From Rhodocyclaceae bacterium (lineage in GTDB: Bacteria; Pseudomonadota; Gammaproteobacteria; Burkholderiales; Rhodocyclaceae): DNA of 64,000 nucleotides. The stretch spans positions 1-64,000 of the forward strand of contig JAPKHL010000001.1 in assembly GCA_026646875.1 (NCBI GenBank), written 5' to 3'. The notes under the pieces are model-generated. The model had not been told where the DNA came from, did no database searches, and was given only the letters and a program-made list of their open reading frames with translations. Each line of letters begins with the position of its first letter. Position 1 is the stretch's first letter. Shown here one piece after another: positions 1-64,000 of the stretch. Made by a program: the position numbers and the translations under genes.

Positions 1-669
1 GCGGGGCCGACCTTCGAGGTGCTCTTCCAGGCCGGCTGGACGCCCGCCTCGGACATCGAGGTGGAGATCGTGCCCGGGGCCTCGGCGCTCAACACCTGCG
101 CGGCGCTGGTCGGCGCGCCGCTGACGCACGATTTCTGCGCGATCTCGCTGTCCGACCTGCTGACGCCGTGGCCGGTGATCGCCCGCCGGCTCAACGCGGC
201 GGCCGAGGCCGATTTCGTGGTGGCGCTGTACAACCCGAAGAGCGGCCGCCGCACGCGGCAGATCGCCGACGCGCAGCGCCTCTTCCTGCTGCACCGGCGG
301 CCGGAAACGCCGGTGGCCATCGTCAAGTCGGCGTACCGCCCGAAGCAGCGCGTCGAGCTGACCACGCTCGCGCGCATGGCCGATTGCGAGATCGGCATGC
401 TATCCACGGTGCTGATCGGCAACAGCCATACCTTCGTGCGCGACGGGCTGATGGTCACCCCGCGCGGCTACGCCAACAAGTACGACGTGGCGAGCGGCAG
501 CGCGCTGGACGGCGAGGCGGCCGGCCGTTCGCTGTCCAGCGGTCTCGCCGGCTGGCGCGCTGCCCTGCGTCGCAGCGGCCGCCCGGCGGCGGCGCTGGCG
601 CGGGAGCACGGCCTGCCCGAGGCCTACATCGCGGCGGTCCTGGCCGACCCCCCGGATGAGCTGGATTAA
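1..669 (+). CDS. cobJ: Precorrin-3B C17-methyltransferase (CobJ/CbiH family), 5' truncated by window edge
   Basis: Translation contains VEIVPGASALNTCAALVGAPLTHDFCAISLSDLLTPW and VVALYNPKSGRRTRQ, typical of CobJ/CbiH tetrapyrrole methylases; the frame is open to the window start. Confidence 0.85.
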   Translation, partial: AGPTFEVLFQAGWTPASDIEVEIVPGASALNTCAALVGAPLTHDFCAISLSDLLTPWPVIARRLNAAAEADFVVALYNPKSGRRTRQIADAQRLFLLHRRPETPVAIVKSAYRPKQRVELTTLARMADCEIGMLSTVLIGNSHTFVRDGLMVTPRGYANKYDVASGSALDGEAAGRSLSSGLAGWRAALRRSGRPAAALAREHGLPEAYIAAVLADPPDELD

Positions 670-760
670 CCCTGTGAATTCAAGGCACTGAAAACAATAG
701 CTAAAGAATTTTCCGGGAAGGTCGTTGATTGAACGAAACCAACAACACGGGGAGTTCCCG

Positions 761-1390
761 ATGCCTTGCCTTTCCCGGAAAACCCTGGCGGCGCTCACCG
801 CCAGCCTGTTCCTGTTCGCCGGCTGCGCGACGCAGCCCTGTTGCACTGCCCCGGCCAGCGCGGGCGGCAACGCCGTCGCCGTTGCCGTTGCGCCAGCCGC
901 CCCCCTGCCCCCGCCGCCGGCCGCCGTCGTCGCCACGCCGCAACGCTTTGTCGCGGTCGGCCACGGCGCCCAGGGCAACGGCAACGCGTATTCGGCGACG
1001 CAGCACCGGCTGATGGCGATGCGCGCCGCGCAGGTCGATGCCTACCGCAATCTGGCCGAGCAGGTATATGGCTTCCGCGTCTGGGGCAACACCACGGTGT
1101 CGGCCTTCGTTACCCAGAACGACGCGGTCCGCACCTACGTCGATGCCTTCATCCGCGGCGCCCGCGTGGTCGGCATGAGCGCGCTGCCGGACGGCAGCTA
1201 CGAGGCGACGGTGGAGCTCGAGCTGTCGCGCAACTTCCTCGACTGCTTCGGGCCGCAGGGATACTGCACGGCCCAGGCGCCGGCCTGCGCCACCCGCGCC
1301 TGCAACACGCCGGTGGCGGCCATGCCGCTCGCCCATGCCTGCGGCGCCCCCGGCTGCACGGCGCCGAGCGCGGTCTACGTCAGCGATTGA
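761..1390 (+). CDS. LPP20-family lipoprotein (FlgP-like)
   Basis: Lipobox signal LTASLFLFAGCAT; LPP20-like core (HRLMAMRAAQVDAYRNLAEQVYGFRV); directly followed by a FlgT-like gene. Confidence 0.7.
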   Translation: MPCLSRKTLAALTASLFLFAGCATQPCCTAPASAGGNAVAVAVAPAAPLPPPPAAVVATPQRFVAVGHGAQGNGNAYSATQHRLMAMRAAQVDAYRNLAEQVYGFRVWGNTTVSAFVTQNDAVRTYVDAFIRGARVVGMSALPDGSYEATVELELSRNFLDCFGPQGYCTAQAPACATRACNTPVAAMPLAHACGAPGCTAPSAVYVSD

Positions 1391-1398
1391 GGCGGACG

Positions 1399-2595
1399 AT
1401 GCGGAGGTTCCTGCGCGGCGCCGCACTGGCGCTGCTGCTCGTCGCCCTCCCCGGCCGCGCCGCCGATGTGGTCGTCGAGGGCAGCGCGGCGATCCGCAAC
1501 GGCGATCTCGGCGCGGCGCGCGAGCTGGCCACCCGGCGGGCCTTCGCGCGCGCGGCGGAATCGCAGGGCGCGGTCGTCAACGCGCAATCGACGCTGCGCG
1601 AAGGGACATTGCGGGAAACCAGCCAGCTGCGCAGCCGCGCCTGCACCGGCGAATCGCGGCTGCTCGGCGAAACGGTCCGCGACGGTGAGCTCACCGTGAC
1701 CCTGCGGGTGACCGTGCTGCCCGCCGAGCAATGTCCGGCGCCGTGCCAGCGCAGCACCGTCAACCGGATCGCCGTGACCGGCTTCGCCTTCGAGTTTCCC
1801 GAGCAGATCCTGCCGACCGAGAAGCCTTGGATGGCCAGCCTGACGGCGACCGAAACCGCGCGGATGATCCGCGAACGGCGGCGCCTGCTCGCCGATTTCG
1901 ACGGCACGGTATTTCCCTACGGCACGCCGGCGCGGGCGCCCGAGCCCTTCCTGACTCCGGCCGACCGGGAAACCCCGCTGCTCCGCTTTGCCCGCGAGCA
2001 TCGCGCCCAGTACGTGCTTTCCGGTGTCTATCGCGATTTCGGCCTGAGCGACGGGCGCTGGGGCGCACAGCGCCGGCGCATCGAGATCGAGGCCTTCCTG
2101 CACGACGGTGGCAACGGCGCACTGCTGGCCCAGCAGCGCTTCAGCGCCGAGGCGAGCGGCCGGGTCGTCCTCAACGAGCAGCCGAGCGTCGGCAGCGCCG
2201 CCTTCTACGCCGGCGATTTCGGCCGCGCCTGGGGCGGCGTGCTGCGCGAGATCGCCGCCTGGGCCGAGACGAAAAGCGCCTGCCTGCCCTTCATCGCGCG
2301 CGTGCTGAAGATCGAGGGCAAGACCCTGCACCTCGATGCCGGCGCCGAATCCGGGCTGTCCACCGGCGATACGCTCAACCTGCACGACCTGAAGGACCCC
2401 GAGGTGCGCGCGCTCAGCGGACTGGCCCTCGGCCAGGAAAAGCAGGCGCGCACCACGGTGGCGATCCGCGCGGTCTATCCGCGCTTCGCGGTGGCCGAGG
2501 TGATCTCCGCACCGCCGGCGGGTCCGCCCGGCACGGCCAGCCAGTCGCCCCCGCCGGCGCGCATCCGCCCCGGCGACCTGCTCTACGGCGAATGA
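1399..2595 (+). CDS. FlgT-like flagellar assembly protein T, exported
   Basis: Signal peptide MRRFLRGAALALLLVALPGRA; architecture resembles FlgT (N-terminal AxxxGxAxIxxGDxxxARxxAxRxAxxxA-type region). Confidence 0.6.
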   Translation: MRRFLRGAALALLLVALPGRAADVVVEGSAAIRNGDLGAARELATRRAFARAAESQGAVVNAQSTLREGTLRETSQLRSRACTGESRLLGETVRDGELTVTLRVTVLPAEQCPAPCQRSTVNRIAVTGFAFEFPEQILPTEKPWMASLTATETARMIRERRRLLADFDGTVFPYGTPARAPEPFLTPADRETPLLRFAREHRAQYVLSGVYRDFGLSDGRWGAQRRRIEIEAFLHDGGNGALLAQQRFSAEASGRVVLNEQPSVGSAAFYAGDFGRAWGGVLREIAAWAETKSACLPFIARVLKIEGKTLHLDAGAESGLSTGDTLNLHDLKDPEVRALSGLALGQEKQARTTVAIRAVYPRFAVAEVISAPPAGPPGTASQSPPPARIRPGDLLYGE

Positions 2596-3374
2596 GCGGC
2601 GCCCGCGCGAATCCCCCGGCGGCGGCCGGCACCATCGAGATCAGCGAGGAAGCCGGCGTCCGCTACCTGCACTTCAGTTCCGACTGGGTGCAGGGCGCCA
2701 TGCGCATCCGTCGCCCCTTCGCGCTGGAGCTTGCCTACACGCGCGAGATGATGGCCGGCCTGCTGCTGCGCGAGGCGCCGTGGCCGCGCAAGGCGCTGCT
2801 GATCGGACTGGGCGCCGGCTCGCTGGCGAAATTCATCCATCGATACCTGCCGCAGACGCACAGCACCGTCGTGGAGATCGACCCGCGCGTGGATACCGTG
2901 GCGCGCCTGCATTTCCGCCTGCCCGACGACGACGGGCGGCTTGCCGTGCGCATCGGCGACGGCGCCGAATTCATGCGCACCGACGGGGAAAGCTACGACT
3001 ACATCCTGGTCGATGGCTTCGACAAGCACGCGCGCGCCGGCGTGCTCGACACCGCGGCCTTCTACGCGAACTGCCGGGCCCGCCTGGGCCGCCATGGCCT
3101 GCTGGCGGTGAACCTGCTCGGCCGCAGCCGGGGCTTCCGCGCCAGCGCCGGGCGCATCGCCGAGGCCTTCGACGGCCGTTCGCTGGTCTTTCCTTCCTGC
3201 GACAGCGGCAACGCCATCGCCTTCGCCGCCGTCGGCGACCCGGTCGCCGTCGATGCCGACACCCTGCGCGCACGCGCCACCCGGCTGCGCGAGGACAGCG
3301 GTCTCAACCTGCTGCCGACGGTGACGCGGCTCGAGCAGGCCGGCACCCTCGCGGGCGGCTGCCTGCGCCTCTGA
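2592..3374 (+). CDS. Spermidine synthase-like SAM-dependent methyltransferase
   Basis: GLGAGSLAKFIHRYLPQTHSTVVEIDP Rossmann motif and YDYILVDGFD; ATG overlaps the stop of the preceding gene. Confidence 0.7.
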   Translation: MSGARANPPAAAGTIEISEEAGVRYLHFSSDWVQGAMRIRRPFALELAYTREMMAGLLLREAPWPRKALLIGLGAGSLAKFIHRYLPQTHSTVVEIDPRVDTVARLHFRLPDDDGRLAVRIGDGAEFMRTDGESYDYILVDGFDKHARAGVLDTAAFYANCRARLGRHGLLAVNLLGRSRGFRASAGRIAEAFDGRSLVFPSCDSGNAIAFAAVGDPVAVDADTLRARATRLREDSGLNLLPTVTRLEQAGTLAGGCLRL

Positions 3375-3413
3375 AGCCGCCGCCGCGCGGCCCGCGCTCG
3401 CCCCGCCGGGGGG

Positions 3414-3968
3414 TCAGCGCGGCAACGCGAGCCACTGCCGGAGCGTCGCCTCGTCGATGGCGCCGGAAACGGCGCGGCGGCCGCCGCGTCCATCGAACAC
3501 CAGCGTGCGCGGCAGTTCTCCGCGCCAGGCCGGATCGATGGCATGCGCCAGCGCCTCGGGTGCCTCGTCGCCGTAGGCATAGCGCTCGCCCGGCACGCCG
3601 AGCCGGTCGAGATGCTCGGCAATGCCTGCCCAGGCAGGTTCGGCGGCGACGGTCAGCAGGCGCGGTCCGCGCGGCTCGGCGGCCAGCCGGGCGAACAGCG
3701 CGAGGTTTTTCTTGCAGTGCGGGCAGTCGGTGCTCCACAGAGCCAGCACGGTCGGCCGCGCGTGCCGGGCGCCATCGGCGAGCTGGCGTGCCGTGTTCCG
3801 GTCGAGCGGGCGCAGTGCTTCGGCGGCGCCGCTCCCGGCGGTGGCCAGGCCCAGCGCCAGGGCCAGGAAGAAGGCCGGAAAAGTCAGGACGGGCACCCGC
3901 CGGGCGCCCGTTTTCCCGATCGTGGCGGGCGTGGTTTCATTCATCGCATCATTCATCGTGGCACTCAT
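3414..3968 (-). CDS. Thioredoxin-fold / TlpA-like protein with CPHC motif
   Basis: N-terminal hydrophobic segment followed by VLALWSTDCPHCKKNLALFARLA; 4-nt overlap with the upstream BNR gene. Confidence 0.7.
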   Translation of the reverse strand: MSATMNDAMNETTPATIGKTGARRVPVLTFPAFFLALALGLATAGSGAAEALRPLDRNTARQLADGARHARPTVLALWSTDCPHCKKNLALFARLAAEPRGPRLLTVAAEPAWAGIAEHLDRLGVPGERYAYGDEAPEALAHAIDPAWRGELPRTLVFDGRGGRRAVSGAIDEATLRQWLALPR

Positions 3969-5209
3969 CGCGGTTCGCTCGCCGCGTCGGGGGAGAGCGG
4001 GAACAGGCGCAACCCGTCGGCCTCGGTACGCCAGAAGGCGAACAGGGCATCGCCGTGGCGGATCACCCGTGGCTGGTCGGACGCGCGCTCGGTTGCGGCG
4101 AGCCGCCGGTGCGCGAACGGTGCACCGGGGGCGACGGCGATTTCGGCATGGAGCTGCGTCCGCTCGCCGTCGAATTCCTTCCAGACGATGGCAACCTGCT
4201 GCCCGGCGGCGCCGATGTCGGCGTGCGCGGCACGTTCGCCGCCGACGCTGCGCTGCGCCAGCACATGTCCCTCCGCGAGGCGGCCGTGGAAGACCCGGCC
4301 GCCCGCGGCCGCGCCGTCCTCGCCGGAGCGCTGGTTGAACCAGACGGCGTGCCGGGTGCCATCGGCGGTGACGGCCAGGGCGGGACCGTGATGCGGGCAG
4401 CCGTCGACGCGCCAGCGGTCGAAGGTAGCCCGCACGGGCGCGCCGGGGGTGCCGTCGGCGGCAATCGACGCCAGCGCGTGGTCGCGCTCGTTGGGGGCAA
4501 AGACGTGCCGCCAGAGCACCAGCGGCCGGCCGTCGACATCCAGCGCCGTGGCAATGCGGCAGCACTCGCAGGAATGGTCGGCAAGGCGCGTCTCACCGTG
4601 GAAACTGGCGCCGCCATCGTCCGAAACGGCGAAGTAGACGGCCGAGCCGCGATACGGACGGGCGGCGAGGCGCGCCGTCTCGCCGTCGCGCTTGTCGAGC
4701 CAGAAGACGTGGAGCCGGCCCTGCCGGTCGACGATGAGGCTCTCGAAGCTGTGGCCGATTTCCTGGCGGTCGCCATGGACGACGCGCGGCGCCGAGAAGC
4801 TGCGCCCGCCATCGTCCGAGCGGGCGATGCGCACCTCGCCGGCGTATTGCCGGCCGAGGCGGCGCGACCAGCTGACGACCAGCCGGCCGCCGGGCAGCGC
4901 GACGATCTTCGGCCGGTTTTCGCCATCGGCGGAAATCGGTTCCGCCTCGGCATTCACCCTCACCGGCGCGTGCCAGCTGCGTCCCCGGTCGTCGCTGCGA
5001 TGCAGCAGCACGTGGCCGCCCTCGACGAGAACGGCGAACAGCGTGCCGTCGTCGGCGAAGGTTGCCGTGGTGCCAAGCTGCGGCCGCTCGGGCCGCGCCG
5101 CGCGGGCGGGCGCTTCGGCGGCGGGGGCGCCATGCTGCGCGTGCGCCGCGCCGCCGGCAGCGCGGCGCACAGCAGCGTGGCGGCGAGCGTTGCCGCCAGG
5201 CCGCTCCAC
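3965..5209 (-). CDS. Sialidase-like BNR/Asp-box repeat protein; annotated frame lacks a signal peptide (see findings, probable frameshift; intended start near 5238)
   Basis: Asp boxes SDDRGRSW, SDDGGRSF, SDDGGASF; CECC motif. Confidence 0.7.
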   Translation of the reverse strand: MERPGGNARRHAAVRRAAGGAAHAQHGAPAAEAPARAARPERPQLGTTATFADDGTLFAVLVEGGHVLLHRSDDRGRSWHAPVRVNAEAEPISADGENRPKIVALPGGRLVVSWSRRLGRQYAGEVRIARSDDGGRSFSAPRVVHGDRQEIGHSFESLIVDRQGRLHVFWLDKRDGETARLAARPYRGSAVYFAVSDDGGASFHGETRLADHSCECCRIATALDVDGRPLVLWRHVFAPNERDHALASIAADGTPGAPVRATFDRWRVDGCPHHGPALAVTADGTRHAVWFNQRSGEDGAAAGGRVFHGRLAEGHVLAQRSVGGERAAHADIGAAGQQVAIVWKEFDGERTQLHAEIAVAPGAPFAHRRLAATERASDQPRVIRHGDALFAFWRTEADGLRLFPLSPDAASEPR

Positions 5210-5231
5210 GGAAGCCGTCGCGCCAGCCGGG

Positions 5232-7400
5232 CTACCATTTGGCCTGCACGCCGAGAATGGCGCTGCGCGCCGCGCCGATCGCGTATTCCGGCGCAGCGCC
5301 GCTGCCGCTCGCGGTTTCCGCGTACTTTCGGTCGAACAGGTTGGCGACGCTGCCGAACAGCGAGAGCGACTTGCCGAGACGGTAGTCGGCGCGCAGGTTC
5401 ACCAGGTCGTGCCCGGCGTACTTGCCGGTGTTCGCCTGATCGAGCCAGTAGCTGCCCAGGCGCACCCATTCGAGCTGCAGCTGGCCGCCGTTCATGAAGC
5501 CCGGCGTCCACGTCAGGCGCGTGTTGGCCAGGGTGCGCGGCGCCGCTTCCATTTCCTTGCCGCTGTAGTCGACGGTGCCGGAGACTTCCCACTTCTCGTA
5601 GGTATGCCGGGCGCGCGAGAGACTGACGTCGAGCCGCCAGTCGCGCGCGACGGCGAAGCCGGCAGCCAGTTCGATGCCGCGGTGCAGCGTCTTGCCGGCA
5701 TTCATCACCGTGCGCTGGCTGGTCACCGGATCGGTGTAGCTGACCAGATCGTCTTCCTTGGTCATGTGGTAGGCGGCGAGCTCGAAGGTGGTGTCGCCGT
5801 ACTTGCCGCGCACACCGATCTCGTAGTTGTCGACGACGACCGGCTTCAGCGAGAGCAGCGCCTCGGCGGCGGCCTGCGCCTTGGCCGCGGTCGCTTCGCG
5901 GCTGCCCCGGAAGACCTGGCTCTCGGACGGCGCGCGGAAGGAGTTGGCGTAGCCGGCGAAGGCCGAGAGCCGGTTGTCGAAGGCGTAGGTGGCGCCAAGC
6001 TTGGGGCCCCAGTGGCTGTAGCCGACGCGGGCGCTGGCGGCGTGGCCGAACCAGCCGTTGCCCGGGAAGGCGCCGGCCACGCCCTGGGTGGCGCCGGCGA
6101 CACCGCCGTTGAAGCGGTTGTCGTAGTCGTACTGCATGTCGTCGTAGCGCAGGCCGGCGGTGATGCGCAGCCGTTCGAGCGGCGAGATTTCGCCGTGGAG
6201 GTAGGGCGAGACGCCGCGATAGGTCACGTCGTACTCGTAGATCCGCCGCGCGGCGACACCGGTGTTCAGCCGGTAGGTGGTGCCGCCGAGGGCGTTGGTC
6301 GTCCGCTCGAGGCTGATCGAATCCTCGCTGCGCGAGCCCGGACTGTAGTCGATGTCGACGCCGACGATCAGGCGGGGCCGCATGGGACCGGCAAAATCCT
6401 TGCGGTACTTGGCGAGCAGGCCGAAGGACTGGTTGCGGGTGTCGTACTGGCTCGGATCGTAGCCGACCGACCAGCTGGGAATGATCCGCATGCGGTTGTC
6501 GCGCACGTAGGGCGTCAGCGACAGCAGGGAATCGGCCGATTCCCGCTCGTAGGCCATCGACAGGCGGAAGGCGTCGACCTCGCGGTACGAGAAGGGGATG
6601 TTGTTGGTGCGCGGGTTCCGTTCGTATTCGCCCCGGCTGAGCTTGCCGACATGCTTCTGGTCGACCTGCGAGAAGGCGGCCACGGTCTTCAGGATGGCCT
6701 GCCCGTCGAGCGCGCGGTCCCAGCGGAAGGTTCCGGCCTGGCGGTCGTAGCCGGCGGATTCCGACCCGCCGTCGGAACGGGTGGCGTTCACGCTGGCGCG
6801 CCAGGCATCGTCGCCATGGCTGCTGCCGCCGCTGGCCAGCAGGCGCGCCCAGCCGTCCGAGCCGGCCTCGCCGCTCAGCTCGAATTCCGGGCCGGCGGGC
6901 GGCGTGCGGGTGAGCACGTTGATGGTGCCGCCGATCGCGTCGGAACCGTACAGGGCGCTGCCCGGCCCCTTGCCGACCTCGATGCCGCCGGCCTGCGGCA
7001 CATTGACCTCGTACAGCGCGTTGTGATTGAAGAAACCGGTGGAGCGGGTGGGGATGCCATCCTCGAGGTAGAGATACACCGGGCTGGTGGTGAGCGGCTG
7101 CCGGATCGCCGTCGAATGCCCTTCGCCCGAGAGGTTGCTGACCCACACGCCGGGAATCCGGTTCATGGCGTCCTTCGGATGGGTCGGACGCAACTCGCGC
7201 AGGGCCTCGCCCTTGATCACGCCGACGCTCATCGGCGTCTCCGACAGCGGCCGCGCCTCGCGCGTGGCGGTGACGCTGACCTCGCCGAGGCTGGTCTCGT
7301 CCGTCCCGCTGCCGGCCCCGGCCGTTTCGTCGCCCGCGTGCGCCTGCGGCACGGCAAGCGCGAGCAGCAGCGCGAGGTGGCTGAAAGCCCTTCCCCTCAT
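5232..7400 (-). CDS. TonB-dependent outer membrane receptor
   Basis: Signal peptide, plug domain (GVWVSNLSGEGHSTAIRQP, GPGSALYGSDAIGGTINVLTR), long beta-barrel; ATG at 7400 has good SD spacing, alternative ATG at 7406. Confidence 0.9.
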   Translation of the reverse strand: MRGRAFSHLALLLALAVPQAHAGDETAGAGSGTDETSLGEVSVTATREARPLSETPMSVGVIKGEALRELRPTHPKDAMNRIPGVWVSNLSGEGHSTAIRQPLTTSPVYLYLEDGIPTRSTGFFNHNALYEVNVPQAGGIEVGKGPGSALYGSDAIGGTINVLTRTPPAGPEFELSGEAGSDGWARLLASGGSSHGDDAWRASVNATRSDGGSESAGYDRQAGTFRWDRALDGQAILKTVAAFSQVDQKHVGKLSRGEYERNPRTNNIPFSYREVDAFRLSMAYERESADSLLSLTPYVRDNRMRIIPSWSVGYDPSQYDTRNQSFGLLAKYRKDFAGPMRPRLIVGVDIDYSPGSRSEDSISLERTTNALGGTTYRLNTGVAARRIYEYDVTYRGVSPYLHGEISPLERLRITAGLRYDDMQYDYDNRFNGGVAGATQGVAGAFPGNGWFGHAASARVGYSHWGPKLGATYAFDNRLSAFAGYANSFRAPSESQVFRGSREATAAKAQAAAEALLSLKPVVVDNYEIGVRGKYGDTTFELAAYHMTKEDDLVSYTDPVTSQRTVMNAGKTLHRGIELAAGFAVARDWRLDVSLSRARHTYEKWEVSGTVDYSGKEMEAAPRTLANTRLTWTPGFMNGGQLQLEWVRLGSYWLDQANTGKYAGHDLVNLRADYRLGKSLSLFGSVANLFDRKYAETASGSGAAPEYAIGAARSAILGVQAKW

Positions 7401-7408
7401 GATCATTC

Positions 7409-7427
7409 CCCCCGGAAAAATCGGGGG
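7409..7427 (-). promoter_or_regulatory. Hairpin sequestering the Shine-Dalgarno of the TonB receptor mRNA
   Basis: Arms cccccg/cggggg with loop gaaaaat; the GGGGGG on the minus strand is the apparent SD for the ATG at 7400. Confidence 0.45.
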
Positions 7428-7446
7428 AGTCTAGCGAAGCGGGCCA

Positions 7447-7498
7447 GCGGCACCCTGCGGCAAATCGTCGCACGCGGCAATTTGCCGCAGGGTGCCGC
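7447..7498. repeat. Perfect 19-bp inverted repeat, 14-nt loop
   Basis: gcggcaccctgcggcaaat (7447-7465) and its exact reverse complement atttgccgcagggtgccgc (7480-7498). Confidence 0.9.
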
Positions 7499-7537
7499 GC
7501 CGCGTGCGTGGCGCGTCCCGCGTCGCCTCTTTCTTTC

Positions 7538-7565
7538 TTGAATTGCCGGAAGGCCGGCCTATACT
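7538..7565 (+). promoter_or_regulatory. Putative sigma70 promoter TTGAAT-N16-TATACT
   Basis: -35 TTGAAT at 7538-7543, -10 TATACT at 7560-7565, upstream of the small CDS at 7708. Confidence 0.45.
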
Positions 7566-7707
7566 GGGGTGTTCCCGGCTACCGACAAGCCCATCCACGG
7601 GCAACCGACAAAGGCGGGAAACAACAAGAATATGCCAGCACGTGCCGGGCTCCGCGCACATCGCGCTCCCGGCGTTCGTTACGACGACTGTGACTGGAGG
7701 ACGACCG

Positions 7708-7974
7708 ATGTTGTGTCTTGAAGACTGTCTCGATTTCAGCGACCTCGATACCGAGGAAATCGAAGCCATTGCCGCACACGAACACATTCCCCTGATCTGC
7801 GCCGCCGAACTCGGCTGCGAGCTCCTGAAGACGCCGGATGGCGTCAGGCAACTGCACAGCATGGTGCTCGACGACATGGCGCAGGCGCTCGAGCACGGCC
7901 AGATGGAAACCGCCGGCCGCTGGGCCCTGGTCTACCGGCACCTGCAGAACGCGCACCCGCTCCGGGCGGGGTGA
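7708..7974 (+). CDS. Conserved-looking hypothetical small protein (88 aa)
   Basis: ATG preceded by ctggagg; own promoter and terminator; protein MLCLEDCLDFSDLDTEEIEAIAAHEHIP... Confidence 0.65.
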   Translation: MLCLEDCLDFSDLDTEEIEAIAAHEHIPLICAAELGCELLKTPDGVRQLHSMVLDDMAQALEHGQMETAGRWALVYRHLQNAHPLRAG

Positions 7975-8041
7975 CGCTGCGTACCCGTCATCGCTTCCCT
8001 CCTCTCCTCCGCGAGGAGCCACGCCGGCCCCCTGCCGGCAC

Positions 8042-8084
8042 GACCCCGGGAATCGGTTGGACGATCCCCGGGGTCTCTTTTTTT
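8042..8084 (+). terminator. Rho-independent terminator
   Basis: gaccccgggaatcg...cgatccccggggtc stem followed by a T-rich tract. Confidence 0.8.
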
Positions 8085-8140
8085 CTGGCCTTTTCCAGCC
8101 TTTTCCGCTTGGCGGGATAGGGGATTCCGGAGATTCCGGC

Positions 8141-9412
8141 CTACAGCACCTGGAAGGCGAGGATCGCCACGCAGGTTGGCGGCAGCGCGGCAAGAAACAG
8201 GCCGAGCGGGCTGATCGCCTCGTCGCGGAAGCTGCCCTTGAGGATCGAGAAGCCGGCGGGGTTGGGGGCGTTGGCGATCACCGTGAGACCGCCACCGGTC
8301 ACCGCGCCGGCGACCAGGGCGTACTTGAACTCGGGCGTGACCCCCTGCACCAGCGAGCCGAGGTAGGTCAGCGCGGCGTTGTCGGTGACCGCGGTGAGGG
8401 CGGTGGCGACGAAGTAGAGGACGGTGCTGTCGATGTCCGAGAGGACGGGTTGCAGCCACCACTGCTGCAGGCCGCCGAGCGTCACCAGGCCGGCCAGGAA
8501 GAAGGCGACGAGCAGGCCCTCGCGCAGGATCAGGCGGTCCTGGTACTTCTTGTAGGCCTCGGTGTAGCCGAGGAAGAACAGGAAGAGCCCCATGAACACG
8601 GCCGCATGGTGGGCGAACACGACGACGCCGACGAGGAAGAGGATGTGCATCGCGGTGACCGTCTTCGAGGAGGGAATCGCCCCCTCGGCCGCCGCGCCGG
8701 CGACCGCCTGTCCCTTGCTGGCGATCTCGTGGCGGAACAGCCAGGCCACGACGCCGGCGTTGATCAGCACGGCCGTTGCCGCCTTCCAGCCGAAGTGGGC
8801 GAACATGAACGGCGTGTCCCACTGCCAGGTGGCGGCGACCATCAGCACCGGCGGCGCCGCGAAGTGCGTCAGGGTGCCGCCGATCGAGACGTTCACGAAG
8901 AGGACGCCGATCGTCGAGTACTGCAGGCGCGTGCTCAGGCCGCGGGAATAGAAGGCGTCGCGCAGGAGCAGCGCGGCAATCGTCATGGCCGCCGGCTCGG
9001 TGATGAAGGAGCCGAGCAGCGGAATCAGCGCAAGGCACAGGAAATACATGGCCACGCCGCGCTGGAAGGGCATCAGGCGGGCCAGCGACTGCACGCCGTC
9101 GAGCACCAGGGAGAGGATCGGCCGGCTGGCGGCGATGACCATGATGACGAAGACGAACATCGGTTCGGTGAAGTTGCGCCCCTGCAGGTAATCGACCGCG
9201 CTGTCGCGACCCGAGATGAAGAACAGCGCGACGATCAGCACGAAGGCCCAGAAGCCGAACACCACCTCGACCTCGCCGAGCAGGTGCCAGAGCCCCGCGT
9301 GTCTGGGCTGAAGGTGGGCAAGGCGGGAAAAGAACTTGGTGGAGAAGGTGTGGACGATGGCGATGCCGAAAAGGATCGCGGCGATGAGCTCCGGTACGGT
9401 GAAATTGGGCAT
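8141..9412 (-). CDS. Putative Na+/H+ antiporter
   Basis: Polytopic membrane protein; motifs such as GSFITEPAAMTIAALLL and FVNVSIGGTLTHFAAPPVLMVA. Confidence 0.75.
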   Translation of the reverse strand: MPNFTVPELIAAILFGIAIVHTFSTKFFSRLAHLQPRHAGLWHLLGEVEVVFGFWAFVLIVALFFISGRDSAVDYLQGRNFTEPMFVFVIMVIAASRPILSLVLDGVQSLARLMPFQRGVAMYFLCLALIPLLGSFITEPAAMTIAALLLRDAFYSRGLSTRLQYSTIGVLFVNVSIGGTLTHFAAPPVLMVAATWQWDTPFMFAHFGWKAATAVLINAGVVAWLFRHEIASKGQAVAGAAAEGAIPSSKTVTAMHILFLVGVVVFAHHAAVFMGLFLFFLGYTEAYKKYQDRLILREGLLVAFFLAGLVTLGGLQQWWLQPVLSDIDSTVLYFVATALTAVTDNAALTYLGSLVQGVTPEFKYALVAGAVTGGGLTVIANAPNPAGFSILKGSFRDEAISPLGLFLAALPPTCVAILAFQVL

Positions 9413-9625
9413 GGTGTGGTCGATTTATCCGGTAGGACGAAGGACTCGGGCGGTCGGCGGACCGGTTCCCGGACGCTGCCCGCGGTCCCGGAGCGGGACC
9501 TTTTCCCCGCGCTGGCGCCATGGCGGTCCGGGGAGCGGAACACCGCCGCCCGGCTTGTTGTGCCCTGAATAATAATCGAAACCTTCGCGCCGTAGTGCTT
9601 TTCCCCGGCGCGCGCGGGATGTCGC

Positions 9626-10588
9626 TCATTGCAGGCAGTAGGCGACGGGCGCCGGCATTTCCGGCATGGCGTCGTCACCGATGGCCTCGCGCACGGCGAT
9701 CTCGATGCCGTAGCTGAGCGCGGTCAGCGGCAGGTCGTTGGCCGTGAGGCCGAAGGGCTCCTCGATCTCGTCGCCGATCGCGTCGAGCCCGAAGAAGGTG
9801 TAGGCGACGATGCCGACGACGACCGGCGTCAGCGCACCGATCGAGTCGACGAGCCCGAACGGCAGCAGGTAGCAATAGACGTAGACGGTCCGGTGCAGCA
9901 GGACGGCATAGGAGAACGGGAGCGGCGTGTGCCGGATGCGTTCGCAGCCGCCCAGCACATCGGCCAGCTGGCCGATCGTCCGGTCCACTTCCTGCGCCAG
10001 CACCGGGGCGATCCAGCCGCGCTGCAGGCAGGTTCGCAGATCGGCGCCGATTCCGTCGAGAATCGCCGCCGCGGCATTCTGCCGCGACGCCAGCGCGGCC
10101 ACGGCTTCCGCCGGCAGCAGGCGCGCGAGTTCCTCGCCGGCGCCTGCGCGGCTGCCCTCGCCGCCAGCCTCGTCGCGCAACTGGTGGCGCAAGGCGTGCG
10201 CGAAGGCGGCGGCCGACAATGCCATCCGCCGCTGGATTTCCCGCACGCTCGCGGCCGCCGCTGCGTCGTCGGTAACGATGAAGGCGCTGGCCTGTCGCGC
10301 CAGGTTGCGGCTGCAGTTGATCAGGGTTCCCCAGAGCTTGCGCGCCTCCCAGAAGCGCTCGTAGCTGGCGGAGTTCCTGAAGCCGAGGAAGATCGCCAGG
10401 GCCAGGCCCATCAGGCTGAAGGGGATGGTCGTCAGGGTCACCTTGACGTGATAGAACGAGCCATGCGTCAGGGTGACGGCCATCGCGGTGGCGATGGTGA
10501 TGCAGAGCTTGAGCCAGATGTTGGGGAGAATCGAGCCGCGCAGCAGGAAGAAATACTCGATGCCGCGCGGCCTGGGTCGAACGATCAT
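9626..10588 (-). CDS. Bestrophin-like (UPF0187/YneE) family channel protein
   Basis: TTIPFSLMGLALAIFLGFRNSASYERFWEARKLWG is characteristic of the bestrophin family. Confidence 0.85.
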   Translation of the reverse strand: MIVRPRPRGIEYFFLLRGSILPNIWLKLCITIATAMAVTLTHGSFYHVKVTLTTIPFSLMGLALAIFLGFRNSASYERFWEARKLWGTLINCSRNLARQASAFIVTDDAAAAASVREIQRRMALSAAAFAHALRHQLRDEAGGEGSRAGAGEELARLLPAEAVAALASRQNAAAAILDGIGADLRTCLQRGWIAPVLAQEVDRTIGQLADVLGGCERIRHTPLPFSYAVLLHRTVYVYCYLLPFGLVDSIGALTPVVVGIVAYTFFGLDAIGDEIEEPFGLTANDLPLTALSYGIEIAVREAIGDDAMPEMPAPVAYCLQ

Positions 10589-10782
10589 GGGGTGCGGAGG
10601 AAGCGGAAGGTGAACGGAAAGATGCGCGAAGCGGACAATACGGACGACGCGAACGCAACGATTAGCGTGGGCGGCGGGCGACGGCGAGGCAGAAAAATAT
10701 CACAACGTGATGTTAATGGCAAAACCCCGGCCCGGAGGGCGCGCTTCCCCGCCCCCGGGAAAGCGGAGCGCCACGGCTGCGC

Positions 10783-11175
10783 TCACGACAGGCCGGTCTG
10801 CAGCGCCTCGAACAGCTCGCGTTCCTCGAAGCGGACATGCGCCGCCAGGAGGTCGGCGAAGCGCGCCAGGATCGCGGCATCGGCCTGCGCGAGTTGCGCC
10901 ACCAGGGTGCGCAGCTCGGCGTGCTCCCGCTGCGTCCGCTCGACCAGCGCCGTCCGGGCGGCATCGCCATCCGCCAGCAGGCGGGGCAGAAGCTCGCTTT
11001 CCTCGATCCGGAAATGCGCGTCGATTTCGTCCGCGTAGCAGCGCCGGCAGACCTCCGCCTGTCCCCGTATCCGCGCCGCGTCGCCCGAGGCGGCGGCGCG
11101 CCGGGCGTCGAGCGCCAGTCGCAGCGCCGTGTGGTGCTCGCGCGAGAGATCCTGGAGAAAGGCGTGGCGTTGCAT
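10783..11175 (-). CDS. Hemerythrin domain-containing protein
   Basis: REHHTALRLAL, HFRIEESELLPRL, HAELRTL, HVRFEERELFEAL His/Glu pattern. Confidence 0.85.
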   Translation of the reverse strand: MQRHAFLQDLSREHHTALRLALDARRAAASGDAARIRGQAEVCRRCYADEIDAHFRIEESELLPRLLADGDAARTALVERTQREHAELRTLVAQLAQADAAILARFADLLAAHVRFEERELFEALQTGLS

Positions 11176-11217
11176 CGGACGACTCCTTGAAAGGCGGACA
11201 GTGCCCGCCGGAAAGGT

Positions 11218-12066
11218 TTACCAGTACTTCTCGAAGGCCATCTGGCCGGGCTGGCCGCGACGGGCCGGCGCGAGGCCGCGCGCGCCCAGCTGCTGGCGCA
11301 GTTCGCGGGTCATCTCCGGATTGCCGCAGACCAGCACGCGCGCCGTGGCGGCGTCGAGCGGCGCGCCGGCCGCCCGTTCCAGCATGCCCTCGGCAAGCAG
11401 CTGCGGCAGCCGGCGGTCGAGCGGGGTGGCGCCGGGTTCGCGGGTCGCCACCGGCAGATAGACCAGCTCGGCGAGCGCAGGCTCGCGGCCATCGGCGCCG
11501 GCATCCTGGGTGCACGCCCGCATTTGCGGGGGCAGCGCGGCAATCTCCTCGCGATAGACGAGTTCGGCGGCCTGCCGGACGGAATGGACGACGATCAGCC
11601 GGCGGAAGCGCAGCCACGTCGCCGGATCGCGCAGGATCGAGACGAAGGGGCCGATGCCGGTGCCACTGGCCAGCAGCCAGAGATCGCGTCCCGGGGCCAG
11701 CGGGTCGAGGGTGAGGAAGCCGTAGGCGGCCTTGTCGATGCGGATCGCGTCGCCCTCGCGCAGGCCGGCCAGGTGTTCCGAAAAGGCACCGCCCGGCACG
11801 CGGATGGCGACGAACTCGAGGTGCTCGTCGGTGGCTGCCGAGACCATCGAATAGGGCCGCCACACGCGCGCCTCGCCGTCGCCGAGCGCGAGCCGGGCGT
11901 AGTGCCCGGGGGTGAAACGGAAGCTCCGGTACCGGGTGGTGCGGAAGGAGAGCAGACGCGGCGTCCAGTGGCGGATCGCCAGCACGCGTTCGTCGGTCCA
12001 GCTTTCCGGTCCGGTGCGGGGCGGTGGCAGCGGCGCCAGCGCGCGCAGATCAGCGAGGTTTCCCAT
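11218..12066 (-). CDS. Ferredoxin--NADP reductase family protein
   Basis: FAD-binding RVWRPYSMVSA and NAD-binding LLASGTGIGPFVSIL motifs. Confidence 0.85.
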   Translation of the reverse strand: MGNLADLRALAPLPPPRTGPESWTDERVLAIRHWTPRLLSFRTTRYRSFRFTPGHYARLALGDGEARVWRPYSMVSAATDEHLEFVAIRVPGGAFSEHLAGLREGDAIRIDKAAYGFLTLDPLAPGRDLWLLASGTGIGPFVSILRDPATWLRFRRLIVVHSVRQAAELVYREEIAALPPQMRACTQDAGADGREPALAELVYLPVATREPGATPLDRRLPQLLAEGMLERAAGAPLDAATARVLVCGNPEMTRELRQQLGARGLAPARRGQPGQMAFEKYW

Positions 12067-13156
12067 GAGCGGCCTCCGTGGCAGTCAGGCGCCCGCGCAG
12101 CACGCTGCCCAGCAGGGTGGCGATGAACAGCGCCAGGACCAGGGCGTTGCCCAGTCCGGCGGCCTGGCGCAGCCCGAGGCTGTCGGCCAGGCCGCCGGCA
12201 AGGCGCATTCCGAGGGTGGCATGCAGTGCGGCGAGCGGCAGGTAGAAGACGGGGTGGTAGGGGATCTTCACGCGCATGATCGCCGGGAAGATGATCGGTG
12301 CGTGACCGAACACCATGGCGAACACGAAGCCCAGTCCGAGCGCGTGCAGGGCGGCGTCGCGCCAGGCGTGGCCGGGCTCGAGGGCGCCGGCCAGGCCAAG
12401 CAGGCCGGCGACCGCCAGCCAGGCATAGCCGGACAGCAGGCACAGGGCGATGAAGCGGGTCAGTCCCTGCGTGCGGGCGTTGCGCCGGGCGATGTCGTAG
12501 CGCAGCAACCAGACGGCGAGCGCCAGCAGGCCGAGGGCATGCAGGCGCAGGCCGAGGGGTTCGGCGAACAGGGCCAGCGTGGCGCCCAGGGGCAACAGGA
12601 TGGCGATCAGGTAGAAGACACGGTGCGCGTGCGGCGGCGTCGGCAGGAAACGGGTCAGTTCGAGGCGTTCGCCGGCGATCGTCAGGACCAGGAAGGCCAG
12701 CCACCACGGCACGGCGGGCAGCGGCGAGGCGCCGGCGAGCCAGACCAGGTTGCCGAGCAGCCAGCACAGGGCGCCGCCGGCGAGCACCAGGGTGAACGGG
12801 GCGACCAGCCGGCGCAGCACCTGCACGCTGGCGGCGACGAGGACGGCGGAACCGGCCAGCGCGCTGCACTGGGCCAGCAGCGGCGGTGCGCCGGCCAGCA
12901 GCAGGAGGCCGCCAAGGCCGGCGGCGGCGGGCCCGAGATAGGCCCAGCCGCGCGCGAGCGCGACGGCGCGCTCGAGGCTGATGACGGTGCCGAAGAAGGC
13001 CGAGATCATCAGGGCGCCGTGGCTGCCGGCCTGCGCTGCGGCCGCGTCCGGTACCTCCCAGGCAAGACGGGCGAGGCCGGCCAGCACGCCGCCGAGCAGC
13101 GAGAGCATGCCGCCGAGCAGCAGCGGGAAACGGGCGGCGGGACGCAGGTCGCTCAC
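12050..13156 (-). CDS. Polytopic membrane protein, possibly NnrS-like
   Basis: About a dozen hydrophobic segments; FGHAPIIFPAIMRV; position in the NO-linked cluster. Confidence 0.5.
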   Translation of the reverse strand: MSDLRPAARFPLLLGGMLSLLGGVLAGLARLAWEVPDAAAAQAGSHGALMISAFFGTVISLERAVALARGWAYLGPAAAGLGGLLLLAGAPPLLAQCSALAGSAVLVAASVQVLRRLVAPFTLVLAGGALCWLLGNLVWLAGASPLPAVPWWLAFLVLTIAGERLELTRFLPTPPHAHRVFYLIAILLPLGATLALFAEPLGLRLHALGLLALAVWLLRYDIARRNARTQGLTRFIALCLLSGYAWLAVAGLLGLAGALEPGHAWRDAALHALGLGFVFAMVFGHAPIIFPAIMRVKIPYHPVFYLPLAALHATLGMRLAGGLADSLGLRQAAGLGNALVLALFIATLLGSVLRGRLTATEAAHGKPR

Positions 13157-13174
13157 GATGCCGGCCTTTCCGGT

Positions 13175-13459
13175 TCAGTGGCCGCAGGCCCGGGCGACGC
13201 CGGTCGCGGTATCGGCGGCGGGCTTGCCGATGCGCACCTGCCAGACCTCGGGACCGTTCTCCAGATAGTCCCAGGTGAACTCGCCGGGCGATTCGGCCTG
13301 GAACTGATAGAACAGCGGTTTCGGGTCGTGGTCGTTGACCAGCAGCAGCGCCTCGCCGGCGGCCAGCGTGTCGAAGGTGCCGAAGATCAGCGGGTGGCGT
13401 TGGCGCGGCGGGATTTCGCGCACGTCGATGGTGGTCCGGCAGGGGGTCGGGGTGTTCAT
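13175..13459 (-). CDS. DUF2249 domain protein
   Basis: TTIDVREIPPRQRHPLIFGTFDTLAAGEALLLVNDHDPKPLFYQFQ signature. Confidence 0.8.
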   Translation of the reverse strand: MNTPTPCRTTIDVREIPPRQRHPLIFGTFDTLAAGEALLLVNDHDPKPLFYQFQAESPGEFTWDYLENGPEVWQVRIGKPAADTATGVARACGH

Positions 13460-13525
13460 GGCGGTGCTCCTTTCAGCGGGGGGGAAGGGTGGGATGCGTG
13501 GCAGCGGCTCGCCGTCCGGCGGCGC

Positions 13526-13870
13526 TCACTGCGGATCGATGTCCGCCTGCCAGCCGAAATGCAGGCGGGTGCGCTCGGCCATCATCGACGGGTCCCAGGG
13601 GGGCTCCCAGACCAGGCGGACGTCGCACTCGACGTTTTCCGGCAGGCCGGCGCGCAGGGCGGCATGAACGTCGTCGAGGATCATTTCCCCCATCGGGCAG
13701 GCCGGCGAGGTCATCGTCATCTCGATCGCGACGCGCCCGACGTCCGCCTCGACGCGGTAGACCAGTCCGAGGTCGACGATGTTGACGCCGACTTCGGGAT
13801 CGACCACCTGCCGCAGGATGTCGCGCACGCGCTCCTCGTCGGGAGCGGGCAGTTGACCGGGTGTGTTCAT
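13526..13870 (-). CDS. DUF59/MIP18-family metal-sulfur cluster assembly factor
   Basis: RDILRQVVDPEVGVNIVDLGLVY and MTSPACPMGEMI motifs. Confidence 0.85.
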   Translation of the reverse strand: MNTPGQLPAPDEERVRDILRQVVDPEVGVNIVDLGLVYRVEADVGRVAIEMTMTSPACPMGEMILDDVHAALRAGLPENVECDVRLVWEPPWDPSMMAERTRLHFGWQADIDPQ

Positions 13871-13978
13871 CGCGCCTCCAAAGCTGTAGAATCAATACAT
13901 GTTAATCGTAACACCCACCCACCTCAAAAGCAATATCAAATTTACCGCTTTAACCTTGACCACGAAATCCGCCGCCCC
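13871..13978. promoter_or_regulatory. Divergent promoter region with candidate NsrR half-site (ATGTATT on minus strand, 13894-13900)
   Basis: AT-rich intergenic between divergent Rrf2 and DUF59 genes; ATGTATT resembles the NsrR half-site ATGYATT. Confidence 0.35.
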
Positions 13979-14437
13979 ATGAAACTCACCACCTTCTCCG
14001 ACTACACCCTGCGCGTATTGATGTACCTGGCAATGGACCGCGACCGGCTGGCCACCATTCCCGAGATCGCCTCGGCCTACGGCATTTCGGAGAATCATCT
14101 GATGAAGGTGGTGCACCAGCTGGCGCGCAGCGGCGTCGTCGAATCGGTGCGCGGCAAGGGGGGCGGCATCCGTCTGGCGCTGGCGCCCGCCGAGATCCGC
14201 ATCGGCCGCATCGTGCGCGCCAGCGAGGGCTCGGGGCCGGTCGTCGAGTGCCACCCGGAAGCCGGCAGCGGCGCCACCGCGCACGCCAGCTGTCGCATCG
14301 CACCGGTGTGCCGCCTGGCCAGCGTGCTGGCGACGGCCTTCGACGCCTTCTACGCCAGCCTCGATGCGTACACGCTGGCCGATCTGATCGTCGAGCCGCG
14401 GGCCCTGGGCATCCTGCTCCACCCCCGTCCGGCCTGA
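13979..14437 (+). CDS. nsrR: Rrf2-family regulator, NsrR-type
   Basis: MKLTTFSDYTLRVLMYLAM...ISENHLMKVVHQLARSGVVESVRGKGGGIRLA; three Cys in the effector region. Confidence 0.8.
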   Translation: MKLTTFSDYTLRVLMYLAMDRDRLATIPEIASAYGISENHLMKVVHQLARSGVVESVRGKGGGIRLALAPAEIRIGRIVRASEGSGPVVECHPEAGSGATAHASCRIAPVCRLASVLATAFDAFYASLDAYTLADLIVEPRALGILLHPRPA

Positions 14438-14454
14438 GCCGGATACTCAGGCGC

Positions 14455-15114
14455 TCAGGCGTCGCGTCCGGCGAGGCCGTGCTCGACGGCATAGACGGCG
14501 GCCTGCACGCGGCTGCTCAGGCCGAGCTTGCGCAGGATGCCCTGCACGTGGATCTTCACCGTGCTCTCGGCCAGATCGAGGGCGCGGGCGATTTCCTTGT
14601 TGCTTTCGCCACGCGCGAGGAAGGCCATGATCTCGCGCTCGCGCGGACTCAGCCGCTCCTTCTCGGCCGGCGGCCGTGCCTCCGGCACCGGGCGACGGAC
14701 GCCCTGCACGAGCTTGCCGGTCATCTGCGGCGAGATCACCGATTCGCCGTCGGCGGCACGGCGGATCGCATCGACCAGCGCCTCGGTCTCGATGTTCTTG
14801 AGCAGGTAACCGCTGGCGCCGCCACGCAGGGCTTCGAGCAGGTCCTCGGCGTCCTCGGAAACGGTGAGCATCAGCACCTGCGTGCCGGGCACCTCCTCGA
14901 CGATCAGCCGCACCGCTTCGAGTCCGGAGGTGCCGCGCATGTGCAGGTCGAGCAGGACGACGTCGGGCTGCAGCGATTTGGCCCGCTTGACCCCCTCGAG
15001 CCCGTCGCCGGCCTCGCCGACGACCTCGAAACCGGGCTGACGGGCCAGCAGCGAGCGGATGCCGCTGCGAAACAGCGTGTGATCGTCCACCAACAGGACG
15101 CGGATGGTGTTCAT
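14455..15114 (-). CDS. narL: NarL-type two-component response regulator
   Basis: REC domain plus LuxR HTH (LSPREREIMAFLARGESNKEIARALDLAESTVKIHVQGILRKL); overlaps the narX stop. Confidence 0.9.
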   Translation of the reverse strand: MNTIRVLLVDDHTLFRSGIRSLLARQPGFEVVGEAGDGLEGVKRAKSLQPDVVLLDLHMRGTSGLEAVRLIVEEVPGTQVLMLTVSEDAEDLLEALRGGASGYLLKNIETEALVDAIRRAADGESVISPQMTGKLVQGVRRPVPEARPPAEKERLSPREREIMAFLARGESNKEIARALDLAESTVKIHVQGILRKLGLSSRVQAAVYAVEHGLAGRDA

Positions 15115-17054
15115 GCGGCTTCCCTGTGCAAGCCGGGCAGCGTGAGCCGGACGGCGGTCCCCTGCCCCGGTCGCGATTCGACCTGCAGCCTGCCGCCAAT
15201 GCGGTGCGCCCGTTCCTTCATGATCTTGAGTCCGACGTGCTGCTCGGACAGGTCGTCGGCGCGCGCCACCGGGTCGAAGCCGACGCCATCGTCGGTGACG
15301 GTGAGCAGGACGTCGTCGAGCCGGTGCGCCATGTGCACCTCCACCCGGCTCGCCCGTGCGTGCTTGCGGATGTTCGACAGCGATTCCTGGACGATGTGCA
15401 GGACCTGCGTCTCGTACTCCGCGGGCAGCGGCGCGCCGCTGGTATCGACGGTGAAGCGCGCGGCGATGCCGGTCTGCCCCTCGAACTTCTGCAGGGCATT
15501 GCGGATGGCGGCCTCGAGGTCGGCCTCGCGCACGCGGGTGCGGAAGTGGACCAGCAGTTCGCGCACGTCGTCGTAGCTTTCCTGCACGCCCTCGCGGATG
15601 TTCGCGGTTTCCTCGAGCGCGCCGGCGATGTCCTGCCGCCGCAGCGAATCCTCGAGGAGCTGCGCCTTGATGTTGAGGAAGGCCAGGCTCTGCGCGATCG
15701 AATCGTGCAGTTCCTGGGCCAGCAGGTTGCGCTCTTCCGAGACCGCTAGCTCGCGGTCGCGCGAGACCAGCCGCTGGTTCTCGACGGCGGCGCCAAGATG
15801 CTTGCCCAGGGTTTCGAAGAGGTGCATCTCGGCCGGACCGATCTCGCGTTCGCCGGTGAAATACAGGTTGTAGACGCCGAGCAACTGCTTCTTGAAGCGG
15901 ATGGTGAAGGCGCTCGCTGTCTGGTAGCCCTCCTGCCGGCAGGCCTGCAGGGTCATCGAGGCCGGCGGCTTGCCGATGAAGGCGACCAGCGGCACGGCGT
16001 CGCGCGCGACCTCGCCGCAGACGCACTCGCCCGAGCACATGGCGGCTTCCTTGCGGACGAATTCGTCGGAGAGGCCGTCGTGGATCAGCAGGAAGAGCTT
16101 CTGCGACTTGCTGTCGAAGAGCCGCACGGCGCCGCCCTGCGCCCCCGAGGCGCGGATCACGCGGCGGATGAAGCCCCGGCAGAGTTCCTCGAGCGAGGCG
16201 GGGTCGTTGAGGAAGGCGGCGATCTCGTAGAGCGAGGCAAGTTCGTGGTTCTTTTCCTCGAGGCTGCGGGTCTTGGCCTCGACGCGCTCCTCGAGCGTCG
16301 CGTACAGGTCCTCGAGGTGGCCGGCCATGCGGTTGAAGCCGACCGCCAGCGAGCCGAATTCGTCGCGCGCGCTGACCGGCAGGCGCACGCCGAAATCCTC
16401 GTCGGCCATGCGGCCGATGCCCTCCTGCAGCAGCCGGACCGGGCGCACCACGAGGACGAAGAAGTAATAGATGAGCGCAACGGTGCCGATCAGGGCGAGC
16501 AGCACCAGGCCGAGCTGGAAGGAGCGCAGGACATTGGTGTTGCGCGCGTAGCTCTTTTCCATCATCAGCACCAGCGCGTTGACGCTGCCGACGAACTGGC
16601 CGACGTCGATGTGGTAGCGATCGAGCAGCAGGGCGCGCTGGCGTGCGTCCGGTGACTCGATGAGGGCGACGATCAGCGGCCGCATGCGGTTCTTCCACTG
16701 CGCGTGCATCTCGTCGGCGGCGCTGCGGATCGCCTCGTCGCGCGGCATGAACAGGGGGCGCAGCGGGTCGCCGCGCTCGAGTCCGGTCTGCACGCGTTCG
16801 AACAGCGCCATTTCGGCGCGGATTTCGCTGCTCAGGGTGTTCTGCGGATCGCTGCCCTGGGTGAAGCGCTCGAGGAGATAGCCGATGCGGTAGGAGCGCA
16901 TGCGCTGGCTGCCGGCATCGTTGATCGCCGCTGCGGCGCCCTCGAGCTGCCAGGAAATGAGCAGGGTCATGCCGATCGCGGTGGTGGCGACGAGAAAGAA
17001 CACCACCAGCACGCCGATGATCTTGTTCGAGAGTTTCTGGTGGTTTTCAACCAT
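15111..17054 (-). CDS. narX: Nitrate/nitrite sensor histidine kinase NarX
   Basis: P-box-like AINDAGSQRMRSYRIGYLL, HAMP, GAF-like Cys cluster, ELHDSIAQSLAFLNIKAQLL. Confidence 0.9.
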   Translation of the reverse strand: MVENHQKLSNKIIGVLVVFFLVATTAIGMTLLISWQLEGAAAAINDAGSQRMRSYRIGYLLERFTQGSDPQNTLSSEIRAEMALFERVQTGLERGDPLRPLFMPRDEAIRSAADEMHAQWKNRMRPLIVALIESPDARQRALLLDRYHIDVGQFVGSVNALVLMMEKSYARNTNVLRSFQLGLVLLALIGTVALIYYFFVLVVRPVRLLQEGIGRMADEDFGVRLPVSARDEFGSLAVGFNRMAGHLEDLYATLEERVEAKTRSLEEKNHELASLYEIAAFLNDPASLEELCRGFIRRVIRASGAQGGAVRLFDSKSQKLFLLIHDGLSDEFVRKEAAMCSGECVCGEVARDAVPLVAFIGKPPASMTLQACRQEGYQTASAFTIRFKKQLLGVYNLYFTGEREIGPAEMHLFETLGKHLGAAVENQRLVSRDRELAVSEERNLLAQELHDSIAQSLAFLNIKAQLLEDSLRRQDIAGALEETANIREGVQESYDDVRELLVHFRTRVREADLEAAIRNALQKFEGQTGIAARFTVDTSGAPLPAEYETQVLHIVQESLSNIRKHARASRVEVHMAHRLDDVLLTVTDDGVGFDPVARADDLSEQHVGLKIMKERAHRIGGRLQVESRPGQGTAVRLTLPGLHREAA

Positions 17055-17153
17055 GGAAGCTGTCCGGGCAACCCCGGGAAGATAGTCGACTCGCCGGCCT
17101 GCGACAAGCGGCCTCCGGCATCCGCGCCGGTTTCATTGGATTCCTCCCCACGC

Positions 17154-17188
17154 AAAAAAATCCCCCCGCCCCGAAGGGCGGAGGGATC
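17154..17188 (-). terminator. Rho-independent terminator of the nar operon
   Basis: Minus strand: GATCCCTCCGCCCTTCGGGGCGGGGGGATTTTTTT, downstream of narI. Confidence 0.85.
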
Positions 17189-17249
17189 GTCATCGACCCG
17201 GCCGGCGGATAGGGAGAAACGCCCGCCGGGTTGAAGCCTGCGCGCAGTC

Positions 17250-17936
17250 TCAGGCGCGCTTGGTGCGGACGATCTGGTAGGCCCGGCCGAGGTAGCTGAA
17301 CGGCGCGGTCAGGATGTGCACCAGGCGGGTGAACGGGAAGATCAGGAAGACCGTCAACCCGAAGAAGATGTGGGCACGGAAGATCGGATCGACGTTCTCC
17401 AGCAGCTCCGGCTGCGGGTTGAGCAGCAGGATGCTCTTGACCCAGTCGGCCAGGGCCATCATCACGGCCGGATCGCCCTTGTTGGCGTGACCGATCGAGA
17501 ACGGCAGCGTGGCCAGGCCGAGGAGCAGCGTGACCATCAGCCAGCTGATGACGAAGGCGTCATTCTTGCGGCCGGCGGCACGGATGCGCGGATTGAACAT
17601 GCGGCGCGACCACAGCATGACGCCGCCGATCAGGCACATGGTGCCAAACACCGCACCGGCGATGATGGCGATCCACTGGTGGGCCAGATCGTTGATGCCG
17701 AGGCCCAGCCACAGGCCATGCGGCAGCACGAGACCGGCGAAGTGGCCAAGGAAGATCGACAGGATGCCGATGTGGAAGAAGTTGCTGGCGAGCAGCATGC
17801 CGGACTTCGACAGGAGCTGCGACGAGTCGGTTTTCCACGTGTACTGCTGGTTGTCGTAGCGGATCCAGCTGCCGACGACGAACACCGTCAGGCAGATGTA
17901 CGGATACACCGCGAAGAAGAATTTCATTACGGACAT
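17250..17936 (-). CDS. narI: Respiratory nitrate reductase gamma subunit
   Basis: KFFFAVYPYICLTVFVVGSWIRYDNQQYTWKTDSSQLL and FPFTRLVHILTAPFSYLGRAYQIVR. Confidence 0.95.
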   Translation of the reverse strand: MSVMKFFFAVYPYICLTVFVVGSWIRYDNQQYTWKTDSSQLLSKSGMLLASNFFHIGILSIFLGHFAGLVLPHGLWLGLGINDLAHQWIAIIAGAVFGTMCLIGGVMLWSRRMFNPRIRAAGRKNDAFVISWLMVTLLLGLATLPFSIGHANKGDPAVMMALADWVKSILLLNPQPELLENVDPIFRAHIFFGLTVFLIFPFTRLVHILTAPFSYLGRAYQIVRTKRA

Positions 17937-17946
17937 GGGTTTCTCC

Positions 17947-18495
17947 TTAGGCCGCCAGCTTGGCGAGCGTGCCGTGATTTTCGATGACGCGGATCAGCGC
18001 GGCGTAGGGGCTCTGGAACTTCTCCAGGTTGGTCGCCAGCACGCGGAAGATCTTGGTCGCGTCGTTCAGGAAGATGCGGGCCTCGTCATGCTCGAGTTGC
18101 GAGACGAACTCGAGCATGAGCGGCAGGTAGTCCGGAATCTCGCTTTCCTCGTGCTGCAGTCCGAAGGACTTGTAGTACTCGGAAAGGTCGATCAGCGCCG
18201 GACCCCGGTTCTTGTCATCGCCGAACAGGTGGTGCGTCAGGTGCAGGCTGTGCTCGGCCACCATGTCGAAGGTGCGGACATAGTTGGCTTCGAGCTCGGT
18301 CTGGTCCTGCGTCAGCAGCCAGTCGATGAAACCGGCGATCTCCTCGCGCTCCGCGCGGGGAAACACGGCATCGCCGTCCACCACGTCGAGCATGCCGTGG
18401 ACGTCGCCGTGCTCCGCGATCAGCGCCCTGAGGTCGGACACGAGCTGCCCGCTCGGATAATCGAGCAGCTCGGCCAGCAATTTGAAGGTTTGCAT
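17947..18495 (-). CDS. narJ: Nitrate reductase molybdenum cofactor assembly chaperone
   Basis: MQTFKLLAELLDYP...LEANYVRTFDMVAEHSLHLTHHLFGDDKNRGPAL. Confidence 0.95.
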   Translation of the reverse strand: MQTFKLLAELLDYPSGQLVSDLRALIAEHGDVHGMLDVVDGDAVFPRAEREEIAGFIDWLLTQDQTELEANYVRTFDMVAEHSLHLTHHLFGDDKNRGPALIDLSEYYKSFGLQHEESEIPDYLPLMLEFVSQLEHDEARIFLNDATKIFRVLATNLEKFQSPYAALIRVIENHGTLAKLAA

Positions 18496-18509
18496 GGCCT
18501 GAGTCCTTG

Positions 18510-20081
18510 TCAGTAGTGCTCGCCGGAAGCGTCGTGCGTCGACTCGGCGAGCGGCGCCATCTGGCGCGACTCGACGGTGTCCTTGCGACGCTGCGGGAAC
18601 AGCGCGTTCGGCGAGATGCCGGTCGAGGCGTCGCTGCCGAAGGTGAAGCCGGCCTGGCCCTGGAAGCCGTAGTAGTCCTCCAGGCGCATTTCCTCCTTCG
18701 AGGTCGGGATCACGAAACGGTCCTCGTAGTTGGCGATGGCCAGGTAGCGGTACATCTCCTTGGCCATCTCCTCGCTCATGCCGACGGCGTTGAGCGGGCG
18801 CAGGTCGGCCTTGCCCTCGACGTGCACCGAGCGCTGGTAGGAGCGCATCGCGATCATGCGGTTGAGCGCGTCGACGATCGGCTGCTCCTTGCCGGCGGTG
18901 AGCAGGTTGGCGAGGTACTTGACCGGCAGGCGCATCGCCTCGGCCTTCGGAATCACGCCGTCGGACTCGGTCGGCAGGTTCTTCTGGTCGATCTGCGACT
19001 GCACCGGCGAGAGCGGCGGCACGTACCAGATCATCGGCAGCGTGCGGTACTCGGGGTGCAGCGGGAAGGCAATCTTCCACTGCACGGCCATCTTGTAGAT
19101 CGGCGATTTCTGCGCGGCGAGGATCCAGTCGGCGGAGATGCCATCCTTCTTGGCCTGCTCGATGACCTTCGGATCGAACGGATCGACGAACATGTCGAGA
19201 TGGGCCTGATAGAGGTCCTGCTCGTTGTCCGTGCTGGCGGCCTGCAGCACCTTGTCGGCGTCATACAGGATGATGCCGTTGTAACGGATGCGGCCGACGC
19301 AGGATTCGGAACAGACGGTGGGCATGCCGTTCTCGACGCGCGGGTAGCAGCCGATGCACTTCTCGGCCTTCGACGATTCCCAGTTGAAGAAGACCTTCTT
19401 GTACGGGCAGCCCGAAATGCACATGCGCCAGCCGCGGCAGCGGTCCTGGTCGGCCAGCACGATGCCGTCCTCCTCGCGCTTGTACAGCGCGCCGGACGGG
19501 CAGGAAGCGACGCAGGCCGGGTTCATGCAGTGGTTGCAGATACGCGGCAGGTACATGTGGAAGGTGTTCTCGAACTGCTTGAACATCTCCTTCTGCACGT
19601 TGGCGAAGTTCTGGTCGCGCGAACGCGAGGCGAATTCGCCGGCCAGATCGTCTTCCCAGTTCGGGCCCCACGTGACCTTGTCCATCTTCTCGCCGGTGAT
19701 CTGCGACACCGGACGGGCGGTCGGCGCGGCCTCGGAAAGCGGCGCGTTCTGCAGACGGGCGTAGTCGAAGGTGAAGGGCTCGTAGTAGTCGTCGATCTGC
19801 GGCAGGTTGGGGTTCGAGAAGATCTGGACGAGCTTCTTGAGACGACCGCCGGCCTTCAGCTCGAGCTTGCCGTTGAGCTTGGTCCAGCCGCCCTTCCACT
19901 TCTCCTGGTTTTCCCATTCCTTGGGATAACCGATGCCGGGCTTGGACTCGACGTTGTTGAACCAGACATACTCCACCCCCTTGCGGTTGGTCCAGACGTT
20001 CTTGCACGTCACGGAACAGGTGTGGCAGCCGATGCACTTGTCGAGGTTGAACACCATTGCGAATTGTGCGCGGATTTTCAT
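18510..20081 (-). CDS. narH: Respiratory nitrate reductase beta subunit
   Basis: MKIRAQFAMVFNLDKCIGCHTCSVTCKNVWTNRKGVEYVWFNNVESKPGIGYP; multiple 4Fe-4S Cys clusters. Confidence 0.97.
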   Translation of the reverse strand: MKIRAQFAMVFNLDKCIGCHTCSVTCKNVWTNRKGVEYVWFNNVESKPGIGYPKEWENQEKWKGGWTKLNGKLELKAGGRLKKLVQIFSNPNLPQIDDYYEPFTFDYARLQNAPLSEAAPTARPVSQITGEKMDKVTWGPNWEDDLAGEFASRSRDQNFANVQKEMFKQFENTFHMYLPRICNHCMNPACVASCPSGALYKREEDGIVLADQDRCRGWRMCISGCPYKKVFFNWESSKAEKCIGCYPRVENGMPTVCSESCVGRIRYNGIILYDADKVLQAASTDNEQDLYQAHLDMFVDPFDPKVIEQAKKDGISADWILAAQKSPIYKMAVQWKIAFPLHPEYRTLPMIWYVPPLSPVQSQIDQKNLPTESDGVIPKAEAMRLPVKYLANLLTAGKEQPIVDALNRMIAMRSYQRSVHVEGKADLRPLNAVGMSEEMAKEMYRYLAIANYEDRFVIPTSKEEMRLEDYYGFQGQAGFTFGSDASTGISPNALFPQRRKDTVESRQMAPLAESTHDASGEHY

Positions 20082-20111
20082 ATCAAATCTCCAGTTATTC
20101 CTTGACGACGC

Positions 20112-23100
20112 TCAGCGCTTGCCGATGCCCGGGGGGTTCTGGGCGGCTTCGCGCTCCGGCGTCAGCGGACGCTCCAGCCAGTCGATGTCCTTGTCCTCGA
20201 TCTTGTGCAGGACGACCACCTCGTCGCGGTTGCAGCCGACCGTGCCGTAATAGTTGAAGCTGTAGGCCAGTTGCGCGTAGCCGCCGACCATGTTGGTCGG
20301 CTTGACGACGGTGCGGGTCACCGAGTTCAGGATGCCGCCGCGCTTGCCGGTGGTGTTCGAGCCGGGCACGTTCACGTTCTTCTCCTGCGCGTGGTACATC
20401 AGCGCCATGCCGCGCGGCACACGCTGCGAGACCACGGCACGGGCCACGGTGGCGCCGTTGGAGTTGATCGCCTCGACCCAGTCGTTGTCCTTGATGCCGA
20501 CGCTGGCCGCCTCTTCTTCCGACAGCCAGATGTACGGGCCGCCGCGGAACAGGTTGAGCATGCGCAGGTTGTCCTGGTACGACGAGTGGATGCCCCACTT
20601 GGAGTGCGGCGTGATCCACGACAGCGTCAGGTGCGGCTTCTTCTTGACGCTGGCCGGCACGTTGTTGTGCGCCTTCATGTCGACCGGCGGCTTGAACACG
20701 CAGAAGCCCTCGCCGAAGTCGAGGAACCACTCGTGATCCTGATAGAAGTGAGCGCGACCGGTCAGCGTGCGGAACGGGATGTGCTCGTGGATGTTGGTGT
20801 AGCCGGCGGTGTAGGAGACGGTTTCCGACTCGATGCCCGACCAGGTCGGCGCGGTGATGATCTTGCGCGGCTGGGCGGTGATGTCGCGGAAGGTGATCTT
20901 GTCCTCATGGCGACCGGCGTACAGGTGGTGGTGGTCGATGCCGGTCTTCTTGGACAGCGCGGACCACGACTTGTGCGCCACTTCGCCGTTGGTTTCCGGC
21001 GCCATGCGCATCACCGAGTCGCAGACGTAGATGTCTTCCTCGAGCGACGGCATGCCCTTGGAAACGCCCTCTTCCTTCACCGTGTAGTTGAGCTTCTTCA
21101 GCTCCTCGTACTCCTGATCGGTGTTCCAGTCGATGCCCTTGACGTTGTTGCCGAGCTTGAGCATCAGCGGACCGAGCGCGATGTACTTGTTGTAGGTGCT
21201 GGCGAAATCGCGCTCGACGACCTTGAGCAGCGGCATCGTCTTGCCCGGGATCGGCTCGCACTCGCCCTTCTTCCAGTCCTTGACCTCGCCGAAGGGGGTC
21301 GCCAGCTCGAACGGCGAATCGTGGTGCATCGGCAGTGCGACGACGTCCTTGCGGGTGCCCAGGTGCTTGGCGGCCAGGCCGGAGAAGACCTTGGACAGGG
21401 TGCGGAAGATCTGCCAGTCGGACTTCGATTCCCAGCCCGGGGTGACGGCTTCGCCCAGCGGGTGGATGAAGGGGTGCATGTCGGTGGTGTTGAGGTCGTT
21501 CTTCTCGTACCACGTGGCGGTCGGCAGGATGATGTCCGAATAGGCGCCGGTCGAGTTCAGGCGGAAGTTGATGTCCACCATCAGGTCGAGCTTGCCGGTC
21601 GGACCTTCCTCGCGCCACTTCACTTCCTTGCAGTCGTTGCCGGCACCGCCCTCGGACATGACACCGTTCTGGGCGCCGAGGAGGTGCTTGAGGAAGTATT
21701 CGTGACCCTTGGACGAGGTGCCGATCAGGTTGGAGCGCCAGACGATCAGGTTGCGCGGCCAGTTGACGGGGTTGTCCGGATCGGCGAAAGCGACGTCGAG
21801 CTTGCCGCCCTTGAGCTGGTCGACGATGTACTTCGAAACGCCGGCCTCATCGGTGGCGCCGTTGCGCTCGGCTTCGGCGACGAGTTCCAGCGGGTTGCGG
21901 TCGAAGTGCGGTGCCGAGGGCAGCCAGCCCATGCGCGTCGCCTTGACGTTGTAGTCGGCGAGCGAGAGGCCCTTGCTGCGGTTCTTGCCGGCCGGCGAGA
22001 GCAGGTCGTCGGCCTTCACCGTCTCGTAGCGCCACTGGTCGGTGTGGAAGTACCAGTACGACGTCGAGTTCTGATGACGCGGCGGACGCTGCCAGTCGAG
22101 GGCGAAGGCGATCGGTGCCCAGCCGGCCTGCGGACGCAGCTTCTCCTGGCCCACGTAGTGCGCCCAGCCGCCGCCGGTCTGACCGACGCAGCCGCAGATG
22201 TGCAGCAGGTTCATGATCGCCCGGTACGACATGTCGTTGTGGTACCAGTGGTTGATCGCGGCGCCCATGATGACCATCGACTTGCCCTTGGTCTTCGAGG
22301 CGTTGTCGGCGAACTCGCGGCCGGTGCGCTCGAGGTCGGCGGCCTTGACGCCGGTGTAGCGGGCAGCCCAGGCCGGGGTATAGGGCACCGAGGCATCGTC
22401 GTACGAGGTGGCGACATTGTTGCCGCCGAGACCGCGGTCGATGCCGTACTGGGCGATCTGCAGGTCGAACACGGTGGCGACGTAGACTTCCTCACCGGAG
22501 GCGAGCGTCAGCTTGCGCACCGGCACGTTCTTGTAGAGCAGTTCCTTCTCGCCCGGCACGAAGTGCGGGAAGCCGACGGAAACGACGGCGTCCTGATGGC
22601 CGACGCAGCTCAGTTCGGCCTCGGTCTCGGCCTGGCCGGCACCGGCCTTCTCGAGCAGGTTCCACTTGCCGTCCTCGCCCCAGCGGAAGCCGATCGAGCC
22701 GTTCGGCGCGATGTAGCTGTTGCTCTTGCGATCGAAGACGATGGTCTTCCACTCGGGATTGTTGGTCTCGCCGAGCGCGCCGGCGAAGTCGGAGGCACGC
22801 AGGTTGCGGTCGGTGACGTAGTCATTGCCATGCTTGCGCAGCATGACCATCATCGGGAAGTCGGTGTACTTGCGGGCGTATTCGGCGAAGTACGGATCCT
22901 GCCGGTTGATGTAGAACTCTTTCAGGGCGACGTGGCCCATGGCCAGGAAGGCAGCCGCGTCGGTGCCCTGCTTGACCGGCATCCAGAGGTCGGCGAACTT
23001 GACGTACTCGGCATAGTCCGGCGCCATCGAGACGATCTTGGTGCCCTTGTAGCGCACTTCGGTGGCGAAGTGGGCGTCCGGGGTACGGGTCATCGGCAGG

Positions 23101-23867
23101 TTGGCGCCGGTGATGATCAGGTAGGTCGAGTTGTACCAGTCGGCGGCTTCCGGCACGTCGGTCTGCTCGCCCCAGGTCTGGGGGGACGCGGCCGGCAGGT
23201 CGCAGTACCAGTCGTAGAACGAACCGCAGGGGGCGCCGATCAGCGACAGGTAGCGCGCGCCGGCGGCGTAGGAAATCATCGACATGGCGGGGATCGGCGA
23301 GAAACCGAAGATGCGGTCCGGACCCCACTTCTTAATGGTGTAGACGTTGGCGGCGGCGACGATCTCGGTCACTTCCTCCCACGTCGTGCGCACGAAGCCG
23401 CCGAGGCCGCGCACGCGCACGTACTTCTCGCGCTTGGCGTTGTCGGACTGGATGGCTTCCCAGGCCTCGACCGGATCCTTGCCGGTCTTGCGTTCGGCAC
23501 GGTAGAGGTCGAGCAGGCGGCCGCGGATCATCGGGTGCTTGATGCGGTGCGGCGAATAGAGGTACCAGGAGAACGAGGCGCCACGCTGGCAGCCGCGCGG
23601 CTCGTGGTTGGGCAGATCGTCGCGCGTGCGCGGATAGTCGGTCTGCTGCATCTCGAACGAGACGAGACCGTTCTTCACAAAGATCTTCCAGGAACAGCCG
23701 CCGGTGCAGTTCACGCCGTGCGTGGACCGCACGACCTTGTCATGACGCCAGCGGTTGCGGTAGGCGTTTTCCCAGTTGCGGTCTTCGTTGGTGACGATCC
23801 CGTGGCCATCGGCAAAGGTGCTTTTGACCTTGTCGAAAAACCGCAGTCGGTCGAGTAAGTGGCTCAT
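20112..23867 (-). CDS. narG: Respiratory nitrate reductase alpha subunit
   Basis: MSHLLDRLRFFDKVKSTFADGHGIVTNEDRNWENAYRNRWRHDKVVRSTHGVNCTGGCSWKI; about 1250 aa. Confidence 0.97.
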   Translation of the reverse strand: MSHLLDRLRFFDKVKSTFADGHGIVTNEDRNWENAYRNRWRHDKVVRSTHGVNCTGGCSWKIFVKNGLVSFEMQQTDYPRTRDDLPNHEPRGCQRGASFSWYLYSPHRIKHPMIRGRLLDLYRAERKTGKDPVEAWEAIQSDNAKREKYVRVRGLGGFVRTTWEEVTEIVAAANVYTIKKWGPDRIFGFSPIPAMSMISYAAGARYLSLIGAPCGSFYDWYCDLPAASPQTWGEQTDVPEAADWYNSTYLIITGANLPMTRTPDAHFATEVRYKGTKIVSMAPDYAEYVKFADLWMPVKQGTDAAAFLAMGHVALKEFYINRQDPYFAEYARKYTDFPMMVMLRKHGNDYVTDRNLRASDFAGALGETNNPEWKTIVFDRKSNSYIAPNGSIGFRWGEDGKWNLLEKAGAGQAETEAELSCVGHQDAVVSVGFPHFVPGEKELLYKNVPVRKLTLASGEEVYVATVFDLQIAQYGIDRGLGGNNVATSYDDASVPYTPAWAARYTGVKAADLERTGREFADNASKTKGKSMVIMGAAINHWYHNDMSYRAIMNLLHICGCVGQTGGGWAHYVGQEKLRPQAGWAPIAFALDWQRPPRHQNSTSYWYFHTDQWRYETVKADDLLSPAGKNRSKGLSLADYNVKATRMGWLPSAPHFDRNPLELVAEAERNGATDEAGVSKYIVDQLKGGKLDVAFADPDNPVNWPRNLIVWRSNLIGTSSKGHEYFLKHLLGAQNGVMSEGGAGNDCKEVKWREEGPTGKLDLMVDINFRLNSTGAYSDIILPTATWYEKNDLNTTDMHPFIHPLGEAVTPGWESKSDWQIFRTLSKVFSGLAAKHLGTRKDVVALPMHHDSPFELATPFGEVKDWKKGECEPIPGKTMPLLKVVERDFASTYNKYIALGPLMLKLGNNVKGIDWNTDQEYEELKKLNYTVKEEGVSKGMPSLEEDIYVCDSVMRMAPETNGEVAHKSWSALSKKTGIDHHHLYAGRHEDKITFRDITAQPRKIITAPTWSGIESETVSYTAGYTNIHEHIPFRTLTGRAHFYQDHEWFLDFGEGFCVFKPPVDMKAHNNVPASVKKKPHLTLSWITPHSKWGIHSSYQDNLRMLNLFRGGPYIWLSEEEAASVGIKDNDWVEAINSNGATVARAVVSQRVPRGMALMYHAQEKNVNVPGSNTTGKRGGILNSVTRTVVKPTNMVGGYAQLAYSFNYYGTVGCNRDEVVVLHKIEDKDIDWLERPLTPEREAAQNPPGIGKR

Positions 23868-23885
23868 CTTTCGCTCCTTAAAACG

Positions 23886-23910
23886 GGCCCGGTTAAAGCC
23901 GGGCTCCAAT
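23886..23910 (-). terminator. Putative intercistronic terminator/attenuator hairpin upstream of narG
   Basis: Minus strand GCCCGGCTTTAACCGGGCCCGTTTTAAG: GC stem then a short T tract just before the narG SD. Confidence 0.4.
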
Positions 23911-23978
23911 TCGAAAAACAGATAGTTGCTTATTCCGTAACTGCTGTACTGATTCAGAACAACCGTGGTGGCAATTCC

Positions 23979-25631
23979 TCAGGGGTTCTTGATGTAGGCG
24001 TTCTTGCGCAGGTAGAACCACCAGTTGATGACCACGCATACCGCGTAGAACACGGCGAAGCCGTACATTGCGTTTTCCGGCGTGCCGGCCTTGATCTGTC
24101 CGCCGATGATCACCGGCGCGATGAACGAACCGTAGGCGGCGACGGCGGAGGTCCAGCCGAGCACCGGGCCGCGCTGGTTCTGGTCGAAGACGAAGCCGAC
24201 GGTGCGGAAGGTCGAGCCGTTGCCGATGCCGGAGGCGGCGAAGAGCAGCACGAACAGCCCCATGAACAGGAAGAAGTACTGTTCCGGCGTGGCCGAGTGG
24301 TAGGCCAGGAACATCACGTAGCCGGTGGCACCGGAAGCGACGACCAGGACGATGGAGATGATCTGCGTGACGATGGAGCCGCCGACCTTGTCGGAGATCC
24401 AGCCGCCGATCGGACGGATCAGGGCGCCGACGAAGGGGCCGATCCAGGCGTACATCAGCGCCGACGGTGCGTTCGGGTTCTTCGCATGGACCCAGGCGTT
24501 GGTCGCCGGATCGAGCACGTGCGTGTTGCCGAAGATGACGGTGATCGACAGCGGCAGCGCCATCGAGAAGCCGATGAAGGAGCCGAAGGTCACCACGTAG
24601 AGCGCGGTCATCGACCAGGTGTGCTTGTTGCCGAAGATGGCGAACTGCTTGTTGAGGTTCTCCTTCATCTCGCCGGTGGCGATGGCCTTCATGGCGAACA
24701 GCGTGCCGAAGCAGACCAGCGGCAGCACGATCCACATGCCGTTGCCCGAGAGCACGCCCGAGCCGCTCGGCAGGTAGAGGTAGAGGCCGATCGCCGAGAT
24801 CACCAGGGCCAGGCCGTAGAACAGGAGGATACGGCCGAAGGCGGCGCCGGTGGAGCCGATGCCGGGCGAGACGGCGCTGATGTTGTTGAGGCCGAACCAG
24901 CCGATCACGGCCAGCGGCGCCAGCAGGAAGAGCCAGACGAAACCGGCGTTCTGCACGAAGGACGGGGTGCCGGCGGGAATCTTGCCGATCAGCGTGGCGG
25001 AATCCTTGACCAGCGGAATCGGATCGCCGCCGAGGCCGCCGAGGATGGCCAGGGTCATCACCGCCGGGATCAGCAGCTGCGAGGTGGTGACGCCGAAGTT
25101 GCCGAGACCGGCGTTGAGGCCAAGGGCGGTGCCCTGCAGGCGCTTGGGGAAGAAGGTGCTGATGTTCGACATCGAGCAGGCGAAGTTGCCGCCGCCCATG
25201 CCGGAGAGCAGCGCCATCAGCTGGAAGACCCACAGCGGAGTGTTCTTGTCCTGCAGGGCGATGCCGGTGCCGATGGCCGGGATCATCAGCAGCGCGGTGG
25301 TCAGCCAGACGGTGTTGCGGCCGCCGCACATGCGGATGAAGAAGGAAGCCGGAATCCGGGTGGTGGCGCCGGAGAGGCCGGCAATGGCGGCAATCGAGAA
25401 CAGCTCGTCGGGCTTGAAGGGGAAGCCGGCGTTCGACATCTGCACGGTGATGATGCCCCACATCAGCCAGACCGCGAAGCCGCAGAGCAGGCTGGGGATC
25501 GAGATCCACAGGTTGCGGTTGGCGATCGACTTGCCCTGGCTCTCCCAGAAGGCGTTGTCCTCCGGACGCCAGTCGGTGAGGTCCGCGCTGCTCGTCGAGC
25601 GTGGCGCGTTGGCGGTTGTGGCATTGCTCAT
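23979..25631 (-). CDS. narK: NarK-family nitrate/nitrite transporter
   Basis: MFS; GGNFACSMSNISTFFPKRLQGTALGLNAGLGNFGV and GIGNGSTFRTVGFVF. Confidence 0.9.
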   Translation of the reverse strand: MSNATTANAPRSTSSADLTDWRPEDNAFWESQGKSIANRNLWISIPSLLCGFAVWLMWGIITVQMSNAGFPFKPDELFSIAAIAGLSGATTRIPASFFIRMCGGRNTVWLTTALLMIPAIGTGIALQDKNTPLWVFQLMALLSGMGGGNFACSMSNISTFFPKRLQGTALGLNAGLGNFGVTTSQLLIPAVMTLAILGGLGGDPIPLVKDSATLIGKIPAGTPSFVQNAGFVWLFLLAPLAVIGWFGLNNISAVSPGIGSTGAAFGRILLFYGLALVISAIGLYLYLPSGSGVLSGNGMWIVLPLVCFGTLFAMKAIATGEMKENLNKQFAIFGNKHTWSMTALYVVTFGSFIGFSMALPLSITVIFGNTHVLDPATNAWVHAKNPNAPSALMYAWIGPFVGALIRPIGGWISDKVGGSIVTQIISIVLVVASGATGYVMFLAYHSATPEQYFFLFMGLFVLLFAASGIGNGSTFRTVGFVFDQNQRGPVLGWTSAVAAYGSFIAPVIIGGQIKAGTPENAMYGFAVFYAVCVVINWWFYLRKNAYIKNP

Positions 25632-25677
25632 CAGGCTTACTCCCTCTTGTAAACGAATGTTTTGACGGCCCGCCCGC

Positions 25678-27057
25678 TCAGCAGGGCTGTTCGGCATCGC
25701 GCCGGTTGTAGAACCACCAGTTGATCGCGAAACCGCACAGGTAGAGCGCGGCGAAGAAATACAGGGCACCGTTCGGGCTGCCGGTGGCGGCGATCGAGCG
25801 ACCGAGCAGCAGCGGCACGAAGAAACCGAACAGAAGGACCGACACGGCGGCCGAGAAACCGAGCACGCCGGACGCTTCGCGCGGCGGGAAGATCATCACG
25901 ATCTGCTTGAACACCGAGGCGTTGCCGATGCCGGCGCCGACAAAGACGAGCAGCAGCAGGCCGATGAAGATGTTGAATTCGGTGGTCGACGACGGCGCGG
26001 TGAGAAAGGTCAGTCCGAAACAGGCGCAGATCAGGGTGACGAAGACGATCATCGAGACGTTGGAACCGCCCATGCGGTCGGCCAGCACGCCGCCGAGCGG
26101 ACGCGCCATGGCACCGACCAGGGGGCCGAGCCAGGCCACCGAGAGCGGATCGGGCGTGTCGGAAACCCGGCCGAAGACCTCGCCGATCAGGATCGGTGTC
26201 GCCCCGGCGAAGCCGGAGAAGGTGCCGAAGGTCAGGGTGTAGAGGATGGTGGTCATCCAGCAATGCTTGAGACGGACCACCTGCAGCTGCTCGATCAGGC
26301 GGCCGCGCGCCGGATGGTTCTTCATCACCGCGAGGATCAGCACGGCCACCAGCAGGGTGGGCAGCAGCCAGATGTAGGCGGCGTTCTGCGGCCACAGCAG
26401 GAGCGTCTCGCCGCCCTCGGGCAGGCGATAGGTCATGGCCGGACCGGCCTGGGCGCCGAACACGCCGGCACCGATCACCGCCGGGATCAGGAACTGCGCC
26501 ATCGACGTGCCGAGGTTGCCGAGACCGACGTTGATACCGAGAGCGGTGCCGCCCAGGCGGCGCGGAAACCACAGCGCGATGTTGGCGGACGACGAGGAGA
26601 TCTGGCCGCCGGCACAGAAACCCGCGACCCCGGCCCAGAACAGCAGCACCGGGAAGGGGGTCGCCGGATCCTGCACCACGTGCCCGATGCCGAAGATCGG
26701 CACCAGCAGCAGCACGGTGCTGAGGAAGCTGGTCCACATGCCGCCGAAGGTCAGCACCATGAAGCTGTGCGGGAAACGCGCGAGTGCACCGGTGCACAGC
26801 GCCATTGCCGGCAACCAGAAGCGCTGCTCGACGGTGAGATCGAAACCGAGGCCGGGCAGGCGGACCACCAGCGCCGACCACATGAACCAGACCGCGAAGG
26901 CCAGGTGCAGCGCCAGACAGGAGACCACCAGCGTGCGCCAGGCCAGGCCGCGATGCGCCCGCCAGAAGGCTTCGTCCTCCGGCCGCCAGACGGCGACGCT
27001 GAAGGCGTCGCCTCCGGCCTTGGGCAGATCGAACGGTTCGCCGCGGCGCATGAGCAT
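25678..27057 (-). CDS. NarK-family nitrate/nitrite transporter paralogue
   Basis: Shares WRPEDxAFW N-terminus, LGGTALGINVGLGNLGTSMAQFLIPAVIG and GIGNASVFKQIVMIFP with the adjacent narK. Confidence 0.85.
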   Translation of the reverse strand: MLMRRGEPFDLPKAGGDAFSVAVWRPEDEAFWRAHRGLAWRTLVVSCLALHLAFAVWFMWSALVVRLPGLGFDLTVEQRFWLPAMALCTGALARFPHSFMVLTFGGMWTSFLSTVLLLVPIFGIGHVVQDPATPFPVLLFWAGVAGFCAGGQISSSSANIALWFPRRLGGTALGINVGLGNLGTSMAQFLIPAVIGAGVFGAQAGPAMTYRLPEGGETLLLWPQNAAYIWLLPTLLVAVLILAVMKNHPARGRLIEQLQVVRLKHCWMTTILYTLTFGTFSGFAGATPILIGEVFGRVSDTPDPLSVAWLGPLVGAMARPLGGVLADRMGGSNVSMIVFVTLICACFGLTFLTAPSSTTEFNIFIGLLLLVFVGAGIGNASVFKQIVMIFPPREASGVLGFSAAVSVLLFGFFVPLLLGRSIAATGSPNGALYFFAALYLCGFAINWWFYNRRDAEQPC

Positions 27058-27072
27058 TGTCGTTTCGTACGC

Positions 27073-28335
27073 TTATTCGAGCACGTCGACCGGCTTGGCC
27101 TTGTGATGCGAGATCACGTCGGTGCCGCGCACCTCGGTCCAGTACATCCAGATCAGCGAAACCCAGACCACGCCGTACATCAGCATGAAGCAGGAGGAGC
27201 GGATGCCGGTCAGGTCGACCAGGGCGCCGAACATGATCGGCAGCAGGAAGCCGCCCAGGCCGCCGGCCAGGCCGACGATGCCGGAGATAACGCCGATGTT
27301 CTTCGGGTAATCATCGGAGATGTACTTGAACACCGAGGCCTTGCCGACCGCCCAGGCAATGCCGACGACGAACATCAGCGCGGTGAACACCCAGGCGTTG
27401 AGGGCGATGTTGTAGGTCACCGGACCGCTGACCGTCTTGACGGTGAATTCGGTCTGCGGATAGGAGAGGATGAAGAGGCAGATCCAGCTGACCCAGAGTA
27501 CCCACCAGGTGACCTTGTGGGCACCCCACTTGTCGCTCATCCAGCCACCCAGCGCGCGCAGCACGCCACCCGGCAGCGAAAAGCAGGCGGCGAGGAAGGC
27601 CGCGTTCTTCAGATCGAAACCGTATTCCTGCACATAGTATTTGGTCATCCACAGCGAGAGCGCCACGTATCCGCCGAAGACGATCGAGTAGTACTGGCAG
27701 ATCTTCCAGACGTTGGGGTCCTTCAGGGCCTTGAGCTGGTCGCCGACCGATACCGAGGACGGCACCTTGTGCGACGGATCGCTGTAGGAGAAGACCCAGA
27801 AGGCCAGCGCGGTGACCAGCATCATCACCGCATACACCGTCGGCACCATGGTCCAGCCGTAGGCGACGACGATCGAGGGGGCCACCAGCTTGGTCACCGC
27901 CGCACCGGCGTTGCCGGCGCCGAACACGCCCATCGCGAAACCCTGGTTCTTCTTGTCGAACCAGCGGGCGCAGTAGGCGATGCCGACCGAGAAGGAACCG
28001 CCGGCGATACCGACGAAGAGGCCGGCGACGAGGAACTGCCAGTATTCGGTGGCGTGGCCGATCAGGTAGATCGGAATCACCGTCATGATCATGATGGCGA
28101 AGAACACCGGGCGGCCGCCGAACTTGTCGGTCATCATGCCCAGCGGCAGGCGGACCAGCGATCCGGTCAGCACCGGCATGGCGGCCAGCAGGCCGAACTG
28201 CGTTTCGTTGAGACCAAGTGTCTGCTTGATCGGGATGCCGATCACCGCAAACATCATCCAGACCATGAAGCACACGGTAAAGGCCGCCGTGCTCATCACG
28301 AGAACCGACATCTGCTTCTGAAACTGCGTCGCCAC
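27073..28335 (-). CDS. NarK-family transporter, divergent (NarK1-like) type
   Basis: MFS; FQKQMSVLVMSTAAFTVCFMVWMMFAVIGIPIKQTLGLNETQFGLLAAMPVLTGSLVRLPLGMMTDKFGGR. Confidence 0.88.
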   Translation of the reverse strand: MATQFQKQMSVLVMSTAAFTVCFMVWMMFAVIGIPIKQTLGLNETQFGLLAAMPVLTGSLVRLPLGMMTDKFGGRPVFFAIMIMTVIPIYLIGHATEYWQFLVAGLFVGIAGGSFSVGIAYCARWFDKKNQGFAMGVFGAGNAGAAVTKLVAPSIVVAYGWTMVPTVYAVMMLVTALAFWVFSYSDPSHKVPSSVSVGDQLKALKDPNVWKICQYYSIVFGGYVALSLWMTKYYVQEYGFDLKNAAFLAACFSLPGGVLRALGGWMSDKWGAHKVTWWVLWVSWICLFILSYPQTEFTVKTVSGPVTYNIALNAWVFTALMFVVGIAWAVGKASVFKYISDDYPKNIGVISGIVGLAGGLGGFLLPIMFGALVDLTGIRSSCFMLMYGVVWVSLIWMYWTEVRGTDVISHHKAKPVDVLE

Positions 28336-28628
28336 GATGCTTACCCTCAGAATGTTGTTCGAACCTTCCCTGACCGCCGAGGTCTATCGGCAGCGTCGTG
28401 AGAATAGGCCAGCCCGGCTGGCCGGAACATTCGCCGATGGCAGGTCCGGACTGTGCAAAACGGCGTAGTCGAGACTAGTCCGGGCGAACGATGAAACAAC
28501 GATTGCCTAGTTCTTTCGAACTAGTTCGCCCAACCCCGCCCTGCCCCGCCGCCGGCCAGCCAGCCCCGCCCATCCCGGTGCTGGACGCCGCCGCGCGGGC
28601 GTCGTAACGTATCGCCCTGCCCGTGCCC

Positions 28629-29513
28629 ATGACTGCCTCCACCCACCTCCCCTCCCGTCTCGAAACCCTGCCGGTGCGCGGCCTGCGCTACGCCGTCCGC
28701 CGCTGGGGCGCGGCCGACGCGCCACCGCTGTTCCTGCTGCACGGCTGGATGGATTCCTCTCCGACCTTCCAGTTCGTCGTTGACGCCCTGGCCGCCGACT
28801 GGCAGGTGATCGCTCCCGACTGGCGTGGCTACGGCGCCAGCGAATGGCTGGGCCGCCCCTACTGGTTTCCCGATTACTACGCCGACCTCGAGGCACTGCT
28901 CCGGCACTACTCGGCGGAAGCACCGGTCCGCCTGGTCGGACACAGCATGGGCGCGAACATCGCCGCCACCTACGCTGCCGCCCGTCCGCAACGGGTCGCG
29001 CAGCTGGTCATGCTGGATTTCCTCGGGCTGCGCGCGAGCACGGCGGACGACGCACCGGCGCAGCTCGCGCGCTGGCTCGACGCCCAGCGCGAAACCCCGG
29101 CGCTGCGCGGCTATCCGGATCACGCGGCGCTGGCCCGACGGCTGCAGGCGGTCAACCCCCGCCTGACGGCGCCGCGCGCCGCCTTTCTCGCCGAACACGG
29201 CAGCCGCCGCCGGTCGGATGGCTGCATCGAACTGGCCTGCGACCCCTGGCACAAGGTGGCGGCCCCGATCCGCTACCACCTCGACGACAATCTCGCCTGC
29301 TGGCGCGCCATCGACTGTCCGACGCTGCTGCTGGTCGCCGCCGACGGTTTCGTCCGCCAGCGCTTCGGCGACGATCCCGCCGAGCGCGCCCGCCGGCTGG
29401 CCTGCTTCCAGCGGCTGGACTCGTACACCCTCGAGGACACCGGGCACAATCTGCAGCACGACCGGCCCGAGGCCGTGGCGGCCGCGCTGGAAGCCTTCCT
29501 GGCGCGCTGCTGA
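28629..29513 (+). CDS. Alpha/beta hydrolase
   Basis: LFLLHGWMDSS oxyanion region, VGHSMGANIAATYAA nucleophile elbow, DTGHNLQHDRPE catalytic His. Confidence 0.9.
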   Translation: MTASTHLPSRLETLPVRGLRYAVRRWGAADAPPLFLLHGWMDSSPTFQFVVDALAADWQVIAPDWRGYGASEWLGRPYWFPDYYADLEALLRHYSAEAPVRLVGHSMGANIAATYAAARPQRVAQLVMLDFLGLRASTADDAPAQLARWLDAQRETPALRGYPDHAALARRLQAVNPRLTAPRAAFLAEHGSRRRSDGCIELACDPWHKVAAPIRYHLDDNLACWRAIDCPTLLLVAADGFVRQRFGDDPAERARRLACFQRLDSYTLEDTGHNLQHDRPEAVAAALEAFLARC

Positions 29514-29531
29514 GCGTCCCCGCATCGACAC

Positions 29532-30716
29532 ATGACCGCCGAACGCCGCATCGCCCACCTCGACATGGACGCCTTCTTCGCGTCGGTCGAACTGCTGCGC
29601 TACCCGGCGCTGCGCGGCCGGCCGGTGGTGGTCGGCGGACGTGGCGTGCCACCGCCGCGCCCATGCCCCGACGGGACGCTCGAATGCGCCCGCCTGGGCG
29701 ACTACCGCGGACGCGGCGTGGTCACCACGGCGACCTACGAGGCGCGGGCACTGGGGGTGTTTTCCGGCATGGGGTTGATGAAATCGGCGCGGCAGGCACC
29801 CGAGGCCTGCCTGCTGCCGGCGGATTTCGAGGCCTACCGGCACTACTCGCGGCGCTTCAAGGCCGCCGTCGCGGAAATCGCGCCGTGCATCGAGGATCGC
29901 GGCATCGACGAGATCTACATCGATCTCACCGACGTCGCCGGGGAAACGCGGGCGCTGGCCCGGGAAATCAAGGCGGCGGTACGCGCCGCGACGGGACTGT
30001 CCTGCTCGATCGGGATCGCGCCGAACAAGCTGCTGGCCAAGATCGCCTCCGACCTCGACAAGCCGGACGGTATCACCGTGCTGGACGCAGCGGCACTGCG
30101 CGAGCGGCTATGGCCGCTGCCGGTGCGCCGGATCAACGGCATCGGCCCGAAGGCCGGCGAACGCCTGGCGACGCTCGGTATCCACACCATCGGAGAACTG
30201 GCCGCCGCGCCGGCAGCGCTGCTCGTTGCCCACTTCGGCGAGCGCAGCGGCGCCTGGCTGCACCGGGCGGCGCATGGCATCGATGAACGACCGCTCGAAA
30301 CCGCCTCCGAGCCACGCTCGGTCAGCCGCGAGACGACCTTCGCGCGCGACCTGCACGTGCAGCGCGACCGGGCACAGCTCTCGGAAGCCTTCACCGGACT
30401 CTGCCAGCGCGTGGCCGACGACCTGCGGCGCAAGGGCTACCGCAGCCGGACCATCGGCATCAAGCTGCGCTTCGAGGACTTCCGCACGGTCACCCGCGAC
30501 CTCACCCTGACCGCACCGGTCGACGATGCCGCGGCAATCCGCCGCGCGGCCGGCGAATGCCTGCGCCGGGTGATTCTGGAGCAGCGCATCCGCCTGCTCG
30601 GCGTGCGCGCCGGCAGCCTCTGCCCGGCACACGCCGTACAGACCGCTCCGGCCGCCGACAACGCATCGCCCGGAACGCCCCGGCAGCAGTCGCTGCCTTT
30701 CGGCGGCAGCGACTGA
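29532..30716 (+). CDS. dinB: DNA polymerase IV (Y-family)
   Basis: IAHLDMDAFFASVELLRYPALRGRPVVVGG; CIEDRGIDEIYIDLT; SIGIAPNKLLAKIASDLDKPDG; C-terminal QQSLPF clamp-binding-like motif. Confidence 0.92.
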   Translation: MTAERRIAHLDMDAFFASVELLRYPALRGRPVVVGGRGVPPPRPCPDGTLECARLGDYRGRGVVTTATYEARALGVFSGMGLMKSARQAPEACLLPADFEAYRHYSRRFKAAVAEIAPCIEDRGIDEIYIDLTDVAGETRALAREIKAAVRAATGLSCSIGIAPNKLLAKIASDLDKPDGITVLDAAALRERLWPLPVRRINGIGPKAGERLATLGIHTIGELAAAPAALLVAHFGERSGAWLHRAAHGIDERPLETASEPRSVSRETTFARDLHVQRDRAQLSEAFTGLCQRVADDLRRKGYRSRTIGIKLRFEDFRTVTRDLTLTAPVDDAAAIRRAAGECLRRVILEQRIRLLGVRAGSLCPAHAVQTAPAADNASPGTPRQQSLPFGGSD

Positions 30717-30736
30717 GGCGGCGCTGGCGGGTCGCG

Positions 30737-31333
30737 TTACGCGACGTCCGCCGTGGCGGGAACGACCACCGCGAACAGATCGGCCAGCGCCGCGAGGCTG
30801 GCGGCCTGCAGGGCTGCGGCGCTGACCGTGCCGCCGTCGGCCGCCGGCAGGTCGCGGGTGGCGGTGGCGGCGGCCACCACGGTCGGCTGGAAGCCGAGAT
30901 TGAAGGCCCCGCGCGCCGTCGAATTGATGCACATGTGGGTCATGAAGCCGGCCAGGACGATGCTCTCGACCCCGGCGGCGCGCAGTTGCTGCTCGAGATC
31001 GGTGCCAACGAAGGCGTTCGGGTAGTTCTTGACGATCACCGGCTCGCCGGCGCGCGGGGCCACCGGCGCGGCCAGCGCCCCGATCTCGCTGCGGATGTCG
31101 TAGGGCGAGCCGGGCCCCGCATCGTGCTGGATGTGGAAAACCGGTCGCCCCAGGCGGCGCGCGGCGTCCAGCAGGCGGGCGGCCTCGGCCAGCGCGGGTT
31201 CGACCTCGTGCAGCTTCATCACCCCCTCGCGGTAGGTGTTCTGGCAATCGACCAGGACCAGCGCGGAGCGGTCGAGGCGGGCCGGCGCTTTCGGCAGGCC
31301 GGCGATATCGCGTAGAGTGGCAGGCTTGGACAT
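30737..31333 (-). CDS. Cysteine hydrolase, isochorismatase family
   Basis: ALVLVDCQNTYREG; GFMTHMCINSTARGAFNLGFQPTVV. Confidence 0.88.
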   Translation of the reverse strand: MSKPATLRDIAGLPKAPARLDRSALVLVDCQNTYREGVMKLHEVEPALAEAARLLDAARRLGRPVFHIQHDAGPGSPYDIRSEIGALAAPVAPRAGEPVIVKNYPNAFVGTDLEQQLRAAGVESIVLAGFMTHMCINSTARGAFNLGFQPTVVAAATATRDLPAADGGTVSAAALQAASLAALADLFAVVVPATADVA

Positions 31334-31399
31334 CGTTTCTCCTTGCAGTGCATGACATGATGGAAAGCCCGAGCATAAGCCGCCCGGCGCCCGGCCGGA

Positions 31400-32383
31400 A
31401 TGGATAAAACCGCCGCATCCGCCTGCATTTCTGCAGCACTGGACAACGCCGCCGCGTCGGCGGGAACGGCCGATCCGGCGGACCCGCTGGACTGGAACGA
31501 TATCCGCTACGCGCTGGCGATCCTCCGCGGCGGCTCGCTGGCCGCGGCGGCGCGCACGCTCGGCGTGGACCAGACCACCGTGGCGCGCCGCCTGCGCGCC
31601 CTCGAGGCGGGCATCGGCGCCCCCCTCTTCGAACGCCACCGGGGCACCCTGACGCCGACCTTCGCCGGCACCCTGGTGCTGCAGCGCGGCACGCGCATCG
31701 AGCGCGAGGTGGCCGCCCTGCGCCACCTCGCCGCCGACCATCAGGCGCTGGTGCGCGGCGCCGTCCGCCTCACCGCGGTGGACGCCATCGTCTCCTACTA
31801 CCTCGTGCGCCACCTTGCCGACCTGCGCGCACGCCATCCCGGCCTGGCGGTCGAACTGATCGCCAGCAGCCGCACCCTCGACCTCGCCCGGCGCGAGGCC
31901 GACCTGGCGATCCGCCTGGCCCGCCCGGAAAGCGGCGATTTCATCGTGCGCCGGCTGGCCGACCTCGGCTACGGCGTCTATGGCCCGCACACGGCGCCGA
32001 CGGGCACGGGCTGGCAGGCGTGCGACTGGGTCGCCTACGAGCGTTCGCTCGCGCACGTTCCGGAAATGCGCTGGCTGGCCGGACAGGCGGACGAGGAGCG
32101 CATCACCTTCCGCTGCAACAACATGGAAGCGCTGGCCAGCGCCGTTGCCGACGGCTTCGGCCTCGGCATCCTGCCGCACGTGGTCGGCAGCCGACACGCG
32201 ACGCTGCGCTGCCTGTCCGGCACGACACCGGTGCTTTCCCGGGAAGTCTGGCTGGTGGTGCCGCGCGAACTGCGCGACGTTCCGCGCATCCGCGCGGTCT
32301 GCGACTGGCTGGTGGAACGCTTCGCCGCCGACGCCACGCGCTTCGCGTCGGGTGACGGCGATCCGGGGCAACCCGTCCTTTGA
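31400..32383 (+). CDS. LysR-family transcriptional regulator
   Basis: WNDIRYALAILRGGSLAAAARTLGVDQTTVARRLRALEAGIGAPLFERHRGTLTPT HTH; divergent from the isochorismatase gene. Confidence 0.9.
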   Translation: MDKTAASACISAALDNAAASAGTADPADPLDWNDIRYALAILRGGSLAAAARTLGVDQTTVARRLRALEAGIGAPLFERHRGTLTPTFAGTLVLQRGTRIEREVAALRHLAADHQALVRGAVRLTAVDAIVSYYLVRHLADLRARHPGLAVELIASSRTLDLARREADLAIRLARPESGDFIVRRLADLGYGVYGPHTAPTGTGWQACDWVAYERSLAHVPEMRWLAGQADEERITFRCNNMEALASAVADGFGLGILPHVVGSRHATLRCLSGTTPVLSREVWLVVPRELRDVPRIRAVCDWLVERFAADATRFASGDGDPGQPVL

Positions 32384-32387
32384 ATCG

Positions 32388-32417
32388 GGCGTGCACACGC
32401 ACTAGCGTGTGCACGCC
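32388..32417. repeat. Perfect 13-bp inverted repeat with 4-nt loop at a convergent gene junction
   Basis: ggcgtgcacacgc-acta-gcgtgtgcacgcc; minus-strand stop codon (cta) lies in the loop. Confidence 0.85.
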
Positions 32418-33280
32418 TCCAGGCGTCGCGACAGGTAGCCGAGCTTTCGGCTGCGCTCGAGGCGCGCGGCGAAGCGCGGAAAATCCAGGCCATAGCGGGC
32501 GCCCATCGCCTTGCTCTGGCTGTTGATCCAGCGCCAGCGGGGCTCGAAGCCGGGATCGCGGAAGGCGAAGACGATGTCGTTGCCGTCGTCCTCGACCGGC
32601 AGGAGCAGCAGGTTGTCGCCGAACACGGACTGCATCCTGGCGAGGTGTGCCGCTCGCACCGGCGGCTCGCCGGCAAGATTGGCGACGAGCACGCCGGCAG
32701 GCGCCAGCACGGCCCGCGCGTTCTCGTAGAAGGCCGTGTCGGACACCGCCGGCGCGAGGCCGTCGCGGTCGAAGACGTCGATCATGATCACGTCGTGCCG
32801 CGCGCGCTGCGCCCGGGCTGCGGCCAGGTGCGCGGCCGCATCGGCCTCGAGCACGCGCAGGCGCGCATCGTCCGGCGGCAGGCCGAACAGCTCGCGGAAG
32901 GCGATCACCTGCGGACTGATCTCGACCGCCGTGATCCTCGCCAGCGGCAGATGACGGTGGCAGAACTTGGCCAGCGAGCCGCCGCCCAGCCCGAGCAGCA
33001 GCAGCTGGCGCGGCTGGGGCTGGAAGAACAGGCAGGCCATCATCTTGCGCGTGTAGTGCAGCTCCAGGGCATCGGGATCGTCGATGCGCATGCAGCTCTG
33101 CACGTAGGTGAGCGAAAAATAGAGGGTCCGGCCGCTGCCGTCGTCGGCAACGAAGGGCTTGTCGTAGCTGCCATCGCGCAGGGCCTCGAGCAGCGCGGCG
33201 CGATCCGCGTCGGGCGGTTCGTGCAGGACGATGCGGCCGTATTCGGTCGGAAAGGGGCTGGGCAGTTCGAGCAGGCTCAC
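32402..33280 (-). CDS. Spermidine synthase-like methyltransferase (GTG start)
   Basis: LLLLGLGGGSLAKFCHRHLPLARITAVEIS; HDVIMIDVFDRDG; 4-nt overlap with SulP; paralogue of 2592-3374. Confidence 0.75.
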   Translation of the reverse strand: MSLLELPSPFPTEYGRIVLHEPPDADRAALLEALRDGSYDKPFVADDGSGRTLYFSLTYVQSCMRIDDPDALELHYTRKMMACLFFQPQPRQLLLLGLGGGSLAKFCHRHLPLARITAVEISPQVIAFRELFGLPPDDARLRVLEADAAAHLAAARAQRARHDVIMIDVFDRDGLAPAVSDTAFYENARAVLAPAGVLVANLAGEPPVRAAHLARMQSVFGDNLLLLPVEDDGNDIVFAFRDPGFEPRWRWINSQSKAMGARYGLDFPRFAARLERSRKLGYLSRRLEACTR

Positions 33281-34911
33281 GCCGTTCTCTCCGGTGCAAG
33301 GCAATCGGCCAACCCGGGACGCACGTTTTCCTCGCCGAGCCGGGCCAGCACACCGGCGCGCGCCAGCTTTTCGTGGACGTTGCCGCGCAGTTCGCAGAGC
33401 ATCAGGCGCGTTCCCCGCCGGCGGCTGTCGTCGGCCATCTCCGCCAGGGCCTGGATGCCGGTGGCGTCGACGAAGGGGACCCGGGCCATGCGCAGGATCA
33501 CGGTATCGACGCCGGCCTGGATGCTGGCCAGCGTGCGCTCCAGCTTCTCGGCGGCGCCGAAGAAGAAGGGACCGTCGATGCTGTACACCAGCGTCCCCGG
33601 CGGCAGCGCCGGCACTCCGCCGGCCGCGGCCGGCAGGCCCTCGCCCGCCGGCTCCTCCTGGACCTGCACCGCGTGCGCCATGCGCCGCATGAACATCAGC
33701 GCGGCGAGCACGACGCCGACGTTGACGGCGATGACCAGATCGGCGAACACCGTCAGTGCGAAGGTCACCAGCAGGATGCCGACATCGGCGCGCGGCGCGG
33801 TGCGGGCCAGGTGCACGAAATGCGACAGCTCGCTCATGTTCCAGGCGACCACGAAGAGGATCGCGGCCAGCGCGCAGAGCGGGATGTAGGAGGCCAGCGG
33901 CGCCAGGACGAGGACGATGGCCAGCAGGGTGGCCGCATGCACCATGCCGGCCAGCGGGCTGGTCGCCCCGTTGCGGATGTTGGTCGCGGTCCGCGCGATC
34001 GCCCCGGTCGATGCGAAACCGCCGAACAACGGCGCGGCAAGGTTGGCGATCCCCTGGCCGATCAGTTCCTGATTGGAATCGTGGCGGGTGCCGGCCATGC
34101 CGTCGGCGACGACGGCCGAGAGCAGCGATTCGATGGCCCCGAGCAGGGCGATGGTGAACGCCGGCCCGATCAAGCGGACGATGTCGGAAAAATGCATGTC
34201 CGGCAGGGCCAGTCCGGGCAGGGACTGCGGAATGCCGCCGAAGGCACTGCCGATGGTCGCCACCCCCTCGAATCCGAAGACGGCCTGCAGCGCGGTCGCT
34301 GCAACCATGGCCACCAGCGGCGCCGGCACCCGCCGGAACAGGCGCGGACCGACCAGCAGCAGGCCGAGACAGAACAGCGCCAGCGCAGTGGTCGGCACAT
34401 GCAGCCCGGGCAACGCGGCGACGAGGTGCGCCAGCGTCTCGTGGAAATGCTCGCCGCCCGTGGCCGGCCGCAGGCCGAAGAAATCCTTCCACTGGCCGAC
34501 CCAGATGATCACGGCGATGCCCGAGGTGAAGCCGACGATGACGGGGTCCGGGATGTACTTGATCACCGAGCCCAGGCGGGCAAGCCCCATGGCCACCAGC
34601 ATCGCGCCCGCCATCAGGGTGGCGATCTGCAGGCCGGTGATGCCGTAGCGGGCGGTGATGCCGGAGAGGATGACGATGAAGGCGCCGGTCGGACCGGCGA
34701 TCTGCAGGCGGCTGCCGCCGAAGGCGGACGTCAGGAAACCGGCGACGATGGCGGTGTAGAGCCCCTGCTCCGGCTTGGCGCCGGAGGCGATGGCGAAGGC
34801 CATGGCCAGCGGCAGGGCGACCACGCCGACGATGACGCCGGCCACCACGTTGCGCAGCAGGTGCGTGCGGGTAAACAGTCCGGCGCGAGCCGATTCGAGC
34901 AGAGCGATCAT
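33277..34911 (-). CDS. SulP-family anion (sulfate) permease with STAS domain
   Basis: NVVAGVIVGVVALPLAMAFAIASGAKPEQGLYTAIVAGFL; C-terminal STAS VILRMARVPFVDATGIQALAEM. Confidence 0.92.
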   Translation of the reverse strand: MIALLESARAGLFTRTHLLRNVVAGVIVGVVALPLAMAFAIASGAKPEQGLYTAIVAGFLTSAFGGSRLQIAGPTGAFIVILSGITARYGITGLQIATLMAGAMLVAMGLARLGSVIKYIPDPVIVGFTSGIAVIIWVGQWKDFFGLRPATGGEHFHETLAHLVAALPGLHVPTTALALFCLGLLLVGPRLFRRVPAPLVAMVAATALQAVFGFEGVATIGSAFGGIPQSLPGLALPDMHFSDIVRLIGPAFTIALLGAIESLLSAVVADGMAGTRHDSNQELIGQGIANLAAPLFGGFASTGAIARTATNIRNGATSPLAGMVHAATLLAIVLVLAPLASYIPLCALAAILFVVAWNMSELSHFVHLARTAPRADVGILLVTFALTVFADLVIAVNVGVVLAALMFMRRMAHAVQVQEEPAGEGLPAAAGGVPALPPGTLVYSIDGPFFFGAAEKLERTLASIQAGVDTVILRMARVPFVDATGIQALAEMADDSRRRGTRLMLCELRGNVHEKLARAGVLARLGEENVRPGLADCLAPERTA

Positions 34912-35023
34912 GACACCCCGGGGTCCGGAAGGCGGCTCCGCGGCCAGTCCGGATCTGGAAAGCCTCGGGGCGAAGACACATCAAACCATTATTCTATTCC
35001 AATCGTGTTTGAGTGCAATTATA

Positions 35024-35036
35024 ATGTTATTAACAT
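35024..35036. promoter_or_regulatory. Palindrome ATGTTA-T-TAACAT, candidate operator of the downstream small protein
   Basis: Perfect 6-bp arms in an AT-rich intergenic region between SulP and the RHH-like gene. Confidence 0.4.
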
Positions 35037-35061
35037 GATCATCCATACAGGTATCGACCGC

Positions 35062-35256
35062 ATGGAAAACCGCACCGCCCGCCTGACCATCCTCATCGAT
35101 CCGCGCAAGAAGGCACTCTTCGAGGAAATCTGCGCCAGTCAGGATCTGACGCCGTCGCAGGTCGTCCGCAAGCTGATCCGCCAGTATCTGATCGACCACG
35201 CCGACGGCCGTCCGCTGCCCGAGTGGCTGCTCGCCGCCGGTGCGCCCCGAAAATGA
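35062..35256 (+). CDS. Small ribbon-helix-helix-like (CopG-type) protein; alternative upstream ATG at 35035
   Basis: ARLTILIDPRKKALFEEICASQDLTPSQVVRKLIRQYL resembles an RHH fold. Confidence 0.6.
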   Translation: MENRTARLTILIDPRKKALFEEICASQDLTPSQVVRKLIRQYLIDHADGRPLPEWLLAAGAPRK

Positions 35257-35281
35257 AACCGACGCAGGAGGGATCGCGTAC

Positions 35282-35716
35282 ATGGAACTGATCGCCCGGG
35301 TTGCCGTCCGCCGCCACCGGATCGGCGAGGAACGCGACGGCCCCGCGCCAGTCGGGTCGCGAGCCGACGAAGGCAAGGTGGTGACCCTCTTCCGCATTCG
35401 CGGCGGTTCGCCCGCGCGCGCGCTGCGCTTGCTCGCCCGCAGCACCCGGGCCGCGCCGGCGCGCCCGACCGTCGCCCTGACCGTCGCCGGGCGCGAACTC
35501 TCGGACGCGCAGGCGGCCGTCTGCCGGGCCGTGATCACGCAGTGCCGCAACGACGCCACCGAGATCGTCCTGTGCAGCCATCCACCACAGCCGCCGGAAG
35601 CGGAATCGCCGGACGGCTTCGGCAACTGCCGCTGGTTTCCCAGCGTGCACACCATGATGCAGCAGTTCGGCCGGGAAGACGCGCAGGGCACGCGCGCCTC
35701 GCCGGCCCCGGACTGA
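35282..35716 (+). CDS. Hypothetical protein (144 aa)
   Basis: Open frame with plausible start immediately after the RHH-like gene; no recognisable family. Confidence 0.5.
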   Translation: MELIARVAVRRHRIGEERDGPAPVGSRADEGKVVTLFRIRGGSPARALRLLARSTRAAPARPTVALTVAGRELSDAQAAVCRAVITQCRNDATEIVLCSHPPQPPEAESPDGFGNCRWFPSVHTMMQQFGREDAQGTRASPAPD

Positions 35717-35723
35717 GCAACGG

Positions 35724-36665
35724 CTACAGCTGGTACTCGTCGACGCTGCCGCGCATCGCCATGTCGACCACGCGGCGGGTCAGCTGCGGGGCGAACAGTT
35801 CGATGAAGTCGTATTCGTAACGGCGGATGTGGGTGCCGCGCCTCAGGCCGATGCGCGTGGTGTTGGATCCGAACAGATAGCCGGCATCGATGGCGCGCAG
35901 CCCGGTGTCGCGCGCCGGGTCGTAGGCCATGCGGGCGATGATCCCGAGCCCGAGCCCGAGGCTGACATAGGTCTTGATCACATCGGCGTCGATCGCCGCG
36001 AGCACCACGTTGGGGGACAGCCCCGCCCGTTCGAAGGCCTTGTTGATGCGCGAGCGGCCGGAGAACGCCGGGTCGTAGGTGATCAGCGGCCAGCGCGCCA
36101 GGCTGGCCAGGGTCAGCGAAGACTCGGCCAGCACCGGATGTCCCTCGGGGGCGATCACGCAGTGATCCCACTGATAGCAGGGCAGCATCACCAGCTGCGG
36201 ATACTGATCGAGCGCCTCGGTGGCGATGGCGATGTCGGCCTCGCCGCTCAAGGTCCATTCGGCGATCTGCGTCGGGCTGCCCTGATGCAGCGACAGGCGG
36301 ACCCTGGGGTGGCGGTCGACGAAGCGCTTGACCACGGCCGGCAGCGCATAGCGCGCCTGGGTATGGGTGGTGGCGACGACCAGGCTGCCCGAATCGCCGC
36401 CGGCGTATTCCTCGCCGACCCGCTTGATGTTCTCGGCTTCCTGAAGGATGCGCCCGGCGATCGCCAGGACTTCCCGCCCCGGCTCGGTGACACCGGTCAG
36501 GCGCTTGCCGCTGCGCTCGAAGACGACCACCCCGAGTTCGTCCTCGAGCAGGCGGATCTGCTTGGACACGCCGGGCTGCGAGGTATGCAGGACCTCCGCC
36601 GCCTCGGAAACATTGAGACCGCGGCGGGCGACTTCGACAAGATAACGCAGTTGCTGGAGTTTCAT
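35724..36665 (-). CDS. cysB: CysB-type LysR regulator
   Basis: MKLQQLRYLVEVARRGLNVSEAAEVLHTSQPGVSKQIRLLEDELGVVVFERSGKRLTGVTEPG; THTQARYALP. Confidence 0.88.
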   Translation of the reverse strand: MKLQQLRYLVEVARRGLNVSEAAEVLHTSQPGVSKQIRLLEDELGVVVFERSGKRLTGVTEPGREVLAIAGRILQEAENIKRVGEEYAGGDSGSLVVATTHTQARYALPAVVKRFVDRHPRVRLSLHQGSPTQIAEWTLSGEADIAIATEALDQYPQLVMLPCYQWDHCVIAPEGHPVLAESSLTLASLARWPLITYDPAFSGRSRINKAFERAGLSPNVVLAAIDADVIKTYVSLGLGLGIIARMAYDPARDTGLRAIDAGYLFGSNTTRIGLRRGTHIRRYEYDFIELFAPQLTRRVVDMAMRGSVDEYQL

Positions 36666-36767
36666 ATCGACGCAAATAACCTGAAGATATAACAATCTAA
36701 CTTAATATTCTTTTTACAACAAAGACCCGGCCAATACAATGCGTCCATCTCCCTATTGCGGTGCATC

Positions 36768-37544
36768 ATGGACTGGCTCTACACCCTCTCCGGCTTTGTG
36801 GTCGGCGCCATTGTCGGGCTCACCGGCGTCGGCGGCGGCTCGCTGATGACCCCCTTGCTGGTGCTTCTGTTCGGCGTGCATCCGGCCACGGCGGTCGGCA
36901 CCGACCTGCTCTACGCGGCGATCACCAAGGCCGGCGGCACGGTCGTGCATGCCCGCAAGCAGCATGTGGACTGGCGGATCACCCGCCTGCTCGCCACCGG
37001 CAGCATCCCGGCCGCCGCCCTGACCGTCTGGGGGCTGTCCTTCCTGCCCAAGCGCAGCGACGAGATCTCGCATGTGATCTCGGTCTCGCTCGGCATCGCC
37101 CTGCTGCTCACCGCCTGCGCGATCGTCTTCCGCACGCAGTTGCAGAAGCGGGCGCTCAGTCACGCCGACGACGCGGCACACACGCGCTTCAGCGCACCGA
37201 TCACCATTGCCGTCGGCGCCATCCTCGGCGTGCTCGTCTCGATCTCGTCGGTCGGTGCCGGCGCGCTGGGCGTCGCCGTCCTCTTCTACCTGTATCCGCG
37301 CATGCCGGCGATCCGCGTGGTCGGCAGCGACGTCGCACATGCCGTGCCGCTGACACTGGTGGCCGGCATCGGCCACTGGCTGCTCGGCAGCATCGACTGG
37401 GCACTGCTCGGGAGCCTGCTGCTCGGCTCGCTGCCCGGCATCTGGCTCGGCAGCCATGCTTCGGCTAAAGTGCCGGACCGTTTCCTGCGGCCCATCCTCG
37501 CCAGCATGCTGGTGCTGATCGGCGGCAAGCTGATTGCCTCATAA
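36768..37544 (+). CDS. TauE/SafE (TSUP) family permease
   Basis: VGAIVGLTGVGGGSLMTPLLVLLFGVHPATAVGTDLLYAAITKAGG. Confidence 0.9.
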   Translation: MDWLYTLSGFVVGAIVGLTGVGGGSLMTPLLVLLFGVHPATAVGTDLLYAAITKAGGTVVHARKQHVDWRITRLLATGSIPAAALTVWGLSFLPKRSDEISHVISVSLGIALLLTACAIVFRTQLQKRALSHADDAAHTRFSAPITIAVGAILGVLVSISSVGAGALGVAVLFYLYPRMPAIRVVGSDVAHAVPLTLVAGIGHWLLGSIDWALLGSLLLGSLPGIWLGSHASAKVPDRFLRPILASMLVLIGGKLIAS

Positions 37545-37559
37545 AACAAGGAGCGACGA

Positions 37560-39275
37560 ATGTATCGCTACGACAGTATCGACCAACAGATGATCGACGA
37601 CCGCGTCGCCCAGTACCGCGACCAGATGGCCCGCCACCTGGCCGGCGAGCTGTCCGGCGACGACCTGCGCCCACTGCGCCTGCAGAACGGGCTGTACATC
37701 CAGCGGCACGGCCCGATGCATCGCATCGCCGTGCCCTACGGAATGCTCGCCTCGCGCCAGCTGCGCAAGCTGGCCGAGGTCTCGCGCCGCTACGATCGCG
37801 GCTACGGCCACTTCACGACGCGCCACAACCTGCAGTTCCACTGGCCGAAATTCGAGGAGACGCCGGAGATCCTGGCCGAGCTGGCCACCGTGCAGATGCA
37901 CGCGATCCAGACCTCGGGCAACTGCGTGCGCAATGTGACGACCGACCAGTTCGCCGGCGTCGCCCCCGACGAGCTGACCGATCCGCGGCCATGGTGCGAG
38001 ATCATCCGCCAGTGGTCCACCTTCCACCCGGAATTCGCCTTCCTGCCGCGCAAGTTCAAGATCGCCGTCAACGCGGCGGCGAGCGACCGCGCGGTGATCC
38101 GGGCGCACGACATCGGCCTGGAGTTCGTGCGCGACCCCTCGGGAGAAACCGGCGACAGCGGTTTCCGCGTGTTCGTTGGCGGCGGCCTCGGGCGCACGCC
38201 GATCCTCGGCAAGGTGGTGCGCGAATTCCTGCCCTGGCGGCACCTGCTCACCTATCTCGACGCGATCCTGCGCGTATACAACCGCTACGGCCGGCGCGAC
38301 AACGCCTTCAAGGCGCGCATCAAGATTCTCGTGCAGGCGCTCGGCGTCGAGGAATTCGCCCGCCAGGTGGAAGCCGAATGGGCGCATCTCGCCGACGGCC
38401 CGGCGACGCTGACGGCAGCCGAATTCGACCGCGTCGCCGCCGACTTCGCGCCACCGCCCTACGCCCCCCTGCCGGACGAGGATCTCGGCTTCAGCGCCCA
38501 CCTGCGCGACGACAAGGCCTTCGCCGCCTGGGTCCGGCGCAACGTGCACGCGCACAAGGTACCGGGCTATGCCGCGTTGACCCTGTCGTTGAAGAAGCCC
38601 GGCGTGCCGCCCGGCGACATCACCGCCGAACAGATGGAAGCGGTGGCCGATCTCGCCGACCGCTACAGCTTCGGCGAGGTGCGCGTCAGCCACGAGCAGA
38701 ACCTGGTGCTGGCCGATGTGCGCAAGAGCGACCTCCACACGGTGTGGACCCTCGCCCGCGCGCAGGGCCTCGCGACGCCGACCGTCGGCCTGCTGACCGA
38801 CATGATCTGCTGCCCCGGCGGCGATCTCTGCTCGCTGGCCAACGCCCGCTCGGTGCCGATCGCCGACGCCGTACAGCAGCGCTTCGAGGACCTCGACTAC
38901 CTGCACGACATCGGCGAGATCTCGCTGAATATCTCGGGCTGCATGAACTCCTGCGGGCATCACCACGTTTCGAACATCGGCATTCTCGGCGTCGACAAGA
39001 ACGACGAGGAGTGGTACCAGGTCACCCTCGGCGGCCAGCAGGGCAACGACACCACCATCGGCAAGGTCATCGGCCCGTCCTTCGCGGCCGAGGAAGTGCC
39101 AGACGTGATCGAGGCGCTGATCGATGTCTATCTCGAACAGCGCACGCCGGAAGAGCGCTTCATCGACACCCTGCTGCGGATCGGCAGCGAGCCCTTCAAG
39201 GCGCGCGCCTATCAGGGCCGCGACCGGCGCAAGCCGGCGGCCAACGACTCGGAAAGGAAGGTGGCCAATGCCTAG
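37560..39275 (+). CDS. cysI: Sulfite reductase hemoprotein (nitrite/sulfite reductase) beta subunit
   Basis: FTTRHNLQFHWPKFEE; siroheme/4Fe-4S motifs CCPGGDLCSLANA and ISGCMNSCGHHHVSNIGI. Confidence 0.93.
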   Translation: MYRYDSIDQQMIDDRVAQYRDQMARHLAGELSGDDLRPLRLQNGLYIQRHGPMHRIAVPYGMLASRQLRKLAEVSRRYDRGYGHFTTRHNLQFHWPKFEETPEILAELATVQMHAIQTSGNCVRNVTTDQFAGVAPDELTDPRPWCEIIRQWSTFHPEFAFLPRKFKIAVNAAASDRAVIRAHDIGLEFVRDPSGETGDSGFRVFVGGGLGRTPILGKVVREFLPWRHLLTYLDAILRVYNRYGRRDNAFKARIKILVQALGVEEFARQVEAEWAHLADGPATLTAAEFDRVAADFAPPPYAPLPDEDLGFSAHLRDDKAFAAWVRRNVHAHKVPGYAALTLSLKKPGVPPGDITAEQMEAVADLADRYSFGEVRVSHEQNLVLADVRKSDLHTVWTLARAQGLATPTVGLLTDMICCPGGDLCSLANARSVPIADAVQQRFEDLDYLHDIGEISLNISGCMNSCGHHHVSNIGILGVDKNDEEWYQVTLGGQQGNDTTIGKVIGPSFAAEEVPDVIEALIDVYLEQRTPEERFIDTLLRIGSEPFKARAYQGRDRRKPAANDSERKVANA

Positions 39276-39777
39276 GATCATCCAGAACGGCGCGATCGTC
39301 GACGACCCGCGCACACCCTTTCGCCTGCCCGAGGGGGCCAGTCCGGAAACCGTCGCCCTGCCGGCGGGTCTCACGCTGCTGCCGCTCGCCGTCTGGCTGG
39401 CGCGCCGCGACGATGTCCTCGCCCTGGGCGCGCCGGCCGGTGTCTGGCTGGACAGCAACGAGGGTCCGGAGGCCATCGCCGCCGACCTCGGCCGCATCGC
39501 GGTGGTCGGCGTGAACTTCCCGAAATTCACCGACGGGCGCGGCTACTCGACCGCCCGCCTGCTGCGCGACCGCTATGCCTATCGCGGCGAGATCCGCGCC
39601 ATCGGCGACGTGCTCCACGACCAGCTGTTCTACATGAAGCGCTGCGGCTTCGACGCCTTCGCGCTGCGCGCCGACCAGAACGTCGAAAAGGCGCTCACCG
39701 CCTTCCGCACCTTCGGCAATGCCTATCAGGCCGCCGTCGACCAGCCGCAGCCCCTGTTCCGCCGCCGCGCCGCCTGA
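39268..39777 (+). CDS. DUF934 family protein (CysI-associated)
   Basis: GVNFPKFTDGRGYSTARLLRDRYAYRGEIRAIGDVLHDQLFYMKRCGFDAF; overlaps the cysI stop. Confidence 0.88.
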   Translation: MPRIIQNGAIVDDPRTPFRLPEGASPETVALPAGLTLLPLAVWLARRDDVLALGAPAGVWLDSNEGPEAIAADLGRIAVVGVNFPKFTDGRGYSTARLLRDRYAYRGEIRAIGDVLHDQLFYMKRCGFDAFALRADQNVEKALTAFRTFGNAYQAAVDQPQPLFRRRAA

Positions 39778-39786
39778 GGAGTCCCC

Positions 39787-40509
39787 ATGGCCATCAACGT
39801 CAATCTCAACGACTCCGCGCTGGCCGACTCGGTCGCCGTCAAGACTGCCGCCGCGCGCACCCTGCTCGCCCGCATCGCCGGCGAATACGCACCGGCGGTC
39901 TTCGCCAACAGCCTCGGTGCCGAGGACATGCTGCTCACCGACCTGATCGTCGGCGATGGCCTGCCGATCGAGATCTTCTCCCTCGATACCGGCCGCCTGC
40001 CGCTGGAAACCTACGATCTGATCGCCGAGGTGAAGAAGCACTACGGTCTCGCACTCACCCTCTACTATCCGCAGCACACGCTGATCGAGGCCTACACGCG
40101 CCAGCACGGCATCAACGCCTTCTACGAATCGGTCGAGCTGCGCAAGGCCTGCTGCCATGCGCGCAAGGTCGAACCGCTGCAGCGCGCACTGGCCGGCCGC
40201 AAGGCCTGGATCACCGGCATGCGCGCGCAGCAGTCGGCCACCCGCGACGGATTGCCGCAGCAGGTCTTCGACGAGGCCAACGGACTGGAGAAGTTCAACC
40301 CGCTGGCCGACTGGACGGAAAAGGAAGTCTGGTTCTACATCAAGCAGAAAGGCGTGCCGTACAACGCACTGCACGACCGCTTCTACCCGAGCATCGGCTG
40401 CGCGCCCTGCACGCGCGCCGTGACCCCCGGCGAGGATGTCCGCGCCGGCCGCTGGTGGTGGGAAAACCCCGAATCCAAGGAATGCGGTCTGCACGTCAAG
40501 CGCGCCTAG
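39787..40509 (+). CDS. cysH: Adenylylsulfate (APS)-type sulfate reductase
   Basis: FANSLGAEDMLLTDLI; SLDTGRLPLETYDL; CC motif (LRKACCHARK) plus CAPC (SIGCAPCTRAV), the Cys pattern of Fe-S APS reductases. Confidence 0.92.
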   Translation: MAINVNLNDSALADSVAVKTAAARTLLARIAGEYAPAVFANSLGAEDMLLTDLIVGDGLPIEIFSLDTGRLPLETYDLIAEVKKHYGLALTLYYPQHTLIEAYTRQHGINAFYESVELRKACCHARKVEPLQRALAGRKAWITGMRAQQSATRDGLPQQVFDEANGLEKFNPLADWTEKEVWFYIKQKGVPYNALHDRFYPSIGCAPCTRAVTPGEDVRAGRWWWENPESKECGLHVKRA

Positions 40510-40563
40510 GGTAGATTTCGGTGAATTCGCGGGGGACCGAGCCGACGGTCCCCGCACATGTCG

Positions 40564-40602
40564 ACGCAACGGACGCGCCCCGCGCCCGTTGCGTTGTTCT
40601 TT
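40564..40602 (+). terminator. Probable terminator downstream of cysH
   Basis: acgcaacgg...ccgttgcgt stem followed by tgttcttt. Confidence 0.6.
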
Positions 40603-40683
40603 GCACGCCACCGCCGAACTTTCGCCGGCCGGCCGCCTCCAACCCGCAGCGGGCGGTAGCGCCCGAAAATGGAGGAGTGCATC

Positions 40684-40923
40684 ATGGAACGTCCGGTACA
40701 CGACATGAGCAATCTGTTCGCCCAGCTGGGCGAACCATCCGACGAAGCCGGCATCGCGCGCTTCATCGAGCGGCATTCGCCCCTGCCGGGGAGCGTGCAG
40801 CTGCATGACGCAGCCTTCTGGACCGCCGCGCAGTCCCGCTTCCTGCGCGAAGCGATCCTCGAGGATGCCGACTGGGCCGAGGTCATCGACGCGCTGAACC
40901 GGGAGCTGCATCTTCGCCACTAG
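40684..40923 (+). CDS. DUF2789 family small protein
   Basis: [27 protein letters not shown]...[35 protein letters not shown] upstream. Confidence 0.75.
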
Positions 40924-40934
40924 CGGTGCCGGAC

Positions 40935-42320
40935 ATGGAACGGCTGGAGCACGACGCCTTCGGCGACATCGCGGTTGACGACGCGCGCCTGTGGGGCGCA
41001 CAGACGCAGCGGGCGCTGCAGCATTTCACGTCATCCGGCGAGCGCATGCCGGCGGCGCTGATCCAGGCGCTGGCGCGGGTCAAGGCGGCCTGTGCCGAGG
41101 TCAACCGCGATCTCGGCCTGCTGCCGGCCGACAAGGCGGCCGCCCTGATCGCGGCGGCCGAGGAAATCGCCGCCGGCGGGCATGCCGACGAGTTTCCGCT
41201 GCCGCTCTGGCAGAGCGGATCGGGCACCCAGAGCCACATGAACCTCAACGAGGTGCTGGCCAACCGGGCTTCGGAACTACTTGGCGGACCGCGCGGCCGG
41301 GGCCGCCGCATCCACCCCAACGATGACGCCAATCTCGGCCAGTCGACCAACGACGTCTTTCCGAGCGCCATGCATCTCGCAGCAGCCAGCGCGCTGGTGT
41401 CGCGACTGCAGCCCGCGCTGACGCGCCTGAGCGAGACGATCGATGCGCAGGCGGCAGCCTTTGCCGGCATCGTCAAGATCGGCCGCACCCACCTGCAGGA
41501 TGCCACGCCCCTCACGCTCGGCCAGGAGTTCTCCGGCTACGCCGCGCAGCTACGCCTCGCGGCCACGGCGGTCGCCGCCGCCCTGCCAGCCCTTTATCCG
41601 CTGGCCGTGGGCGGCACCGCCGTGGGCACCGGCCTCAACACGCACCCGGAATTCGGTGAGCGCGTGGCCGTCGTGCTGGCCCGGCGCACGGGACTGCCCT
41701 TCGTCGGCGCCGCCAACAAGTTCGCCGCACTGGCCGGACACGAACCGCTGCTCGCCGCGCATGGCGCGCTGAGGACGCTGGCCGCCGCGCTCAACAAGAT
41801 CGCCAACGATCTGCGCTGGCTGGCTTCCGGCCCGCGTTCCGGCCTCGGGGAGCTGGCCCTGCCGGAGAACGAACCGGGGAGCTCGATCATGCCCGGCAAG
41901 GTCAACCCGACCCAGTGCGAGGCACTCACGATGCGTTGCTGCCAGATCTTCGGCAACGACGTGACGATTGCTTTCGCCGGTGCATCCGGGCAGTTCGAGC
42001 TGAACGTCTTCAAGCCGGTGATCGCGCACGCCTTCCTGCAGAGCGTCGACCTGCTCGCCGACGGCATGGACGATTTCGAGCGCCACTGCGTCCGCGGCAT
42101 CGCGCCCCGCCCGGAGCGCATTGCCGAACTGCTCGAGCGCTCGCTGATGCTGGTGACCGCGCTGGTCCCACACATCGGCTACGACCGCGCCGCCGAGATC
42201 GCCCGGCACGCCGCCGCAACCGGCGGCACCCTGCGGGAAGCGGCGCTGGCGCTGGGCCATGTGAACGCCGCGCAATACGATGCCTGGATCGATCCGGGAG
42301 CGATGACCGGACCGCGCTGA
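40935..42320 (+). CDS. fumC: Class II fumarate hydratase
   Basis: [57 protein letters not shown]. Confidence 0.93.
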
Positions 42321-42430
42321 GCGGCAGCTTATTACTTCGAGACATAACCGGATTAGCAATTGTTCTAAAAAGAGCATTTGGTCATTGCTACAATGGCGCC
42401 CATCCTCCATCGCTCCCGATTTCACGCGCA
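42321..42430 (+). promoter_or_regulatory. AT-rich cysDN promoter region, possible CysB target
   Basis: AT-rich island (ataaccggattagcaattgttctaaaaagagcatttggtcattgctacaat) upstream of cysD. Confidence 0.35.
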
Positions 42431-43360
42431 ATGACCCAAGCCACCCAAACCACCCTGTCGAAAACGACACTCAGCCATCTCGACTGGCTCGAAGCCGAGG
42501 CCATCCACATCATGCGCGAAGTGGCCGGCCAGTGCGCCAACCCGGTGCTGCTCTTCTCCGGCGGCAAGGACTCGATCTGCATGCTGCGGATCGCCGAGAA
42601 GGCCTTTCGCCCGGGGCGCTTCCCCTTCCCGCTGATGCACATCGACACCGGGCACAACTACAGGGAAGTCACCGATTTCCGCGACAAGCGCGCCGCCGAA
42701 CTCGGCGAACGCCTGATCGTCCGCTCGGTCGAGGATTCGATGAGGCGCGGCACCGTGGTGCTCAAATCGGCCGACGAATCGCGCAACAAGCACCAGTCGG
42801 TGACGCTGCTCGAGGCCATCGAGGAATTCGGCTTCGACGCCTGCATCGGCGGCGCCCGCCGCGACGAGGAGAAGGCACGCGCCAAGGAGCGCATCTGCTC
42901 GTTCCGCGACGAATTCGGCCAGTGGGATCCGAAGAACCAGCGCCCCGAACTGTGGAGCCTGTACAACGCGCGCGCCTTCAAGGGCGAGAACATCCGCGTC
43001 TTCCCCATCTCCAACTGGACCGAGATCGACGTCTGGCAGTACATCGAGCGCGAGAAGCTCGAACTGCCGTCGATCTACTTCGCTCACACGCGCCCGGTGG
43101 TGCGCAAGGCGGGCGGCATGCTGCCGGTCACCGAGATCACTCCGGCCAAACCCGGCGACATCGTCGAGGACGTACGGGTGCGCTTCCGCACCGTGGGCGA
43201 CATCACCTGCACGGCGCCGGTCGAGTCGGACGCCGATACGGTGGCCAAGATCATCGAGGAAACCGCCACGACGACGATCACCGAGCGCGGCGCAACCCGC
43301 CTCGACGATCAGACCTCCGAGGCTTCCATGGAACAACGCAAGAAAGAGGGCTACTTCTGA
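42431..43360 (+). CDS. cysD: Sulfate adenylyltransferase subunit 2
   Basis: LSHLDWLEAEAIHIMREVAGQCANPVLLFSGGKDSICMLRIAEKAF. Confidence 0.96.
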   Translation: MTQATQTTLSKTTLSHLDWLEAEAIHIMREVAGQCANPVLLFSGGKDSICMLRIAEKAFRPGRFPFPLMHIDTGHNYREVTDFRDKRAAELGERLIVRSVEDSMRRGTVVLKSADESRNKHQSVTLLEAIEEFGFDACIGGARRDEEKARAKERICSFRDEFGQWDPKNQRPELWSLYNARAFKGENIRVFPISNWTEIDVWQYIEREKLELPSIYFAHTRPVVRKAGGMLPVTEITPAKPGDIVEDVRVRFRTVGDITCTAPVESDADTVAKIIEETATTTITERGATRLDDQTSEASMEQRKKEGYF

Positions 43361-44637
43361 TGTCCGCCATCGAAAAACTCCCCGTCGACAACGGCCTGCT
43401 CCGTTTCCTCACCTGCGGCAGCGTGGACGACGGCAAAAGCACGCTGATCGGCCGCCTGCTGTTCGACACCAAGGCCATCCTCGCCGACACCCTGCACGCC
43501 ATCGAGCGCACCTCGCAGAAGCGCGGCATGGAAGCCGTTGACCTCTCGCTGCTCACCGACGGCCTGCAGGCCGAGCGCGAACAGGGCATCACCATCGACG
43601 TCGCCTACCGCTACTTCACCACCGGCACGCGCAAGTACATCATCGCCGACGCACCGGGCCACGAACAGTACACGCGCAACATGGTGACCGCCGCCTCGAC
43701 GGCCAACCTCGCCATCATCCTGATCGACGCGCGCAAGGGCGTGCTGACGCAGACGCGCCGCCACTCCTACCTCGCCCATCTGGTGAACATCCCGCACGTC
43801 GTCGTCGCGGTGAACAAGATGGACCTGGTGGACTACGCGCAGGACACCTACGAGAAGATCAAGGCCGACTACCTCGCCTTCGCCGCCAAGCTCGGCATCG
43901 ACGACGTGCGCTTCATTCCGATGTCGGCGCTCAACGGCGACATGGTCGTCGAGCGCGGCGAACGCCTCGACTGGTACGACGGCCCGACCCTGCTCGACAT
44001 CCTCGAGACCGCCCCGGCCGCGCACACCGAGCATGTCGAGAAATTCCGCTTCCCGGTGCAGTTCGTCTGCCGCCCGCAGGACTCCGCCAACCCCGAGCTG
44101 CATGACTACCGCGGTTTCATGGGCCGCGTCGAATCCGGCGAGCTGACCTCCGGCGAGGCCGTCACCGTGCTGCCCTCCGGCCGCGAAACCCGCGTCAAGG
44201 CCATCGAACTGTACGGCGAGCGGCTGCCGCGTGCCGTCTCCGAGCAATCCGTGACCATCCTGCTCGAGGACGAGATCGACATCTCGCGCGGCGACATGAT
44301 CGTCAAATCGAGCGAACTGCCGAACGTCACCAAGCAGATCGACGCCATGCTCTGCTGGCTCTCGGAAACCCCCCTCGATCCGCGCCGCAAGTACATCGTT
44401 CGCCACACCACGCGCGAAAGCAAGGCCATGCTCGCCGGCATCGACCACCGCATGGACATCAACACGATGGAACGGCAGCCGGCCGAAAAGCTGGCGATGA
44501 ACGACATCGCCCGCGTCACGATCAAGCTGGCCCAACCGCTGTTCACGGACCCCTACAGCGAGAACCGTGGCACCGGCGCCTTCATCGTCATCGACGAATC
44601 GACCAACAACACGGTCGGCGCCGGCATGATCGTCTAG
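43360..44637 (+). CDS. cysN: Sulfate adenylyltransferase subunit 1 (GTPase), no fused CysC domain
   Basis: FLTCGSVDDGKSTLIGRLLFDTKAI; DAPGHEQYTRNMVTAAS; ends at 425 aa. Confidence 0.96.
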   Translation: MSAIEKLPVDNGLLRFLTCGSVDDGKSTLIGRLLFDTKAILADTLHAIERTSQKRGMEAVDLSLLTDGLQAEREQGITIDVAYRYFTTGTRKYIIADAPGHEQYTRNMVTAASTANLAIILIDARKGVLTQTRRHSYLAHLVNIPHVVVAVNKMDLVDYAQDTYEKIKADYLAFAAKLGIDDVRFIPMSALNGDMVVERGERLDWYDGPTLLDILETAPAAHTEHVEKFRFPVQFVCRPQDSANPELHDYRGFMGRVESGELTSGEAVTVLPSGRETRVKAIELYGERLPRAVSEQSVTILLEDEIDISRGDMIVKSSELPNVTKQIDAMLCWLSETPLDPRRKYIVRHTTRESKAMLAGIDHRMDINTMERQPAEKLAMNDIARVTIKLAQPLFTDPYSENRGTGAFIVIDESTNNTVGAGMIV

Positions 44638-44644
44638 CCAGGAT

Positions 44645-44678
44645 GACCTGCACTGCCGCCCATGCGGCAGTGCAGGTC
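44645..44678. repeat. Perfect 15-bp inverted repeat with 4-nt loop between convergent cysN and kdpE
   Basis: gacctgcactgccgc-ccat-gcggcagtgcaggtc; no U tract. Confidence 0.85.
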
Positions 44679-44723
44679 GGAAAATGCGGACAAGGCGACA
44701 CGACGGCTCGTGCCCCCTGCCCC

Positions 44724-45425
44724 TCACTGGTCGACCAGGCGGTAGCCGACACCGGATTCGGTCCGCAGGTAGCGGGGGATGTTCGGGTCGATTTCCAGTT
44801 TCTTGCGCAGGCCGGCCATGTAGACGCGCAGATAGTGGGTATCGTCCGCATGTCCTGGCCCCCATACCTCGCGCAGCAGTTGCCGGTGCGTCACCACCCG
44901 CCCCATATTGACGACGAGCGCCGAGAGCAGCCGGTATTCGATCGGCGTCAGGTGGATTTCCACTCCGCCACGCCAGACCATCCGCTTCACCAGATCGACA
45001 CACAGATCGCCGACATCGACGCACGGACTCTCGGTCGCGGCCCGGACGATCCGCCGCAACAGCGCGCGCACGCGTGCCTGCAGTTCGGCGATGCCGAAAG
45101 GCTTGGTCAGATAATCGTCGGCACCGGCATCGAGCGCACGAACCTTTTCTCCCTCCAGGCTGCGTGCCGAGAGAATCAGGATCGGCACGCCGGACCAGGC
45201 GCGAATCTCGCGAATGACCTCGATCCCGTCACGATCCGGCAGGCCAAGGTCGAGCACCACGAGATCGGGCTTGCGTGTACCGGTCTCGATAATGCCGCGC
45301 TCGGCGCAATCGGCCTCGACCACGGTACAACCCTCGGCTTCCAGCGCCGTCCGCACGAAACGACGGATCTGCGTCTCGTCCTCGATCAGGACCACGTTGT
45401 GCATGTGTTTTCCCCGGGCCTTCAT
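44724..45425 (-). CDS. kdpE: Response regulator KdpE
   Basis: OmpR-type REC plus winged helix; HYLRVYMAGLRKKLEIDPNIPRYLRTESGVGYRL; overlaps the kdpD stop. Confidence 0.93.
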   Translation of the reverse strand: MKARGKHMHNVVLIEDETQIRRFVRTALEAEGCTVVEADCAERGIIETGTRKPDLVVLDLGLPDRDGIEVIREIRAWSGVPILILSARSLEGEKVRALDAGADDYLTKPFGIAELQARVRALLRRIVRAATESPCVDVGDLCVDLVKRMVWRGGVEIHLTPIEYRLLSALVVNMGRVVTHRQLLREVWGPGHADDTHYLRVYMAGLRKKLEIDPNIPRYLRTESGVGYRLVDQ

Positions 45426-48106
45426 CCGCCTTCCGCCGGCACCTCCGGCGCCTTGCCCACCGGCAGGCGGATGGTGAAGCGCGCCCCGCCTTCCGTCCGG
45501 TTCTCGGCACGGATGGTCCCTTCGTGGGCCTCGACGATGGCGCGCACGATCGACAGACCGAGACCGACCCCGCTGACGTTCGATTCATTGCGGCCACGCG
45601 CGAACTTGGCGAACACGGCCTCTTCCCGGCCTGGCGGCAACCCGGGGCCGTCATCCTCGACCAGGATGTCGACCCGGTCGCCGCTGTGTCCCGCGCGCAA
45701 GGTAATGGTACTGCCCGCCGGGGTGTATTTGGCGGCATTCTCCAGCAGATTGCAGAACACTCTTTCCATCAGGATCGGGTCGAAATAGAGCAGCGGCAGA
45801 TCCGCCGGCAGCACGACCTTGACCGTGTGCCGGGAAAGCAGTTGCGCACGCGACTGGATGGCGGCACCGATCACTTCTTCCAGTGGCTGCCAGTCACGGT
45901 TGATCTTCACGTCGCCTGAACGCAGGCGCGCCATGTCTAGCAGATTGCTGACCAGCACGCTCATGCGCAGGGCCTCTTCACGGATCGCCTGCGCGATCTC
46001 CGACTGTGCCTTCGGCAGCGGCGGTCCGGCCAGGCTCAGCGAATCGGCCAGTCCGGCCAGCACGGTGAGCGGTGTGCGCAGATCGTGCGAGAGCGCCGAA
46101 AGCAGCGAATTGCGCAACTGCTCGGATTCGATCCGGACCAGCGCCTGCTGGGCAACGGCAATGAAATGCACCCGTTCGAGCGCGATCGCGATCAGCGTCG
46201 CGCTCGTTTCCAGCAAGCGCTGCTGTTCAGGCGTCGGCATCGACGCATCGACCGGTGGCACCAGGACAAGCACGCCGCGCGTGCGCATCGGCGCCTTCAG
46301 TGGAACGTAGAGGGCGGGAGCCGATGGCAACGTACCGGTCGAACGTCCGGCCTGCTCATTATGGTCGAGCGCATAACGGGCGATACCGATCTCCAGTTCG
46401 GGCGGTGGTGCCACGCTGCCGACGACGGCAAGCTCATCCCGCTCGTCCAGCGCGAGCATGCACGAGCGGGCCCCGAACACCCGTTGAACGAAGCGTTCAC
46501 TGATTTCCACGATCTGCTCGATTGCCAGCGCACTCGACAGTTCGCGCGCCATCTCGAATAGTGCCCGCATTCGCTGTTCCCGGCTGTGGGCCACTTCGGC
46601 CTGAAAGCGCAGGCCGGCGGTCAGCTGGCCGATCAGCAGTGCCACAGCGAGCATGACGAGGAAGGTGACGAGATACTGGACATCGCTGACCGCGAACGAA
46701 AAGCGCGGCTGCACGAAGAAGAAATCGAAAGCCGCCACGGCAAGCACCGCTGCCAGCGCACCGGGACCGCGTCCGAAACGATAGGCAACGAATACCGTGG
46801 CCAGCAGGAAAAGCATGACGATATTGGCCAGATCCAGGAAAGGCAGCAACGGCGTCATCGTCACCGAAACAACGGCGACGATGGCGCCCGCCCATGCATA
46901 GCCGGGCCACCGGGACGGCCTACCGTCGTCGGGCTGGGGCTCGCCACCGATACCCTCGCGCTCGCCGGGGTCGCGAGCCACCAGCACGATCTCCAGTTCC
47001 GCTCCCGCCAGTCCCATCTGCTCGGCGAAGCCTCTTTGCCACGGACGCCGCCGGCGGCTGCCATGCCCGACGACGACCCGTCCCAGGTTGTGATCACGCG
47101 CGTAAGCGACGCTGCTGGCGACTGCGTCGTGCCCGGACAGCACCGCCGTCGTCGCACCGAGATCCTGCGCCAGCTTCAAACCGCGCATCACCCGGGCCCG
47201 CTGGCTCCCGGGCAGACGCTGCAACTTCGGCGTCTCGACGTAGATGACATGCCAGGGCACATCGAACTGTGCCGCCAGGCGTGCGCCGGCGCGGACCAGC
47301 TTGCCACTGCCCGGATCGGCATCCAGGCAGACGAGCAGGGATTCCTGGGTCGGCCAGACGGGGAGCACCGATTTCTCGCGCCGGTAAGCGCGCACGTCGT
47401 CGTCGACGCGATCGGCGGTACGCCGCAATGCAAGTTCCCGCAGGGCCAGGAGATTCCCCTTGCGGAAGAAGTTCCGGACTGCGTGTTCAGCCTGCTGCGG
47501 CATGTAGACCTTGCCCTCCTTCAGGCGCTGCAGCAGTTCCTCGTGCGGCAGATCGACCAGCACGATCTCGTCGGCCTCGTCGAAGACATGATCGGGCAGC
47601 GTCTCCCGGACCTTGATCCCGGTGATGCCGCCGACAACGTCATTGAGGCTTTCCAGATGCTGGACGTTGACCGTGGTGAAAACGTCGATGCCGGCATCGA
47701 GCAGTTCCTCGACATCCTGCCAGCGTTTCGGGTGACGCGATCCGGGCACGTTCGAATGGGCCAGCTCATCGACCAGGATCAGATCCGGTGCCCGTCTGAG
47801 CGCCGCATCAATGTCGAACTCGGCCAGAACGCGGTCCCGGTAAGCGATCTCCCGGGACGGCAGCACTTCCAGGCCACGCATCAGCGCCGCCGTCTCGGAG
47901 CGTCCGTGCGTCTCGACGATGCCGACGACGAGGTCGACGCCCTGCGCCAGCAGCGCGCGGGCAGCGCTCAGCATCGCGTAGGTCTTGCCGACCCCCGGGC
48001 TGGCGCCGAAAAAGACCTTCAGCTTGCCGCGCCGGGCCTGCGCCTTCTCGGCCTCCAGCTGCGCGAGCAGGGCATCGGGGTCGGGGCGTTTCGGTGTATC
48101 GGTCAT
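45422..48106 (-). CDS. kdpD: Sensor histidine kinase KdpD
   Basis: GKLKVFFGASPGVGKTYAMLSAARALLAQGVDLVVGIVETHGR; USP domain; LSALSHDLRTPLTVLAG. Confidence 0.96.
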   Translation of the reverse strand: MTDTPKRPDPDALLAQLEAEKAQARRGKLKVFFGASPGVGKTYAMLSAARALLAQGVDLVVGIVETHGRSETAALMRGLEVLPSREIAYRDRVLAEFDIDAALRRAPDLILVDELAHSNVPGSRHPKRWQDVEELLDAGIDVFTTVNVQHLESLNDVVGGITGIKVRETLPDHVFDEADEIVLVDLPHEELLQRLKEGKVYMPQQAEHAVRNFFRKGNLLALRELALRRTADRVDDDVRAYRREKSVLPVWPTQESLLVCLDADPGSGKLVRAGARLAAQFDVPWHVIYVETPKLQRLPGSQRARVMRGLKLAQDLGATTAVLSGHDAVASSVAYARDHNLGRVVVGHGSRRRRPWQRGFAEQMGLAGAELEIVLVARDPGEREGIGGEPQPDDGRPSRWPGYAWAGAIVAVVSVTMTPLLPFLDLANIVMLFLLATVFVAYRFGRGPGALAAVLAVAAFDFFFVQPRFSFAVSDVQYLVTFLVMLAVALLIGQLTAGLRFQAEVAHSREQRMRALFEMARELSSALAIEQIVEISERFVQRVFGARSCMLALDERDELAVVGSVAPPPELEIGIARYALDHNEQAGRSTGTLPSAPALYVPLKAPMRTRGVLVLVPPVDASMPTPEQQRLLETSATLIAIALERVHFIAVAQQALVRIESEQLRNSLLSALSHDLRTPLTVLAGLADSLSLAGPPLPKAQSEIAQAIREEALRMSVLVSNLLDMARLRSGDVKINRDWQPLEEVIGAAIQSRAQLLSRHTVKVVLPADLPLLYFDPILMERVFCNLLENAAKYTPAGSTITLRAGHSGDRVDILVEDDGPGLPPGREEAVFAKFARGRNESNVSGVGLGLSIVRAIVEAHEGTIRAENRTEGGARFTIRLPVGKAPEVPAEGG

Positions 48107-48108
48107 GG

Positions 48109-49761
48109 TCAGCGCCCGCCACCGACGAAGACGCGGCCCAAGGCCTTCATCTTGCCGCCAAAACCGACCCGTTCGTCGGCCAGCACCTCGAGGAAGTCGG
48201 ACAGACGCTTTGACCTGGCGATGGCGAAGAGCACCAGCACGACGAAGACCAGCGTCGCGGCAACGCCGTGCAGAAGCCGCATTGCCGGCGCCCCCTCGAT
48301 GAAGGAGATGATGTTCATGCCGAAATACCCGGTGGTGACGGTGGCGATCAGGCCAAGGATGGTGATCACCGTCAGACGCACGACCGTGTTCGACTGACGG
48401 CGCTGCGAATCGCTGTCGAGGTACTGGCTCATCTCGCGGATCTCGTCGCGAACCTCGTTGTAAAGCGCATCGTTGCGCAGATGGTTGGCGCACATCCGGA
48501 ACAGTCCCTGCAGGTGAGGCCGCTCGGACAGCTCGTGGAACCAGTACCGGTGGGTGAAGCGCAGGAAGGTCTCGAAATTGGCGCGAATGCGGCGCTTGAA
48601 GCGACGTACCGAAGTCTCGTCACGGATGTCGAGGTCGTTCACCGCATCGACCAGTACCTCGGAAAAAACCAGCAGGGCAGCGCGATGCAGGTGGGCGATC
48701 AGGAAAACGATGAACTGCTGGTGGCGGAACTGGGCAAGCATGCCGCACTCACCATCGACGAAGAACGGCGAACCGGCCTCGCCGACCACGGTCAGCGTGT
48801 TGCCGGTGCAGATGAAACGGGTGTTCGGCCCGGCGGTCGAATTCTGCCAGTAGCGCTCCTGGCAGTAGCGCCCGACGAAATCACGCACCGACGCATCGCC
48901 GACCGGCAGCGGCTCGTCCGGATGCAGCACTGTCGCCAGGCCCAGACGCACCCACTCCTCGCGCGACAGGGCGCGCGGATTGTCGAGCGCCAGATAGCTC
49001 ATCACTGGCATGCGGTGATACTCGATCAGCCGGTAGCGCAGCGCACCCGCCGCATCCGAGTGCGCCAGCACCAGCGGCTGCAGCAGCCAGGCCCAGTGCC
49101 CGGTGATGCACGGGCTGCGATGCTCGCAGACGTATTCGAGGAATTTGGAGCGGTGCTCCGCGTCCGACGTTGCCAGCACCCTGCCGCCGGCATCCAGCCA
49201 TTCGACCAGGTGAACGTTGTGCAGGCCATCGCCGTCCTCATCCCACCCCGACGGATAAGCGCGTCCGAAGCGGAACAGGATGTCGCGCACCGTTGCCAGC
49301 GGCAGGTCGTCGCCGCGGAATTCGACGTTGAGGATGAGCACGTCGAGATCATGGAAGAAACAGAGGTCCACGTGCACGACGCGCAGCTCGATCGGCGGTG
49401 ACGCTGGCCGGAGAATCAGACGGATCGTGGCAACATCCTTGCGGCGGAACAGGTGGAACGGCGAATCGCCGGGCGGATCCTCAAGCGCTCGCTGGCGGGA
49501 GCGCCCCTCGCCATAGAGGAAGCGCTGCACGTAGGGCAGGAAGGAAACGAACTCCCGGTAATGGCGTTCCTGGAATTGCGCCGGATCGGCGGTGAACTCA
49601 TCGTCGATACGCCGCCAGGGATGCCCGGAGAGACCGGCGAACACCTCCCAGTGCCGCCCGCCGCTCGCATCCGCAACCAGCGGCTCCAGTTGCAACGGCC
49701 AGAGAAAGCTGCCGTGGAACAGTCGTGCTGTCCGCTCATCCGCTCCCGTGTCAGGCTTCAT
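48109..49761 (-). CDS. CorA-like divalent cation transporter family protein
   Basis: C-terminal two-TM region with TGYFGMNI (GMN signature), long cytoplasmic N-terminal domain. Confidence 0.75.
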   Translation of the reverse strand: MKPDTGADERTARLFHGSFLWPLQLEPLVADASGGRHWEVFAGLSGHPWRRIDDEFTADPAQFQERHYREFVSFLPYVQRFLYGEGRSRQRALEDPPGDSPFHLFRRKDVATIRLILRPASPPIELRVVHVDLCFFHDLDVLILNVEFRGDDLPLATVRDILFRFGRAYPSGWDEDGDGLHNVHLVEWLDAGGRVLATSDAEHRSKFLEYVCEHRSPCITGHWAWLLQPLVLAHSDAAGALRYRLIEYHRMPVMSYLALDNPRALSREEWVRLGLATVLHPDEPLPVGDASVRDFVGRYCQERYWQNSTAGPNTRFICTGNTLTVVGEAGSPFFVDGECGMLAQFRHQQFIVFLIAHLHRAALLVFSEVLVDAVNDLDIRDETSVRRFKRRIRANFETFLRFTHRYWFHELSERPHLQGLFRMCANHLRNDALYNEVRDEIREMSQYLDSDSQRRQSNTVVRLTVITILGLIATVTTGYFGMNIISFIEGAPAMRLLHGVAATLVFVVLVLFAIARSKRLSDFLEVLADERVGFGGKMKALGRVFVGGGR

Positions 49762-49852
49762 TGCCCCCCTTCCCTTCTTGCATCCCGTATCGACAGCTGC
49801 TCCGGCCCTGGACAAGGCGAGTCGATGTGATTGTATTCTTGCCGCCCGAAAA

Positions 49853-50431
49853 TCAGTCCCGCGTCTCCCCGGACAGCGCCAGGTTCAGCGTGAGGACATT
49901 GACACGCGGCTCGCCGAGGAAGCCGAGCTGACGGCCCTCGGTATGCGCGGCGACCAGCTCGCGCAGCCGCGCCGCAGGCAGCGCGCGCGCACGGGCGACA
50001 CGCGGCACCTGCCAGAGCGCAGCGGCAATGCTGATGTGCGGATCGAGCCCGCTGGCCGAGGTGGTGACGAGATCGACCGGAATCGGCGCCGCATTATCCG
50101 GATCGCTCGCCCTGAGCGTAGCAATGCGCTTCTTCACCGCCGCGTCGAGCACCGGATTGAGTGGCCCCTGGTTGCTACCGCCGGAAGCAGCGCCGTTGAA
50201 CGGCATCGGTGCCGTCGCCGACGGTCGCCCCCAGAAGTAGCCGGGCTCGGCGAAGGGCTGGCCGATCAGGCGCGAGCCGCGCACGGCTTTGCCCTCGCGA
50301 ATCAGACTGCCGTTCGCCTGTACGGGAAAGATCGCCTGGGCGATGCCGGTGACGGCCGCCGGATAGGCCAGCCCGGTGAGAATGGAGAGGCTGACGAGCA
50401 GCGCCAGCGCGGACTTGAGATCCTTGAGCAT
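49853..50431 (-). CDS. kdpC: Potassium-transporting ATPase KdpC subunit
   Basis: [49 protein letters not shown]. Confidence 0.95.
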
Positions 50432-50441
50432 TCGATTCTCC

Positions 50442-52526
50442 TCAGACAAGTGCGAGACCGGACAGTACGAGGTCGATGACCTTGATGCCGGCGAAGGGCA
50501 CGATCAGGCCGCCGATACCATAGACCACCAGATTGCGGCGCAGGACGGCGGCGGCGCCGAGCGGCCGGTAGGCGACCCCCTTAAGCGCCAGAGGGATCAG
50601 CGCAACGATGATCAGCGCGTTGAAGATCACCGCCGAGAGGATCGCCGACGACGGCGTCGCCAGTCCCATCACGTTCAGCGCGCCAAGTGCCGGATAGGTC
50701 GAAGCGAAGGCGGCGGGAATGATGGCGAAATACTTGGCAATGTCGTTTGCGATCGAAAAGGTGGTGAGCGCGCCGCGTGTCATCAGCATCTGCTTGCCGG
50801 TCTCGACGACCTCGATCAGCTTGGTCGGATTGGAATCGAGATCCACCATGTTGCCGGCCTCCTTCGCCGCCTGCGTGCCGGTGTTCATGGCCACGGCGAC
50901 ATCGGCCTGCGCCAGTGCCGGCGCGTCGTTGGTACCGTCGCCGGTCATCGCCACCAGCCGGCCGTCGCTCTGATACTGGCGGATCAGTTCCAGCTTGGCC
51001 TCCGGCGTCGCCTCGGCGAGAAAATCGTCGACACCGGCCTCGGCGGCGATGGCCGCCGCCGTCAGCCGGTTGTCGCCGGTGATCATCACCGTCTTGATGC
51101 CCATCCGGCGCAACTCGGCAAAGCGCTCCCTGATGCCGCCCTTGACGATGTCCTTGAGCTCGACGGCACCGAGCACGCGTGGCTGGCCGCCGGCGTCAGC
51201 CCCCGTTTCGACGACCACCAGCGGCGTCGATCCTTGACGCGAGATCTCCTCGACCGCCTCCTGTACTTTCACCGGCCAGCAACCTCCGTCGCCGGCAACG
51301 TGCGCACGCACCGCATCGGCAGCGCCCTTGCGGATGCGCCGGCCGCCCCAGTCGATACCGCTCATCCGCGTCTGCGCGGTGAAATGCACGAAGGTGGCAC
51401 CGGCCGCGTGGATGTCGCGGCCGCGCTGGTGCAGTTTCTCCTTGGCCAGCAGCACGATCGAGCGACCTTCCGGCGTCTCGTCGGCAAGCGATGCGTAGAG
51501 CGCCGCCTCGGCCAGCTGCGCCTCGGTGACACCGGGTGCCGGCACGAACTTCGCGGCCTGCCGGTTGCCGAGCGTGATGGTGCCGGTCTTGTCGAGCAGC
51601 AGCACGTCGACATCGCCGGCCGCTTCGACCGCGCGGCCGGAGGTGGCGATGACGTTCTTGCCCATCATCCGGCTCATGCCGGCAACGCCGATGGCCGAGA
51701 GCAGACCGCCGATGGTCGTCGGGATCAGACAGACGAGCAGCGCAACGAGCACGGTGACGGTGATCGGCGCACCGGCACCGGCGGCCGCGACGCTGAACAG
51801 GGAATAAGGGAGCAGCGTCGCCGTCGCCAGCAGGAAGGCCAGCGTCAATGCCACCAGCAGGATGGTCAGCGCGATCTCGTTTGGCGTCTTCCGTCGCTTC
51901 GCGGCCTCGACCATGCCGATCATGCGGTCGAGGAAGGTCTCGCCAGGATTGACCGAGATGCGCACGACCAGCCAGTCGGAAAGAATGCGCGTGCCGCCGG
52001 TCACGGCCGAGAAGTCGCCACCGGCCTCACGGATCACCGGCGCCGACTCGCCGGTGATCGCCGATTCATCGACCGAAGCGACGCCTTCGATGACCTCACC
52101 ATCGCCGGGGATCACGTCGCCGGCCTCGACCATCACCACGTCACCGCAGCGCAGGTCCTCCGATGGCACGGTGATGATCTTGGCGCCGTAGCACGGCGCC
52201 TGCAGCTTCTTGGCCCAGACCGTCCTGCGCAGCCCGCGCAGGGCGGCGGCCTGCGCCTTGCCGCGCCCTTCGGCGACGGCTTCGGCGAAGTTGGCGAAGA
52301 GGACGGTAGCCCACAGCCAGAGGCTGATGGCGAAGATGAAGCCGGCCGGCGCCTCGCCGTCGCCGCCAAGCGCCTGTACGAACAGGCCGCTGGTCAGCAG
52401 GCTGCCGAGCCAGACCACGAACATCACAGGATTCTTCATCTGGTGACGCGGCGACAGACGCCTGAAGGATTCCATCGCTGCCTCGCGCAGGATGGCAGCA
52501 TCGAACAGGGATTGAGCGGAATGCAT
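50442..52526 (-). CDS. kdpB: Potassium-transporting ATPase KdpB subunit
   Basis: P-type ATPase; [42 protein letters not shown]. Confidence 0.97.
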
Positions 52527-52539
52527 TCGTTATCCCTTC

Positions 52540-54348
52540 TTAACGGGTGTCGGACATCTGCAGATGCTCGACGATAGGGCCGATAGCCAGTGCCGGCAGG
52601 AAGGTCAGCGCGCCGACGACGATCACCGTGCCGATCAACAGCACGACGAACAGCGGCGTATGCGTCGGCAGGGTGCCGGCGCCCGGCGGCACGCGTTTCT
52701 TGGCGGCCAGCGAGCCAGCGATGGCAAGCACCGGAACGATGACCCAGTAACGGGCAAAGAGCATCGCCAGGCCGAGCAGCGTGTTGTAGAACGGAGTGTT
52801 GGCCGAAAGGCCGGCAAAGGCGCTGCCGTTGTTGTTGCCCGCCGACGAGAGCGCGTAGAGCACCTCGGAAAAACCGTGCGCACCGGGATTGGCGATGCCG
52901 GCACGGCCGGCATCGGTGCCCAGCGCCAGCGCGGTGCCGACGAGGACGACCAGCGGCGGCACGAGGATGACGACAGCGGCCATCTTCATCTCGAAGGCTT
53001 CGATCTTCTTGCCCAGGTACTCCGGCGTGCGGCCGATCATCAGACCGGCCACGAAAACGGCGACCAGTGCGAAAACGAGCATGCCGTAGAGCCCAGAGCC
53101 GACGCCGCCGAAGATCACTTCGCCAAGCTGCATCAGCCACATCGGCACCAACCCGCCGAGCGGCGTGAACGAATCGTGCATGGCATTGACCGAGCCGTTC
53201 GACGCGGCGGTGGTCACCGTCGCCCACAGTGCAGAGTTGACGACGCCGAAGCGCGTTTCCTTGCCTTCCATGTTTCCGCCGGCCTGCAGTTCGGAAGCCT
53301 GCGTGTCGAGGCCGAGGCGCGCGAACAGCGGGTTGCCGGACTGCTCGGCCCAGAGGCAGGCCCCGAGCAGCGCGACGAGAACGATGGTCATCGCGGCGAG
53401 GATGGCATAGCCTTGGCGACGATCGCCGACGTAGGCGCCGAACATCACGCAGCAGGCGCCGGGGACGATCAGGATGGCCAGCATTTCGAGGAAGTTCGAC
53501 AGCGGTGTCGGGTTTTCCAGCGGGTGCGCCGAGTTCACGTTGTAGAAGCCTCCGCCGTTGCTGCCGAGCTGCTTGATGGCGACCTGCGAGGCGGCCGGGC
53601 CGACGGCGATGCTCTGCTCGGCGGTCTTCATCTTCTCCAGCACCGGCTGGCCGGCAGCGTCCTTGAGCGGCTGGTCGTCGTCGCCGAGCTTCGGTTGCCC
53701 GTACTCGATCGTTTCGACCAGCGAGGCCGTGTGGTGCGCCGTGAAGGTCTGCACGACGCCCTGGCTGACCAGCGCCAGTGACAGAAAGACGGCGAGCGGC
53801 AACAGCACGTAGAGCGTCGAGCGCACCATGTCCACCCAGAAGTTGCCGAGCGAGTCGGCCTCGCGCTTGACGAAGCCGCGCGCCAGCGCAACGAGGACGG
53901 CCATGCCGGTTGCCGCCGACAGGAAGTTCTGCACGGTCATGCCGAGCATCTGCGTCAGATGGCTCATCGTCGTCTCGCCGCCGTAGCTCTGCCAGTTGGT
54001 ATTGGTGGCAAAGCTCACTGCGGTGTTGAAGGCGAGGTCGGCCGTGGTCGCCGTCATGCCGTCCGGGTTCAGCGGCAGCATGCCCTGCAGGCGCTGCAGC
54101 GCATAGACGGCGAGCAGGCCGAGCAAGTTGAAGACGAGGACGGCGACGGCGTAGCGCGTCCAGTGCATTTTGTCCTCGGGGGAGACGCCGGCGAGGCGGT
54201 AGAGGCCGGATTCGAGCGGGCGCAGCCAGCGCACGAAGACTGGGATGTCGCCCTGATAGATGCGCGCCATGTACAGGCCGAGCGGCACCGACAGCGCGAG
54301 CAGCGCGACGACGTAAAAGGCGAGCTGGAGATAGCCGTTGCCGGTCAT
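52540..54348 (-). CDS. kdpA: Potassium-transporting ATPase KdpA subunit
   Basis: KMHWTRYAVAVLVFNLLGLLAVYALQRLQGMLPLNP; AVSFATNTNWQSYGGE; GSNGGGFYNVNSAHP. Confidence 0.97.
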   Translation of the reverse strand: MTGNGYLQLAFYVVALLALSVPLGLYMARIYQGDIPVFVRWLRPLESGLYRLAGVSPEDKMHWTRYAVAVLVFNLLGLLAVYALQRLQGMLPLNPDGMTATTADLAFNTAVSFATNTNWQSYGGETTMSHLTQMLGMTVQNFLSAATGMAVLVALARGFVKREADSLGNFWVDMVRSTLYVLLPLAVFLSLALVSQGVVQTFTAHHTASLVETIEYGQPKLGDDDQPLKDAAGQPVLEKMKTAEQSIAVGPAASQVAIKQLGSNGGGFYNVNSAHPLENPTPLSNFLEMLAILIVPGACCVMFGAYVGDRRQGYAILAAMTIVLVALLGACLWAEQSGNPLFARLGLDTQASELQAGGNMEGKETRFGVVNSALWATVTTAASNGSVNAMHDSFTPLGGLVPMWLMQLGEVIFGGVGSGLYGMLVFALVAVFVAGLMIGRTPEYLGKKIEAFEMKMAAVVILVPPLVVLVGTALALGTDAGRAGIANPGAHGFSEVLYALSSAGNNNGSAFAGLSANTPFYNTLLGLAMLFARYWVIVPVLAIAGSLAAKKRVPPGAGTLPTHTPLFVVLLIGTVIVVGALTFLPALAIGPIVEHLQMSDTR

Positions 54349-54437
54349 GAGAAGTCCTCCGGGTAGAAGAGCACAGCGACGAGGTAGACGAAGACGCCCA
54401 CCGCGACGACGAGGGCAATCAGGTAGAGGGGATTCAT
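54345..54437 (-). CDS. kdpF: KdpF-type small membrane subunit (30 aa)
   Basis: MNPLYLIALVVAVGVFVYLVAVLFYPEDFS; overlaps the kdpA start. Confidence 0.8.
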   Translation of the reverse strand: MNPLYLIALVVAVGVFVYLVAVLFYPEDFS

Positions 54438-54526
54438 TGTTTCCTCCGGAGCCTGTCGATGAGCGGTACCAGCGCGAGGGTGGCGATGAAGAAGCCGAAG
54501 ATGGCGAGCAGATAGATCAGATCCAT
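54434..54526 (-). CDS. Second 30-aa membrane micro-ORF upstream of kdpF
   Basis: MDLIYLLAIFGFFIATLALVPLIDRLRRKQ; ATGA overlap with kdpF; one hydrophobic helix and a basic tail. Confidence 0.6.
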   Translation of the reverse strand: MDLIYLLAIFGFFIATLALVPLIDRLRRKQ

Positions 54527-54759
54527 GGCGGGTCCTTTGTGCAAGAGTCGCTCGGAAACGATGCCGGATTTTTCCGGTATGGCCGCGCGGCCGACGACGC
54601 ACCGGCGAGCCGGTGCGAATCGTTTCTGCATGCGACAGATTCCTTGCGGCCGACTGAATATCTCCACACGATAGCCGTACCGTCGTAAAGATTCCGTTAA
54701 GACTGCTCGTGGCGGCGTTAAGCCCGCGTAAAACCGGCGTGCACCCGCTGCCGGGGCAT

Positions 54760-54788
54760 AAAAAAAGCCCGCCTGGATGGCGGGCTTT
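54760..54788 (-). terminator. Rho-independent terminator of rlmB
   Basis: Minus strand AAAGCCCGCCATCCAGGCGGGCTTTTTTT. Confidence 0.85.
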
Positions 54789-54804
54789 GGCGGAGCCGGC
54801 GGGA

Positions 54805-55542
54805 TCAGCCGCGCCGGCGTCGCGCCTCGTACAGGCAAACGCCCGACGCCACCGAGACGTTGAGGCTGGAAACGCTGCCGAGCATGGGGATGCGCACCAG
54901 CAGATCGCAGGTTTCACGCGTCAGGCGGCGCATCCCCTCGCCCTCGGCGCCGAGCACCCAGGCGGTGGCCTGCGGCCATTCGGCGGCATACAGATCGGTG
55001 GCCCCCTCGTCGTCGGTGCCGATCACGCAGATGTCGCGCTCCTTGAGTTCGCGCAGGGTGCGCGCCAGGTTGGTGACGGTGATGTAGGGCACGCTCTCGG
55101 CGGCGCCGCTGGCGACCTTGATGGCCGTCTGCGTGAGGCCGACAGCACGGTCCTTGGGGGCGATCACGGCATGCGCGCCGACGGCGTCGGCGACGCGCAG
55201 GCAGGCGCCCAGATTGTGCGGATCCTGCACGCCGTCGAGCACCAGCAGGAAGGGGGGCTCCTCCAGCGTGTCGAGCACGTCGTCGAGTGAGACGTGGCGA
55301 TAGTCGGCGGTGACGCAGGCGACCACGCCCTGGTGGCGGGCGCTGCCACCGGCCATGCCTTCCAGCCGCTTGCCGTCCACCGGCATGACGCGCACCTTGT
55401 GCAGTTCGGCATGGCGCAGCAGATCGCGCGCGCGCGCATCCTGGCGCTGCGCGTCGATGAAGATTTCCTGGATCGCCCCCGGCTGGTGGCGAAGCTTGGC
55501 GATGACGGCGTGAAAGCCGTGAATGAAACGGGTCTGGGACAT
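54805..55542 (-). CDS. rlmB: 23S rRNA (guanosine-2'-O-)-methyltransferase RlmB
   Basis: [77 protein letters not shown]. Confidence 0.93.
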
Positions 55543-55607
55543 CGGTTTTTCCGGAAAAAGGCGCCGGCGGGGGCGCAGGCGGGCATTCTACCCGTCCCCC
55601 TGGCCGT

Positions 55608-58025
55608 TCAGCTGCGTTTGCGGGAGTCGGTCTTCCGGGGCTTCGTTGCGACCGTCTTGGCGGTTTTCGCAGCCGCCTTCGGGGGCGCTTTCGGAGCCGC
55701 CTTCTTCGGACTCGACTTCTTGGTGCTCGCCGCCTTCGCGGTTGCCTTCTTCGCGGCCTTCTCCGGCGCGGCCGTTTTGCCCTTTCCCTTCGCCGCGTCC
55801 GGCGCCGCCTTGCCAGTACGCTCGGAGGCGGCCGGCACGGCCTGCGTGTCCGGCGGCAGCGGTGTGCCCAGGACGAAGTCGATGCGCCCGGATTCGAGAT
55901 CGGCACGCACCAGCTTCACGCGCAGACGGTCGCCGAGCCGGTAGCGCTTGCCGCTGCGCTCGCCGAGCATCTGATGCTTGACGTTGTCGTACTGGAAGTA
56001 GTCCTCGCCAAGCTCGGAGACGTGGACCAGCCCCTCCACATAGACCGTGTCGAGGGCGACGAACACGCCGAAGGGCACGACGGCGGCGATGGTGCCGGCG
56101 AACTCCTCGCCGATGCGATCGCGCATGTAATAGCACTTCAGCCAGTTGTTCACGTCGCGCGTGGCCTCGTCGGCGCGGCGTTCGGTCATCGAGCAGTGCA
56201 GCCCGATCTCGTCCCAGGCACCCGGGGTGTAGCGGCTGCCGTCGAGCACGGCCTTGATCGCGCGGTGCACCAGCAGGTCTGGATAGCGGCGGATCGGTGA
56301 GGTGAAATGGGTGTAGTGCTCGTAGGCCAGGCCGAAGTGACCGACGTTGTCCGGACTGTACTGCGCCTGACGCAGCGAACGCAGCATCACCGTCTGCAGC
56401 AGCTGGGCATCCGGGCGCGGCTTGATCCGCTCGAGCAGTGCGGCGTAGTCCTTCGCGGTGGGCTCCTCGCCCCCGGCCAGCGAGAGGCCGAATTCCTTGA
56501 GGAAGTTGCGCAGACCTTCCAGTTTCTCCGGCGTCGGCCCTTCATGCACGCGGTACAGGCAGGGCTGCTGGTGACGCTCCAGGAAGGCCGAGGCGCAGAC
56601 GTTGGCCGCCAGCATGCACTCCTCGATCAGCCGGTGCGCATCGTTGCGCACCACGGGGACGATGTTCTCGATCTTGCCCTGGTCGTTGAACAGCATCATC
56701 GTCTCGATGGTCTCGAAATCGATGGCGCCGCGCTTGCCGCGCGCCTTCAGCAGGATTCCGAAGAGGGCGTAGAGCGCCTGCAGGTGCGGCAGCAGGCTGC
56801 GGTGCGTGTCATTGTCCGGCTGTGCGGCACCGGACAGCCAGTTCCAGACCTGCGTGTAGGTCAGGCGCGCCTGCGAGCGGAACACCGCCGGGTAGAACTT
56901 GTAGGCCTTGATCTCGCCGCTGTTGCTGATGTCCATGTCGCAAACCATGGCCAGGCGTTCGACCTCGGGATTGAGCGAGCACAGGCCGTTGGACAGTTTC
57001 TCCGGCAGCATCGGGATCACCCGGCGCGGAAAGTACACCGAATTGCCGCGATCCCGGGCGTCGCGGTCGAGCGCGCTGCCCGGCTGCACATAGTGGCTGA
57101 CGTCGGCGATCGCCACCACCAGGCGCCAGCCACGCCCCTTCTTCTCGGCGAACACCGCGTCGTCGAAATCCCGGGCCGTCTCGCCGTCGATGGTGACCAG
57201 CGGCAGATCGCACAGATCGACGCGTCCGGCCCGGTCGCTCTTCTTCACCCGGGCCGGCAGGGCCCGGGTTTCCTCGAGCGCCTTCGCGGAAAATTCGAAG
57301 GGTAGATCGTGCTTGCGCAGCGCGATCTCGATTTCCATGCCGGGGTCGGCGTAATTGCCGAGCACCTCGACGATGCGGCCGATCGGCTGGGCATGCCGGG
57401 TCGGCTGTTCGATGATCTCGACCACCACCACCTGCCCGGCCGTGACCCGGGCCTTGCGGTCAGGCGTGACCAGGATGTCCTGGTTGATGCGGCGGTTTTC
57501 CGGCACCACGACCATGATGCCGTGCTCGATCAGCACGCGGCCGACCACCATGCTGTTGGCCCGCTCGAGCACCTCGACGATGGCGCCCTCGCGCCGCCCC
57601 TTGCGGTCAACACCGGTGACGCGCGCCAGCGCGCGGTCGCGGTGCAGCACCTTGGACATCTGCTTGTTGTCGAGAAAGAGATCGTCGCCGCCGTCGTCCG
57701 GGACCAGGAAGCCATAGCCGTCGGGATGCCCCTCGACGCGGCCGGCAATCAGGCTGGCGCGCTCGGGGACGATGTAGGCGCCCTTGCGGTTGCGCATCAG
57801 CTGCGCTTCGCGTTCCATCGCGGCCAGGCGGCGCTGGAACATCTCGACTTCGTGCGGGTGGATGTCGAGCAGCTGGCACAGGCGCTCGAAGCTCACCGGA
57901 CATCCCTGCTCCTCGAGCATCTGCAGGACGTACTCGCGCGAAGGCAGCGGTTGATCGTAGGTTTTGGACTCCCGCTCGAAATGCGGGTCGTTCTTTCTGA
58001 TTTTCGATAGTTTGCGTATTGACAC
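55608..58025 (-). CDS. rnr: Ribonuclease R with Lys/Ala-rich C-terminal tail (probable GTG start)
   Basis: RNB domain TIDGETARDFDDAVFAEKK, YFPRRVIPMLPEKLSNGLCSLNP; S1 domain; C-terminal KKATAKAASTKKSSPKKAAPKAPPKAAAK. Confidence 0.92.
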   Translation of the reverse strand: MSIRKLSKIRKNDPHFERESKTYDQPLPSREYVLQMLEEQGCPVSFERLCQLLDIHPHEVEMFQRRLAAMEREAQLMRNRKGAYIVPERASLIAGRVEGHPDGYGFLVPDDGGDDLFLDNKQMSKVLHRDRALARVTGVDRKGRREGAIVEVLERANSMVVGRVLIEHGIMVVVPENRRINQDILVTPDRKARVTAGQVVVVEIIEQPTRHAQPIGRIVEVLGNYADPGMEIEIALRKHDLPFEFSAKALEETRALPARVKKSDRAGRVDLCDLPLVTIDGETARDFDDAVFAEKKGRGWRLVVAIADVSHYVQPGSALDRDARDRGNSVYFPRRVIPMLPEKLSNGLCSLNPEVERLAMVCDMDISNSGEIKAYKFYPAVFRSQARLTYTQVWNWLSGAAQPDNDTHRSLLPHLQALYALFGILLKARGKRGAIDFETIETMMLFNDQGKIENIVPVVRNDAHRLIEECMLAANVCASAFLERHQQPCLYRVHEGPTPEKLEGLRNFLKEFGLSLAGGEEPTAKDYAALLERIKPRPDAQLLQTVMLRSLRQAQYSPDNVGHFGLAYEHYTHFTSPIRRYPDLLVHRAIKAVLDGSRYTPGAWDEIGLHCSMTERRADEATRDVNNWLKCYYMRDRIGEEFAGTIAAVVPFGVFVALDTVYVEGLVHVSELGEDYFQYDNVKHQMLGERSGKRYRLGDRLRVKLVRADLESGRIDFVLGTPLPPDTQAVPAASERTGKAAPDAAKGKGKTAAPEKAAKKATAKAASTKKSSPKKAAPKAPPKAAAKTAKTVATKPRKTDSRKRS

Positions 58026-58046
58026 TTTATTTTGATCCCTTATAAT
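58019..58046 (+). promoter_or_regulatory. Consensus sigma70 promoter TTGACA-N16-TATAAT for tRNA-Leu
   Basis: -35 TTGACA 58019-58024, -10 TATAAT 58041-58046, 17 nt before the tRNA. Confidence 0.85.
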
Positions 58047-58063
58047 GCGGCCTTCTTCGCAAG

Positions 58064-58150
58064 GCCCAGGTGGCGAAATTGGTAGACGCGCCAGGTTCAG
58101 GTCCTGGTGGTGGCAACACTGTGGAGGTTCGAGTCCTCTCCTGGGCACCA
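58064..58150 (+). tRNA. tRNA-Leu (anticodon CAG), CCA encoded
   Basis: gcccagg...cctgggcacca acceptor stem, long variable arm, anticodon loop ttCAGgt, ggttcgagtcc T-loop. Confidence 0.95.
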
Positions 58151-58159
58151 AGACAAAAG

Positions 58160-58187
58160 AAAAGCTCTGATCTTCAGGGCTTTTTTG
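58160..58187 (+). terminator. Rho-independent terminator after tRNA-Leu
   Basis: aaagctctga-tct-tcagggctttttt. Confidence 0.75.
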
Positions 58188-58409
58188 TCGTTTACGGCCC
58201 GCTGCGACAGCGGTGGCCACGATACGCGCGATTTCTTGACCCGGGCGGCATGCCCACGGGCTCGAAGGCAGTTGTGTGGAATTCCCGAAGCATGCACGGA
58301 ACGGATTGTACTCCTTCCCGCCGCCGTTCCCCGACCGATTTGAGCGCCCCCGCACGGGTGCCGGCGTGATCGCCGGCCATCACCGCCCCAGGAAGGAGAA
58401 GGAAAACCG

Positions 58410-59072
58410 ATGTCGGTCCGTGGCAACGAACTGTCCATCGTCAGCCTCGGCATGTCCTGCCAGACGGCCTATCAGATCAAGCGGCAGGCCGCCCTGCTGG
58501 CCCACCTGACCGGCGCGGCCGACCTGCGTCCGCTGACCCTGCCGTTCGACTGGGTGATCCGCTCGCCGGGCGACACCGTCGGCGCGATCGAGGCCCTCTC
58601 CTTCTACCCCGAATCCGTGCGGGAAATGACGCTCAATGACGGGATTCCCTACTGGGCACGGCGGCGCACCTTCTACTGGCACGATTTCGACAGCCCCGAC
58701 TTCGCCGCGCAATTCGACGAGGTGGCCGGAAAATACCGCCACCTGACGGACAATTTCGTCGGCCTGGGCACGTGCCGGCGCAACGTTTTCGTGATTTCCA
58801 ACGTCCAGAACAACCTCGAGCTGCACGCCACGCGCACGGGCAGCATCGACATTTTCCTCGATGCGGACACGCTGCGGGCGACGACGCAGTCCATCGCCCG
58901 CCGCTTTCCCGCCAGCCGCAACGAATTCCTCGTCGTTTCCTACCGTGACCGCATCGCGCCGGGCATCGACCTGCCCGATACCCGCATCGCCTTGTTCCCG
59001 CGCGACCCCAGCGAATGGGAAGGCGCCGACGCGCTGTGGGCGTCGATCTTCCGCACGGTGCTGGGGGACTGA
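58410..59072 (+). CDS. DUF1796-type putative papain-like cysteine peptidase
   Basis: IVSLGMSCQTAYQIKRQ... LTLPFDWVIRSP, HDF, YRHL pattern. Confidence 0.65.
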   Translation: MSVRGNELSIVSLGMSCQTAYQIKRQAALLAHLTGAADLRPLTLPFDWVIRSPGDTVGAIEALSFYPESVREMTLNDGIPYWARRRTFYWHDFDSPDFAAQFDEVAGKYRHLTDNFVGLGTCRRNVFVISNVQNNLELHATRTGSIDIFLDADTLRATTQSIARRFPASRNEFLVVSYRDRIAPGIDLPDTRIALFPRDPSEWEGADALWASIFRTVLGD

Positions 59073-59100
59073 ACGATCGTCGGGCCGCCGGCCCCTGATC

Positions 59101-59520
59101 TCAAGTGCACCAGGCCATCATCAGCGCGAAACCGCCGATGCCCAGCAGCGCCGTGCCGACGACGAAGAACAGCGGCCGCCAGACGCTCTCGCGCGAGGGC
59201 GAACGGCCGGGGGCGCGGGATTCCCGCCAGGCTTCGATCCAGTGCGTCACCTCGCCGAGCGTGAACACGCAGGCAAGCCCGAACACGAAGAGTCCGACGA
59301 TGATCACGCCGACCTGCGCCTCCCCGGTGCGGCAGGACAGTGACATGCCGAGCTGACCACGGGTCAGCGGGTCGAAACCGGCCGCGAGGTAGCCGGCGGC
59401 GACGGCGATCAGGACGAGCAACACGATCACCGCGAAGTACAGCCAGAATTCGCGCGTCTTCAGGGTACGCGCCACGGTGGCGGCCTGTGCCCGCAACTCG
59501 GTCAGCATTCCCCTGAACAT
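59101..59520 (-). CDS. Hypothetical membrane protein (139 aa)
   Basis: Three hydrophobic segments (WLYFAVIVLLVLIAVAAGYLAAG, VGVIIVGLFVFGLACVFTLG, LFFVVGTALLGIGGFALMMAWC). Confidence 0.6.
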   Translation of the reverse strand: MFRGMLTELRAQAATVARTLKTREFWLYFAVIVLLVLIAVAAGYLAAGFDPLTRGQLGMSLSCRTGEAQVGVIIVGLFVFGLACVFTLGEVTHWIEAWRESRAPGRSPSRESVWRPLFFVVGTALLGIGGFALMMAWCT

Positions 59521-59557
59521 CAGGCGGTCTCCCGGTAACGGACGCTCGCGCGGCGCA

Positions 59558-60430
59558 TCAGTCGATGGCCGCGCGCATGCGCTCGGTCAAGACGTCGATT
59601 TCCTCGCGCAGGGCGGGATAGGCGGTATCGGCGAGGGAGGCGTACGGATCGTCGCCGGTGCCACCCGCGCCCCCCGTCGGCTCGAAGGTGCCACCGGCCA
59701 GCAGGTTGGCCACATGGACCACCTCGGCCAGTGTTTTCGGCGCGGCGGGCAGCGGACGCGGCTGGTCGTGATCGCGGACCGCCTCGATGATCTGCTCGTC
59801 GACCCCGAGCGCGCCCAGCAGGCTGACGCCGATACCCTCGTGCCACTGGATCACCAGGTGCCTGAGGGAATCGGGTCGTGCGCGCAGCTCGGCATACTGC
59901 GCGGCGCGATACAGCATGTAGAAGGCTCCGAGGTCGTGCAGGAGGCCGGCGAGCAGGGCATCGTCCGGGTTCAGGCGGGTCAGCCGCCGGGCCACCACGC
60001 TGGCCGCCGCTGCACAATGCAGGGTGTGCTCCCACAACCGATCGGCCAGATCCATGAAATCGACCATCTCGCGCGAGCGCAGCAGCTGCCGCATGGCGAT
60101 GGCCATCGCCGTGCTGCGCACCGTCTTCAGGCCGAGCCGCCCGATCGCCGCGGTGAGGTCGCGCACCTCCTGTCCGCCCGGGTTGTAGGCGGCCGAGTTG
60201 GCCATGCGCAGGAGCCTGACGGCGATCAGCGGATCGAGGTTGATGGCCGCCGCCAGACGGTCGAGGGACAGCGTGGGGTCTTCCGAAAGCTTGCGGATGC
60301 GCAGGGCAATGTCGAAATTGATCGGAAAGATCACCTCGCCCTGCAATTCCCGGGCTATGTCCTCGAGCATGCGGAAGCGCTGTGCGTTGAGCGCGCTTCC
60401 GGTCAGATCCTGCTGTGCCTGCGTCTGCAT
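59558..60430 (-). CDS. HDOD domain protein
   Basis: FPINFDIALRIRKLSEDPTLSLDRLAAAINLDPLIAVRLLRMANSAAY; LLAGLLHDLGAFYML. Confidence 0.85.
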   Translation of the reverse strand: MQTQAQQDLTGSALNAQRFRMLEDIARELQGEVIFPINFDIALRIRKLSEDPTLSLDRLAAAINLDPLIAVRLLRMANSAAYNPGGQEVRDLTAAIGRLGLKTVRSTAMAIAMRQLLRSREMVDFMDLADRLWEHTLHCAAAASVVARRLTRLNPDDALLAGLLHDLGAFYMLYRAAQYAELRARPDSLRHLVIQWHEGIGVSLLGALGVDEQIIEAVRDHDQPRPLPAAPKTLAEVVHVANLLAGGTFEPTGGAGGTGDDPYASLADTAYPALREEIDVLTERMRAAID

Positions 60431-60496
60431 GAAAAAATACCCTGTCGGACACCCTGCCCGTCTACGGCGGAATGCTACGCAGCCCCCCGGCAAGCG

Positions 60497-61423
60497 TCAA
60501 ATGAAGCGCCTGCCGAAGGCCGGATCGAGCGGCGGACAACGGCCGTCGGCAAGACGGAAGCACGCGTCGAGATGGCGCTCCGAAAGCGGTGCAAAACGGC
60601 GATAGAGCGTCCGGCACAGGGCGCGCGCCGCCTGGCCCGGCCAGCCGGCGGGCAGCAGCACGTCGGGCAGTTCGGGATCACGCAGAAGCAGACGGCGATA
60701 GTCGTGGATCAGCAGCAGGCGCATGAAGAAAGCCTCCGCGTCCGTCGGCGCGTGCGGAGGATGCCCGTCGAGCGCGGCGAGCACCGGCCGGTAGGTGGCG
60801 ACGAACTGTGTGTACGCGGCAGCCAGCGCATCGAGATTCCAGGCACGTGCCACCAGCCCGGCGCTGCTGGCCGTGCCGTCCGGCAGGAAATCCGTGGCAA
60901 GCAGCGGCATCAGATCAGCAATCAGCGCGCCGAGCCCGTCACCGCGCAGGGCGTCGAGCACGGCGGCCAGATCGGCCGAGGGATGCACGAAACATTCGCC
61001 GTCGAGCGCGCCAAAGCCCTGCCAGAACAGCGCCCGCCGCAGGGCTTCGCGTTCCTTCGGCGGGCGCCGGCCGATATCGAGGATCAATCGCCAGCGATGA
61101 TCCCAGGACGGTGCGGCAGTCGCGTAGATATGGCGTGAGGCCTCGTCGAAGCGGCGCTGCCCCTGCTCGGTCAGCAGGTAATCGCTGCGCCGCCCGCAGG
61201 CCTCGGTGCGCAACCAGCCCGCCTTCGCCAGCCGGAACACCGTCGTGCGCACCAGCCGCTCGCTGAGACCGAGCGGCTCCAGCAACCGGATCAGGCTGCC
61301 CAGCCAGATCCGGCTGCCGCGCGGCACCACCATGTCGCCGAACACCGAAACGATCAGCGAGTTGGCATGGACGCGTTTCTGCTGCGCGAAGGCCTCGAGA
61401 CGGGTGTGGATCGGAGAGTTCAT
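60497..61423 (-). CDS. paaX: PaaX-family transcriptional repressor
   Basis: NSLIVSVFGDMVVPRGSRIWLGSLIRLLEPLGLSERLVRTTVFRLAKAGWL; LLIHDYRRLLLRDPELPDVLLP. Confidence 0.88.
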   Translation of the reverse strand: MNSPIHTRLEAFAQQKRVHANSLIVSVFGDMVVPRGSRIWLGSLIRLLEPLGLSERLVRTTVFRLAKAGWLRTEACGRRSDYLLTEQGQRRFDEASRHIYATAAPSWDHRWRLILDIGRRPPKEREALRRALFWQGFGALDGECFVHPSADLAAVLDALRGDGLGALIADLMPLLATDFLPDGTASSAGLVARAWNLDALAAAYTQFVATYRPVLAALDGHPPHAPTDAEAFFMRLLLIHDYRRLLLRDPELPDVLLPAGWPGQAARALCRTLYRRFAPLSERHLDACFRLADGRCPPLDPAFGRRFI

Positions 61424-61571
61424 TGCGGAGCCGTGCGGGTCCGGCGACGGGGCCGGACGCGGATGGGAAACGCCGATTCTAGCGGACAAGCGCCGGAAGG
61501 CGGCGCCGATCGAGTGCCGCGGGGTCATCGAGAAGAGGACAAGCGTTGCCGAACAATGGGATAATGGCGCC

Positions 61572-61955
61572 ATGAATACACCGCAACCAACCTCCCCCCG
61601 TCGCCGCCTGCAGGAACTCCTCGCGATTCCGGACAGCGAGCGGACCGACGCCCAGTGGGACGAGCTGAACGATCTGGAAATCCAGCTGGCGCCGGGCAAT
61701 CGCCTGGACGGCCCGGCGCCGGGCGGCGGCCGGAACTCCGGCAACCCCGGGAATTCGCAGAACCCCCAGGCGCGCGGCGCGCAGTCCCGCGCCTCCGCGC
61801 ATCCCCGCGCCAACCCGCAGGGCCGTGCCAACGCCCGCCCGCCGCAGGACGGCGAAAACGCAGGGGGCGCCGGCGGCGCCCCGGGACAGGCGAAGAAACC
61901 GTTCCGCAAGTTCCACAAGCGGCCGGCCAAGCCCAACCCCCAGGGCGGCGCCTGA
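61572..61955 (+). CDS. Hypothetical protein with Gly/Asn/Pro/Arg-rich disordered C-terminus
   Basis: Short folded-looking N-terminus (RRRLQELLAIPDSERTDAQWDELNDLEIQL) then low-complexity tail ending KKPFRKFHKRPAKPNPQGGA. Confidence 0.6.
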   Translation: MNTPQPTSPRRRLQELLAIPDSERTDAQWDELNDLEIQLAPGNRLDGPAPGGGRNSGNPGNSQNPQARGAQSRASAHPRANPQGRANARPPQDGENAGGAGGAPGQAKKPFRKFHKRPAKPNPQGGA

Positions 61956-62053
61956 CCCGCCCGGGGGACAGCCGCCCGCCCGCGCCTGCCCCCTGCCCGC
62001 CACACGCGGCGTCCCGACGGGGTGTCGCGCGCCCCTTCCGCGCACCGGAAACC

Positions 62054-63160
62054 ATGCCCCTGCCCAGCTTCGACCCGACGACCTACGCCGCGCAACTGGC
62101 CGACAAGGTCGCGCGATTCACGAACGACTTCGCCCCCTTCGGCGTTCCCGCGCCCACCGTGTTCGCCTCGGCACCGCGGCATTACCGCCTGCGCGCCGAA
62201 TTCCGCATCTGGCACGAGGGCGCGCGGATGGATTACGCGATGTTCGATCCCGCCGCGCCGAAAACGCCGGTGCCGATCGAGGATTTTCCGCCCGCGGCGG
62301 CGCCCATCGGCACCCTGATGCCGCGCCTGCGCGACCGCCTGCGGGACGACCCGCTGCTGCGCCGCGCCCTCTTCCAGATCGACTTTCTCGCCACGCTGAG
62401 CGGCGAACTGATGGTTACCCTGATCTACCATCGCCGCCTCGACGCGGACTGGGAAAGCGCCGCGCATGCGCTGGCCGGCGAACTCGGGATCCAGCTGATC
62501 GGCCGCAGCCGGGGGCAGAAGCTCGTCATCGGCCGTGACTGGCTGCAGGAGTCCTTCGAATTCGCCGACCCGGCGACGCCCGCCGGCCGCCACTTGCGCT
62601 ACCGGCAGATCGAAGGCAGCTTCAGCCAGCCCAACGGCGGCGTGAACCGGCAGATGCTCGGCTGGGCCTGCGCCCGCACCGACGGCCTGGGCGGTGACCT
62701 GCTCGAGCTGTACTGTGGCAACGGCAACTTCACGGTGGCGCTGGCGCCACGCTTCCGACGCGTGCTGGCCACCGAGGTCAGCAAGTCCTCGGTGCAGGCC
62801 GCGCGGCACAACCTGATCGACAACGGTATCGACAACGTCGAACTGGTGCGCATGTCGAGCGACGAGATCAGCGCCGCCCTCGCCCGCACCCGGCCGTTCC
62901 AGCGCATGAAGCACATCGACCTGGACAGCTACCGCTTCAGCACGCTGTTCGTCGACCCGCCGCGCAGCGGGCTGGACGCGGCAACCTGCGCGCTGGCCCG
63001 GGAATTCCCGCACATCCTGTACATCTCGTGCAATCCGGAAACCCTGCGGGAAAACGTCGCAGCGCTGCAGGCCACCCACGCCATCGCCGCCGCCGCCGTG
63101 TTCGACCAGTTTCCCTACACGCCGCACCTCGAGTGCGGCCTGCTGCTGAGCCGCCGCTGA
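62054..63160 (+). CDS. trmA: tRNA (uracil-5-)-methyltransferase TrmA
   Basis: HYRLRAEFRIWH; LLELYCGNGNFTVALA; FVDPPRSGLD; ILYISCNPETLREN. Confidence 0.95.
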   Translation: MPLPSFDPTTYAAQLADKVARFTNDFAPFGVPAPTVFASAPRHYRLRAEFRIWHEGARMDYAMFDPAAPKTPVPIEDFPPAAAPIGTLMPRLRDRLRDDPLLRRALFQIDFLATLSGELMVTLIYHRRLDADWESAAHALAGELGIQLIGRSRGQKLVIGRDWLQESFEFADPATPAGRHLRYRQIEGSFSQPNGGVNRQMLGWACARTDGLGGDLLELYCGNGNFTVALAPRFRRVLATEVSKSSVQAARHNLIDNGIDNVELVRMSSDEISAALARTRPFQRMKHIDLDSYRFSTLFVDPPRSGLDAATCALAREFPHILYISCNPETLRENVAALQATHAIAAAAVFDQFPYTPHLECGLLLSRR

Positions 63161-63182
63161 ACGCGGCGCTGCCCACCGAAGG

Positions 63183-63419
63183 TCAGGCCGGCTCGTCGCC
63201 GGCCTTGTCGTCCGCCGCCGGGGTGTCGCTGCCGGGGGGTGCCTCGACATCGAAGCCCCAGTCGCCGTGCAGGTACCAATCCTCGCCGAGGAGTTCGGCG
63301 GGATGCTGGGTGCGGCTCGAACCGTTGCCGCACATCAGCGCATCGGTCGAACAATATTTGTCGCAGCCCCAGCAGATGCGCTCGGGGTGCTTCGGGTGCA
63401 GGGGAAATTTCTTGGCCAT
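63183..63419 (-). CDS. DUF3079 family protein
   Basis: MAKKFPLHPKHPERICWGCDKYCSTDALMCGNGSSRTQHPAELLGEDWY. Confidence 0.85.
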   Translation of the reverse strand: MAKKFPLHPKHPERICWGCDKYCSTDALMCGNGSSRTQHPAELLGEDWYLHGDWGFDVEAPPGSDTPAADDKAGDEPA

Positions 63420-63531
63420 CGCGTCCTTGCCATGCCGGGACCGGCAGGCATGCCCGGCGCACGGAGGAAAATTCTAGCCACTCCGGCGACCGGCCCGGTT
63501 GATCCCGGTCAACCGGCCGGCACGGCGGTGC

Positions 63532-64000
63532 TCAGCAACCGCGCCACACCGGCGGACGCTTGCCGACGAAGGCATCGATGCCCTCGGCGGCATCCTCGCT
63601 CATCATGTTGCAGGCCATCACCTCGGCGGCGTACTGGTAGGCGGCGTCGAGCCCCATTTCCAGCTGCCGGTAGAACATCTGCTTGCCCATGCCGACGGCC
63701 ACCGCCGACTTGGCGACGATCGAGCGGGCCAGGCGCTCGACCTCGGCGTCGAGCGCATCGAGCGGCACCACCCGGTTGACCAGCCCCTGCTGCTGCGCCG
63801 CCAGCGCATCGATGAATTCACCGGTCAGCAGCATCTCCAGCGCCTGCTTGCGCCCGAGGTTGCGCGACAGGCCGACGCCCGGCGTCGCGCAGAACAGTCC
63901 GACATTGATGCCCGAGGTGGCAAAGCGCGCAACGTCGGCGGCGACCGCCAGATCGCACATCGAAACCAGCTGGCAGCCGGCGGCGGTGGCGATGCCGTGC
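63532..64000 (-). CDS. Enoyl-CoA hydratase/isomerase family protein, N-terminus beyond window
   Basis: CDLAVAADVARFATSGINVGLFCATPGVGLSRNLGRKQALEMLLTGEFIDA. Confidence 0.88.
   Translation of the reverse strand, partial: HGIATAAGCQLVSMCDLAVAADVARFATSGINVGLFCATPGVGLSRNLGRKQALEMLLTGEFIDALAAQQQGLVNRVVPLDALDAEVERLARSIVAKSAVAVGMGKQMFYRQLEMGLDAAYQYAAEVMACNMMSEDAAEGIDAFVGKRPPVWRGC

Follow-up and report, generated by a model that had tools for sequence, protein, structure and literature searches.

An Asp-box beta-propeller gene in a draft Rhodocyclaceae genome lies one base out of frame with its signal peptide

In the TonB-dependent copper-receptor operons of Bordetella pertussis and its relatives, the receptor is accompanied by DUF2946 and, in a few cases, by PCuAC, according to two accounts (PMC9426467, PMC12914433). 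A second set of described proteins, the sialidase/BNR beta-propellers (GH33, PF13088), shares Asp-box repeats and, as far as a predicted structure can tell, a fold with the protein encoded by the gene described here. An AlphaFold model of positions 3968-5083 gives a predicted beta-propeller (mean pLDDT 92.8), and the solved folds closest to this model are those of Photorhabdus PLL/PHL-type lectins and of sialidases. The family differs from GH33/PF13088 in that it falls below the Pfam cut-offs, with BNR/sialidase scores just under them (27.7 vs 31.4; 26 vs 27), and in that it carries invariant cysteines and histidines in CxCC and CPHHG motifs.

The gene lies in the window, by which we mean the whole 64-kb stretch of DNA that was analyzed, on the minus strand, in a three-gene envelope operon at 3414-7406. 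The first gene of the operon encodes a TonB-dependent outer-membrane receptor of 724 aa (5232..7406; Pfam TonB_dep_Rec_b-barrel 4e-46, Plug 2e-15), the second the Asp-box (BNR) beta-propeller (open reading frame 3965..5209, its body intact from about 5143 downstream as judged from the ORF list, Pfam, and conservation), and the third an exported TlpA/thioredoxin-like protein (3414..3968), recognized in the sequence with its CPHCKK motif and without a Pfam hit of its own; the Asp-box stop and the start of the thioredoxin-like gene overlap as ATGA. An ATG at 5236..5238 overlaps the receptor stop in the string ATGGTAG (ATG 5238-5236, TAG 5234-5232), and orthologue phase marks this as the conserved start position of the family. 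Translation from this ATG gives MVARLARRLPWSGLAATLAATLLCAALPAARRTRSMAPPPPKRPP, which opens with a Sec signal peptide encoded by the stretch 5149..5238 (MVARLARRLPWSGLAATLAATLLCAALPAA; placed by translation and by the codon-usage path), and the frame then runs on as unrelated sequence until it stops at 4960. The Asp-box body is read from the frame one base back, where the first ATG, GTG, or TTG after the upstream stop is the GTG at 5209; the N-terminus that it would give, MERPGGNARRHAAVRRAAGGAAHAQHG, lacks a hydrophobic core, with a best hydropathy of 0.17 over 12 residues. An earlier note made from the same sequence had described each of these features, namely the ATG overlapping the receptor stop, the signal peptide that it opens, the unrelated continuation to 4960, and the Asp-box protein without a signal-like N-terminus in the other frame, and all four are confirmed. 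The signal peptide, which is in frame in this exported propeller family, is present in the window but one base out of frame in this assembly.

Orthologues were collected from GTDB contigs and from whole genomes of relatives, and after removal of duplicates 96 reached the N-terminus. A signal was counted where a hydrophobic stretch of 12 residues (score KD12) came after a start codon, both in frame with the mature domain. KD12 is at least 1.5 in 95 of the 96 distinct orthologues (median 2.38), compared with 0.17 in the window; the weakest orthologue (L084, 1.32) is still signal-peptide-like (ALGRLAAGAWLAAGPCGAALAQG). The comparison of orthologue N-termini, a check that the earlier note had proposed, finds the signal peptide in all 96, clearly in 95 and weakly in one. 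No orthologue lacked a frame-consistent N-terminal signal (0/96), none had signal peptide and mature domain in the split arrangement (0/96), and no frame-consistent export signal was found in the window gene. Of 28 receptor-linked orthologues, 25 keep the mature domain in one common phase with respect to the receptor stop, and in most of these an ATG or GTG overlaps that stop; the ATGGTAG of the window matches this design, with the mature domain off by one base. The three exceptions (L002, L025, L102) have their own downstream in-frame start and signal peptide, of which the window has neither. These three orthologues also show that a receptor-coupled start is not universal, and since they use other phases, the receptor-stop phase by itself is not decisive as proof. 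At the level of the sequence, phase and signal peptide combined do prove a frame break rather than a different N-terminus. A search for a near-identical genome returned a single congener, 54% identical in the Asp-box protein, and plasmid records held distant relatives only (<30% identity).

Codon usage points to the same break with no homology information: a Viterbi model trained on the window places 5157-5232 in the signal-peptide frame and reads 3973-5156 in that of the Asp-box protein, switching at 5156-5159. Together, the codon-usage path and the 96 orthologues with in-frame signals place the frame mismatch beyond chance. When the two frames were joined at each possible point and scored against a profile of orthologue N-termini, the score formed a plateau for joins at 5161-5146, with a maximum of 141.4 bits at 5149. 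The earlier note had suggested the C5 tract at 5123..5127 as one possible site, but a join there scores 134.9 bits, 6.5 below the best, which makes the tract a less likely location; the wider interval that the note had allowed, extending to about 5160, stands and contains the GGC repeat. The Asp-box frame is already orthologue-like at the residues HAQHG just past the join (from 5143), which puts the shift at about 5161-5146, upstream of the C5 tract. The deficit is thereby placed to about 15 bases, in a GGC-rich repeat (5146..5161, the likeliest interval by both the profile and the Viterbi switch) slightly upstream of that tract, and the junction sequence is also rich in inverted repeats. Orthologues, receptor-stop phase, codon usage, and the profile scan agree that one missing base parts signal peptide from mature domain, as the earlier note had proposed.

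The anomaly is real in the sequence, and it is most likely an assembly artefact or a recent knock-out rather than new gene regulation. As to its cause, we infer that the one-base deficit is probably a sequencing/consensus or assembly indel. Compared with every relative, the propeller gene is one base short where signal peptide and mature part meet (about 5161-5146), which would then result from a consensus or assembly indel in GGC-rich sequence of a metagenome-type draft. In the living cell, the protein would probably be made as a single precursor, with its translation coupled to that of the receptor and its export by Sec. GGC motifs and inverted repeats have been described as inducing Illumina miscalls, but these motif errors are mainly miscalls rather than deletions, and GGC alone predicts errors poorly (PMC3622629). 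That description concerns Illumina, and this genome may have been sequenced on another platform.

The rest of the draft genome, which is of the metagenome type (131 contigs, 86.6% complete), bears on the choice between an error and a mutation. A scan for mid-gene frame switches covered 422 kb of it and returned 18 candidates, the majority of which proved on inspection to be gene ends or intergenic. Three of the 18 are clear mid-gene breaks of an unprogrammed kind: that in the window gene, that in a gene for a family-3 solute-binding protein (SBP_bac_3; L107, contig C3, about 3305, plus strand) at a C10 run, and that in truB (L124, contig C20, about 10480, minus strand), whose TruB_C_2 domain is divided between two frames, positions 1-16 in the first and 22-66 in the second. 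The C10 run may be an error or a slippage locus. Because truB is conserved and has no reason to vary, its break favors assembly or sequencing indels as the general cause. Against this, three breaks per 422 kb is a low rate, based on the one draft genome scanned, the 64-kb window shows no second break, and the truB and SBP_bac_3 breaks may be real mutations as well. Within the window, a break that the Viterbi model flagged at 55746 was rejected, since it falls in the tail of an RNase R-like protein, which is rich in Lys and Ala and stays in frame up to the stop, and a junction near 54351 belongs to kdpF/kdpA-like genes and is no break; candidates on L106, L103, and L111 are, by inspection, gene ends or intergenic stretches. 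Elsewhere, a coding segment at about 6790 of L120 (contig C16, minus strand) appears by inspection to turn abruptly into a part resembling the C-terminus of enoyl-ACP reductase, possibly a chimeric join. Overlapping frames at about 295 of L126 (contig C22, plus strand) look by inspection like those of an IS3-type transposase, which normally uses a programmed frameshift, and their recovery is a sign that the scan can pick up such shifts.

A real and recent loss of one base, which would keep this strain from exporting the Asp-box protein, is a possible explanation, though clearly a less probable one than a sequence error. Under such a deletion, translation from 5238 would yield a short out-of-frame peptide and any product from GTG 5209 would stay in the cytoplasm. 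The deletion is present in the sequence as given, short GC repeats are natural slippage sites, the Asp-box gene is single copy in its genome, and the other frame breaks in the genome may be real as well. The state of the operon speaks against it. Among the 83 positions that at least 93% of 87 sequences have in common, the window protein differs at 5, and it keeps all conserved cysteines and histidines of the CxCC and CPHHG motifs, including the invariant C172, C174, C175, C229, H231, and H245. By these measures the propeller body looks functional, with no decay, so any real mutation must be recent; the operon partners are likewise intact, and the broken housekeeping gene truB in the same assembly points to assembly indels.

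Readings in which the split is real and used by the cell fare much worse. We consider it very improbable that export of the propeller is conditional, through low-frequency frameshifting or slippage at the GGC repeat; such a split would amount to an unusual on/off switch for protein export, governing a receptor-associated, possibly copper-related, periplasmic protein. For programmed -1 ribosomal frameshifting that unites both frames, the required direction is indeed -1 and the signal frame stays open for 180-odd bases beyond the junction, so that a shift is geometrically possible, but by eye no X XXY YYZ heptamer occurs in the signal frame from 5163 to 5110, the minimum free energy of the downstream RNA is no better than that of shuffles (z = +1.28), and 0 of 96 orthologues are split. 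Phase variation, in which repeat slippage would toggle export, could draw on the GGC-rich repeats at the junction, signal-peptide junctions being plausible targets, yet no tandem repeat reaches a score of 30, the longest run is C5, and the 96 orthologues include no off-state. With no heptamer, RNA structure, tandem repeat, or split orthologue to support them, both mechanisms are highly unlikely. Of the four causes raised in the earlier note, assembly error is thus favored and a recent real indel is possible, while phase variation and programmed frameshifting are unsupported. The least credible reading takes the GTG 5209 protein as a genuine cytoplasmic variant without a signal peptide, for although it is the longest open reading frame of the domain and the likely choice of a gene caller, all 96 orthologues are of the exported type, its operon neighbors are a receptor of the outer membrane and a thioredoxin-like protein that is itself exported, and upstream of 5157 it is the other frame that matches the codon usage.

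The preferred reading, an indel in the sequence, has consequences for annotation. Gene callers would start the protein at GTG 5209 and list it as cytoplasmic and sialidase-like, with 414 residues, although the family is exported. The frame breaks in this draft also mean that genes which seem to be lost elsewhere in it call for caution.

The surroundings of the orthologues offer some indication of what the operon may do. Of the 62 orthologous loci that span at least 8 kb, 54 have the end of a TonB receptor gene no more than 450 nt upstream, 55 have a thioredoxin-like gene no more than 400 nt downstream, 22 contain relatives of DUF2946, and 19 contain relatives of the PCuAC copper chaperone. In the operon of the window itself, no gene immediately upstream was recognized as DUF2946 or PCuAC. 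Because DUF2946 and PCuAC accompany the copper-receptor operons of Bordetella and its relatives, one may reasonably guess that the propeller family has a copper role, either in acquiring the metal or in the maturation of cuproproteins. A copper-related function for an operon of receptor, CxCC/CPHHG propeller, and thioredoxin is suggested by these neighbors, and the portions of the literature examined contain no description of one; the searched text of PMC12914433 makes no mention of a sialidase-like propeller or a thioredoxin.

Two comparisons place the locus among known systems. The crtA/bfrG copper operons (PMC9426467, PMC12914433) combine a TonB-dependent receptor with DUF2946 and, in a few cases, PCuAC, as do some orthologous loci of the present family, but their usual partner is a PepSY_TM protein, unlike the operon in the window. 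The receptor-linked orthologues of Aromatoleum, Azoarcus, Thauera, and other Betaproteobacteria (for example, L024, L034, L026, and L050) have the same gene order as the window and the same start overlapping the receptor stop. Orthologues of the Aromatoleum/Azoarcus/Thauera type share the mature domain with the window at 54-64% identity and, unlike the window, encode signal peptide and mature domain in one frame.
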